DNA of 43,458 nucleotides, taken from Candidatus Omnitrophota bacterium (GTDB lineage Bacteria; Omnitrophota; Gorgyraeia; Zapsychrales; Zapsychraceae). The notes below the pieces were generated by a model. The model was not told the origin of the DNA and did not search any database. It saw only the letters and a program-made list of their open reading frames with translations. The DNA is taken from NCBI GenBank assembly GCA_015233495.1, contig JADFXQ010000011.1, forward strand, positions 1 to 43,458, in the 5' to 3' direction. The position numbers and the translations under genes were made by a program. Positions 1 through 43,458 of the stretch are shown here, piece by piece (the stretch's first letter is position 1; each line of letters begins with the position of its first letter).

Positions 1-342
1 CCTTTCGGTTTTCATGCCCTCATTTTATCACAACCTCGCCGAGAAATTCGGCAAAATATCCATTTTGTCGTCGATATATTTTTTGCTTTTATTTTTCAAA
101 AATGGCTAATTTCGCAACAGGCCCATATTCGAAAGTATAAAGATATTTTTATAGGGCACACGACAACCGAATTGTATCGGACCTTTGAGCCGATTCATGT
201 CTGCAATATTTGGGATCTCGATACTGGCGCAGGCTGGTCAGGGAAGCTAACGATTATGAATGTAAAGACCAAAAAATACTATCAGTCAGATTTGTCGTCC
301 AGTTTGTACGGAGGAACGCCGGATCGATTGAGGGTTGTATGA
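1..342 (+). CDS. Metallophosphoesterase, C-terminal part (5' end outside window)
   Basis: Frame 1 is open from the window edge to TGA at 340-342 (113 residues). The end of the protein carries IFIGHTTT, then CNIWDLDTGAGWSGKL and TIMNVKTKKYYQSD. This is the typical C-terminal block of calcineurin-like metallophosphoesterases of the Ser/Thr-phosphatase/ApaH-like type, where the GHT histidine is a metal ligand and NxDxGAGW follows. The metal-binding N-terminal half is outside the window. The stop overlaps the next start (ATGA at 339-342), so translation is probably coupled to the UPF0158 gene and then to the kinase. A phosphatase next to a P-loop kinase recalls polynucleotide kinase/phosphatase pairs, but the substrate cannot be read from sequence. 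The ATG at 210 in another frame is a shadow of this gene. Confidence 0.8.
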   Translation, partial: PFGFHALILSQPRREIRQNIHFVVDIFFAFIFQKWLISQQAHIRKYKDIFIGHTTTELYRTFEPIHVCNIWDLDTGAGWSGKLTIMNVKTKKYYQSDLSSSLYGGTPDRLRVV

Positions 343-782
343 AGAACCTCAGGGTTGATTTGGGTATGCTAGAAATGGCTTTTGAAGATGCTGGTGGTGA
401 ACACCATCATGTACTCGATACGGAGACGGGCGAGTGTTTGATCGTTAGGGAATATGGAGAAGATGAAACAGAAATAGAAATTCAGCGGAGCTTGGACGGC
501 GGCGAGGAACGTTATCTTATTGTGCCTTCAGCAGATTCTCACAACGCGTATGAAGATATAGAGGATTTTATTGGCACGGTAGAGGATAAGGTTTTTGCTG
601 CACGTTTGTCCGGATCAATTCAGGGGCGAGGAGCATTTCGGCGTTTCAAGGATGTTCTTCGGGAGAATGGGGCCGAAGAGAAACGCTGGTTTGAATTTAA
701 GCAGGAGAGAACACGAGCAAAGATGTGCGAATGGCTGGTGGCAAACGGAATAGAATTGATAAAGCCGGAAACTGCGCAATGA
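339..782 (+). CDS. UPF0158 family protein
   Basis: The 147-residue protein starts MKNLRVDLGMLEMAFED, the usual N-terminus of the UPF0158 family (function unknown, acidic, cytosolic). Further features are a central LDTETGE segment and a basic C-terminal region with RFKDVLRE and WFEFKQER. I chose the ATG at 339 because the family starts here, GAGGG lies just upstream, and ATG overlaps the upstream TGA. A longer frame from 210 would add 43 residues that are out-of-frame phosphoesterase sequence. It overlaps the next gene by ATGA at 779-782. Its place between a phosphatase and a kinase suggests a shared job, possibly nucleic-acid or nucleotide related, but that is inference. Confidence 0.75.
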   Translation: MKNLRVDLGMLEMAFEDAGGEHHHVLDTETGECLIVREYGEDETEIEIQRSLDGGEERYLIVPSADSHNAYEDIEDFIGTVEDKVFAARLSGSIQGRGAFRRFKDVLRENGAEEKRWFEFKQERTRAKMCEWLVANGIELIKPETAQ

Positions 783-1318
783 AGGCGCATCCTTATCCGA
801 TCATTCACATTATCGGTTTGCCTGGAGCGGGAAAGACAGCGCTGGGCCAACAGTTGAGTAAGAAGTTTGGCTTGCCGGTTTTTTATATCGGAACCTATCG
901 GGCGCGGTATTCGCGGACTGCCATTGGAGAAGCTGACGCGTGGGTGGCCTTGTTCCGCGATCTTTCACGCCATGGATGGAAGAACTGCATTTTGGAAACA
1001 ACGGGATTGAATTTTCGGGAAGGGTTCTTGCGGAAGGCATTGCCTTTGGGCCAGATGATGACGGTCAAGCTTGAGGCCTCGCGTAAGACGCTTCATAAGA
1101 GGATTCGTATGAAGAAAAAGAGTGAGCAGGGTGGCGAACATTGGATGGATGATGTCCGTGCGGTCATGGCGACATATCGCGAGGAGGGAATCCCGGCGGT
1201 TGTTGAGCGGTCACGTTCGGGAAATGGCGGCCATGTCTGGGTTTTCTTTAGTGAGGAGGTTCCGGCTGTTTTGGCGCGTAAATTAGGAAGCTCGTTGATT
1301 ACCAAGACTATGTCCTGA
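779..1318 (+). CDS. P-loop kinase fused to a TOTE-type primase fragment (chimeric ORF)
   Basis: Residues 1-120 form a small P-loop kinase: Walker A GLPGAGKT (13-20), a hydrophobic strand ending ILETTG (71-76) and a basic lid-like stretch KRIRMKKKSEQGGE. From about residue 121 the sequence changes to DDVRAVMATYREEGIPAV and ERSRSGNGGHVWVFF. I recognise this as the archaeo-eukaryotic primase domain of TOTE conflict systems, including its SGNGGH motif. It continues through LARKLGSSLITKTM and then stops abruptly. The full primase, helicase and nuclease modules are missing, so the ORF looks like a kinase gene joined to an internal primase fragment by deletion. The kinase core may still fold. The start overlaps the upstream stop (ATGA). 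An assembly join cannot be excluded. Confidence 0.65.
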   Translation: MKAHPYPIIHIIGLPGAGKTALGQQLSKKFGLPVFYIGTYRARYSRTAIGEADAWVALFRDLSRHGWKNCILETTGLNFREGFLRKALPLGQMMTVKLEASRKTLHKRIRMKKKSEQGGEHWMDDVRAVMATYREEGIPAVVERSRSGNGGHVWVFFSEEVPAVLARKLGSSLITKTMS

Positions 1319-1514
1319 TCGCCCAGAACGAGAATATTAAGTTCATCCAGTCACAATTGGTTCTTAACCTTTTCTATTTATTCGGGTTGTTGCTTGAAGA
1401 TGTTATTTGAAAAGTGGCGATCTGATGATAGAATAACCGAAATTGGGGATCCAGCCATAGGCGGACGTTGAGTTATAAAGAGGTAAGAATTTAGTATAAA
1501 AAAAGGAGAACAAA
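1319..1514 (+). other. Intergenic stretch with gene remnant and weak promoter
   Basis: After the chimeric ORF a second frame stays open from about 1299 to TGA at 1408-1410, reading DYQDYVLIAQNENIKFIQ and onward. I do not recognise it; it may be the 3' end of another broken gene. A candidate promoter (TTGAAA 1407-1412, 16-bp spacer, TAGAAT 1429-1434) could drive the ferritin operon. A good Shine-Dalgarno AAAGGAG precedes the ATG at 1515. Confidence 0.35.
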
Positions 1515-1958
1515 ATGGAAGCAATCAAGAATGAATTAGTTGTTATGTTGAACCACGCTTTGGAGATGGAGCACGCGGCACGGATTCAATATTTGGCTCA
1601 TGCGGAGCTGATCAAAGGGGTGAATGCCGAGCCAATTATTTCTCGGTTGAAAGAGATCGCGTCAGATGAGGCAAAACACGAAGATAAATTCCGCGATCTT
1701 ATCGGGAGCTATCTTTGCGCAGAGCCGTCAATGGGGATCGCTAAGACGCATAAAGCTCAAGAAACGATGGAAATCTTAGAGATCAATTTGACAGGAGAGA
1801 AAGAAACGATCGATTTTTATAACACCATTTACAAGAAAGTCATCGAGAATAAGGGAAAGCTGGCGTATGTTTTTGAAACTCTGGAGCATGAGATTCGTCA
1901 TGTGATTATCGAGGAACAACAGCATATTGCCGAATTATCCGTCTTACTCGGGAAGTGA
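1515..1958 (+). CDS. Ferritin-like diiron protein (bacterioferritin-type)
   Basis: This 147-residue, all-helical cytosolic protein has two ferritin-like half-sites. The first pairs Glu17 or Glu19 with E52-x-x-H55 (SDEAKHE); the second pairs a Glu around 95-97 with E134-x-x-H137 (EEQQHIAEL). This is the ExxH diiron signature of ferritin-like/rubrerythrin-type proteins, which bind iron and detoxify peroxide or store iron. It has no rubredoxin-like Cys domain and no obvious haem Met of classical bacterioferritin. A strong Shine-Dalgarno (AAAGGAG) lies 8 bases upstream. It is the first gene of a four-gene run with Fe-SOD, an OYE homologue and D-lactate dehydrogenase, with gaps of 14-32 bp. That context supports a role in oxidative stress and iron handling. 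Confidence 0.85.
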   Translation: MEAIKNELVVMLNHALEMEHAARIQYLAHAELIKGVNAEPIISRLKEIASDEAKHEDKFRDLIGSYLCAEPSMGIAKTHKAQETMEILEINLTGEKETIDFYNTIYKKVIENKGKLAYVFETLEHEIRHVIIEEQQHIAELSVLLGK

Positions 1959-1990
1959 AGATAGGGTAAATTTAACCAAAGGAGAAAAAC

Positions 1991-2611
1991 ATGAGCAATA
2001 AAATAAACGAAAAGACATCGGAACATATTCTTCCGCCCTTGCCCTATGCGGATAACGCCCTTGATCCCGTCATATCCGCGCGCACCATAAGCTTCCACTA
2101 CGGTAAGCATCATAAAGCTTATGTTGATAATTTGAACAAGTTGATAGCGGGGACTGAATTCAGCAATCAGTCGTTGGAAAAGATTATTGCCCAGACAGCG
2201 GGTAAGGCAGATAAGACCGCGATTTTTAATAATGCCGCGCAAACCTGGAACCACACGTTTTATTGGAGCAGCTTAAAACCAAAGGGCGGCGGTGAACCTC
2301 CCGCAGAATTAAAGAAAAAGCTTGAAGCCTCTTTTGGCGCTGTGGACGTGTGCAAGAAGGAGTTGGCGACTGCGGCAACAAGTCAGTTTGGCAGCGGTTG
2401 GGCGTGGCTGGTGTTAGACGGCGCTAAGCTCAAAGTGGTTAAAACCAGTAATGCCGACGTGCCTTTGGCCCAGGGGATGAAGCCGCTGTTGAATATCGAT
2501 GTTTGGGAACACGCCTATTATTTGGATTATCAGAATCGACGCATCGATTACGTCGGCGCTGTTCTCGACAAATTGATTAATTGGGATTTCGCGATGGAGA
2601 ATCTGGGTTAA
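1991..2611 (+). CDS. sodB: Iron superoxide dismutase
   Basis: The 206-residue protein matches Fe/Mn superoxide dismutase throughout. It has LPPLPY near the N-terminus and metal ligands His36 (FHYGKHH), His88 (WNHTFYW), Asp170 and His174 ([11 protein letters not shown]). The active-site Gln lies in the NNAAQ segment at 81-85, the arrangement typical of the Fe-dependent type. There is no signal peptide, so it acts in the cytosol, converting superoxide to oxygen and hydrogen peroxide. A Shine-Dalgarno AAAGGAG precedes the ATG. It lies 32 bp after the ferritin-like gene and 31 bp before the OYE gene, so co-transcription is likely. An SOD in an otherwise fermentative-looking genome suggests exposure to oxygen. 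Metal choice is inferred from family residues, not tested. Confidence 0.95.
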
Positions 2612-2642
2612 TGAGGTTTAAGCAAGTATAAGGAGCGGATAG

Positions 2643-3710
2643 ATGAAGAGCGATGGCCTCTTTTCAGAATTTCGTATTAAGAATATTACGTTCAAAAATC
2701 GTCTGGGCGTAGCGCCCATGACCCGCACGTCATCTTCCGCGGACGGGATTCCGCGACAAGACGTCTTGGATTTTTTGGTCCGGCGAGCAAAAAATGGCGC
2801 GGCTATTGTTTATACCGAGGCGATCGTGACTGACTATGAAAGCGCCCAAGGCTATCCGCGTCAATCGCGACTGACCACTCAACGCCAGATAGAAGCTTGG
2901 AAGCCGGTCGTTCAAGCGATTAAGAAAGAAGGCGCGGTCGCGATAATGCAAATGTTTCATTGTGGACGCGTGGCTACAACTGAGGTAAATCCGGCTAAAC
3001 GTGTCATTGCGCCTAGCCGGTTGATTCCTCGTCAGAACAACCCTGCGAGCAAAGGTCCTTATCCGATTCCGGATGAGATTAGTCTTTTTGATATGCAGCA
3101 TGTGCTTTTGGGATTTGTAGAAACAGCCAGAGGAGCGGTCGCTGCGGGCTTTGACGGCATCGAACTGCATTGTGCACATGGGTATCTCCTTAACGAGTTC
3201 CTGTCTATTTATTCGAATCAGCGCCGGGATAATTATGGGGGGTCGGTTGAAAACCGTTTTCGTTTCGTGCGCGAGGTCATTCAGGCGGTTCGAGAAGTCG
3301 TTCCTCAGGAGCGGTTATTTCTGGTAAGGATATCGAATTGGGGTGTTGTGGACATGGAGGTTGAGCTTTTTACTAAGTCGGAATACCAGGAGGTCATTCG
3401 GCTTTTTTCAAAGGAACCGATTGACGCCATTTCCGTATCCACCTACGACTATAAACAGAAGGTATTCGGCACTAACCAGAACATGGCGCAAATAACTCGA
3501 GAAGTTACCTCTCTGCCGATTTTGATCTGCGGCAAGGTTTATGATCGTTCCTCGGCGGAAGAAGCGCTGGCGGATGCAGACCTGGTTCTTTCCGCTAAAT
3601 CGATATTACTGAATCCTCAATGGGTCGAAGACGTCCGTAACGGCAATCCTATGCCTGCCAGGAAATCGGAAGAGGCGAACATTGCCTATACCGAAACTCT
3701 GCTGATGTAA
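2643..3710 (+). CDS. NADH:flavin oxidoreductase, old yellow enzyme family
   Basis: The 355-residue TIM-barrel flavoenzyme starts LFSEFRIKNITFKNRLG, followed by VAPMTRT. It has HCGR at about 106-109 in place of the common HAGR, then ELHCAHGYLLNEFLS and the phosphate/FMN loop RRDNYGGSVENR. These are standard features of OYE/2,4-dienoyl-CoA-reductase-like barrels, which use FMN to reduce activated double bonds with NAD(P)H. There is no C-terminal Fe-S/FAD extension, so it is a short OYE. The HCGR variant puts a Cys beside an active-site His. It belongs to the ferritin-SOD-OYE-LDH run, 31 bp after sodB and 14 bp before the dehydrogenase. Substrate is unknown; detoxification of electrophiles is a reasonable inference. 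Confidence 0.88.
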   Translation: MKSDGLFSEFRIKNITFKNRLGVAPMTRTSSSADGIPRQDVLDFLVRRAKNGAAIVYTEAIVTDYESAQGYPRQSRLTTQRQIEAWKPVVQAIKKEGAVAIMQMFHCGRVATTEVNPAKRVIAPSRLIPRQNNPASKGPYPIPDEISLFDMQHVLLGFVETARGAVAAGFDGIELHCAHGYLLNEFLSIYSNQRRDNYGGSVENRFRFVREVIQAVREVVPQERLFLVRISNWGVVDMEVELFTKSEYQEVIRLFSKEPIDAISVSTYDYKQKVFGTNQNMAQITREVTSLPILICGKVYDRSSAEEALADADLVLSAKSILLNPQWVEDVRNGNPMPARKSEEANIAYTETLLM

Positions 3711-3724
3711 GAAAGGACGGCTTA

Positions 3725-4849
3725 ATGAGGAAGATTAGAACAATAGGAAAAATTTTGAAGAGCAAGCCTACCATCGAAGACGCTATGGATGCTGCAGCAC
3801 TTGCTTCTATCAAGATCGCTTTTTTCGACGCCAAGCCCTATGACATCGAGTCTTTTGAAAAGGCAACAAATAATTCCGGTTTCAAAATTACATTTTTTAA
3901 GAGTCATCTGACAACGGAGACTGCTGCTTTGACCCAGGGTTTTCAGGTTGTTTGTGTTTTTGTTAACGATATTATAAATAAAGATGTGATCGAGATTTTA
4001 GAACGTAATGGTATTGCCCTTATTGCGCTTCGCGCGGCCGGCTACAACAACATTGACTTGAAAACGATCTTTAAAAAGATCCATGTGGTCCGTGTCCCGG
4101 CATATTCTCCTTATGCTGTAGCCGAGCATGCTGTCGCGCTTATGCTGTCTTTGAACCGCAAAGTTCACCGGGCCTATTACCGGACCCGGGATAATAATTT
4201 TACTTTGAATGGATTACTGGGATTTGATATGTTTGGCAAGACAGCCGGGATTATCGGCACGGGTAAGATCGGCAAGGTGATGATCGGGATATTAAAAGGA
4301 TTTGGGATGCGGGTTTTGGCTTATGATTCCTTCCCGGATAAAGAGTATCAGAAGAACGCCGGATTCGAGTATGTTGCTCTGGATGCGCTCTATCGGGAAT
4401 CGGATATTATTTCCCTGCATTGTCCGCTGACGAAGGCAACTTACCATCTGATCAATGAAGCATCTATTGCCAAAATGAAGCCCGGGATAATGATTATCAA
4501 CACCGGACGCGGCATGCTAATTGATTCCAAGGCCTTAATTGCCGGGTTAAAAATCGGCAGGGTCGGCTTCGCTGGTTTGGATGTTTATGAGGAAGAAAGT
4601 GACTATTTTTTCGAGGATTTCTCGAATAAAGTAATTACCGATGATGTGTTTGCCCGACTGCTCTCGTTTAATAATGTTTTAGTCACTTCTCATCAGGGGT
4701 TCTTTACGCAAGAAGCCCTGCGGAACATTGCTGACACGACACTGGAGAACATTCGGGAGTTTTTCACGGAAAAGAAAATCCCCAATGAGATCTGCTACCA
4801 GTGTAGTATTAATTCATGTCAGCGGAATACTACAGGAAAATGTTTTTGA
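3725..4849 (+). CDS. ldhA: D-lactate dehydrogenase (D-2-hydroxyacid dehydrogenase family)
   Basis: The 374-residue protein has the two-domain fold of D-isomer-specific 2-hydroxyacid dehydrogenases. It shows LRAAGYNNIDL (102-112), the NAD-binding GTGKIG (178-183), and catalytic residues Arg262 (NTGRG), Glu around 290 (DVYEEE) and His323 (SHQGFFT). This pattern is that of fermentative D-LDH, which reduces pyruvate to D-lactate with NADH. There are two oddities. A stretch of about 28 residues precedes the usual start IKIAFFDAKPYD, and the last 21 residues contain four cysteines (ICYQC, SC, KCF). GAAAGGA upstream supports the ATG at 3725. It is the last gene of the redox run and is followed by a possible terminator. 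Confidence 0.88.
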   Translation: MRKIRTIGKILKSKPTIEDAMDAAALASIKIAFFDAKPYDIESFEKATNNSGFKITFFKSHLTTETAALTQGFQVVCVFVNDIINKDVIEILERNGIALIALRAAGYNNIDLKTIFKKIHVVRVPAYSPYAVAEHAVALMLSLNRKVHRAYYRTRDNNFTLNGLLGFDMFGKTAGIIGTGKIGKVMIGILKGFGMRVLAYDSFPDKEYQKNAGFEYVALDALYRESDIISLHCPLTKATYHLINEASIAKMKPGIMIINTGRGMLIDSKALIAGLKIGRVGFAGLDVYEEESDYFFEDFSNKVITDDVFARLLSFNNVLVTSHQGFFTQEALRNIADTTLENIREFFTEKKIPNEICYQCSINSCQRNTTGKCF

Positions 4850-4929
4850 AAAAGACGAACCCTGCGTTATTGTAGAAAAATTCCCCAGAGCAAAGACATT
4901 CGGTTAAACCGCGGCCCAGTGATGGCTGT

Positions 4930-4963
4930 CGCTTTAGAAAATTTTTAAAAAGCGGCTTTTTTT
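4930..4963 (+). terminator. Candidate rho-independent terminator after ldhA
   Basis: CGCTTT (4930-4935) pairs with AAAGCG (4949-4954) around an AT-rich loop, followed closely by a run of seven T. The stem is short, so this is moderate evidence. It lies 80 bp after the ldhA stop, and the gene at 5028 appears to be a separate unit. Confidence 0.45.
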
Positions 4964-5027
4964 GCTGTCTTTAATAGATAAAATAATCTAACAAATTTTT
5001 TACGAGTTAATTTAAGGAGCCAAAATT

Positions 5028-6320
5028 ATGTTCGGTCCGATATTATTTTTTGCGCTGTTTGTTGGGGCATTGGCGGGGATGAAAAAATGGAAGCGACCGG
5101 TTTTTCTCTGCTTGGCGGCTATCGGATTTTTTGGTTTTATCGTGGAATCCTTGATTTTGGTTTTTTTTATGCTGCAAATTTTTCAGGGGAATTGTTATTT
5201 TTTACTGGGCAAGAGCCGGTTTTATGACGTGTTGATCAAGGCGCGTTTGATGTACAGCGTATATTATGCGCAAGATAAAAAATTTTTTATTTATCAGGTG
5301 AACAATGACTTGGGATACACCGTGGGCAAAAATAAAAATACCGGGGTTTATGCCACTAACGCCGACAGCGTTCGCGCTGACCGGGAATATGCCATCATTC
5401 CGGATGAAAACACATTAAGAATCGCCGCGTTCGGAGATTCGTACGTTTTTTGCGACGATGAAAAAAACGCCGATACTTGGCCGTATCGCTTGGAAAAATC
5501 TGCCTCCCGGCTGGAGGTTCTGAACTTTGGCGTCTCCGGTTATGGGTTTGCGCAAAGTTATCTGCGTTATCTCAAAGATGGTTTAAAATATCATCCGGAT
5601 ATCATCACGATCAATTATTTGGAACAAACGAGCCGGGATTTTCTTTCGGCGAAAGACATTGTTACTTCGAATAATCTGCGGCTAGCACACCTTTACCGGC
5701 CGCTTTTAGGCTGGCGGGATGGATGTGTCACGACAGAACCCATGACGCCTTATAAATTGTTTGATCCCGAATTTCGGCGCGATCATATTTTTAACGAAGC
5801 GCGGTTCGAGGTTGAGACGCGCTGGCGAATGATGAAACGCTTGGCATTTTCAAACACGGGGCTGCTTTTGCAACAATGCCTTTTTAAGCAGCTGGTTCAA
5901 CATTATACCTGGCCGAAGAATTTTGAGGACCAGGATATTCATGTTGCCTTGCTGGAAAATTTTTTAAAAACCGCCGCGTTGAACGGAACTACAGTGGTTT
6001 TTACGACGGGAATTGAGAAGGCGCCGGACGCTCCGGAAAAAATCGCGGCATTGCTGCGCAAATATCAAGACGGGATCGTATATTTTCCGGCCCAAAAATT
6101 GATGAACGCGCAGGTTAAAAAAGCCGGATCTCAGGATATGAATCTGAAAAATTCCAGCAATCATTTGAACGCCCAGGGCAATATCTTTTATGCGCAAGGC
6201 TTTTTGGAATTTTTGAAATCGAAAACCTGGGGCCGAGGGGACCGCCAATTTGTCTACGATCCTCAGGGGCAAAAGTTTGTCCGTGTGAAGCAAGCTCCAC
6301 GTCAATCGAAACAAAGATGA
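5028..6320 (+). CDS. Membrane-anchored SGNH/GDSL hydrolase-like protein
   Basis: The 430-residue protein has two N-terminal membrane segments (about 1-18 and 24-52), then a soluble SGNH domain. Block I is AAFGDSYVF with Ser138; the Gly block is NFGVSGYGFAQ (166-176); block V carries His379 in SSNHLNAQGN. The usual Asp three residues before the His is replaced by Ser/Asn, so the triad may be incomplete. Such proteins partner MBOAT acyltransferases in O-acetylation of polysaccharides or wall polymers (AlgJ/AlgX/DltD-like systems). It converges on a second SGNH gene and an MBOAT gene on the minus strand, 25 bp away. That supports a role at the envelope, although it is on the other strand and not co-transcribed with them. 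Confidence 0.75.
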   Translation: MFGPILFFALFVGALAGMKKWKRPVFLCLAAIGFFGFIVESLILVFFMLQIFQGNCYFLLGKSRFYDVLIKARLMYSVYYAQDKKFFIYQVNNDLGYTVGKNKNTGVYATNADSVRADREYAIIPDENTLRIAAFGDSYVFCDDEKNADTWPYRLEKSASRLEVLNFGVSGYGFAQSYLRYLKDGLKYHPDIITINYLEQTSRDFLSAKDIVTSNNLRLAHLYRPLLGWRDGCVTTEPMTPYKLFDPEFRRDHIFNEARFEVETRWRMMKRLAFSNTGLLLQQCLFKQLVQHYTWPKNFEDQDIHVALLENFLKTAALNGTTVVFTTGIEKAPDAPEKIAALLRKYQDGIVYFPAQKLMNAQVKKAGSQDMNLKNSSNHLNAQGNIFYAQGFLEFLKSKTWGRGDRQFVYDPQGQKFVRVKQAPRQSKQR

Positions 6321-6345
6321 TCTAACCAGGAGAGCATCAGCCTTT

Positions 6346-7755
6346 TCAAGGCGAGTTGATAGTCTTTTTGGAGCGGCGGATGGCGGCTTTGATGTTTTGG
6401 GCGATATTTTCCGCGAGCAATTCGGATCCTTTTTTCTTGAGGTGACCGAACACAGACCCGCCAAAATCGCCAAAAATCGTAAAATAACCGTTGGCCTTGA
6501 CCGCAGCTTCAAAAGACTGTTGATTGTCGATATAAATGATATCTGCCGAGTAATTGTATTCTCGCTCAACCTGTTCAACCGGGAGCATCGGATATTGCAG
6601 GACTACTAATTGACAGCCATGCGCCAGCGCAGTTGACCATATCTGTGTTTTATATTTTGATTGGGTTGTCACTAATTTTTTAATCTGCTTTGAGATCAAG
6701 GCCGCTTGCCCGGGCTGGTTTTGGAGTTCGTAACATTTTTTCAACGCTTCATAAACCGCGATTTTTTTCTCATTGGTCAAATCCCACCCCAATGCCGCTT
6801 GCAAACAGTTTTCCGCTTCGGGAAATGATCTCCGGGCCGCCAGATAGTTTGACCATTTCAGAGTGGGCAAGATGTCGCCATCTTGCGATAAAGACAGCGC
6901 TTTTTTTAAAGCAAAAACCGCTTTTTCCGCATATCCGTTTTGTTGATAGCGTTCAAACAATCTCAAATAGACCGTGGAGTTTGCTAACTTTGGGATCGAA
7001 CTGACAAATTCAAACCAGCGTTGCGCCAGATCAGCGCGTCCGTGTTCGATATAGAAATCTCCGATGATGTTTTCTTTGTCGGCAATAAAATTTTCCCAAC
7101 GCCGCAACTTAAAAAAAGTTTGCAGGGCTTTTTCATAAGCGCCTTCTTTAGCTAAGTTAAGACCGAAGAAGAAGATAGCTTGCGGATCATCCGGGTGCTG
7201 GGCGGCAAGCCAGCCGCGGTAATACGTCATGCCTTTTTGCAAAATCCAGGGACGCTCCCGGCTTTTTAAATTCATTAGCATTTCCTGCAGCAATCCTATG
7301 GTGCGTAACGCGAAAGCGGGTTTAGCGCGGGTTTCGCCTTTTAACATAGATTCGGTGTTTTGTTTCTGCAGACGCTGCTCATTGTCTCTTAACCCAGTCA
7401 TGACAGTGATCATTTGCGGGTCAAAATCCCGTAAAATTTTAGGCAACAATTCGGCGACGTTTTTGGATGTGGCATTCGGCAACCCGCGGTTATACACTTT
7501 GATTTGAAAAGATTTTTTATCGCGATTAAGCAGCTCTTCCAAATAATCGGGATATTGGCTATAGGCGGTAACGGAATCCCCCAGGCAGACTATTTTGAAG
7601 ATGTCCGGATTGTGGCTGATTTTTCCGTCTTTGAAGCGCTGGATGCATAAAAAGGCGATGCCCCCGATATTTAGCCAGATTTCAAATATGAGGAAAAAAA
7701 CGATGACCTGGATTATTACTTGAAACCATTTCTGACGCGATAAAGGGATAGGCAT
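6346..7755 (-). CDS. SGNH hydrolase-like protein with TPR insertion, MBOAT partner
   Basis: The 469-residue protein has one N-terminal membrane segment (about 10-38) and block I FKIVCLGDSVTAYS with Ser61. A helical TPR-like region lies at about 170-370 (pairs such as LAKEGAYEKALQTFFKLRRW). The C-terminal block ends in Asp430 and His438 (GDFGG...FGHLKKKG). The Ser, Asp and His are therefore all present, unlike in its convergent neighbour. The TPR region sits between block I and block V. It starts 3 bp after the MBOAT stop, so the two are almost certainly co-translated. By analogy with AlgI/AlgJ and PatA/PatB systems, MBOAT moves an acyl group across the membrane and the SGNH protein transfers it to a glycan; the acceptor is unknown. 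Confidence 0.75.
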   Translation of the reverse strand: MPIPLSRQKWFQVIIQVIVFFLIFEIWLNIGGIAFLCIQRFKDGKISHNPDIFKIVCLGDSVTAYSQYPDYLEELLNRDKKSFQIKVYNRGLPNATSKNVAELLPKILRDFDPQMITVMTGLRDNEQRLQKQNTESMLKGETRAKPAFALRTIGLLQEMLMNLKSRERPWILQKGMTYYRGWLAAQHPDDPQAIFFFGLNLAKEGAYEKALQTFFKLRRWENFIADKENIIGDFYIEHGRADLAQRWFEFVSSIPKLANSTVYLRLFERYQQNGYAEKAVFALKKALSLSQDGDILPTLKWSNYLAARRSFPEAENCLQAALGWDLTNEKKIAVYEALKKCYELQNQPGQAALISKQIKKLVTTQSKYKTQIWSTALAHGCQLVVLQYPMLPVEQVEREYNYSADIIYIDNQQSFEAAVKANGYFTIFGDFGGSVFGHLKKKGSELLAENIAQNIKAAIRRSKKTINSP

Positions 7756-7758
7756 ATT

Positions 7759-9188
7759 TTAAAATTGAAAATAGATGAAAGTTTCCGGTTTATTTGCCCC
7801 CCAGATCACCATGCCATACAACAGAGTGGCGTAAAATAAAGGCTGGACTATCCAAGGCAACCGCGTGAAAAGGATTAAATCCTTTTTATAATATTGAAAT
7901 CCTTGCGCAAGCAATAAAGGCGTTAGGTAAAAAAGCAGCAGGCTTAAATCGTTGGCGGTATGATAGTTCGCCGTAAAAGACGTGAACAAGGCCCCGGTCA
8001 TGGATACAACTTGACTCACGCTGGGGGAGCGGAATAATAACCATCCGAACAACGTAACGTGAAAAAAGAAAACTACCTGAAGCGGTTGGAGGAGGCCGGG
8101 AGGAAAAAATGATCCAATTTTAAAGTTGATTCTTTTAGTCCAAAACCGATGCAGGATCAATATGCTTCCATGGTAAAGTCCCCATAACACAAAAGTCCAG
8201 GCCGCCCCGTGCCATAAGCCTCCTAAGACCATTGTCAGCATCAAGTTTTTGTAGGTTGACCACTCTCCGTTGCGGTTTCCACCCAGAGGGATATACAAGT
8301 AATCGCGCAACCAGCTCGACAAACTGATGTGCCAGCGCTGCCAAAATTCCGGCGGATTGCGGGAAAAATACGGCCATTGGAAATTGATCGTGATTTCGAA
8401 ACCCATGCATTTCCCTAAGCCGCGGGCAATGTTGGAATAACCATCAAAATCGCAAAAAATTTGGAAAGCGAAAGCGTAAAGACTGATGAGGACATCCGTT
8501 CCATTGTAGGGAGGTTTTTGGGTAAACACCGGGTCGACAATTTTCGCCAGATTATCGGCGACAAAAATTTTTTCAAACAATCCCCAAGTGATGAAATTGC
8601 ACCCTTCATAAAACTGGTCCCAGCTTAGTCGACGGGGTCGGATGATCTGGGGCAGAAAATCTTTGGCCCGCATGATCGGCCCGGCGATGAGGTGGGGAAA
8701 ATAAATAACAAACAATAAGTAGTCTGTATAGTGGCGGGTGGGGGGGATGAGGCGGCGATAAACATCCACCGAATAACTGATCGCTTCAAAGGTATAAAAA
8801 GAAACCCCGACCGGTAAAATTATATTCAAAGCAAAGAGAGAGATTAAATGTTGGCTCGCGGGAAAGATCACATAGAGGAGTTCGCTCAAATTGTTGGCAA
8901 AGAAATTGTAATATTTGAAAAAAGCCAAAATCGACAAGTTCACCGCAATGCTGAAGATCAGGTAGGCGCGTCTTTTTTTTGCAGTTCGGTTCGACTCATG
9001 AAGCGGGCGCAATAAAAATCCGTGGTGATAGAGATAAACATGAGAAAAAGAAATTTCCAATTCCAAGCCGCGTAAAACAGGCAGCTAGCGACAATCAACA
9101 GACGGTTTTGCCAGCGGTGATCCAAGAAAATATAGAGGCCGTAGATAATAATAAAAAAGCAGAAGAAATTGAGGCTGTTAAATAACAT
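7759..9188 (-). CDS. MBOAT O-acyltransferase (AlgI-like), frame broken at an A8 tract
   Basis: Two adjacent frames make one membrane-bound O-acyltransferase of about 476 residues. The first (9188 to 8958) has the N-terminal helices (MLFNSLNFFCFFIIIYGLY) and ends after FMSRTELQKK. The second (to 7759) resumes with RRAYLIFSIAVNLS and holds the family core: GVSFYTFEAISY, FCDFDGYSNIA, WQRWHISLSSWLRDYLY and GLWHGAAW, with the active-site His. The break is at eight A on the coding strand (8973-8980). A -1 slip, or one extra A, joins both frames exactly. It may be a homopolymer error, a real mutation or programmed slippage. The product would move acyl groups across the inner membrane for the SGNH partner encoded 3 bp downstream. 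Confidence 0.8.
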
Positions 9189-9328
9189 ACAATATTAGAA
9201 TGTGTTACCGATTTATGGGACGGGCGGTATTATTGTTAATTCGATATGTCTTGTGTTATTATAATAAAAAATTAGCAAAGAGTGAAGTCGCCTTTGAAAA
9301 AATTAACCCATTTTAGCCGCAGGCAAAC

Positions 9329-9353
9329 AATAAATGGTGTCACCCCATTTATT
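9329..9353. repeat. Inverted repeat in the uup leader
   Basis: AATAAATGG (9329-9337) and CCATTTATT (9345-9353) are perfect 9-bp arms around a 7-bp loop, ending just before the Shine-Dalgarno AAAGGAG. A related half-site, GACACCATTTATTTA, precedes the RNA ligase start at about 12928-12942. The hairpin could modulate uup translation or be part of a dispersed repeat. A -10-like TATAAT lies upstream at 9260-9265. Confidence 0.5.
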
Positions 9354-9365
9354 TAAAGGAGATCC

Positions 9366-11267
9366 ATGGCATTGATCAGCATTCAAGACATTAGTCTGGC
9401 GTTCGGCGGGCCGAAATTGTTTGAGGATTTGAGTCTGCAGTTGGAAATGGGCGAGCGGGTCGCGCTTTTAGGCCGCAATGGCACGGGCAAAACGACTTTG
9501 ATGAAAATTGCGACTGGACAGATCGGTCCGGACACGGGTAAAGTGATTTTTCAAAAAGGGATACGCGCGACGCATTTGCCGCAGGAAATCCCCGCGGACA
9601 TCAAGGGAACGGTGTTTGACATTGTGTTGTCCGGTTTGGGGCAACGGGCAAAACTGATCAGCGACTATCACCACATCAGTCAGCGGTTAGCGACCGAACA
9701 TACCAAAGAATTGATGCGGGAACTGGATCGGTTGCAGACCGAGATTGATCACACCAACGGCTGGGAAATCAATAATCAGGTTGAATTGGTAATTTCTCAA
9801 ATGAAACTCGACCCGGAGATAGATTTTGCCGCTTTGTCCGGCGGGCAAAAGCGCCGCGCTTTGTTGGCCCGGGCCCTGGTGTTGAAACCGGAAGTCTTAT
9901 TACTCGACGAGCCTACCAATCATTTGGACATTGACGCGATTAAATGGCTGGAAGGTTTTTTGAAAAATTATGCCGGAGCTATATTTTTTGTGACGCATGA
10001 CCGGCAATTTATGGTTAACTTGGCGACGCGTATCACGGAGCTGGATCGCGGCCGGTTGTTTTCCTGGGCCTGCGATTATCCGACCTTTTTACAACGCAAG
10101 CAAATGGAGCTTGAGATTGAGACAGCGACGCGCGCGGATTTCGACAAGAAGCTCGCCGCGGAAGAAGTCTGGATCCGTCAAGGGGTGAAAGCCCGGCGCT
10201 GCCGCAATGAAGGCCGGGTCAAGGCCCTACAACGTCTGCGCGCGGAAAAACAGGCCCAGCGTCAGGCAGTCGGGCAGGTCAAGTTCCGGGTTCAGGAAAC
10301 TGATCCGTCGGGACATTTGGTAATCAAGGCCTCGCGCCTGGGCCAAAGTTATGGTGACCTTTGCTTGATCCGCGATTTTTCAACGCAGATCATGCGCGGC
10401 GATAAGATTGGCGTGATCGGCCCGAACGGCAGCGGCAAGACCACGTTGTTAAAAATTTTGCTGAGCAAGATGCAGCCGAGCAAGGGGTCGATCCGGTTCG
10501 GCACGAATCTGGAGATTGCTTATTATGACCAAATGCGCGAACAATTGGACGAAGAGAAGACAGTGATCGAAAATATCTGCGGCGCGAGCGACTCCATCAC
10601 GATCAACGGCAAGCCGCGGCATATTATCGGTTATCTGCAAGATTTTCTTTTTTCGCCGGACCGCGCCCGCACGCCGGTCAAGGTATTATCTGGCGGAGAA
10701 CGCAACCGGTTGTTTCTGGCTTGGTTGTTTACTAAGCCGTCGAATTTGCTGGTGATGGATGAGCCGACAAATGACTTAGATATTGAGACCCTGGAGCTGC
10801 TCGAAGAAATGCTTTTGGACTATTCCGGGACTTTGCTTTTGGTCAGTCATGACCGGGCTTTTTTAAATAATGTGGTGACTTCGACAATGGTTTTGGAAGG
10901 CGCCGGAGAAGTGAATGAATATCCCGGGGGGTATGATGATTGGCTGGATCAGCGGCCTAAGCCGGCGCAATCAGCGGCCGCGGTTCGGGAAAAGCCTCGG
11001 GAGCCGCGCCGGGAGGAAGTTCAGCCGGCCATGCCGAATTTTGTCCGAAAATTATCGAATAAAGAAGAGCGCGAATTAGCCAGTTTGCCCGCGAAAATCG
11101 AGAGTTTAGAGGCGGAGCAAGATAGGATTTTGGATATAGTCGCGGAGGTTAATTTTTATAAAAAAGACCCGGCCGAAATCCTAAAAATCAAGGCGAAATT
11201 GGAATGTATCGAAGACGAATTACTCGCGGTGTTTGAACGTTGGGAGCATTTGGAAAGTTTACGATAG
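9366..11267 (+). CDS. uup: ABC-F family ATPase Uup
   Basis: The 633-residue soluble protein has two ABC ATPase domains and no membrane segments. Walker A motifs are GRNGTGKTT (about 37-45) and GPNGSGKTT (about 348-356). Signature motifs are LSGGQKRR and LSGGERNR, each followed by a Walker B with DEPTN. A charged inter-domain linker lies near 240-310 and a C-terminal coiled coil at about 560-633. Twin ABC domains plus a C-terminal coiled coil is the Uup layout. ABC-F proteins act on ribosomes, and Uup homologues also bind branched DNA and affect transposon excision. It has a strong Shine-Dalgarno and is followed immediately by the lipoprotein gene, whose GGAGG overlaps the uup stop. Confidence 0.92.
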   Translation: MALISIQDISLAFGGPKLFEDLSLQLEMGERVALLGRNGTGKTTLMKIATGQIGPDTGKVIFQKGIRATHLPQEIPADIKGTVFDIVLSGLGQRAKLISDYHHISQRLATEHTKELMRELDRLQTEIDHTNGWEINNQVELVISQMKLDPEIDFAALSGGQKRRALLARALVLKPEVLLLDEPTNHLDIDAIKWLEGFLKNYAGAIFFVTHDRQFMVNLATRITELDRGRLFSWACDYPTFLQRKQMELEIETATRADFDKKLAAEEVWIRQGVKARRCRNEGRVKALQRLRAEKQAQRQAVGQVKFRVQETDPSGHLVIKASRLGQSYGDLCLIRDFSTQIMRGDKIGVIGPNGSGKTTLLKILLSKMQPSKGSIRFGTNLEIAYYDQMREQLDEEKTVIENICGASDSITINGKPRHIIGYLQDFLFSPDRARTPVKVLSGGERNRLFLAWLFTKPSNLLVMDEPTNDLDIETLELLEEMLLDYSGTLLLVSHDRAFLNNVVTSTMVLEGAGEVNEYPGGYDDWLDQRPKPAQSAAAVREKPREPRREEVQPAMPNFVRKLSNKEERELASLPAKIESLEAEQDRILDIVAEVNFYKKDPAEILKIKAKLECIEDELLAVFERWEHLESLR

Positions 11268-11276
11268 GAGGCAATA

Positions 11277-11933
11277 ATTATTAAAGCGCTGTCTATTTTT
11301 ATCTTATGCGCCGCGGTTACCGGATGTTCGGTAATCAATTTTTCCGGAAATTATTATACTCTTCCGGAAAATTTTCCCGTTGAATTGGTGCGGCTCAGGG
11401 ACGGGTTGGTTGGTCAGATAAAGTTGAAATATGCCTACGATGTCCGGGTGGTAGACGGAAAAGATTCGGACCGCGTGCAAGGCGTGCCGTTTTTATCCAA
11501 TCACACGGTGTTTTTCCCGCGGGATTTTCTTGCCTATGTTTATCAAAATTATTACCGTGACCGGGCGGTGATTTTGACGGATGTGATGACGCATGAGATG
11601 TGCCACGCGGAATTCAACCTGCCCAGCGCGCCAATCGAGGAACATTTTAAAACGGATATGGCGGCGATCAAATTGTTGGGAGAAACGCCTCAAGCCGCGC
11701 GAGATTTTTACCGTTCTTTGTTTGTGGTCAAGAATTACTGGTTCGCGCGCAAAGGCATGGCCGGACACGCGCTTAATGCCGGTATCAACGTGGTGAGCGG
11801 GGCGTCCATGGTGTTGGGCGGGCCGGGGGTATTCGTCAATTTATTCGCCACGGATTTAAGCCGGCGCATGGATTTTCTGGCGCGAAAGTATAAGTTATCC
11901 TCCACGAGTTGTTTTAAAAGATCTTCTCAATAG
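11277..11933 (+). CDS. Lipoprotein metallopeptidase-like protein (HExxH), probable ATT start
   Basis: Read from ATT at 11277, the 218-residue protein starts MIKALSIFILCAAVTGC, a textbook lipoprotein signal with lipobox VTGC and Cys17. GGAGG at 11267-11271 is 5 bases from this ATT. There is no ATG, GTG or TTG in frame until TTG at 11385, which would remove the signal and most of the first 36 residues. The mature domain has THEMCHAEF (His106, Glu107, His110: an HExxH zinc site) and EEHFKTDMAA 11 residues later, like the third-ligand region of M48-type peptidases. A glycine-rich hydrophobic helix follows near 165-185. It probably sits in the outer or inner membrane facing the periplasm. ATT may be a true rare start or a mutated ATG. 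Confidence 0.7.
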   Translation: MIKALSIFILCAAVTGCSVINFSGNYYTLPENFPVELVRLRDGLVGQIKLKYAYDVRVVDGKDSDRVQGVPFLSNHTVFFPRDFLAYVYQNYYRDRAVILTDVMTHEMCHAEFNLPSAPIEEHFKTDMAAIKLLGETPQAARDFYRSLFVVKNYWFARKGMAGHALNAGINVVSGASMVLGGPGVFVNLFATDLSRRMDFLARKYKLSSTSCFKRSSQ

Positions 11934-11969
11934 GACAGAGGCCAGGAAATCTTCTGCGAAATAATTAGC

Positions 11970-11997
11970 TTGGTTTACGGCGAAAATCGTGTATGAT
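11970..11997 (+). promoter_or_regulatory. Candidate sigma70 promoter for the CxxC protein
   Basis: TTGGTT (11970-11975), a 16-bp spacer and TATGAT (11992-11997) lie about 80 bp before the ATG at 12079. The zinc-protein gene then has its own terminator, so it is likely a monocistronic unit. Confidence 0.4.
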
Positions 11998-12078
11998 GAT
12001 TAAAATAAACGATTTGATCCAGCGGTTGTACGGGTGTATGGCCTGATCAGATCAAGAGTACAATAGCAAGGAGTAGTT

Positions 12079-12267
12079 ATGGGTTACAATGAAGGCGGCG
12101 GCAGAGGCGGGTTCGGCGGTGGATACAGAGACCAGCGTCCGAGAGAATTTCACAAAGCGACGTGTTCCGATTGCAATAAGGAATGCGAAGTTCCTTTTAA
12201 GCCGAGCGGTGAACGCCCGATTTATTGCAAGGATTGCTACAACAAGCGCAAGGACAGCGGCCGATAG
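12079..12267 (+). CDS. CxxC-x17-CxxC zinc-binding small protein
   Basis: The 62-residue protein has a Gly/Arg-rich N-terminus (GGGRGGFGGGYR) and one zinc-ribbon-like domain: C29SDC32, an extra Cys36 and C50KDC53, with exactly 17 residues between the two pairs. It matches the small family named for the CxxC-x17-CxxC motif, common in candidate-phylum bacteria. FKPSGERPIYC is the typical core. Function is unknown; an RGG-like tail with a zinc knuckle suggests nucleic-acid binding, which is inference. Shine-Dalgarno AAGGAG lies 8 bases upstream. It has its own promoter candidate and a strong terminator, so it can be highly expressed alone. Confidence 0.85.
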   Translation: MGYNEGGGRGGFGGGYRDQRPREFHKATCSDCNKECEVPFKPSGERPIYCKDCYNKRKDSGR

Positions 12268-12306
12268 TCGCGCAGCGCGAGTGTTGTTGTCGGATGAAAT
12301 AAAATT

Positions 12307-12333
12307 CCACGCCCATATTGGGCGTGGTTTTTT
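12307..12333 (+). terminator. Rho-independent terminator
   Basis: CCACGCCCA (12307-12315) and TGGGCGTGG (12319-12327) form a perfect 9-bp GC-rich stem with a 3-base loop, followed by six T. It lies 40 bp after the CxxC protein stop. Confidence 0.9.
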
Positions 12334-12457
12334 ATGACCGGTCGTGGGGGCGCTTCTCTCCGGCGGCAGGCAGGTGGGCGCCCGTTGCCGTGCAGTGATT
12401 CCGTAAACGAGCTTAATAGCGGTCAGCTTCGGGTTATTTAATTGGGAGAAACATCTA

Positions 12458-12684
12458 ATGGTTAAAGCCGGATTATTGGCGATCTAGGTGATCTTGATGA
12501 TTTGATCAAGTGTCGCCACCGCGATCCTTGCCGCGATAGTCCTTGTTGAAATTGTGTCCGCATTGACCTTGGGCCGGGTTTAAGCCTTCTGCAAATCAAA
12601 AGCGCGGAATGGGCCAAGGTCGGCGTATCGCTTGATTTGGCGCTGCTCGTGATTTATTTTATGGCATTAGCCGTCGGGTTATGA
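12458..12684 (+). pseudogene. Decayed small membrane protein gene
   Basis: From ATG 12458 (GGGAGAA upstream) the frame meets TAG and TGA early. The same frame then reads a clear hydrophobic helix, SSVATAILAAIVLVEIV. After a shift at about 12580, another frame reads LQIKSAEWAKVGVSLDLALL and a further helix to TGA at 12682-12684. Two helices split over two frames with two stops suggest a dead two-helix membrane protein gene. I do not recognise the family. This sits in a 690-bp region (12268-12958) with no intact gene. Confidence 0.35.
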
Positions 12685-12756
12685 AAATTTCCAGTCGACA
12701 AAAATATTAGGCGGCGGTAAAATAGTCATAAATATTCGATCATTGCTGCCCAAATT

Positions 12757-12837
12757 GTGCGTAGGGGCCGAGCTTGTCTTGGCCCGTTGAGTCGGGCGGA
12801 CACCTGCCTACCGGCAGCAAGGTCCGCCCCTACGCAC
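12757..12837. repeat. Nested palindromic repeat element
   Basis: The outer arms GTGCGTAGGGGC (12757-12768) and GCCCCTACGCAC (12826-12837) are perfect inverted repeats. Inside, GGGCGGAC (12794-12801) pairs with GTCCGCCC (12822-12829), and CTGCC (12804-12808) with GGCAG (12813-12817). It resembles a REP/MITE-like extragenic palindrome. Related GC-rich pieces occur at 12350-12388, 22543-22589 and inside the exported-protein gene at 37991-38070; the 15-mer GTGGGCGCCCGTTGC is identical at 12374 and 22575. Confidence 0.7.
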
Positions 12838-12958
12838 GAATCATGTTTCAAATACTCTTAACCGACGGCATATGCTGTCCAAATTGGACATATATGATAT
12901 TCGATACATAAAAGGATGCTGAGATCTGACACCATTTATTTAAGAGGAGTTTGATTCT

Positions 12959-13954
12959 ATGCGAAAACTGGCTAGTGTGCAGCGGATCAAGGCGCTGGAT
13001 CCGATTCCGGGCGCGGACGCGATTGAGCGGGCCACGGTTTTGGGGTGGCAGTTGGTCGTGAAAAAAGGCGAGTTCAAGGTTGGGGAATTGTGCGTGTATT
13101 GCGAGGTGGATTCCATTTTGCCTGACGAGCCGCGGTTTGAGTTCCTGAAATCCAAGAATATGCGGATCAAGACCATCCGGCTGCGCGGCCAGATTTCGCA
13201 GGGGATTTGTTTCCCGTTGTCGTTTTTGCCGGAAGGGTTTGACGCCCGCGAAGACGCGGACTGCACGGAGGTGTTGAAGATCCAAAAATACGAGGCTCCG
13301 ATTCCGGCGAGCTTAAACGGCGTGGCCAAAGGCCCGTTTCCTTCCTTTATTCCGAAGACGGATGAAACCCGGGTCCAGGTTTTGCAGGAATTGCTCGACC
13401 GCTGGAAGGGCGAAGTGTGTTATGTGACGGAAAAGGTCGACGGCAGTTCGGTGACGTATTTTATGCACAACGACGCGTTCGGGGTGTGCACGCGGAATTT
13501 TGAGTTGATTGAGGACCCGGAAAACACGTTGTGGAAATTGGCCCGGACTTTGGACATTGAAAATAAATTGCGCGGCTTGGGCGGGAATATCGCGATTCAG
13601 GGCGAGATCATCGGCGAGAATGTGCAGGGCAACCCGCTCAAATTGCGCGGCCAGACCGTGCGGTTTTTTAACGCCAACGATATTGACCGCCGGGCGTTTT
13701 ATAATTATGGCGAATTCAAAACGCTGATGGCCAAGCTGGGCTTAGATACGGTTCCGGTCATCGCGGACGATTATATTTTAGGCAATGACATCAACGCCAT
13801 TGTCGCTCTGGCCACGCGCAAAAGCCTGATCTGCCCGGAAGCCTGGGCGGAAGGCATTGTCATCCGCCCCTTAAAAGAACTGTTCGACCGCGAGATCGGC
13901 CGGCTGTCGTTTAAGGCGATTAACCCGGAATATCTGCTTAAAACCGGGCAGTAA
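12959..13954 (+). CDS. RNA ligase of the DraRnl (Rnl5) type
   Basis: The 331-residue protein has an N-terminal OB-like domain (1-120), then a nucleotidyltransferase domain. Motif I is EKVDGSS with the adenylated Lys159. A CTRNFEL segment lies at 177-183, motif III-like QGEIIGENVQGN at 214-225, motif IV AEGIVIRP with Glu299, and motif V LSFKAINPEYL with Lys319. N-terminal OB plus C-terminal ligase core is the layout of Deinococcus radiodurans RNA ligase. That family seals nicks with 3'-OH and 5'-phosphate RNA ends using ATP. GAGGAG upstream supports the ATG. It sits just before an HspR-like/Hsp20 heat-shock block, and a UmuDC operon lies in the same window; an RNA-repair role under stress is inference. 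Confidence 0.88.
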   Translation: MRKLASVQRIKALDPIPGADAIERATVLGWQLVVKKGEFKVGELCVYCEVDSILPDEPRFEFLKSKNMRIKTIRLRGQISQGICFPLSFLPEGFDAREDADCTEVLKIQKYEAPIPASLNGVAKGPFPSFIPKTDETRVQVLQELLDRWKGEVCYVTEKVDGSSVTYFMHNDAFGVCTRNFELIEDPENTLWKLARTLDIENKLRGLGGNIAIQGEIIGENVQGNPLKLRGQTVRFFNANDIDRRAFYNYGEFKTLMAKLGLDTVPVIADDYILGNDINAIVALATRKSLICPEAWAEGIVIRPLKELFDREIGRLSFKAINPEYLLKTGQ

Positions 13955-13970
13955 ATAGCAACCAAGATGA

Positions 13971-13989
13971 TATTTCGAAAATCGAAATA
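13971..13989. promoter_or_regulatory. Palindromic operator candidate upstream of the MerR regulator
   Basis: TATTTCGA (13971-13978), AAA, TCGAAATA (13982-13989) is a perfect 8-bp inverted repeat. A further TTTCGAAAAA follows at 13994-14003. It lies just upstream of the -35 box at 14005 and may bind the regulator encoded at 14067. It does not resemble the HAIR operator of actinobacterial HspR. Confidence 0.5.
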
Positions 13990-14004
13990 AATCTTTCGAA
14001 AAAT

Positions 14005-14033
14005 TTGACAAATTTTTTGAAATGTGGTATACA
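14005..14033 (+). promoter_or_regulatory. Sigma70-type promoter of the heat-shock block
   Basis: TTGACA (14005-14010), a 17-bp spacer and TATACA (14028-14033) give a near-consensus housekeeping promoter 34 bp before the ATG at 14067. It probably drives the regulator, the first microprotein and the Hsp20 genes. Confidence 0.75.
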
Positions 14034-14066
14034 TATTTTGGATAAAAGAAACGAGGCGAAAAACCG

Positions 14067-14375
14067 ATGTTGTCTGTCAAGAAGCAGGTCAGTCGAAAGC
14101 TGTTTGACGAGGTCCTGATCGGGCCGGATGACCCGGTTTATACCTCGGGCGTGGTGTGCCGGATTTTGGATATCCCGATTTGGGTGTTAAAACAATTGGA
14201 TACCGCCGGCGTGGTGAGCCCGCCGCGGGAATATGAGGGCAAGGCGCGGTTGTATTCGAAACGGGAATTGAAAATGGTCCAGCATTGCTGGTTTTATTTA
14301 AAGGAACACAAGGTGAAGATCAGCGGTTTAAAAGTGATTTTGCAAATCGAGTCTGGGACGTTTAAAGCGGGGTAA
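14067..14375 (+). CDS. MerR-family regulator, HspR-like
   Basis: The 102-residue protein has a MerR winged-helix domain from about residue 24: YTSGVVCRILDIP, then WVLKQLDTAGVVSPPR, the wing RLYSKREL and a short coiled tail. There is no effector domain. Short MerR proteins of this kind next to Hsp20, DnaK or ClpB genes are usually HspR-type heat-shock repressors. The block that follows (microprotein, two Hsp20 genes, exported Hsp20) fits that job. It has its own near-consensus promoter with a palindrome just upstream, so autoregulation is likely. GAGGCGAAAA precedes the ATG. Operator specificity is inferred only. Confidence 0.75.
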   Translation: MLSVKKQVSRKLFDEVLIGPDDPVYTSGVVCRILDIPIWVLKQLDTAGVVSPPREYEGKARLYSKRELKMVQHCWFYLKEHKVKISGLKVILQIESGTFKAG

Positions 14376-14441
14376 AATTTTTTGTTTAAAAATTAGCAGT
14401 CGGCAATGTTGACTGCCAGAAATTCAAAGGAGGTGGGTGTG

Positions 14442-14516
14442 ATGAAATGGGTGAGAGACGTGTTGTCAAGATTGAGAGAAATTTTTAAGACCGGATGTTC
14501 ATGCAAAAAATGTTAA
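14442..14516 (+). CDS. Cys-rich microprotein, 24 residues
   Basis: A short ORF starts at ATG 14442, 8 bases after a perfect AAAGGAGG Shine-Dalgarno. It encodes a basic amphipathic helix (MKWVRDVLSRLREIFK) ending in GCSCKKC. The CxC-x2-C tail could bind a metal or form disulfides. It sits between the HspR-like gene and the first Hsp20 gene and is probably co-transcribed. I know no family for it. The very strong ribosome site is the main argument that it is translated. Confidence 0.55.
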   Translation: MKWVRDVLSRLREIFKTGCSCKKC

Positions 14517-14543
14517 ACGGATTTGGAAAAGGAGGGTAGAGCT

Positions 14544-15017
14544 ATGGTTAATTTTCCGATGAAAAGACAAAGAGAAGGCGCGATGTCGCCGTTTACGGAG
14601 CTGGATCATTTGCAACGGGAAATGAACCGGCTGTTTGATGTGAGTTTCCCGCGGTTTTTGGACGGGGACACGACGCTGTTGGGCAGTCAGTGGGCGCCGG
14701 CCATGGATGTGTATGATTCCAAGGACGATATTGTCGTCAAGGCGGACCTGCCGGGCCTGACCAAGGATGAGATCGAGATCAACATTCAGGAAAATATGTT
14801 GACGATCAAAGGTGAAAAGAAAAAAGCGACCGATGTCCGGGAGGACGATTATGTCCGCACGGAACGGTATTACGGCACGTTTCACCGGACCATCATGCTT
14901 CCGTCGGAAATCAAGGCGGAGGCAGCCAAAGCTAATTTTAAAAACGGGGTTTTGGAATTGACGCTTCCGAAAAAAGAGGAAGCCAAGCCCAAACAAATTA
15001 CAGTGGACGTTAAATAA
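14544..15017 (+). CDS. Hsp20/alpha-crystallin family chaperone
   Basis: The 157-residue cytosolic small heat-shock protein starts at ATG 14544, preceded by AAAGGAGGG. It has the N-terminal FTELDHLQREMNRLFD segment, an alpha-crystallin domain (about 50-150: APAMDVYDSKDDIVVKADLP) and the conserved AKANFKNGVLEL motif, followed by a short C-terminal tail. Small Hsps hold unfolding proteins in oligomers for later refolding. It is the first of three Hsp20-type genes in tandem. A frame from 14523 would add seven residues that include the ribosome site, so I rejected it. Confidence 0.93.
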   Translation: MVNFPMKRQREGAMSPFTELDHLQREMNRLFDVSFPRFLDGDTTLLGSQWAPAMDVYDSKDDIVVKADLPGLTKDEIEINIQENMLTIKGEKKKATDVREDDYVRTERYYGTFHRTIMLPSEIKAEAAKANFKNGVLELTLPKKEEAKPKQITVDVK

Positions 15018-15083
15018 TATTTGGCTTAAACCCGGTTGATTCCGGGTTTAAGCCGATCAATTGCAGAGAAAAAGGAGAGTCAG

Positions 15084-15458
15084 ATGAGATTCGATCAATT
15101 CCGATTTAATAAATCGCCGGAGCCGGGGGAGACGATTCTGCCGGTGGTGGATATCCGCGAAACAGATCAAGAGGTGGTTTTGGAAGTGGATATGCCGGGC
15201 GCGGACAAGGATTCGTTAAATATTCAGTTGCAGGGCGATCAATTGCAAATCAAGGGGGCGAAAAAAAAGGACGCGATGGATGGTAAATATACAGCCGTGC
15301 ATTTGGAGCGGCCCGGCCAGGCGGAATATGAGCGGGCGTTTCAAATCAACGCGGATATTGACCGTCAGAACATCAAGGCCGCGTTTGAAAACGGGGTTTT
15401 GAAGATCCGGCTCAACCGCGCCGCGGTAGCCCAGCCGCAAAAAATTATGATTTCGTAA
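15084..15458 (+). CDS. Hsp20/alpha-crystallin family chaperone, short form
   Basis: The 124-residue small heat-shock protein starts at 15084 after AAAGGAGAG. The alpha-crystallin domain covers most of the chain: LPVVDIRETDQEVVLEVDMP near the start, then IKAAFENGVLKIRL before the C-terminus. Its N-terminal arm is short (about 17 residues) compared with the preceding paralogue, which may alter oligomer size. It follows the first Hsp20 gene after 66 bp, and a loose AAACCCGG-type inverted repeat (about 15028-15050) lies in the gap. It probably forms mixed or separate oligomers with its neighbour; inference only. Confidence 0.9.
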   Translation: MRFDQFRFNKSPEPGETILPVVDIRETDQEVVLEVDMPGADKDSLNIQLQGDQLQIKGAKKKDAMDGKYTAVHLERPGQAEYERAFQINADIDRQNIKAAFENGVLKIRLNRAAVAQPQKIMIS

Positions 15459-15560
15459 AAACGATCCAGAGCGCCGCGTGATTGGCGGGAGATTTGCTGC
15501 GAAGAAAAAGGCGCCGGGGCAGCGCGGGGGCGCGGATATTATTTTTTCAAGGAGGGATAT

Positions 15561-16187
15561 ATGAACAGGAGAATGAGTCATTGGTTAGGTGTCGCGATCG
15601 CGGCGGTGTTTGTCTTGGCGGTCAATCGGGCGAACGTTTATGCCGCGGATGATGTTAATGTCGTAGAGTTGAAAAAACAGATTGAGACTCTGCAAAAGAG
15701 AGTTGATCAATTAGAGGCGGAAAAGAGAAATGCCCAGGACAACCGCGGCCAAAGTTTAATGAGCCGCTCCCGGGCTCTGTGGGAACCATTTGAAGAAATG
15801 GAACGCATGCAGCAAGAGATGAACCTCATGTTTCAAAACGCGTTTGACAGACAGGGGCAGGGTGGCGCCGGGATGTTTAACGGTAATATGGGGTTTAATA
15901 CGGATTTTGATTTAAAAGACACGGGCCGCGGTTATGAAATCAAAATCGATATAGCGGGATTAGACCGGAATAAAATCAATCTGGAAATCAATCCGCGTTC
16001 CATAACTGTCAAAGGGGAATACGGCCGGCAGGAGAGTCATCAAGGCGGCCAAGGGTTTTATAGCGCCCGGAGCTTCGGGACATTGGTCAAGACCATTGCC
16101 TTGCCTGTCGACGCGGACACAACTCAGATCAAGACGGATAAGCAAGGGGATGTCCTGCTCATCACATTGCCCAAAAAGCATAAATAA
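15561..16187 (+). CDS. Exported Hsp20-like protein with signal peptide and coiled coil
   Basis: The 208-residue protein has a clear Sec signal peptide: MNRRMSHWLGVAIAAVFVLA, then cleavage near VYA-AD at about residue 29. A coiled coil follows at about 33-60 (VVELKKQIETLQKRVDQLEA), then a Gly/Met/Gln-rich linker and an alpha-crystallin domain at about 112-205 (DFDLKDTGRGYEIKIDIAG). The domain ends DVLLITLPKKHK. Hsp20 proteins are normally cytosolic, so an exported, coiled-coil member is unusual. It would act in the periplasm as an envelope chaperone. A ribosome site AAGGAGG precedes the ATG. It is the last of three Hsp20 genes. Confidence 0.85.
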   Translation: MNRRMSHWLGVAIAAVFVLAVNRANVYAADDVNVVELKKQIETLQKRVDQLEAEKRNAQDNRGQSLMSRSRALWEPFEEMERMQQEMNLMFQNAFDRQGQGGAGMFNGNMGFNTDFDLKDTGRGYEIKIDIAGLDRNKINLEINPRSITVKGEYGRQESHQGGQGFYSARSFGTLVKTIALPVDADTTQIKTDKQGDVLLITLPKKHK

Positions 16188-16290
16188 AAGTCTATAAAAA
16201 GGGGAGCAAAATCATTTCCATAGGCGCGGAAATGTTTAAAATTATAAAAATCAAGGATGTTATTTCACATTCATCAAAAAGGAGCGGGCC

Positions 16291-16404
16291 ATGACTTGGA
16301 TGCTGTTTGGGCAAATTGTCTTGTTAATTTTGATCGGCGCGATTATTATGACCGGTGTGAAATGTTGTCACGACAAATGCTGTTCCATGTGTAAAAAAGG
16401 CTGA
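16291..16404 (+). CDS. Single-pass Cys-rich microprotein, 37 residues
   Basis: A short ORF starts at ATG 16291 after AAAAAGGAG, 8 bases away. It encodes one hydrophobic membrane helix (FGQIVLLILIGAIIMTG) followed by a cytosolic or periplasmic tail KCCHDKCCSMCKKG. The five cysteines and one His in 14 residues could bind a metal. It lies 103 bp after the exported Hsp20 gene and 12 bp before the SRAP remnant. Together with the 24-residue Cys-rich ORF at 14442 it brackets the Hsp20 genes. No family is known to me. Confidence 0.55.
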   Translation: MTWMLFGQIVLLILIGAIIMTGVKCCHDKCCSMCKKG

Positions 16405-16415
16405 TTTTAAAACGC

Positions 16416-16982
16416 ATGTGCGGGCGGTTTGCTTTTACTCAACAGGATCCGGCAAAAATCAAGAAGCGGTTCAAGGTGCGTAATATCGGATTTGAACTTG
16501 TGCCGCGCTTTAATATCACGCCGGACAGCAAAACGCCCGTCATTCTTAACATTGCTCCCACAAGACTTGATCTCGTCAAATGGGGTTTGTCGCGCAGTTA
16601 CGCCAAAGATGAAAAGTTTAAAATGATCAATGCCCGGCTGGAGACAGTCGCGGTTAAGCCGATGTTCAAATCTTTGTTGGCCGGGCATTGTTGTCTGGTG
16701 ATCGCGGACACATTTTTTGAATGGCGCAAGCCCGGTCAGAGCAAGCAACCCTATCGGATTTTTTTAAAATCCGCAGAGCCGTTTGCCATGGCCGGGTTGT
16801 GGGATGAGCGCGCCCGCGAGAAAACCTACGCGATCCTCACAACTCAAAAATTGTTTTTATTCCGCCGGTTATTTGTTCAAACGGCACGACGGCAATCTTC
16901 TTATGCAGCTCATATCGTCGGTCTCCGGGATAAACGACCGCGATGCGTTCGAGTTTCAAATCCTCTAACGCGACGCGCATAG
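16416..16982 (+). pseudogene. SRAP (HMCES/YedK-like) gene, 3'-truncated
   Basis: The ORF starts MCGRFAFTQ, with the catalytic Cys2 of SOS-response-associated peptidases. These proteins form a thiazolidine crosslink to abasic sites in single-stranded DNA. It keeps RFNITP (32-37), INARLETV with Asn72, and FFEWRK with Glu102, and continues to TYAILTTQ at about residue 144. There the family should go on with a segment carrying the conserved active-site His. Instead, sequence from about 16848 to 16982 is simply the antisense of the ATPase gene. The His and the last strands are lost, so the product is probably inactive. The junction marks a recombination or deletion. The start overlaps no other gene. 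Confidence 0.8.
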
Positions 16983-17991
16983 ACGGCGTCATGGTTGGCG
17001 CATCGTTACGCTTGACCTCAAAGCCATACATCCGTCCATCCTTGAAAAGCACAAGATCGATCTCTGCGCCATTGTGCGTCGCCCAATAATAAATATCATC
17101 CGGCTCAACCGAGTGAATGATCTCTTCGATCACATATCCTTCCCATGACGCGCCGCAACTGGGATGGCGTAAAATATCCGCTTCCGCCTTAATTCCTAAT
17201 AATGAGTTCAGCAGACCGGTGTCGCGTATATAAATTTTCGGCGCCTTCACCTGACGTTTCTTAATGTTCACATGCCACGGCTGAATCTGGCGAATCATAA
17301 ACAATCCGGTCAAAATATCCAGATATCGCCGGACCGTCGGCTCGGAAATTCCCAGTGAAGTCGCAAAAGGCGCTGCATTCCATATTTGGCCATGGCTGTG
17401 GGCCAGCATATACCAAAATCGGTACATCGCCACCGACGGAATATCGATCCCCTGCTGACGCAAATCTCGTTCAAGGAGCGCCTGGATAAAACTTTTTCTC
17501 CAGGCAAAACTGTCTGCGTCATTATTGGCGAGAAACGACAAAGGGAAGCCTCCCCGCAGCCAAAGACGTGCGGCTTGCTTTTGTCCGACTTCGGATAAAC
17601 CAAAGCCACCCAACTCGATCGTCTCCAAACGTCCGGCAAGAGATTCGGATGATTGCCGTAACAGATCAGGCGAAGCGCTTCCCAGAATTAAAAATTTGGC
17701 AGGCAAAGGCTTGCGATCCAAAAGAACGCGCAGGATCGGAAAAAGATCCGGTCTCCGCTGGACTTCATCAATAACGACAATATCTTTCAAAGAAGAAAGC
17801 GCGGATTTCGGGTCAGTCAACCCCATAAGACTACTTGGGTCTTCAAGGTCAAAATAATTGGGGGCATGAATATCAACAATCTCGCGCGCCAAGGTAGTCT
17901 TACCGCATTGGCGCGGGCCCAATAAGGCCACGGCGCGGCTGCGACCCAGCGCGGCTTCGATATGTTTTTTACAAGATGCTCGTTTAATCAT
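16837..17991 (-). CDS. AAA+ ATPase with DUF4143 domain
   Basis: The 384-residue protein has an AAA_14 ATPase domain: Walker A LLGPRQCGKTT (about 23-33), Walker B IVVIDEVQRRPDLF and sensor LILGSASPDLL. A winged-helix-like middle follows (FATSLGISEPTVRRYLDIL). The C-terminal DUF4143 region reads YYWATHNGAEIDLVLF then YGFEVKR, a PD-(D/E)xK-like nuclease fold core. Such proteins are widespread, mobile and poorly understood; some act in plasmid or defence contexts. The 3' end meets the truncated SRAP gene at 16837-16848. The coding GC is similar to its neighbours. It has no partner gene, so it looks like a single-gene insertion. Confidence 0.85.
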   Translation of the reverse strand: MIKRASCKKHIEAALGRSRAVALLGPRQCGKTTLAREIVDIHAPNYFDLEDPSSLMGLTDPKSALSSLKDIVVIDEVQRRPDLFPILRVLLDRKPLPAKFLILGSASPDLLRQSSESLAGRLETIELGGFGLSEVGQKQAARLWLRGGFPLSFLANNDADSFAWRKSFIQALLERDLRQQGIDIPSVAMYRFWYMLAHSHGQIWNAAPFATSLGISEPTVRRYLDILTGLFMIRQIQPWHVNIKKRQVKAPKIYIRDTGLLNSLLGIKAEADILRHPSCGASWEGYVIEEIIHSVEPDDIYYWATHNGAEIDLVLFKDGRMYGFEVKRNDAPTMTPSMRVALEDLKLERIAVVYPGDRRYELHKKIAVVPFEQITGGIKTIFEL

Positions 17992-18208
17992 GTTTAAAGC
18001 ATACCATGAAAAAGGAATATGTCAATTTCTAATTTCATCCATGTAAAAATCATAAAGAATTCCGCTCTTGCGTCATGTTTTCGATAAAAAAATATTTTTT
18101 TGAAGCAAAGTGTCATTTCGCAGTAGGAAAACGTTGTCTCGATCAGAATTTAAATTCATATAAATTAGATCTATTTTACGGTATACTTGTCGCAGAAAGG
18201 TTGAGTAA

Positions 18209-18274
18209 ATGGGTAAAATAATCTGGGCTTGGATAGCCGGGGTGGTTCATGGCGCGAAAAATTGGCATCCATAA
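18209..18274 (+). CDS. Possible 21-residue peptide
   Basis: ATG 18209 is 9 bases after AGAAAGG. The ORF reads MGKIIWAWIAGVVHG and ends AKNWHP, a short Trp-rich hydrophobic peptide. TATACT at 18183-18188 may be a -10 box. It lies in a 380-bp gap (17992-18370) with no other gene besides the Rrf2 promoter. Evidence is only the ribosome site and composition. Confidence 0.3.
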   Translation: MGKIIWAWIAGVVHGAKNWHP

Positions 18275-18300
18275 TAGCGGCAGATTTTTTTTAAAAAAAC

Positions 18301-18347
18301 TTGACAAATATTTTTTATCAGTTAAACTCTACTTTGTTGATAGAGTT
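18301..18347 (+). promoter_or_regulatory. Rrf2 promoter with inverted-repeat operator
   Basis: TTGACA (18301-18306), a 16-bp spacer and TAAACT (18323-18328) form a promoter. A perfect inverted repeat, AACTCTA (18325-18331) and TAGAGTT (18341-18347) with 9 bp between, overlaps the -10 and the start region. Its place is ideal for repression by the Rrf2 protein encoded 24 bp downstream. Confidence 0.65.
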
Positions 18348-18370
18348 AATAAAATTTGAGGGAGGCAAAG

Positions 18371-18811
18371 ATGAAATTGACGTTTAAAGGGGATTATGCT
18401 TTGAAAGCGGTTTTGGATTTGGCGACGCGATATGGACAGGGCGTGGTGACGATCCATGAGATGGCAGAGCGGATTGACGCGCCGGTGAAATTTTTGGAGC
18501 AAATTTTGTTTGATTTGAAACGCGGCGGATTTATTGAGAGCCGGCGCGGCAACGCGGGCGGGTATTTATTAGGGAAACCGCCGCGGGATATTACGGTCGG
18601 CGACATTGTGCGGTTTGTGGACGGACCGATCGAGCCGATCGCTTGTGTGAACTGTACATACACGGAATGCCGCGACTTGGCGAATTGTGTTTTTAAAAAT
18701 CTTTGGCAAAGAGTTTTTCAAGCAACTTCAGAGATTGTGGATACGGTGAATTTTGAAGATCTGGCAAGCCAAGCGAGTCTGGCTCAAAATACATTTTCAT
18801 ACGCGATATAA
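18371..18811 (+). CDS. Rrf2-family transcriptional regulator
   Basis: The 146-residue protein has the Rrf2 winged helix: MKLTFKGDYALKAVLDLA, VTIHEMAERIDAPVKFLEQI and the wing SRRGNAGGYLLGKP. In the sensor region it has Cys92, Cys95, Cys100 and Cys106, close to the Cys spacing of Fe-S-binding Rrf2 proteins such as IscR or NsrR. GAGGGAGG precedes the ATG; a frame from 18356 would start inside the ribosome site. The genes downstream (DUF2292, MetY, CysK, MnmA) concern sulfur, so a CymR- or IscR-like role in controlling cysteine supply is likely. Its promoter carries an inverted repeat, which suggests autoregulation. Confidence 0.88.
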   Translation: MKLTFKGDYALKAVLDLATRYGQGVVTIHEMAERIDAPVKFLEQILFDLKRGGFIESRRGNAGGYLLGKPPRDITVGDIVRFVDGPIEPIACVNCTYTECRDLANCVFKNLWQRVFQATSEIVDTVNFEDLASQASLAQNTFSYAI

Positions 18812-18825
18812 AAAGGATGATTATT

Positions 18826-19020
18826 ATGGGTCCCAAGGAACCATTGGCAAAAAATATCGTCAACGACGCGATTCTCAAAGATATCCGCGAAGCCGTGGAA
18901 TCCATTGACTATGGCAGTGTCGAAATTAAAATTCATAATTCTAAAATTATCCAGATTGATGTCGTAGAACGCAAACGGTTCGATGATGTCTGGCGTTTGG
19001 AAGGAGGTGGGGGAATATAG
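18826..19020 (+). CDS. DUF2292 (YezD-like) small protein
   Basis: The 64-residue protein has the compact DUF2292 core: ILKDIREAVESIDYGSVEI, then HNSKIIQIDVVERKRFD. The family often sits near sulfur assimilation genes and has no proven function. I start at ATG 18826, 8 bases after AAAAGGATG; the ATG at 18817 lies within the ribosome site. The C-terminus (RLEGGGGI) is encoded by a stretch containing GGAGGTGGGGG. It follows the Rrf2 gene by 14 bp and is probably co-transcribed. Confidence 0.8.
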   Translation: MGPKEPLAKNIVNDAILKDIREAVESIDYGSVEIKIHNSKIIQIDVVERKRFDDVWRLEGGGGI

Positions 19021-19157
19021 ATATATAGGGAAGAGTGTTCTCGTTCATTGAAAAATATCGGCTCACCGGTTTGCCGGAAGCCCTTCAAACATATCAACAT
19101 TGGCTTTTGATTTGACCAGACAACTGGAAGGTCAGGGCGCATTGGGAGAACTTTCAC

Positions 19158-19994
19158 ATGAAAAGGATTATTTTGTCGACGTTGTTTCTGGGGATTACAT
19201 TATTTTTTTCAATCAAAAACGTATTGGCTGGCCCGCCGTTGAATAATTTGGAGGGGGCGGGAGGGATCGCGTTCAACCCCTTGGCGTATCTCGCGGATTC
19301 TGACGGCGAGGATAGTCACGCGAAGATCGGCAACACTGATATAATAGGGAAGCCGCGGTTTGGGGTTTGGTATGTGAATTTGGATCATGCCAATGTGGAT
19401 TGGACTGCGGTCGGGGTGGCGGACACGTTGTTCAAACGGTTGGAAGTTTCGTATGGTTATGAGACGGTCAATCAAGACGGTCAGCTCGCGAAACACAAGA
19501 ACAATGTGGGCGGGAAATTGCTGATCCTGCCGGAAAATTCGTTTGATACGAAATTTCTGCCGGCATTATCCGTCGGTACGATTTATAAAACAACTTCGCG
19601 GGTCGGCGCGGGAGTCCACGATGACGGGGAAGATTATTATGTTGTTGCCACAAAATTGCTGACCTTTTTGCCGCGGCCGGTGTTGATTTCCGGCGGGGCT
19701 TTGTCGTCGCAGGGCAAGGTGACCGGGGTATTTGGGTTTGATCATCAGCGGAAAACCACCGGGTTTGGAAATATTGATGTTATTCTTCCCTGGAATTTGA
19801 TCGCGGGGTTCGAATATAAACAGGGACCGCGGTACAATGATTGGAAAGACGCGAATTATTGGGATGCTCATGTGGCTTGGACCGCGACGAAAAATTTGAC
19901 CTTGGTCGCGGCCTACGTCAACGCGGGTGATCCCAAAGGCGCCCGGGTTGGCCTGGGAGACGGGTTGGTGCTAAGCGCGCAATATGCGTTTTAG
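19158..19994 (+). CDS. DUF3034 family outer-membrane-like protein
   Basis: The 278-residue protein has a signal peptide (MKRIILSTLFLGITLFFSIK, cleavage after VLAG or LA at about residue 24), then PPLNNLEGAGGIAFNPLAY, typical of DUF3034. Alternating beta strands follow (RFGVWYVNLDHANVDWTAVG), ending in LVLSAQYAF with a terminal Phe, as in outer-membrane beta-barrels. The function is unknown; the family is found in Gram-negative bacteria. It sits between DUF2292 and metY in the sulfur cluster, so import of a sulfur compound is a guess from context. GGGAGAA lies 8 bases before the ATG. Confidence 0.75.
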   Translation: MKRIILSTLFLGITLFFSIKNVLAGPPLNNLEGAGGIAFNPLAYLADSDGEDSHAKIGNTDIIGKPRFGVWYVNLDHANVDWTAVGVADTLFKRLEVSYGYETVNQDGQLAKHKNNVGGKLLILPENSFDTKFLPALSVGTIYKTTSRVGAGVHDDGEDYYVVATKLLTFLPRPVLISGGALSSQGKVTGVFGFDHQRKTTGFGNIDVILPWNLIAGFEYKQGPRYNDWKDANYWDAHVAWTATKNLTLVAAYVNAGDPKGARVGLGDGLVLSAQYAF

Positions 19995-20038
19995 TAGAAT
20001 TTTGTGAACAAAGCATGATGAAACAGCATTATCAATAA

Positions 20039-21337
<1,299 letters not shown>

Positions 21338-21390
21338 CATTCTACGATTGGCCTTCGAAGTGGTAATCGCGATAGAATAAAGGCGCGCGG

Positions 21391-21489
21391 GCTGGTGAGT
21401 AATATATTTCGGGCTCTGCCTTCGGCCTATTTCTGGAAAAAGAAGTAAGAACGGCCTCAGAACGAGCCCGAAATATATTCCTCACCAGC
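21391..21489. repeat. MITE-like inverted repeat between metY and cysK
   Basis: 26-bp terminal inverted repeats (21391-21416 and 21464-21489) differ at one base; they begin GCTGGTGAG and contain AATATATTTCGGGCTC. The loop is 47 bp. The 9-mer GGCGCGCGG abuts the left arm (21382-21390) and recurs 4 bp after the right arm (21494-21502), like a target-site duplication. No coding capacity. The transcript would fold into a long hairpin that could affect metY-cysK read-through. Confidence 0.75.
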
Positions 21490-21562
21490 TTTGGGCGCGC
21501 GGATTTGCTGGCGATAGGCCGTGTGGAATGAGCAGAGAAATTGTTTTGAGAAAGGAGACTAT

Positions 21563-22489
21563 ATGGGCAAGATATATTCTGACATTACGAAAACGATCGG
21601 CAACACGCCTTTGGTGAAGCTGAATCGCATCACTGCCGGATTGGCTGCGGATGTTGTGGTGAAAGTGGAATCGTTTAATCCGTTATCCAGCGTCAAAGAC
21701 CGGCTCGGCGCTGCCTTGATCGAGGATGGAGAACGCCGGGGTTTGATTAAAAAGGACACGGTGATTATTGAGCCGACCAGCGGAAACACGGGCGTGGCTT
21801 TGGCGTTTGTGGCTGCGGCTAAAGGGTATCGGTTGATTTTGACCATGCCGGACACCATGAGTATGGAGCGCCGGCAATTGTTGAAAATATTCGGAGCGGA
21901 AGTGGTGTTGACCGAAGGGGCGAAGGGGATGAAGGGCGCGGTGGAAAAGGCGGAGGAATTGGCCAATGCCACGCCGAACAGTTTTGTGCCCCAACAGTTT
22001 AATAATCCGGCGAATCCGGCAATTCACCGCAAGACCACGGCCGAGGAAATCTGGAATGATACTGACGGGAAAGTGGATATTTTAGTTGCCGGCGTGGGCA
22101 CGGGCGGGACGATCACGGGCGTCGCGGAAGTGATTAAAAAACGGAAAAAAAGTTTTCAGGCCATCGCGGTTGAACCGGACGCTTCGCCGGTATTGTCCGG
22201 CGGCAAGCCGGGAACACATAAAATTCAAGGGATTGGCGCGGGATTTATTCCGCAGGTGTTGAACCGCGGGATTATCGACGAAGTGATCCGGGTCACGAAT
22301 GACGCGGCCGGCGAGACTGCCCGTCAATTGGCGAAGCAGGAAGGGATTCTGGTCGGTATATCGAGCGGCGCGGCAGTCTGGGCGGCCGTGGAAGTTGCCA
22401 AGCGGCCGGAAAACAAAGGAAAGCTGATCGTCGTTATTTTGCCGGATACTGGCGAGCGGTATTTGACAACGTGGCTGTTTCAACAATAA
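21563..22489 (+). CDS. cysK: Cysteine synthase A
   Basis: The 308-residue PLP enzyme shows [18 protein letters not shown] at the start, [15 protein letters not shown] with the PLP Lys45, [22 protein letters not shown] and [10 protein letters not shown]. It makes cysteine from O-acetylserine and sulfide. ATG 21563 follows AAAGGAG; a frame from 21521 adds 14 residues without support. The C-terminus ([15 protein letters not shown]) is complete. In Firmicutes CysK also controls the Rrf2 regulator CymR; an Rrf2 gene lies 3 kb upstream, so a similar link is possible but unproven. Confidence 0.95.
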
Positions 22490-22542
22490 AGGTGCGCGCC
22501 CGGCATACGGCCGCGCAAGAACGACGAATGTCTACAAGTGAA

Positions 22543-22589
22543 GCCCCAACATATTTATTGTCGGGGCGCCCCTTGTGGGCGCCCGTTGC
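22543..22589. repeat. GC-rich palindromic repeat between cysK and mnmA
   Basis: GCCCC (22543-22547) pairs with GGGGC (22563-22567), followed by the self-complementary GGGGCGCCCC (22563-22572) and GGGCGCCC (22577-22584). The 15-mer GTGGGCGCCCGTTGC (22575-22589) is identical to 12374-12388. It belongs to the dispersed palindrome family of this window. Confidence 0.55.
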
Positions 22590-22638
22590 TCGATCGCGCC
22601 AGAACAATGGACGCCCATACAGGATGGGAAATTAAAAT

Positions 22639-23697
22639 ATGAAGAAGCGTGTTCTTGTCGCCATGAGCGGCGGGGTGGACTCGTCGGTTAGCGCTTTATT
22701 ATTGAAGAACCAAGGTTATGACGTGGTCGGCGTGACCATGTGTCTCGGCGTGAAAGACGCTTGTGACAGCATTGCCCGTTGTTGCGGCCCTGACGCAATC
22801 GAAGATGCGCGCCAGGTCTGTTACAAGCTTAACATGGACCATTATGTCCTCAATTACGCCCGGGAACTGGAATCCCGGGTGATCAGTAATTTCGTCGATG
22901 AATACCGCCGCGGCCGCACGCCCAATCCCTGCGTGGTGTGCAATCAATTTTTGAAATTCGATCTGCTGATGAAACAAGCGCGGGCCTTGCATTTCGATTA
23001 TCTCGCTACCGGACATTACGCGGCCATCAGCCAGTCGGCTGGACGATATTTTCTTATAAAAGCGAAAGATCATATCAAAGACCAAACCTATTTTTTATAT
23101 TCCATTCCATACCGGGTGTTGTCCCGCGTGTTGTTTCCGTTAAGTCATTTGACAAAACCGGAAGTCCGCGACATTGCGCGCAAGGCAAAACTGCCGGTCA
23201 GCGGCAAACCGGAAAGCCAGGATATCTGTTTTATCCCCGGCAAAAATTATCACGCGTTTTTGGAAAAACGTCTCGGCACTGTCGAGCCCGGAGAAATCGT
23301 CAACGTGCAAGGCCGGGTGTTGGGCAAACATCGTGGTATTTGCTTTTACACCATCGGCCAGCGTCAGGGATTGGGCCTCACGCATCCTAAACCTTTATAT
23401 GTGATTGCTTTAGACGCCAAGCAAAATCAAGTGATCGTCGGCGAAAAAGCCGATTTAAAATCCCGCGGGCTCTATGCCAGCCATCTCAACCTTTTAACGG
23501 ACAGCTTACCAGCCCGCGGCCGGGTCAAAATCCGTTATGGCTCTACGTCCTCATTAGCCAGTTTATTTCCCGAAAAAAACAAACTCAAAATCCTCTTCGA
23601 CACCAAACAAGAAGCCGTGACTCCCGGCCAATCGGCAGTAATTTACAACCGCGACACAGTCTTGGGCGGCGGGATCATTGACGCCGTCATTCATTGA
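22639..23697 (+). CDS. mnmA: tRNA-specific 2-thiouridylase MnmA
   Basis: The 352-residue protein has the PP-loop AMSGGVDSSVSALL (8-21). The catalytic cysteines are Cys101 (TPNPCVVCNQF) and Cys197 (SQDICFIPG), matching the pair that handles persulfide sulfur in E. coli MnmA. C-terminal domains follow (GICFYTIGQRQGLGL). It puts sulfur on position 2 of the wobble uridine of Lys, Glu and Gln tRNAs. An N-terminal segment with extra cysteines (MCLGVKDACDSIARCCG) is a known variant of the family in several phyla. Its place after metY and cysK groups it with cysteine and sulfur supply. The start follows GATGGGAAATTAAAAT, with no strong ribosome site. Confidence 0.94.
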   Translation: MKKRVLVAMSGGVDSSVSALLLKNQGYDVVGVTMCLGVKDACDSIARCCGPDAIEDARQVCYKLNMDHYVLNYARELESRVISNFVDEYRRGRTPNPCVVCNQFLKFDLLMKQARALHFDYLATGHYAAISQSAGRYFLIKAKDHIKDQTYFLYSIPYRVLSRVLFPLSHLTKPEVRDIARKAKLPVSGKPESQDICFIPGKNYHAFLEKRLGTVEPGEIVNVQGRVLGKHRGICFYTIGQRQGLGLTHPKPLYVIALDAKQNQVIVGEKADLKSRGLYASHLNLLTDSLPARGRVKIRYGSTSSLASLFPEKNKLKILFDTKQEAVTPGQSAVIYNRDTVLGGGIIDAVIH

Positions 23698-23740
23698 AAC
23701 TTATTCGGAATTATTTGATTGTTGATCACCGGTATGCTAT

Positions 23741-23759
23741 CCTTGTTATATAAACAAGG
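23741..23759. promoter_or_regulatory. Operator candidate overlapping the vapB ribosome site
   Basis: CCTTGTT (23741-23747) and AACAAGG (23753-23759) are perfect 7-bp arms with 5 bp between, ending inside the AAGGAGG Shine-Dalgarno of vapB. SpoVT/AbrB-type antitoxins repress their own operons at such palindromes. It could also act as an RNA hairpin hiding the ribosome site. Confidence 0.5.
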
Positions 23760-23767
23760 AGGATCGC

Positions 23768-24028
23768 ATGGTCATTTCCATATCGAAAATAACATCCAAA
23801 CGACAAATCACGCTTCCCGTGAAAGTGATGAGTCGTTTGAAACTGCACCCCGGCGGCCGGCTCGTGTTTGAAGAAACGGACGGCCGCGTCGAAATCAAAA
23901 GCGTTGCCGCGACATTTACGATCGCCGATTTCGTGAAAAAATACCGCGGGATGGTTTCCAAAAAACTTTCGGATCAACAGATCCGGGATGCCCGGGAAGA
24001 GGCTTGGGTCGCGAGGGCCGGCCGATGA
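23768..24028 (+). CDS. vapB: AbrB/MazE-type antitoxin VapB
   Basis: The 86-residue protein has a SpoVT-AbrB swapped-hairpin DNA-binding domain: ISKITSKRQITLPVKVMSRL then PGGRLVFEETDGRVEIKS. A C-terminal tail (DFVKKYRGMVSKKLSDQQIR) would wrap the toxin. It overlaps the PIN toxin gene by ATGA at 24025-24028. AAGGAGG is 5 bases before the ATG. The protein should neutralise VapC and repress the operon; a palindrome overlaps its ribosome site. Confidence 0.88.
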   Translation: MVISISKITSKRQITLPVKVMSRLKLHPGGRLVFEETDGRVEIKSVAATFTIADFVKKYRGMVSKKLSDQQIRDAREEAWVARAGR

Positions 24029-24414
24029 AAATCGCGTTTGACACGAATGTCATTGTTCGGATGATCGCGCTGGATGATGAAGTTCGTCTTAAAAAAGCGA
24101 TCGGACTGATTCAGAAACATCAGCCCAAAGATATTTTTATATGTTACGGCGTATTTATCGAGGCCTATTATGTTTTAACCAAGCAGTATGATATGCCGAA
24201 AGACAAGGTGTTGGACGCGTTTGAAGATTTACTGCGGGTGGAACAATTTTCGGTTGATCAGGAAACCGCCCTGCGCCTGGCGATCAGCAAAGCTAAGAAA
24301 GGCGGCGCTTTCAACGATGCTTTGATCGGCGAGGTCGGAGCGGTCAAAAACGTTAGAACTGATACATTCGACAAGGCGTTGAAAAACAACAATAGTTTCG
24401 AAGTCTTATCCTAG
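24025..24414 (+). CDS. vapC: PIN-domain toxin VapC
   Basis: The 129-residue PIN-domain RNase starts MKIAFDTNVIVRM with Asp6. It has Glu46 (YGVFIEAYYVL), Asp98 (GGAFNDALIGE) and Asp113/Asp116 (RTDTFDKAL), the acidic set that binds Mg or Mn. VapC toxins cut tRNA or rRNA. ATG 24025 overlaps the vapB stop, which fixes the start; the ATG at 24004 lies inside vapB. All catalytic acids are present, so the toxin looks intact. This pair marks the left border of the AT-rich island that follows. Confidence 0.9.
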   Translation: MKIAFDTNVIVRMIALDDEVRLKKAIGLIQKHQPKDIFICYGVFIEAYYVLTKQYDMPKDKVLDAFEDLLRVEQFSVDQETALRLAISKAKKGGAFNDALIGEVGAVKNVRTDTFDKALKNNNSFEVLS

Positions 24415-24503
24415 TTTCCCGTCCGAATCCATCAGCCTTTTTCTCCCCAATTGTTTTTAAATAAATGGTTGACAATGTATTATTTTTGTATACCATCGTA
24501 TGT

Positions 24504-25130
24504 ATGGCTGAGTTTTTGACAAAGATCCAAATACAAGCTATTCGAGAAATACGTTCTTTTATGGCGTGCAAAGGTAGAAGTCCGTCTGTAAGGGAATTGA
24601 TGATTTCTCTCGGATATAAATCTCCGCGTTCGGCGGCTAATATCATTAATGATTTAATTCATCAAAAAATTCTGTTGAGAAAAGACCATCGGCAGTTTGT
24701 ATTTTTGAAAAATATTTCATGGGGCGATAGCGGAGCTATGACTGTTGATGTTCCGTTGGTCGGTATTGCGCCTTGTGGTTCGCCGGTTTTTGCGGAGGAG
24801 AATATTCAAACAACAATACCGGTTTCCATTTCTATAGCCAAGCCGCCATATAAATATTTTTTAGTCAAGGCCAAAGGCGATTCAATGGATCTTTCTGGAA
24901 TATCAGACGGAGATTTAGTTCTATCGCGGCAACAGTCTGTGGCAGAGAGCGGGGATCGGGTGATTGCTTTAATTAATAATGAAGTAACGATCAAATTAAT
25001 AAAATTCACGGAAGGCGCGGTTATTTTATTGCCGAATTCTTCGAACGCGGCACATAAACCGATTATTTTAGGTAATGATTTTGAAATCCAAGGCGTTATC
25101 ACGTGTGTGATACCTTTAGATGGCGTATAA
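24504..25130 (+). CDS. LexA-like S24 repressor
   Basis: The 208-residue protein has a LexA-type winged helix (about 8-72: IQAIREIRSFMACKGRSPSV then SPRSAANIINDLI) and an S24 self-cleaving domain. The cleavage site is probably Cys-Gly in GIAPCGSPVFA, the catalytic Ser lies in KAKGDSMDLSGI and the Lys in NNEVTIKLIKF. It should be a DNA-damage-inducible repressor. The gene is AT-rich compared with vapC and umuC. TTGACA (24469-24474) and TATACC (24489-24494) lie just upstream, but the spacer is only 14 bp. No ribosome site is seen before ATG 24504. Its stop overlaps a 25-residue ORF that leads directly into a DNA methyltransferase gene, so it may control that gene. It may be a prophage-type or the cellular LexA. 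Confidence 0.82.
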   Translation: MAEFLTKIQIQAIREIRSFMACKGRSPSVRELMISLGYKSPRSAANIINDLIHQKILLRKDHRQFVFLKNISWGDSGAMTVDVPLVGIAPCGSPVFAEENIQTTIPVSISIAKPPYKYFLVKAKGDSMDLSGISDGDLVLSRQQSVAESGDRVIALINNEVTIKLIKFTEGAVILLPNSSNAAHKPIILGNDFEIQGVITCVIPLDGV

Positions 25131-25197
25131 AAAAGTCCTGACGGTCGAAAGCTTTATTGACGGAAAAATTATAAAATTAGAGGAAGGAGATGCTTAA
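25120..25197 (+). CDS. 25-residue linker ORF between the repressor and methyltransferase genes
   Basis: ATG 25120 overlaps the end of the LexA-like gene, and the TAA (25195-25197) directly abuts the methyltransferase ATG at 25198. It encodes MAYKKVLTVESFIDGKII and ends KLEEGDA. The methyltransferase Shine-Dalgarno (GGAAGGAG) lies inside it. The exact joins suggest a translated coupling peptide. I know no family; it may be a leader or a real small protein. Confidence 0.5.
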   Translation: MAYKKVLTVESFIDGKIIKLEEGDA

Positions 25198-26331
25198 ATG
25201 TTAGAAACAATGATTGCTCCCCAAAAAGTAAACGGCGCAAAAGACGCAATTAGTCGATATGTCCGATTAAAACAGGAATTGGATCAGGATATATTCAATA
25301 ACCGATGGTTTGTTGAAGACTCCTTAAATGTATCTTTAGAGGATTTTTGTTATAATTATGTTGATTTGTTTTCTGGGGCAGGAGGTTTGTCCTTGGGTTT
25401 CACTCATGCAAATTTTGAAAAAATTGTCAGTAGTGAGATTGATCCCGACGCGTCCGCGACAAACAAACGTCATTGGCCTAATGCGATTCATTTGGAAGGT
25501 CCGATCGAAAATTTTTCGGATGGGGATATTATTAAGGCGACAAAAGGTCAAACAATTCATGTTGTCTGTGGAGGGCCGCCATGCAATGGATTTTCAGTTG
25601 CAGGTATGCGTAATCCCCAGGATCCGCGTAATTTATTGTTTAAGCAATTTGTCAGAGTTGTCAATTTGATTAAGCCGTGGTTTGTACTTATGGAAAATGT
25701 GCCGGGGATTCTTACTATGTCGGGGGGGCAAGTGAAGGACACTATTCTGCAATCATTTGAGAAAATCGATTATCCGAATATGTCTGTCCGCATCCTTGAA
25801 GCGGCGGATTATGGAGTTCCTCAATTAAGAACAAGAGCAATTTTTGTTGGTAATCGATTTAATTTTTTAAATCCTTATCCTAAAGAAATTTATTCAAGAG
25901 CTAATTATCGACCAATTGAAGGCGCTATTAGAGATTTAATTGATGTTCCCAGGACTTCTTCAATCAATCATGAATGGACGGATCACTCGAAAGAGTTTGA
26001 GAGAAGAATCTCAAAGGTTCTACCTGGAGGGTCGCTGTATCCTTCATTCCGGGATGCTTTTAAGCGGCAGTATTTAGGGGTCCCGTCTATGACGATTAAA
26101 GAAAATCATGGAGGGACGCATATTCACCCTATATTGAATCGGGTTATTTCTGTACGTGAAATGGCTCGATTGCAAACTTTTCCGGATGATTTTTATTTTG
26201 AAGGAGGGATGAAGCGCGGAATGTGGCAAGTCGGTAATGCGGTCCCGGTCTTAATGGCGGAACATATGGCGAGAGCATTAAGGCCTAGTTTGGATAGGAT
26301 CAGAGAGAAAAAGACTCGGAAAGAGAGATAG
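25198..26331 (+). CDS. DNA cytosine-5 methyltransferase
   Basis: The 377-residue C5 methyltransferase has motif I VDLFSGAGGLSLGF (55-68), motif IV GGPPCNGFS (125-133) with catalytic Cys129, motif VI ENVPG (166-170), motif VIII-like QLRTRAIFVG, motif IX RVISVREMARLQTFPDDF and motif X QVGNAVP. The target-recognition region lies between VIII and IX, so specificity cannot be read. An N-terminal extension of about 50 residues precedes motif I. It is AT-rich, converges on the restriction-endonuclease-like gene with 8 bp between, and follows the LexA-like gene through a 25-codon ORF. It should protect DNA from the partner endonuclease; with that gene broken it may be a solitary methyltransferase. 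Confidence 0.93.
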   Translation: MLETMIAPQKVNGAKDAISRYVRLKQELDQDIFNNRWFVEDSLNVSLEDFCYNYVDLFSGAGGLSLGFTHANFEKIVSSEIDPDASATNKRHWPNAIHLEGPIENFSDGDIIKATKGQTIHVVCGGPPCNGFSVAGMRNPQDPRNLLFKQFVRVVNLIKPWFVLMENVPGILTMSGGQVKDTILQSFEKIDYPNMSVRILEAADYGVPQLRTRAIFVGNRFNFLNPYPKEIYSRANYRPIEGAIRDLIDVPRTSSINHEWTDHSKEFERRISKVLPGGSLYPSFRDAFKRQYLGVPSMTIKENHGGTHIHPILNRVISVREMARLQTFPDDFYFEGGMKRGMWQVGNAVPVLMAEHMARALRPSLDRIREKKTRKER

Positions 26332-26339
26332 AAGACAGG

Positions 26340-27257
26340 TTATATTTTTTCGGCAAGACGCTTTCGCCATTCTTGGATATCGTACCAAGGACATCCGAAA
26401 CAACCTTTTTCTGCGGCTTTGCCTAATTTGGGAATGTCGGTTGGCCAGTCTTGATTCCCTGAATAAAAGAATTTTATGCCGAAGATTTCGCCCCGCTTGT
26501 TAGTTTGAAAGCAATTCCTGCAAATTTCGCGTTTTTGTTGGTTTCGTTGGTTGTCGAGGAGCTGAAATTTATTTTTGATTTCGTCATCAGACATCGAATC
26601 CGGATTTTTTTCGCGGGTATTTTTATCCCATCGAATTTCCGGGAATTTGTGGTCGGGAATTAAGGCGTTTATTGATGATGTCTTTTTAAATTCATAAACA
26701 TTGAAATAATTTAATACTTTCATAATGCGTTTGCGTAGTTCCGCGGACCATATTTCATATCCGGAGCTGTTTTTGGGGTCTCGGGGAATAAGTAGTAAAT
26801 AAGTTGACTTTTTGCTTGATCAAGGTTGAGTTGCGAGCAGATATCCCATATCTTTGATATCTTGTATTCTTCGAGCCCAGTTCGGATTACTGGGAAAATC
26901 CTTCTTAACGCAACACCAACGCAGAGAAAGTAGTTTGTCGAAAAACTTTTTTGTAATTTCCTTCCCGACATAATTTTTATTCCAAATATTTTTTTGCCGA
27001 TTAACCCAAAGAAGATCGTTCTTATTAGCATATAGATTATAAATTTCGAGGATCCATGCCGCAAGATCTTCATCGGTTTCTATAAAAAGCCCGCATCTTC
27101 TATATTGATAGGGTATCGATATTTTAAACTGTCTTTGATCTTCAGGAAATAACAATTCGACATCAACATATTTTTCGCTTGCTTTTGAATGTTCTCGAAA
27201 TTTCAGAATAGAAATTTGTTCTTTTGGTAGTTTTGAGCGTAGAGATATGAGTTCCAT
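26340..27257 (-). pseudogene. Restriction-endonuclease-like gene (HNH/beta-beta-alpha-metal type) with one in-frame TGA
   Basis: On the minus strand one frame runs from ATG 27255-27257 to TAA at 26340, about 305 codons, broken only by TGA at 26820-26822. Sequence continues without a shift on both sides: DIKDMGYLLATQP, stop, SSKKSTYLLLIPRDPK, then YEIWSAELRKRI. The C-terminal part has DHKFPEIRWDKNT and FQLLDNQRNQQKREICRNC, resembling an HNH-like nuclease site followed by a zinc ribbon (CRNC ... CFGC). With the adjacent cytosine methyltransferase it makes a type II restriction-modification pair. A single GGA-to-TGA change would explain the stop. An ATG at 26721-26723 could restart a 127-residue C-terminal piece. 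The exact family is not known to me. Confidence 0.65.
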
Positions 27258-27360
27258 AATTATTTCGGTAGAATATATGAACAGGAAAAAAATTGCAAAT
27301 GATATTTCATAGGGTTTATTCGTGCATTTTACTAATTCCATCGCTTTAAATCCGGAGCAA

Positions 27361-27822
27361 ATGTTTATGATCAGACCGCGGATTCAGGGTTGTCGCAAAG
27401 AGAGGCGGGAGGTTTTGCCTTTGTTTGTTTCGCCGGTGGCGGCGGGGTTTCCTTCGCCGGCGGATGATTATATTGATAAGTCTTTGGACTTGAATGAGCA
27501 TCTGATCCAGCGGCCGGCGGCTACGTTTTTTGTGCGGGTGGAAGGGGATTCGATGATCAATGCCGGGATCATGCCCGGATCGTTGTTGATCGTCGACCGT
27601 TCGGTCACGCCGGCCAACGGGAGCATCATTGTCGCGATTTTGGACGGCGAATTCACGGTGAAACGGTATAAAAAAACTAAGGATGAAATCATTTTGTCGC
27701 CGGAAAATCCGCGGTATGAACCGGTCGTCATCAAGGAAGGCCGGGATTTTGAAGTGTGGGGGGTGGTCCAGCATGTTATCCAGTCGTTTACCGCGAAATC
27801 CAAACATTTACGCCCTGATTGA
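27361..27822 (+). CDS. umuD: UmuD-like S24 protein
   Basis: The 153-residue protein has a short N-terminal arm and the S24 domain: [19 protein letters not shown] with the Ala-Gly cleavage site, [14 protein letters not shown] with the catalytic Ser, and [11 protein letters not shown] with the Lys. It has no DNA-binding domain, so it is UmuD rather than LexA. RecA-stimulated cleavage gives UmuD', which joins UmuC to form DNA polymerase V. GGAG lies just before ATG 27361. Its end overlaps umuC by 50 bp. GC content rises sharply here relative to the restriction-modification genes on its left. Confidence 0.9.
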
Positions 27823-29053
27823 TTGCAATAATTTTTACGCGTCGTGCGAACGGGTGTTTGATCCGTCTTTGCGGGGCAGGCCGGTGGTGGTCTTGTCCAA
27901 CAATGACGGGTGCGCGATTGCCCGGTCAGAGGAGGCCAAGGATTTGGGCATCAAGATGGGCCAGCCGTTTTTTGAATGGGAGCGGTTGGCCGCGCTCCAC
28001 GATATCCGGGTTTTTTCGTCGAATTTCGCGTTGTACGGCGATATGTCCCACCGGGTGATGACGATCCTGCGGGATTTCAGCCCCGATTTGGAAATCTATT
28101 CGATTGACGAGGCGTTTTTGTTGTTGAACGGCATGAATATCGACCATGAGAAATATGGCCGCGAGATTCGCCAACGGGTTTTGCAATGGACGGGTCTGCC
28201 GGTGTCCGTCGGGATTGCGCTGACCAAGACGCTCGCCAAGGTCGCCAACCATATTGCCAAGCGGCAAAAATTCCGCGGCGGCGTGAGTTGTTTGTTGGAC
28301 GCGGCGGTTTGTGACGCGGTTCTCGCGGAAACTCCGGTCCAGGATCTCTGGGGCATTGGCCGGCAGAAAATGAAATTGTTAAACAGTTATGGCATTATCA
28401 ATGCTTTGCAGTTAAAGGACGCGGATGATGTTTGGGTGAAAAAACATTTGTCCGTGATGACCCTGCGCACCGTGTATGAATTGCGCGGGATCAGCTGTGT
28501 CGGATTTGAGCAGATTCCGCCGGACAAAAAGACAATTGCCGCGACCCGGTCGTTTGGCACAGAGGTTTCGAGTTTTGAGGAATTGAACGAGAGTCTGGCC
28601 GCGTATACGGCGCGGGCCGCTGAGAAAATGCGGGAGCAGGACTGCGGCGCCGGGTCGATGCTGATTTTTGTCGAGACTAGTCCGTTTAAGGAGAATTATT
28701 ACGCGAACAGCGCCTCGATTGCGATCAATCCGGTCAGTGGGTACACGCCGGTTTTGATGAAATACGCCGCAGCCCTGCTTCGCCAAATTTATCGCGACGG
28801 TAAAATTTATAAACGGGCCGGCGTGATTCTGGGCGATTTTCAAAAAGCTGACAGCGGTTCTTACGAATTGTTCGCGGACACCCGCCGGGAGGCCCAGCGG
28901 GAAAAATTGATGGCAGCTTTAGACGGGCTCAACCGCCAAGAAAGACAAGTTGTGTTCGGCCAAGAAGGACTCGCCAAGCCGTGGTTTATGCGGCAGAGTC
29001 GTAAATCTCCGAGTTTTTCGACCCGGATTAGCGAGTGTTTGAAGGCCCGGTAA
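27773..29053 (+). CDS. umuC: Y-family DNA polymerase V subunit UmuC
   Basis: The 426-residue protein starts [20 protein letters not shown], then [20 protein letters not shown] and [16 protein letters not shown]. The catalytic acids lie in ALIDCNN and SIDEAF. A palm/fingers core and a helix-hairpin region ([11 protein letters not shown]) follow, with the C-terminal little finger ([11 protein letters not shown]). It performs error-prone translesion synthesis with UmuD'. ATG 27773 was chosen because the upstream codons are out-of-frame umuD; the two genes overlap by 50 bp, which couples translation. The size matches full-length UmuC. Confidence 0.94.
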
Positions 29054-29142
29054 TTTTTTAAAATATCCGGGAAGGTTCCTGGGAAAGAATGGTATAAAGA
29101 AATCAAGAATTTTCCAGCCAAATTTCGCGCAAAGGAGCGATT

Positions 29143-30378
29143 ATGAACCGCGGCAAGAGCTTTTTGATTTCCGGAATAGGCCTTCTGTCGGCGATGTTTT
29201 TTTTGAAGCCGGCTCAGGCGGCGGGAGAATGGCTGCTGAAAAGCCAGCGGGCTGTGTTGGAAGAAAAAGGATTGACGCTCCGCGCCAAATCAATTGAGGA
29301 TTTTGTCAGTGTTTTGCACGGCGGGATCAGCCACAAAGATACCTGGAACGGTCTTTTGGATTTTGGGGTGAATTATGATTTTGGCAAATTGGGAATTATT
29401 CCCGGCGGCACATTTTTTTTCCGCGGCGCGGAAATTCACGGCAACCAAAGGCCGACCGTTGATCTGGTCGGTGACGCGCAAGGTGTGGATGGGTTTGAAG
29501 GGGCGCACGGGTTTCGGGTTTATGAAATGGGTTATGAGCAAAATTTACTGAAAGATAAATTGTCATTGCGCGCCGGGGTTTTGGATATCAACTCCGATTT
29601 CGCTTTCAGCGACATAGCATCGGTTTTATTTATGAACAGCGCTTTATGTATTACCCCGACTTTGGTTAATAATATTTCTACGCCAACCTATCCGATTACC
29701 GCGGCGGGGTTTCGGACAAAATATGCTATAACGGAAAATATCACATTTATGGCGGGCGTGTGGGACGGTGACGCGGGAACCAGCGAGGATAATAAACACA
29801 ACTTGCATATCAAATGGAAAAACAAAGACGGATTATTGTCGATCACCCAGACGGATTTTAAATATATTTTGCCCGGGGTCGGCGATAAATTGCCCGGCAC
29901 TTTTAAGCTGGGCGGTTGGTATGACAGCAAGAGTTTTAATGATGTGGTTAATACGGATGATAACGGCGACGCGGTACGGCACCACGGAAACTTCGGCGGA
30001 TATTTCATTTGGGATCAGATGCTCTGGCGGGAAAAAGATGATCAGGGGCTCAGTATGTTTTGGGAAATTGCCGGCGCGCCAAAAGACCGCAACACGGTCT
30101 CCCAGCATTTGGCCGGCGGGTTTACTTATACCGGACTTGTTCCCGGGCGTGACCAGGACCAATGCGGGATTGCGGTGACGAACGCCTATTTCAGTCATCA
30201 AAAAGCCCTGGCGAATGATTGGGACCGGGCGGAAGCGACTTGGGAAACTACCTACCGGGTTAAAGTTAACGAAAGTGTTTCGGTCGCTCCGGATTTTGAA
30301 TACGTTGATCGTCCGAGCGGCGACCGGACTAAAAAGAACGCCAGCGTTTTTATGATCCGTACCATGATTGTTTACTAA
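29143..30378 (+). CDS. OprB-type carbohydrate-selective porin
   Basis: The 411-residue protein has a Sec signal (MNRGKSFLISGIGLLSAMFF, cleavage after AQA at about 27) and a long run of beta strands typical of OprB porins: LLDFGVNYDFGKLGIIPGGT, KLSLRAGVLDINSDFAFS, LPGTFKLGGWYDS. It ends in FMIRTMIVY with a terminal aromatic residue, as outer-membrane barrels do. OprB proteins let sugars cross the outer membrane. AAAGGAG precedes the ATG, and a terminator follows. No sugar-transport genes are adjacent, so the substrate is open. Confidence 0.85.
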   Translation: MNRGKSFLISGIGLLSAMFFLKPAQAAGEWLLKSQRAVLEEKGLTLRAKSIEDFVSVLHGGISHKDTWNGLLDFGVNYDFGKLGIIPGGTFFFRGAEIHGNQRPTVDLVGDAQGVDGFEGAHGFRVYEMGYEQNLLKDKLSLRAGVLDINSDFAFSDIASVLFMNSALCITPTLVNNISTPTYPITAAGFRTKYAITENITFMAGVWDGDAGTSEDNKHNLHIKWKNKDGLLSITQTDFKYILPGVGDKLPGTFKLGGWYDSKSFNDVVNTDDNGDAVRHHGNFGGYFIWDQMLWREKDDQGLSMFWEIAGAPKDRNTVSQHLAGGFTYTGLVPGRDQDQCGIAVTNAYFSHQKALANDWDRAEATWETTYRVKVNESVSVAPDFEYVDRPSGDRTKKNASVFMIRTMIVY

Positions 30379-30508
30379 ACTGCAGTGATCAGGTGGGACG
30401 GTTACAGAATGCCCAGATGGGTGGTTTTGCTGACTGAGCACTGTGTTTCATCCCCGTTTTGCTCCGCCATGTTTGACAGGGGTGTGCCGCGGCTGGAAGG
30501 TTAACGCG

Positions 30509-30549
30509 ATCTCTGGCAAGAAGGAGTTTACTTCTGCCGGAGATTTTTT
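30509..30549 (+). terminator. Rho-independent terminator after the porin gene
   Basis: ATCTCTGGCAAGAAG (30509-30523) pairs imperfectly with CTTCTGCCGGAGAT (30531-30544), followed by a T run to 30549. It ends the porin unit 130 bp after the stop. Confidence 0.7.
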
Positions 30550-30557
30550 GGTATAAT
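30528..30557 (+). promoter_or_regulatory. Promoter candidate for the permease gene
   Basis: A consensus -10 TATAAT (30552-30557) lies 19 bp before ATG 30576, with TTACTT (30528-30533) 18 bp upstream as a weak -35. It overlaps the terminator of the porin gene. Confidence 0.5.
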
Positions 30558-30575
30558 AGATCCAGGGAGATAGAG

Positions 30576-31634
30576 ATGAATAGCTTAACTGGATTAAGCG
30601 GCTTACTGCGAGAGATATGGGTCACCTTCGACGGCGCGGCGTTTTATATTTTGCTCGGCATCGTTGTCGCCGGCCTGATCCAGACTTTTGTCGACAGTGA
30701 ACAATTGGCCCGGCGTTTAGGCAAGCCGGGGTTGCGCTCGGTTTTGCTCGCCGCTTTATTCGGGATACCTTTGCCGCTTTGTTCTTGCGGCGTGATTCCC
30801 ACGGCGATTTCCCTGCGCAAAAACGGCGCTTCCAAGGGCGCGGTGCTGTCTTTTTTAATCTCCACTCCGGAGTCAGGGTTGAATTCGATCGCGATGTCTT
30901 ACGCAATGCTGGATCCGCTCTTAACCATATTTCGTCCGATATCGGCGTTGTTGACCGCGGTTGTGGCTGGCGTAGCGGAAAATATTTTCGGGCAGAAGGA
31001 AGCCGCCGCGCCGCCGCCCTCCGGGGTTTGTCCGCGTTGTCATACCCTAGGCCCGCTCAGTCATGTGCAGGCGCGTTTAGGTCCGCGTTTGCTCGAAGGC
31101 ATGAAATACGCTTTTGTTGATTTGTTAGGCGATCTCGCCGGATGGTTGGCGATTGGAATTATTGTGGGTGGGATGATCTCCTATTGGACGCCGCCGAATT
31201 TCGCGGAGCACTTTTTGGGATCGGATTTTAAAGCCATGTTGGTCATGCTGGCGGTGGGCATTCCGCTTTATATCTGCGCCAGCGCTTCGACGCCGGTGGC
31301 GGCCGCCTTAATCGCCAAAGGCATGAGTCCGGGCGTCGCTTTGGTTTTTTTGTTGGCAGGTCCGGCAACAAATCTGGCCGGTATTTTAGCCGTCGGTAAA
31401 TTTTTGGGGAAACGATCGGCAGTTATTTATCTTTTGTCAATAGCGGTCTGCGCGGTGCTTTTAGGCCTGGCGCTCAACGGCATTTACGCTGTCTGGCATA
31501 TCAATATCCAAACCGTTGTCGGTCACGCCCATGATATGCTGCCGCCCGCGGTCAGCGCGGCCGCTTCCGTGATTTTGCTGTTGTCGATGATTTACGCTTT
31601 ATGGAAACCTAAAATCAAAAGCGTTTTGGTTTGA
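30576..31634 (+). CDS. SO_0444-type Cu/Zn efflux permease
   Basis: The 352-residue permease (DUF318/ArsP superfamily) has about eight membrane helices. The first half carries GIPLPLCSCGVIPTAISL, with the CSC motif, and SKGAVLSFLISTPESG. A loop has VCPRCH, a small metal-binding knuckle. The second half repeats the pattern with GIPLYICASASTPVAAALI and FLLAGPATNLAG. These are features of SO_0444 proteins, annotated as copper/zinc exporters. The Cys pairs suggest soft-metal handling at the inner membrane. Metal and direction are inferred from the family name only. It stands alone, with a consensus -10 just upstream. Confidence 0.85.
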   Translation: MNSLTGLSGLLREIWVTFDGAAFYILLGIVVAGLIQTFVDSEQLARRLGKPGLRSVLLAALFGIPLPLCSCGVIPTAISLRKNGASKGAVLSFLISTPESGLNSIAMSYAMLDPLLTIFRPISALLTAVVAGVAENIFGQKEAAAPPPSGVCPRCHTLGPLSHVQARLGPRLLEGMKYAFVDLLGDLAGWLAIGIIVGGMISYWTPPNFAEHFLGSDFKAMLVMLAVGIPLYICASASTPVAAALIAKGMSPGVALVFLLAGPATNLAGILAVGKFLGKRSAVIYLLSIAVCAVLLGLALNGIYAVWHINIQTVVGHAHDMLPPAVSAAASVILLLSMIYALWKPKIKSVLV

Positions 31635-31659
31635 CAAAATGGTTTTTTTTATCATAAAT
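31631..31659 (+). promoter_or_regulatory. Promoter candidate for the response regulator gene
   Basis: TTGACA (31631-31636) overlaps the permease stop; a 17-bp spacer leads to ATAAAT (31654-31659). The ATG of the response regulator is at 31713. Confidence 0.5.
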
Positions 31660-31712
31660 AAGAGAGGTTCATGGCTGGAAATTCGTCGTGATAATGAAAG
31701 GATTGATCCGCA

Positions 31713-32105
31713 ATGTGGAAAGTTTTGCTTGTTGATGATCATGAAGCTAACCGAAAATTGATCGTCGAGATATTATCCGGTTTAGCAGTTTGCGATGAGG
31801 CGCGTAATGGGTTTGAAGCTTTTCGGCTTTTCATGAAAAGCGTGGAAAATGAAAGATACGATATTGTGTTGTTAGATATCGCGATGCCCCAGATGGACGG
31901 CATAACCTTATTGCGCTTAATCCGCGAACAGGAAACTAAATTAAAAACCCTGCCCAAAATTCATACGCCCGTGGTAATCATCACTGCGCATCACGATTGG
32001 GTGCAGAGAAGTCTTTACGCGGGAAGCGACGATTTTTTGATCAAACCGATATCTCCGGAACTTTTGATTGAAAAGATCACGCAGTTAACCGCCAAAAGCG
32101 CTTAG
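31713..32105 (+). CDS. Single-domain response regulator
   Basis: The 130-residue CheY-like receiver has acidic Asp8 and Asp9, phospho-acceptor Asp55 (VLLDIAMP), Thr91 (VIITAHH) and Lys111 (FLIKPIS). There is no output domain, so it works by protein contact. GAAAGGA precedes the ATG. The HPt gene follows after 13 bp, making a two-component phosphorelay pair without a histidine kinase nearby. The kinase must be elsewhere in the genome. Confidence 0.92.
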   Translation: MWKVLLVDDHEANRKLIVEILSGLAVCDEARNGFEAFRLFMKSVENERYDIVLLDIAMPQMDGITLLRLIREQETKLKTLPKIHTPVVIITAHHDWVQRSLYAGSDDFLIKPISPELLIEKITQLTAKSA

Positions 32106-32118
32106 CGAGAATTATATT

Positions 32119-32475
32119 ATGGCCATCAATGCCGCGCGGTTGCAAAGCGTCTTGGGTATCCATTTCGATTCTATTTTAAACGAATTATCTTTACCCGCCG
32201 GAATTTATGAGAAGATCCTAAAAATTTCTATCCGCACTACGGAAGAATCATTCCCCCAATTTTCTTTAGCTTTAATGAACCAAAATCGAGACGCAATTGC
32301 GGAAATTGTCCACGACTATAAAGGAGTGTTCGCCAATCTGCGGATCACGCCGTTGAGTCTAATTGGCGGCCAAATGATGCGTCTTGTTTCCAGCGGAGCC
32401 CCGCTCTCAGAACTCAGCGATTTATTGGATACATTCAAAGAAAAATTTGCGGCGCTTAAAACTGCCATTGAGTAA
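32119..32475 (+). CDS. HPt-domain phosphotransfer protein
   Basis: The 118-residue helical protein has the HPt motif IVHDYKGVFANLRI, with phospho-His65 followed by Lys68-Gly69 (HxxKG). The region LALMNQNRDAIAEIVHDYKG matches the central helices of HPt domains, though the first 40 residues are unlike other HPt proteins. It follows the response regulator by 13 bp and has no ribosome site of its own, so translation is probably coupled. It likely passes phosphate to or from that regulator. Confidence 0.7.
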   Translation: MAINAARLQSVLGIHFDSILNELSLPAGIYEKILKISIRTTEESFPQFSLALMNQNRDAIAEIVHDYKGVFANLRITPLSLIGGQMMRLVSSGAPLSELSDLLDTFKEKFAALKTAIE

Positions 32476-32509
32476 TTAGTAATTCGTTTTTACTTCCCGC
32501 GAAAGAAGC

Positions 32510-32537
32510 TTGACAGTCGGTTATACTTAAGTATATT
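32510..32537 (+). promoter_or_regulatory. Promoter candidate for glgB
   Basis: TTGACA (32510-32515), a 16-bp spacer and TATATT (32532-32537). The ATG at 32566 lies 28 bp downstream with no clear Shine-Dalgarno. Confidence 0.6.
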
Positions 32538-32565
32538 AGTATCAACTAGATAAAACCCTATTGCA

Positions 32566-34515
32566 ATGCCTATGGAAGCTACCTTGGAATCAGCGCAGGA
32601 ACGGACGGGTCTGATAACGCCCGAGGATACGCGCCTGTTTAAAGCCGGCCGTCATACGCGGCTTTATGAAAAATTAGGGTCGCATATCATTCATGCCGGC
32701 GGTGCCGCGGGAACCAATTTCGCGGTCTGGGCGCCGCATTGCCGGCAGGTTTCCGTAATAGGGGATTTCAACGGCTGGGACCGGGCCGCGCATATTTTGA
32801 AACCGCGTTCGGATGGCTCGGGGGTCTGGGAGGGTTTTATTCCGGATGTGCGTCAGGGGGCTTTGTATAAATATCATATAGTTTCGGCGGTTAATAATTA
32901 TCAGGCGGATAAACGCGATCCTTTTTCGTTTCACTGCGAAGTGCCGCCCAGCCGGGCCTCGGTGGTTTGGGATTTGAGTTACGCGTGGAAAGACGGGCAA
33001 TGGATGCGCCGGAGGTTGTTAAAAAATAACCGCCGGTCGCCGCTGTCCATTTATGAAATGCATTTTGGTTCTTGGCGCCGCGATCCTAAAAATCCGCATC
33101 GTTTTATTTCCTATGACGAGATGGCTTTAGACTTGATCCGTTATCTTAAGGACATGGCTTTTACCCACGTCGAGTTTTTGCCGTTGACCGCGCATCCGTT
33201 GTATGAATCTTGGGGGTATCAGACGGACGGTTATTTCGCCCCGACTTCCCGTTACGGCACGCCGCAGCAGCTCATGGCGTTGATTGATTTGCTGCATCAA
33301 AATGGGATCGGGGTGATATTGGATTGGGTGCCGTCGCATTTTCCGACGGACCGCCATGGTTTGGCCTATTTTGACGGGACGCATCTTTTTGAGCACGCGG
33401 ATCCGCGGCAGGGTTTTCATCCGGAGTGGAAAAGCAGTATTTTCAATTATGGCCGGCATGAGGTCAAAGATTTTCTGATCAGCAGCGCTTTGTTTTGGTT
33501 GGATCAGTATCATATTGACGGGTTGCGCGTCGACGGCGGATCATCGATGTTATATTTGGATTACGCACGCAAACGCGGTGAATGGGTGCCGAATAAATAC
33601 GGCGGCCGCGAAAATTTGGAAGCCGTGGATTTTTTAAGACAGTTGAACGAAACCATCCGCGCCAAATATCCTGACACCCAGATCATGGTTGAGGAGGCTA
33701 CGTCTTGGCCAAAAGTTTCCCGGCCGGTCGCGGACGACGGGCTCGGGTTTGGAATGAAATGGGACATGGGATGGATGCATGACACGCTGAAATATTTTGC
33801 TTTGGACCCTTCCCGGCGGCAGCACGGTCATAACCATTTGACGTTCAGCATATGGTATTTTTATTCGGAGAATTTTCTTTTGCCTTTGTCGCACGATGAG
33901 GTGGTGCACGGCAAGGGTTCGCTTATCCGGAAAATGCCGGGTGATGATTGGCAGAAATTCGCGAATTTGCGTTTGCTTTTTGCTTATATGTTCGGTCATC
34001 CGGGTAAAAAGTTAATTTTTATGGGCGGCGAAATCGGGCAATGGGCAGAATGGAATCCGCATAAGAGTATTGATTGGCATTTGCTCGAGCACAGCCGGCA
34101 CGAGGGACTGCGGCGGCTGGTGAGAGATTTGAACCGGGTTTACCGGGATCATCCCGCCTTGTATGAAAATGATTTTATGCCGGAAGGGTTTGAGTGGGTG
34201 GACCTTAATGATGCCCGGCAGAGCGTGATTTGTTTTTTGCGTAAAGGCCGGACTGCGGATGATACGGTTTTTGTTGTCGGTAATTTTACGCCGGTGACGC
34301 GGCCGCATTATCGCGTCGGCATCCCGGCGGACGGTTATTGGCAGGAGATCCTTAACAGCGACGCCCAGGAATACGGCGGCGCGGGAGTCGGGAATTATGG
34401 CGGCGTCACTGCCCAGCCGTTTCCCTGGCACGGCCGGCCGTTTTCCTTATCCCTCACTCTCCCGCCCTTGGCAGTCCTCTTTTTCCGACGGAAAAAAGAA
34501 GAAATTCATGCGTAA
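32566..34515 (+). CDS. glgB: 1,4-alpha-glucan branching enzyme GlgB
   Basis: The 649-residue GH13 enzyme has an N-terminal CBM48 domain (about 45-140: TNFAVWAPHCRQVSVIGDFN), then LSIYEMHFGSWRR, VEFLPLTAHPLYESWGYQ, the nucleophile region IDGLRVDGGSSMLYLDYA, the acid/base VEEATSWPKVSRPV and PLSHDEVVHGKGSL. The C-terminal beta domain ends LPPLAVLFFRRKKEEIHA. It adds alpha-1,6 branches to glycogen. The usual DAV after the nucleophile Asp is GGS here, as DGGSSM, which is a minor variant. The last codons and TAA lie in the left arm of a large inverted repeat. The start could be ATG 32566 or 32572; neither has a good ribosome site. Confidence 0.93.
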   Translation: MPMEATLESAQERTGLITPEDTRLFKAGRHTRLYEKLGSHIIHAGGAAGTNFAVWAPHCRQVSVIGDFNGWDRAAHILKPRSDGSGVWEGFIPDVRQGALYKYHIVSAVNNYQADKRDPFSFHCEVPPSRASVVWDLSYAWKDGQWMRRRLLKNNRRSPLSIYEMHFGSWRRDPKNPHRFISYDEMALDLIRYLKDMAFTHVEFLPLTAHPLYESWGYQTDGYFAPTSRYGTPQQLMALIDLLHQNGIGVILDWVPSHFPTDRHGLAYFDGTHLFEHADPRQGFHPEWKSSIFNYGRHEVKDFLISSALFWLDQYHIDGLRVDGGSSMLYLDYARKRGEWVPNKYGGRENLEAVDFLRQLNETIRAKYPDTQIMVEEATSWPKVSRPVADDGLGFGMKWDMGWMHDTLKYFALDPSRRQHGHNHLTFSIWYFYSENFLLPLSHDEVVHGKGSLIRKMPGDDWQKFANLRLLFAYMFGHPGKKLIFMGGEIGQWAEWNPHKSIDWHLLEHSRHEGLRRLVRDLNRVYRDHPALYENDFMPEGFEWVDLNDARQSVICFLRKGRTADDTVFVVGNFTPVTRPHYRVGIPADGYWQEILNSDAQEYGGAGVGNYGGVTAQPFPWHGRPFSLSLTLPPLAVLFFRRKKEEIHA

Positions 34516-34769
34516 TGTGCCGCGCAGACTGTTTCCGCAAATTTTTTTGTCGCACTGAGCTTCATCCCCCGCGTCTCAAGACGCGGGAGACCGCTGTTTT
34601 TTCGCGGAACAGCGACCGCGCCTAACTCGCACCGCTGCATCGCTACGCGATGCAGCGGCACTCAAACAGAGGCGCGGATGGAAATTTTTGTCGCTGTTCC
34701 GCGAAAAAACAGCTTTTGCTCAAAGCGACAAAAAAATTCACGGAAACAGTCTGCGCGGCACATTACGCA
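34509..34769. repeat. Large nested palindrome at the 3' end of glgB
   Basis: Outer 45-bp arms (34509-34553 and 34725-34769) differ at two bases. Inside lie perfect 24-bp arms (34593-34616 and 34690-34713), and two small hairpins: CCCGCGTCT/AGACGCGGG (34568-34587) and CGCTGCATCGC/GCGATGCAGCG (34633-34657). The left arm contains the glgB stop codon, and the right arm lies just before the next gene at 34788. No transposase is encoded. It looks like a MITE or compound palindromic element that inserted at the gene end. Confidence 0.85.
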
Positions 34770-34787
34770 ACGATGAGGGGCGAGAGA

Positions 34788-36578
34788 ATGAAAACTTTTC
34801 TATCTTTCATGTTAGCCGCGCTTTGTTTTGTTGTTTTCTTCCAGGTCCGCGAGAACGCGTTTCTTTCCTTGGATGATGATCTGTATGTTTCGGAAAATCC
34901 ATATATCCGCGACGGGTTGACGGTTAATGGTTTACGTTGGGCGTTTACGGCGGGGCTTCTGCATACTTCGAAGCATACGGATTATTGGCAGCCGTTTACT
35001 TTTATTTCGCGGATGCTGGATTTTCAATTTGTGGGCGGCAAAGCGGCTGGGCATCATTGCGTTAATCTGGTTTTGCATATCCTGAATGTTCTGTTGTTAT
35101 TTTTTTTGTTGCAGCGATCCACCGGGCGGTTGTGGCCCAGTTTTGCCGCGGCCTGCCTGTTCGGCGTTCATCCGTTGGCGGTGGAGCCCGTGTCATGGGT
35201 GACGGCGCGCAAGGATGTTTTGGGTTGGTTTTTTGGATTGTTGTGTTTGCACGCTTATCTGTCGTATCGACGATCATCTGGCGGGAAATGGTACGCGGGA
35301 TGTCTGGCCGCTTTTGTGGCCGCTTTGTTGTCTAAGCCGGCGATGATTGTTTTGCCGGGGTATTTGGTGATTGTGGAGTTTTGGGTGTTAAGGCCCCCAC
35401 TCCTCCCCGCCCCCTTACCCAACATCACGAGGGGGGAGGGAGTAAGCCGGGTGATTCCGTTTTGTTTGATCGCTTTGCTTTACGCGGGAATTCCGTTTAT
35501 CAGTCAGCGGGATGTGTTTCCTTATAAGAGCGGGGTTGAAATTGTGTCGCACGTGTTTGACCGGTATTTCTTTTTTTTGCAAAAGTTTTTTTGGCCGGCG
35601 CATTTATGGATTTATGGCGGAATGGTTATGCCGGTATTTAATCCCTTTATTCTCACGGCAAAAATTTTTTCGCTGGCTGGAATCAGCATCCTGGCTTATC
35701 GAATGCGGCAAAGATTTCCTTTTTTATTGGCCGGCTGGCTTTGGTTTGTGGTTGGCCTTATTCCGGTCGCGGGATTAGAATGGCCGGCGGACCGGTTTAT
35801 GTATGTCCCGATGGTTGGGTTGATTGTGATGGTTGTCTGGTCAGGCGCCGAGTGGCAGAGAGGTTGGCCAAAACCGGCAGGGGTTTGGGTGGCGACGATT
35901 AGTGTCTTGATCGCGGTTTGTGCCGGGCTGTCCTTTCAGCAAGGTCGTTTTTGGCGGGATTCCCCAACGCTTTTTGCCCATGCTTTGGCAATGTATCCGG
36001 ACAATTACTGGGCGCATAATTCTTTAGGCGTGACTTTGACGGGCGCGAATAAATTAGACGAGGCGAAGCGGCATTTTCAAAGGGCGATTGAACTGCGGCC
36101 GAACGATGCCAAACAATTGACCAATATGGCTTCGTTGTTGATTAAACAGGGCCAATATGAGCCGGCATATCCCTACGCGAAAAAAGGATATGAGCTCGAT
36201 CCTTTTTTTCCGGCGGCGATCAATAATCTGGCTTTGGTTTTTGAGCGCCGCGGGAATATGGAAGACGCGGTTTGTTTATATTTGAAAGGCTTAGCCAACA
36301 ATCCGCAAGATCCGACTTTGCGGGAGAACTTCGCGAATTTTTTAAAAAATGCCGGACAGAACGGCCCGCGCCAGGACGGTGTTTACACGCGGCATTATCA
36401 AAACAAAGCGGTATCGCAAGAAGTGAAGTTTGTTCAGGGAAAGATGGAAGGATTCTACCGGGTATATTTGCCGGATGGAGATTTAGTGCTCGAGCAAGAA
36501 TATAAAAATGGGATTCCGGTTGGCAAGCCCAAGCGGTATTATCAAAAAAAAGTGTTGGGGGATTATGTCCCGCAATAA
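34788..36578 (+). CDS. TMTC-like membrane protein with TPR and MORN-like C-terminus
   Basis: The 596-residue protein has about ten membrane helices in its first 390 residues. An acidic loop (FLSLDDDLYVSENPYI) follows helix 1, and FGVHPLAVEPVSWVTARKD is the hallmark of TMTC/GT-C-like proteins. TPR repeats follow (about 405-520: WAHNSLGVTLTGANKLDEAK). The end is a YwqK/MORN-like stretch (EVKFVQGKMEGFYRVYLPDG). TMTC proteins are O-mannosyltransferases in animals; bacterial homologues are probably lipid-linked-sugar glycosyltransferases of exported proteins. ATG 34788 was chosen after GAGGGGCGAGAG; upstream codons lie in the palindrome. A GC-rich palindromic insertion at 35394-35450 encodes PPLLPAPLPNITRGEG. 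Confidence 0.78.
   Translation: MKTFLSFMLAALCFVVFFQVRENAFLSLDDDLYVSENPYIRDGLTVNGLRWAFTAGLLHTSKHTDYWQPFTFISRMLDFQFVGGKAAGHHCVNLVLHILNVLLLFFLLQRSTGRLWPSFAAACLFGVHPLAVEPVSWVTARKDVLGWFFGLLCLHAYLSYRRSSGGKWYAGCLAAFVAALLSKPAMIVLPGYLVIVEFWVLRPPLLPAPLPNITRGEGVSRVIPFCLIALLYAGIPFISQRDVFPYKSGVEIVSHVFDRYFFFLQKFFWPAHLWIYGGMVMPVFNPFILTAKIFSLAGISILAYRMRQRFPFLLAGWLWFVVGLIPVAGLEWPADRFMYVPMVGLIVMVVWSGAEWQRGWPKPAGVWVATISVLIAVCAGLSFQQGRFWRDSPTLFAHALAMYPDNYWAHNSLGVTLTGANKLDEAKRHFQRAIELRPNDAKQLTNMASLLIKQGQYEPAYPYAKKGYELDPFFPAAINNLALVFERRGNMEDAVCLYLKGLANNPQDPTLRENFANFLKNAGQNGPRQDGVYTRHYQNKAVSQEVKFVQGKMEGFYRVYLPDGDLVLEQEYKNGIPVGKPKRYYQKKVLGDYVPQ
35394..35450. repeat. In-frame palindromic insertion in the TMTC-like gene
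   Basis: ACTCCTCCCC (about 35399-35408) and the G-rich GGGGAGGGAGT (about 35433-35443) form an imperfect inverted repeat encoding a Pro-rich loop (RPPLLPAPLPNITRGEG) between two membrane segments. The sequence resembles an extragenic palindrome that entered the gene without breaking its frame. Confidence 0.45.
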
Positions 36579-36641
36579 ATTGTGCCGGTCACAATTTATC
36601 GTTGGTTGCGCAGTGTCTCAACGCTATAAAGGAGATTGCTT

Positions 36642-37232
36642 ATGCTGAGAAAGATGTTTTCACTCTCGGGATTTTGGCTTGTTCGGCGGACAGTGATGCT
36701 GCTGATTCTTGGATTTTTAGTGTTACTTATAGCGCCTGGGGTTCAGGCGGCCACGCATCACATTGGGGATGCCATCGAAGATGCCGTGGGATACTTAAAC
36801 CAAGGCAAGGCGCATATTGAAGGCGGCCGTTATGATCAGGCGATTTCCGTTCTCAACTATGCTTTATCGATAAATCCGGTTTCCGCGCCGATTTATCTGC
36901 AAAGAGGCATCGCTTATTTAAAAAAAAATCAATATGATCAAGCGATTGAAAATTTTGATAAGGCCATCCATTATAAATCGGACGATCCCCAGGTCTATTT
37001 ACGGCGCGGCGAGGCCTATTTCCTGAAAGGCGATTTTGATTCCGCGATCTTAGACTACACCAAAGTTACCCAACTGGTCCCGGATCAAGGAGAGGCTTAT
37101 ATCAAATTGATTTCTACCTATTTGAAGAAAAAAGATCTGCTCCAAGCTCGGGTAGCCGCGAAAAAAGCGGCGGAACATAACATAACTTTGCCGGATGATA
37201 TCAAAGCAGCGTTGAAGAAAAAAGAGGCTTAA
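36642..37232 (+). CDS. Exported TPR protein
   Basis: The 196-residue protein has an N-terminal signal or anchor (RRTVMLLILGFLVLLIAP, possible cleavage after VQA at about 37), then four TPR-like helix pairs (GGRYDQAISVLNYALSI, KNQYDQAIENFDKAIHY, KGDFDSAILDYTKVTQL, KKDLLQARVAAKKAAEH). It is probably a periplasmic scaffold. ATG 36642 is 7 bases after AAAGGAG. It lies between the TMTC-like gene and the large exported protein, both also linked to the envelope. The partner is not known. Confidence 0.8.
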   Translation: MLRKMFSLSGFWLVRRTVMLLILGFLVLLIAPGVQAATHHIGDAIEDAVGYLNQGKAHIEGGRYDQAISVLNYALSINPVSAPIYLQRGIAYLKKNQYDQAIENFDKAIHYKSDDPQVYLRRGEAYFLKGDFDSAILDYTKVTQLVPDQGEAYIKLISTYLKKKDLLQARVAAKKAAEHNITLPDDIKAALKKKEA

Positions 37233-37266
37233 AAGAAAGCGTTTTCCCGAAATCTTCCCGGACACC

Positions 37267-37294
37267 TTGTCATCTCCCTCCTATCGGATATACT
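37267..37294 (+). promoter_or_regulatory. Promoter placing the start site at the ATG (leaderless mRNA candidate)
   Basis: TTGTCA (37267-37272), a 16-bp spacer and TATACT (37289-37294) put the predicted transcript start at about 37301-37302, on the ATG itself. No Shine-Dalgarno is present. Confidence 0.55.
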
Positions 37295-37301
37295 TAAAGT
37301 G

Positions 37302-40169
37302 ATGATAAAAGTTATCCGCCAATTCCGCTGTGCCGCCGTATCCCGCTGGATGGTGGGGACGGTGCTGGCTTCGTTTATGGTCTCCCTGCCGGGGCCGGGT
37401 TATGGCCAGTCATTTTTGAACCTGCCGCGGCCGGGCGCGATGATTCAGCCTTCGCCTTTGTTCGAGCCGCCTTTGATTAAAGGGATTGTCATTCATCCGG
37501 AAAACGGCTTGCGTTTTGATTTTCTGATTGATCCGGGTAATAAAGAATTTCAACGGCAAACCCAAACCGTTAAAAATAAAGAATATCAGAAACTCATCAA
37601 ATATTTTATCGCCGCCTTGACTGTCCCGGAGAAAGATTTATGGGTGAATTTGTCGCCTTATGAAAAGAACCGGATGATACCGGAATCTTTCGCGAAAACG
37701 GAGATGGGCCGCGATCTGTTAGGCCAGGATTATATTCTCAAGCAGGTAACCGCGTCTTTGATGTATCCGGAAAAAGAATTGGGCAGGAGGTTCTGGGACA
37801 AAATATATAAGGAAGCGAAAGCCAAGTTCGGGACTGAGGACATTCCGGTAGACACATTCAACAAAGTATGGATCATTCCGGATAGAGCATCGGTATATGA
37901 ACACGGTAACGCGGTGTTTCTGGTGGAGAGCCATTTGAAGGTGATGTTGGAGGAGGATTATGTGGCATTGGAAAAACATTCCGGGATCGCGGGACGGGCG
38001 CCTGCAAGGGGCGCTCCTACGGGTGACGATACGGCGGGTGGCGTGGCGCCCCTCGTGGGTACCCGCGGAGAAACAACACACAACTTGGCTTCTCAAATAG
38101 TCCGCGAAGTGATTATCCCCGCGATTGAAAAAGAAGTTAACGAAGGCAAGAATTTTGCGTTATTGCGCCAGATCAATGATTCTTTGATTTTAGCAATTTG
38201 GTACAAAAAAGTCCTGAAAGAAAGTCTCCTCGGCAAAATCTACATCGACCAAGCCAAGACCCAAGGCGTGCATCAGCCCGACTTTCGGGACAATGAAAAA
38301 ATTTACAATCAATACGTCGAAGCGTTCAAGCAGGGCGTGTTTAATTACCTTAAAGAAGAAACCGATCCGGTCACGGAAGAAACCGTGTCCCGGACATATT
38401 TTTCCGGCGGATATACGGCCGCGCAAAGTAGTCCGGTGATTAAAGCGGTAGCTTTAAGCTCTGCCGCGCTGTTGCGATGGGCAGAAACGCCGATGAATAT
38501 AGAGGTTGTGTTAGAAGGCGCTGGTCCAACATCAACAAAGTCAAACAGTTCTCCGGCAGTAGATCAAGAAGATTACAAAACACGCAAGGCGCAAGCCCAA
38601 CAGGCAATAGACGCGGCGCAAGTGGTATTGGAGGACACAGTTAAAAAATTTGAGGAGCAAATCAAATGGGCTGGAAATGGAAAAATAAAAGTTTTAGCAG
38701 AGGATTGGGAGATAAGGGGAAAGTACAGCATTGTTTCTGGAGGCTTGCCGATAGCTGGTGTAATTGACAGTGGTAATATTGTTCACTTGGAAAACGTTGT
38801 TAATAGTGTTTTGTGGTATTTTGGTTTTAAAAATGAGCCGGCGGTGTATATGGGACGTGTACAGGATAAATATCAATGGGCTACGCCGCCTCCCACATTT
38901 ATTCGAGAATTAGCTGAATGTCTGCCTATAAGATCGGGCATGAATGATGAAAGAGCAAAAAAGGCCTTAAGTTTTCTTTTGAATTATTTTAAGGATCGTG
39001 GGTGGATGATTGCTGATTTTGTTGATTATGAATTCAATCTTTATGATTTGAATGCCAAAGAAATACTCAGGAGGGTTCGATATGGCCAGCATTCCGGCTT
39101 AGGCGCGGTTTGGCATGGTCCTGGGGAAATTCCGGAATCGATTAAGAGGTTGGCTAAAGTATTTGGGGATTTTGAAGAAGCGCAAGCCGCCTTAAAGGCT
39201 ATAGAAGATGAAAAATGGGATATAACTATTACGGAAGCAGATGTTGCAGAAGCGGTTCTTGCCCAAGCGCAAAGATCAGCGGATCGGTCGCTGGCAAACC
39301 CCGAGGGTCCAAATGATCAAGCGGTGAAAGATTATATGTTGCTGGATGAACAGGGCAGAAATAAAATTTTTGATGAGCAATATGCCGCGTATCACAGCTT
39401 AAATCGATTTTTAGCCTGGAAGGAGCGTAAAGCCGTTGTTGTTTTATTACTGCGATATTTGGCAGAGGAAATCGCGGAAACCAAACATGTCACGCCGGAA
39501 ATTTCCGCTCGGTCAGCGGTGCTGAGGGCTTTTTCACGTCAAGCGGCGCGTCAGGTCAGCGGACTGCCTGGTTTGAGCGCGAAAGAGGAAAAGTTTAAAT
39601 TTTTACGGGGGCAAGCCGAGCAAATACGTAAAGAGGCGATGTATCGCGCGTGGGCTGAGCAAGCAATCAACGGATCGTCACACGGAGAAGCCGCGGGCGC
39701 TCATCCAGAACAAAGTGTTTCTGCTGCGCAACAAGGCGCAGAATCCGGGCAAAATCCCGGCGCTGTAGCCGGGCAGGCAGTAGGAGCAGTGCCAGAGCAA
39801 GCAAATCCTGACGCTGCGGCAGGACAATCAGTTGGACCAGCGCCTGCCGGCCAAGACGGGAAAGCCCTGATCAATGATTTGGAGGAGATTCTGGATATTG
39901 GTCCGTCCGCAGAGGCGCCTAATTCGGAACCCGGACGAGTCGCGGCTACTCCGGTCGGCGGTATTGATCTGCAATCCGCTTCGAGCGCTTTGCAGATCAA
40001 GCGCGACAAAAACGGCGCGCCTTTGCCCGTGCAATTTCAGGATATTCCCAACATCCGCATCGAAGGGCTGACGCCCGTCATCATCCATTCCTCGCCGGTT
40101 CCGGCGCAAAATCTTCGCCTGCTCTTGGGGTTTAAGGACGCAGCATCAGCCACTGCTTTGCAATCGTAA
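37302..40169 (+). CDS. Large exported protein, Omnitrophota-type, function unknown
   Basis: The protein of about 955 residues has a signal peptide (WMVGTVLASFMVSL, cleavage near GYGQ at about 36). A Pro-rich segment follows (LNLPRPGAMIQPSPLFEPP), then IKGIVIHPENGLRFDFLIDP. I recall this N-terminal block from large exported proteins of Omnitrophota. The middle (about 60-380) is charged and helical. A region near 410-640 contains YKTRKAQAQQAIDAAQ. A low-complexity Gln/Gly/Ala/Pro linker occupies about 790-860 and a conserved-looking tail ends RLLLGFKDAASATALQS. No enzymatic motif was recognised. A palindromic repeat inserted in frame at 37991-38070 encodes GRAPARGAPTGDDTAGG. Start is ATG 37302 (GTG 37299 also possible). 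Confidence 0.75.
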   Translation: MIKVIRQFRCAAVSRWMVGTVLASFMVSLPGPGYGQSFLNLPRPGAMIQPSPLFEPPLIKGIVIHPENGLRFDFLIDPGNKEFQRQTQTVKNKEYQKLIKYFIAALTVPEKDLWVNLSPYEKNRMIPESFAKTEMGRDLLGQDYILKQVTASLMYPEKELGRRFWDKIYKEAKAKFGTEDIPVDTFNKVWIIPDRASVYEHGNAVFLVESHLKVMLEEDYVALEKHSGIAGRAPARGAPTGDDTAGGVAPLVGTRGETTHNLASQIVREVIIPAIEKEVNEGKNFALLRQINDSLILAIWYKKVLKESLLGKIYIDQAKTQGVHQPDFRDNEKIYNQYVEAFKQGVFNYLKEETDPVTEETVSRTYFSGGYTAAQSSPVIKAVALSSAALLRWAETPMNIEVVLEGAGPTSTKSNSSPAVDQEDYKTRKAQAQQAIDAAQVVLEDTVKKFEEQIKWAGNGKIKVLAEDWEIRGKYSIVSGGLPIAGVIDSGNIVHLENVVNSVLWYFGFKNEPAVYMGRVQDKYQWATPPPTFIRELAECLPIRSGMNDERAKKALSFLLNYFKDRGWMIADFVDYEFNLYDLNAKEILRRVRYGQHSGLGAVWHGPGEIPESIKRLAKVFGDFEEAQAALKAIEDEKWDITITEADVAEAVLAQAQRSADRSLANPEGPNDQAVKDYMLLDEQGRNKIFDEQYAAYHSLNRFLAWKERKAVVVLLLRYLAEEIAETKHVTPEISARSAVLRAFSRQAARQVSGLPGLSAKEEKFKFLRGQAEQIRKEAMYRAWAEQAINGSSHGEAAGAHPEQSVSAAQQGAESGQNPGAVAGQAVGAVPEQANPDAAAGQSVGPAPAGQDGKALINDLEEILDIGPSAEAPNSEPGRVAATPVGGIDLQSASSALQIKRDKNGAPLPVQFQDIPNIRIEGLTPVIIHSSPVPAQNLRLLLGFKDAASATALQS
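37991..38070. repeat. In-frame palindromic repeat inside the large exported protein gene
   Basis: GGGCGCCTGCAAGGGGCGCT (about 37998-38017) and the opposite-oriented GGCGCCCCTCGTGGGTACCC (about 38045-38066) are diverged inverted copies. They encode a Gly/Ala/Pro-rich loop (residues about 231-258) absent of any motif. It belongs to the same GC-rich family as the extragenic repeats at 12374 and 22575. Confidence 0.5.
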
Positions 40170-40259
40170 CAATTGATTCGGAGCATCTATATCCAATTTG
40201 GACAGCAATAGATTCGGATATAAATATATCCAAAATTTGATGTTTGTTTTTTGGAATGC

Positions 40260-40265
40260 TATACT
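40260..40265 (+). promoter_or_regulatory. -10 box very near the MATE start
   Basis: TATACT (40260-40265) lies 8 bp before ATG 40274, and no ribosome site is present. This is a second candidate leaderless start. A convincing -35 was not found (TTGATG at 40237-40242 gives about 17 bp). Confidence 0.4.
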
Positions 40266-40273
40266 GCAGACCA

Positions 40274-41710
40274 ATGAAAAATCATTCGTGCCGGTCACTA
40301 AATATATCCCCCGGCGGGGTCAGAGAGATGGTGGCCTTGGCCTTGCCTATGGTGGTGTCGCACAGCTGCGACACAGTGATGACCTTCACGGACCGGTTGT
40401 TTTTGTCGCGGCTGGGGCCGGATATGATGAACGCGTCTATGCTGGGGGGATTGACCGCGTTTATGATGATGACGTTTTTTCTGGGTCTCATCGGATATTC
40501 CACGGCTTTGGTAGCGCAATATTTGGGCGCTGGCCAGCCGAGCCGTTGCGCGAAAGTGACTACGCAAGCTTTGTTGATCGCCGTGGCCGCGTATCCGTTG
40601 ATTTTGGCTTGCCGGCCTTTGGCGCATCAGTTGTTTGTGTTTATGGGGATATCCTCCGGGCAATTGGCAGCCCAGAAAGTGTATTTTGATATTTTATTGT
40701 ATGCCGCGATTATCGGGCTGGGCCGCGGCGCCTTAAGCGGTTTTTTCAGCGGGATCGGCCGGACGCGGATTGTTATGGCCGCGTCTTTGACCGCGATGGC
40801 GGTCAATGTGGTTGGGAATTATGTTTTGGTATTCGGGAAATTCGGTTGTCCGGCTTTTGGGATTCGCGGCGCGGCTTATGGCACGATTATCGGCGGAGCC
40901 AGCGGGCTTTTGATTTTAGTTGCCGCGTATCTGAACAAGCGCAACCGCGAGGAATATCACCTGGGGCAAGCGTTTCATTTTGATTCCGGGTTAATGCGTC
41001 AACTTTTACGGTTAGGAATGCCGACTGGCTGCGAGATGTTTCTCAACCTTTTGGCCTTTGACGCGATTGTGATGATTTTTCACGCGGTTGGCCCGGTGGC
41101 GGCTACGGCTTCGACGATTATGTTCAACTGGGATATGGTTTCGTTCGTGCCGCTGATTGGCGTGGAGATCGGGGTAACGAGTTTAGTCGGACGGTATATG
41201 GGCGGCAGACAGCCGCAGATCGCGCATCGGGCGGCGATTTCGGGTTTAAAATTGGGATTGGCCTTTTCCGCGGGTATTCTGGTATTATTTATTGGGTTTC
41301 CGGCCGCCTTGGTTGACTTGTTTCATTCCGGCGGGAATAACGCGCTGTTTATTCAGGCCAAACCTTTGGCGATTTTCATGCTGCGGGCCGCTTCGCTGTA
41401 TGTGCTGATTGAAGCGGTGTTTGTGGTTTTTATCGGCGCGCTGCGCGGCGCCGGCGACACGTTCTGGGCCATGGGGCTATCGGTGTCTTTGCACTGGGTT
41501 TTGGCCCCGGTCTTGTTTTTGATGCTGCGGATATGGAAAATGCCGGTGGAAACCGGATGGCTGACCGTGGTTTTTCTCTTTATGCTATTTTCGATATTCG
41601 TTTATCTGCGGTATCAGAGCGGGCATTGGAAAAAAATTCAGGTAGTGCCGATCCAAGCGCCAGGCATGGCGCGGGTTATAGATGATTTTCACGAGACAAC
41701 GGATTTGTAA
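40274..41710 (+). CDS. MATE-family efflux transporter
   Basis: The 478-residue protein has twelve membrane helices in two related halves, each starting with a typical MATE segment: REMVALALPMVVSHSCDTVM, then RQLLRLGMPTGCEMFLNLLA. FLSRLGPDMMNASMLGGLTA and GALRGAGDTFWAMG also match the family. MATE pumps export drugs or metabolites using Na or H gradients. ATG 40274 was chosen because the preceding frame is promoter sequence. It stands between the exported protein and a flavoprotein gene (12 bp gap to the latter), suggesting co-transcription with the PNPOx-like gene. Confidence 0.92.
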   Translation: MKNHSCRSLNISPGGVREMVALALPMVVSHSCDTVMTFTDRLFLSRLGPDMMNASMLGGLTAFMMMTFFLGLIGYSTALVAQYLGAGQPSRCAKVTTQALLIAVAAYPLILACRPLAHQLFVFMGISSGQLAAQKVYFDILLYAAIIGLGRGALSGFFSGIGRTRIVMAASLTAMAVNVVGNYVLVFGKFGCPAFGIRGAAYGTIIGGASGLLILVAAYLNKRNREEYHLGQAFHFDSGLMRQLLRLGMPTGCEMFLNLLAFDAIVMIFHAVGPVAATASTIMFNWDMVSFVPLIGVEIGVTSLVGRYMGGRQPQIAHRAAISGLKLGLAFSAGILVLFIGFPAALVDLFHSGGNNALFIQAKPLAIFMLRAASLYVLIEAVFVVFIGALRGAGDTFWAMGLSVSLHWVLAPVLFLMLRIWKMPVETGWLTVVFLFMLFSIFVYLRYQSGHWKKIQVVPIQAPGMARVIDDFHETTDL

Positions 41711-41722
41711 GGAGACGACATT

Positions 41723-42190
41723 ATGCTCACTGAAAAAATCAATAAGTTGCTGCTGAAACAAAAAGTCGTGACTGTCGCGTCGGCGGATTCTAACGGCAGG
41801 CCGACGGCCGCGCCCAAATTCGTGGTCGCGATTGAGCGCAACTGTATTTATCTGGTTGATTATGTGATCGGTAAAACGTTTGACAATTTCAGCAAAAATC
41901 CCCTTGTCTCGCTTTCGTTTTTCGATGAAGAGGATTTAACCGGGTATCTCCTCAATGGGACAGTAGTAATATTGACAAGCGGACCGGAATTTGACGTCTG
42001 GATGAAAGAAGCGCAAAAAAAAGAAATCGACCTGACGATCGAGCGGGTGATTAAAGGCATCCAAAAAGGAAAAAAACACGCGAATTTTGATTTTGTTTCA
42101 CCGGAACACCGGGTTATTTTTAAAGTCAACGTCAATGAAGTGGTGGAAATCAGCTCCGGTGGGAAATTGCGGCGAGAAAATTATAAGTAA
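41723..42190 (+). CDS. PNPOx-like flavin-binding protein
   Basis: The 155-residue protein has the split-barrel of pyridoxamine 5'-phosphate-oxidase-like flavoproteins: VVTVASADSNGRPTAAPKFV, CIYLVDYVIGKTFDNFSKNP and VSLSFFDEEDLTGYLLNGT. There is no signal. Members reduce small molecules with FMN or F420, or bind haem; the substrate here is unknown. AAGGAGA precedes ATG 41744 or 41723. It overlaps no gene, follows the MATE gene by 12 bp and ends before a strong terminator. Confidence 0.8.
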   Translation: MLTEKINKLLLKQKVVTVASADSNGRPTAAPKFVVAIERNCIYLVDYVIGKTFDNFSKNPLVSLSFFDEEDLTGYLLNGTVVILTSGPEFDVWMKEAQKKEIDLTIERVIKGIQKGKKHANFDFVSPEHRVIFKVNVNEVVEISSGGKLRRENYK

Positions 42191-42197
42191 AGCGACT

Positions 42198-42235
42198 GGC
42201 GCGCTTCCCGGGAAGCGCGCCGGTTGTAAGTTTTT
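42198..42235. terminator. Strong hairpin, bidirectional terminator
   Basis: GGCGCGCTTCCC (42198-42209) and GGGAAGCGCGCC (42210-42221) form a perfect 12-bp palindrome. A T run follows at 42231-42235. It sits between convergent genes and can serve both strands. Confidence 0.75.
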
Positions 42236-42243
42236 AATCTAGG

Positions 42244-42675
42244 TTAGCAGAGCTTGGCAATGGTTTGCAGGACTTCATCATTGCGGAACGGTTTCATGAT
42301 GGTTGCTTCCGCCCTGGGGCGCGCGGCCGGGTTGGGCAGCTGGGCGGCGTTGGCGAGATTAGAAGCTGCGCGGCTCTCCGGCGCCGGAGGGGCGAGCGGC
42401 GCGGGGGTCCCGGCCGATTTGTAGCCGCTGATCAGTGCCACTTTCACGCTAGGCGAGCTCTGTTTGATCCGCGCTAAAATATCCTCGCCTTTTCCTGCCG
42501 GGATTTGGTTGTCCAACAATACCAAGAAGATATTTTTGTCGTTTTTCAGGATTTGCAGGCATTGATCCGCGCTATGGGTCAAGATCAAATCGTATTTATC
42601 GCTCAAAAGCAGTTTCAGTGATTCCGCGGTATTTTCTTCGTCGTAGACAATCAGGATTTTTTTGGCCCGGATCAC
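42244..42675 (-). CDS. Response regulator with Ala/Pro-rich insertion
   Basis: The 143-residue receiver has phospho-acceptor Asp55 (VLLDNQIP), acidic residues YDEEN at 11-15 (replacing the usual DDE), ALISGYKS and MKPFRNDEVL with the conserved Lys. Between ALISGYKS and ATIMKPF lies an extra loop of about 33 residues rich in Ala and Pro (GTPAPLAPPAPESRAAS...). It is encoded by a very GC-rich stretch (42305-42420). The loop is in the place of alpha 4, so the surface that contacts partners is altered. It starts 10 bp after the XRE-cupin gene and is probably in its operon. Confidence 0.8.
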   Translation of the reverse strand: MIRAKKILIVYDEENTAESLKLLLSDKYDLILTHSADQCLQILKNDKNIFLVLLDNQIPAGKGEDILARIKQSSPSVKVALISGYKSAGTPAPLAPPAPESRAASNLANAAQLPNPAARPRAEATIMKPFRNDEVLQTIAKLC

Positions 42676-42685
42676 GTCCCGCTCC

Positions 42686-43243
42686 TTAGACGCGCACCGG
42701 CGTGATTACGCTCAAGAGGCGGACGGGTGTGCTGCCTTTGTTGACGAATTTGTGTTTTTTCGCGGCATCGAAATACAAGGTATGCGCGGGTGTGAGGCTA
42801 TAAGTTTGGTTGCCGATCACAATATCAACGCGGCCGTTTAAGACATAGACGAATTTTTCCGTTCCCGGGTGCTCTTGGGTGAGCGTGGTCGCGCCTTTGG
42901 GTTCCAGTTTCACCAAAACCGGCATCATTTTTTTAGTCGCGATATTTTTGGTGAGCAGTTCGTAAGCCGCCCGGTCGCTATGCACGAAAAGGTCGGAAGA
43001 ACTGCCATCCATGCCCACTTCCACGGGATTTTTTTCGCCGCTGGGGGTCAGGCCGGCATACAGGTCAGACAGCTCCACGCCCAAGGCTTGGGCGATGTGG
43101 CCGTGCGACTCCAAACTGCCGATCATTTTCATGTTTTCGATCCGGCTTAAAGTCGCGATCTGCACGCCGCTTTTTTCCGCCAATTCCGAAAGGGAAAAGT
43201 GATTTTTCTTGCGTAATTCTTCCAAGCGTTTTCCGATATACAT
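42686..43243 (-). CDS. XRE-family regulator with cupin domain
   Basis: The 185-residue protein has an N-terminal helix-turn-helix (IGKRLEELRKKNHFSLSELA, SGVQIATLSRIENM) and a C-terminal cupin (EHPGTEKFVYVLNGRVDIVI, PAHTLYFDAAKKHKFVNKG). XRE-cupin proteins sense small molecules and repress nearby genes. Cupin metal ligands look like His and Glu in EHPGTEKF and His in AAKKHKF. The upstream region (43250-43330) is AT-rich and holds its promoter. The response regulator follows after 10 bp. Confidence 0.9.
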   Translation of the reverse strand: MYIGKRLEELRKKNHFSLSELAEKSGVQIATLSRIENMKMIGSLESHGHIAQALGVELSDLYAGLTPSGEKNPVEVGMDGSSSDLFVHSDRAAYELLTKNIATKKMMPVLVKLEPKGATTLTQEHPGTEKFVYVLNGRVDIVIGNQTYSLTPAHTLYFDAAKKHKFVNKGSTPVRLLSVITPVRV

Positions 43244-43386
43244 AGCTTACCCTTTGAAGTTTAAGTGTGAATATTTATAAAATTAGCATAATCTTTTTTT
43301 TTATTTTGTCAATTTATTTAATTTTTCAGATTGGGAATGATACCATAGATCCTTACCCCCTATTCCCTGGGGGGGCGAAAAAAATT

Positions 43387-43458
43387 TTAATCATCAAAGC
43401 CGATATCTTTGAGGAGCTCCGGGCTCGATATGAAGCATTTTGCCGGGGTCATATAGGT
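43387..43458 (-). CDS. C-terminal fragment of a gene beyond the window
   Basis: On the minus strand a frame is open from the window edge to TAA at 43387-43389. It ends MTPAKCFISSPELLKDIGFDD. I do not recognise it; the frame is short and may be a chance ORF. Upstream of the XRE gene the same strand has an AT-rich gap, so this may be the end of a neighbouring gene. Confidence 0.3.
   Translation of the reverse strand, partial: TYMTPAKCFISSPELLKDIGFDD

Follow-up and report, generated by a model that had tools for sequence, protein, structure and literature searches.

A portable LexA-type cassette probably controls adjacent defence genes in Omnitrophota bacteria

The window analyzed here is a 43,458-nucleotide stretch of DNA from Candidatus Omnitrophota bacterium (assembly GCA_015233495.1, contig JADFXQ010000011.1). 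The gene order proposed for positions 24504–26331 by a first-pass annotation, a LexA-like repressor followed by a 25-codon micro-ORF and a DNA methyltransferase, was borne out, and all three reading frames are found where they had been placed. The contacts between them are also as described: the ATG of the micro-ORF lies 8 nt before the TAA of the repressor gene, and the micro-ORF TAA is immediately followed by the methyltransferase ATG (25198). A convergent restriction-endonuclease gene had been overlooked. The features of the locus are as follows.

24469–24474, + strand: TTGACA, −35 element of the cassette promoter, about where homology between cassettes begins (approximately −45 from the ATG)
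24488–24503, + strand: GTATAC-CATC-GTATGT, predicted repressor operator, overlapping the predicted −10 element and abutting the start codon
24504–25130, + strand: repressor gene, LexA/S24 family, 208 amino acids (Pfam/NCBI domain matches, alignment, tree, structure prediction)
24774–24779, + strand: codons of the predicted self-cleavage site Cys91-Gly92, aligned with Ala84-Gly85 of E. coli LexA
24882–24884, + strand: codon of catalytic Ser127, aligned with LexA Ser119
24993–24995, + strand: codon of catalytic Lys164, aligned with LexA Lys156
25120–25197, + strand: micro-ORF of 25 codons, MAYKKVLTVESFIDGKIIKLEEGDA, a genuine reading frame that is not conserved
25180–25189, + strand: Shine-Dalgarno-like GAGGAAGGAG of the methyltransferase gene, located by inspection
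25198–26331, + strand: C5-cytosine DNA methyltransferase, 377 amino acids, type II restriction-modification (RM) modification enzyme
26340–27257, − strand: convergent type II restriction-endonuclease gene, ICEA family (PADLOC REase_II, PDLC03537)
26820–26822, − strand: in-frame TGA within the restriction-enzyme frame

A gene pair for a MazE-like antitoxin and a PIN-domain toxin is located at 23768–24414, just upstream of the repressor gene, and umuD and umuC are located at 27322–29053, downstream of the restriction gene.

The repressor matches Peptidase_S24 (4.9e-22) and LexA_DNA_bind (5.8e-6), and the resulting architecture of a winged-helix DNA-binding domain joined to an S24 self-cleavage peptidase is that of the LexA/S24 proteins. 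A score of 111.9 bits was obtained against the lexA model TIGR00498, which barely passes the cut-off of 110.95. The predicted structure has a mean pLDDT of 82.6, and the best Foldseek matches are LexA structures, with a TM score of up to 0.84 for the C-terminal domain. On alignment to the LexA structures, Cys91-Gly92 coincides with the cleavage bond, and Ser127 and Lys164 coincide with the catalytic dyad. The Cys-Gly, Ser, and Lys residues of this predicted apparatus are invariant in 18 diverged members of the family (alignment A1). The repressor thus retains, as judged from these residues, the parts needed for self-cleavage, as had been proposed, and recA is present in the genome. Neither a WYL domain nor an HTH_3 match was detected in the repressor by domain search. 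LexA_DNA_bind and S24 domains are found in place of the features of an RM controller (C) protein. The earlier remark that the arrangement is unlike the usual control of RM systems is supported.

The methyltransferase matches DNA_methylase at 7.1e-61 and PADLOC MTase_II at 1e-99, and the C-terminal half of the convergent gene matches ICEA and PADLOC REase_II. A C5 methyltransferase next to a convergent REase_II gene marks the locus as type II RM. The restriction-enzyme frame is interrupted by the single TGA at 26820–26822, which could be an assembly error; a frameshift was considered and rejected when translation in a single frame gave the in-frame TGA instead. No solved relatives of the restriction enzyme were found by sequence search. 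The closest relative of the methyltransferase, from Halorientalis persicus (L003), is 53% identical and is accompanied by the same convergent nuclease, intact, with no LexA-like gene nearby. It follows that the methyltransferase and its nuclease move together as type II RM, and that the repressor is an added controller. The repressor was found inside the fetched flank in 4 of 30 related methyltransferase loci, and a module centred on the methyltransferase was rejected because its homologues are mostly without the repressor.

The first-pass annotation had pointed to 24469–24503 as the place to find the operator. That region proved correct, the predicted operator occupying 24488–24503. In most family loci an operator of the form GTATA-N5-GTATRY ends at the start codon, and it is present with at most two mismatches in 43 of the 45 loci, versus 54 of 2143 random stretches (2.5%). 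A TATAAT-like −10 element sits within the first half of the operator, so bound repressor should block transcription. With the operator abutting the ATG, the mRNA is probably leaderless. No terminator was found between lexA and the methyltransferase gene in the window. When pairs of loci with different cargo were compared, DNA homology extends from about 45 nt before the ATG, at the −35 box, to the lexA stop codon or up to about 80 nt past it. The conserved portable unit is promoter, operator, and lexA, and similarity is often lost at the start of the cargo.

The repressor was searched for in this phylum, in plasmids, and in viral contigs. A profile run over 384 genomes of the phylum splits the matches cleanly, with full-length family members at 274 bits or more and other full-length matches at 170 bits or less. 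A total of 45 family loci were recovered, spread over 22 family-level groups. The relatives are 39–55% identical to the window repressor, and a genome can contain as many as four or five of them, fragments included, whereas the canonical LexA proteins of the same genomes are 25–35% identical to it. In the tree the family forms a clade apart from canonical LexA (SH-aLRT 97). The protein from the window is the most divergent of this clade, on a long branch inside it (end branch 1.26), and is assigned by alignment and tree as a divergent member of a defence-associated clade of LexA paralogues. No family-range member was found on plasmids or viral contigs; the best matches there (35–36% identity, at most 154 bits) fall within the canonical LexA range and were rejected as members.

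Cargo was defined as the genes directly downstream on the same strand and was annotated with Pfam and PADLOC, in some cases by homology to annotated loci. Downstream sequence was readable for 40 non-redundant loci. Defence cargo is present in 31 of these, comprising 26 RM and 5 CBASS systems. The RM methyltransferases are of the C5, N4/N6, and D12 types, and the nucleases are DpnII, MvaI/BcnI, TdeIII, EcoRV, Mrr-type, NgoFVII-type, and Vsr (as C5 plus Vsr); Eco57I-type systems also occur. The five CBASS operons encode patatin, HNH-SAVED with an E2 protein, SAVED, S_4TM, and 2TM effectors, together with nucleotidyltransferases. Candidate defence cargo (MBL/PDC-M48B and PD-(D/E)XK) is found at 2 of the 40 loci and other cargo, non-defence or unknown (Bro-N, ORF6N, radical SAM, unknown), at 7. 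In the f11 genomes, family members at L131, L133, and L134 are without RM or CBASS genes behind them; the repressor is followed by a radical SAM/helix-hairpin-helix protein at L133 and apparently at L131, and by an ORF6N protein at L134.

Among canonical LexA genes, RM or CBASS neighbours were found at 0 of 10 loci (Fisher p = 9e-6, for a small control with one neighbour per locus). The coupling of repressor and cargo is far above chance and recurs before many defence systems. The tree implies at least 28 changes of cargo, and even close relatives differ in what they carry: Mrr-type (L071), TdeIII (L073), and EcoRV (L081) systems. Seen from the methyltransferase, an accompanying repressor is the exception, as the first-pass annotation had allowed might prove fatal to its proposal; seen from the repressor, defence cargo is the rule. 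The distinct module of repressor, micro-ORF, and methyltransferase that had been suggested, and whose gene order was to be sought in other genomes, was thus drawn too narrowly: the association of the repressor with defence genes stands, and the micro-ORF and a fixed cargo do not.

These observations are best explained by a portable LexA-type cassette that controls the adjacent defence operon and is probably relieved by RecA-stimulated self-cleavage, a reading to which a probability of about 0.7 is assigned. The domains and catalytic residues, the conserved operator, and the exchange of cargo suggest that bacteria of this phylum may switch on borrowed defences upon DNA damage, the damage response itself being suggested by a single feature, the self-cleavage apparatus.

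The family might instead consist of mobile-element repressors of the phage CI/LexA type, with the recombinase of the element as the true target and the defence genes as passengers. In genome G130, genes for a small HTH protein and a large serine recombinase are immediately preceded by a second operator copy with one mismatch (L229, G130:C5, 1303–3212), 8.5 kb from a LexA/TdeIII cassette, and this region is possibly a defence-carrying mobile element. In genome G386 a divergent serine recombinase adjoins the cassette. However, a recombinase is missing from most of the fetched loci and was not noticed in the window, the promoter of the repressor is shared with the cargo, and viral contigs and plasmids yielded no member; this explanation is unlikely. 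At L066, a serine recombinase gene (8250–9893) adjoins and is divergent from the LexA-DpnII cassette.

It is also rather improbable that the repressor is an establishment timer like the RM controller proteins, acting by autorepression only and using the S24 domain for dimerization and not for damage sensing. C proteins do combine negative autoregulation with co-expression of their cargo (PMC3874152), and most of the cargo here is RM. The invariance of the cleavage site and the dyad would be unexpected, however, if cleavage were unused; CBASS cargo poses no establishment problem, and the fold is that of LexA, not XRE.

The third alternative is that the repressor is the ordinary SOS repressor of its genome, with the methyltransferase as an SOS gene or an incidental neighbour. 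No other LexA was found in the 91%-complete assembly, where UmuD is the only such protein besides the repressor, and both the marginal TIGR00498 score and the nearby umuDC genes fit this explanation. The distribution of operators does not. One perfect operator match occurs in the 2.1-Mb genome, at the promoter of the repressor itself, and the cassette operator was not found before recA or umuD; an operator common to several repair genes, as expected of a canonical SOS LexA, was not observed. Because of this single site, the repressor looks dedicated to the adjacent operon, and from the operator search it is very probably restricted to the operon that it heads. Sister genomes show roughly one operator for each cassette, and those with cassettes also have canonical LexA genes (25–30% identity), which carry a different box, CCACAC-N4-GTGTGG. 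There is no excess of this box in the genome of the window. The separation of the two clades in the tree also argues against the ordinary SOS repressor, which is already disfavoured. Neither the cassette operator nor the canonical one is found in front of umuD, and the link with umuDC that had been proposed is not supported; umuDC was rejected as part of the unit.

Two further observations concern boxes in other genomes. At L231 (G315:C38), in a sister genome, the promoter ahead of a C5 methyltransferase gene (310–1611) carries the canonical LexA box TTGACATTCCACACAACTGTGTGGTATAAG at 110–125, and a Vsr-like gene is close by. The ordinary SOS response may govern this methyltransferase, which independently hints that the group favours damage control of methyltransferases. 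The G079 genome contains about 30 copies of CCACACGTAAGTGTGG, which probably represent an interspersed repeat rather than SOS boxes.

The coupling through the micro-ORF proposed in the first-pass annotation is not supported. A functional micro-ORF (leader peptide or small antitoxin) coupling translation of the repressor and methyltransferase is very improbable, since despite its exact start and stop overlaps and the presence of micro-ORFs at the equivalent place in L069 and L072, it is not conserved in the remaining loci and the methyltransferase gene has a strong ribosome-binding site of its own. When the gap was shuffled, 17% of trials left a frame of 25 codons or more open from the same ATG, and in 6% the stop codon fell no more than 6 nt from the methyltransferase ATG. 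The micro-ORF does not clearly exceed chance expectation and is probably incidental; it was rejected as a conserved component. The micro-ORFs of L069 and L072 (VTKCNRLKLEAKTG and VVVKYNRLKLEAADG) are similar to one another; each is located between the repressor and cargo genes and runs into the start codon that follows. The window micro-ORF has no significant similarity to either (shuffle P of 0.57 and 0.09).

The portable cassette would operate as follows. A repressor dimer would bind GTATA-N5-GTATRY over the −10 region and the start point and would repress its own gene and the co-transcribed cargo, which in the window is the type II RM methyltransferase. Single-stranded DNA would accumulate through phage replication or degradation, or when the system cuts its own under-methylated genome. 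The RecA filament formed on this DNA would stimulate cleavage of the repressor at Cys91-Gly92, and with the repressor lost the operon would be expressed until repair, after which newly made repressor would reset it. On arrival in a naive cell, where repressor is absent, an early burst of methyltransferase would be expected. Unbalanced RM activity induces SOS (PMC3874152), and the cutting of under-methylated self DNA could for that reason raise the methyltransferase in a safety loop. The restriction gene is on the opposite strand, outside the control of the cassette operator; given this position and the in-frame stop, the switch may in this genome govern a methyltransferase that lacks a working partner.

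The cassette bears on how mobile defence systems stay silent until they are required. The most recent paper found on this subject, PMC13373217, lists only three families of damage-responsive controllers, two described earlier and CapK/CapS as the third; a LexA-type family is not named there. In CapW/BrxR, CapH with CapP, and CapK with CapS, a repressor with its own operator lies directly upstream of exchangeable immune operons (BREX, CBASS, RM, Pycsar, and Bub) that are derepressed on DNA damage (PMC13373217, PMC9122601, PMC9122588). The present family resembles these Cap regulators in that the repressor gene lies directly upstream of, and on the same strand as, diverse immune operons. The Cap regulators employ a WYL domain, an HTH repressor with a separate protease, or an HTH/STAS repressor with a kinase, whereas in the present family one LexA/S24 protein should combine the roles of sensor target and self-protease, via RecA. 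The WYL domain of CapW/BrxR is lacking from the window repressor, and a separate metallopeptidase such as that of CapH and CapP was not seen among its annotated neighbours.

With LexA (TIGR00498), the family shares its domains, fold, cleavage dyad, an operator over the promoter, and, by prediction, autoregulation; it differs as a separate clade with another operator, a local regulon of one operon, several copies per genome, and exchange between defence cargos. C proteins such as C.AhdI and C.PvuII are likewise small regulators within RM operons that act on themselves and on the RM genes, but they are short, of the HTH type, and lack a self-cleavage domain, and the LexA family also heads CBASS operons. 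RptR is a repressor linked to RM systems and to a defence island, but it is a small helical dimer that recognizes a 6-bp palindrome and is associated with type I RM (PMC12255303). The phage CI and S24 repressors are DNA-damage-cleavable repressors over a mobile gene set; here the DNA-binding domain is LexA-type, the cargo is defence, and no phage genes were noticed in the window.

A search of open-licence papers outside bioRxiv found no account of diverse defence systems controlled by a LexA-type family. If the reading is correct, the cassette would link both RM and CBASS to RecA and SOS without an intermediary, and for RM it would suggest a safety loop in which self-cutting of under-methylated DNA raises the methyltransferase. 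As a one-protein switch with well-understood biochemistry, the LexA-type cassette is immediately testable. The chances appear somewhat better than even that this paralogue cassette of promoter, operator, and self-cleaving repressor, passed among RM, CBASS, and perhaps recombinase modules within an uncultured phylum, wires each acquired system to RecA by an operator of its own, apart from the host SOS box, and would constitute a fourth family of DNA-damage-responsive immune controllers beside CapW/BrxR, CapH-CapP, and CapK-CapS.
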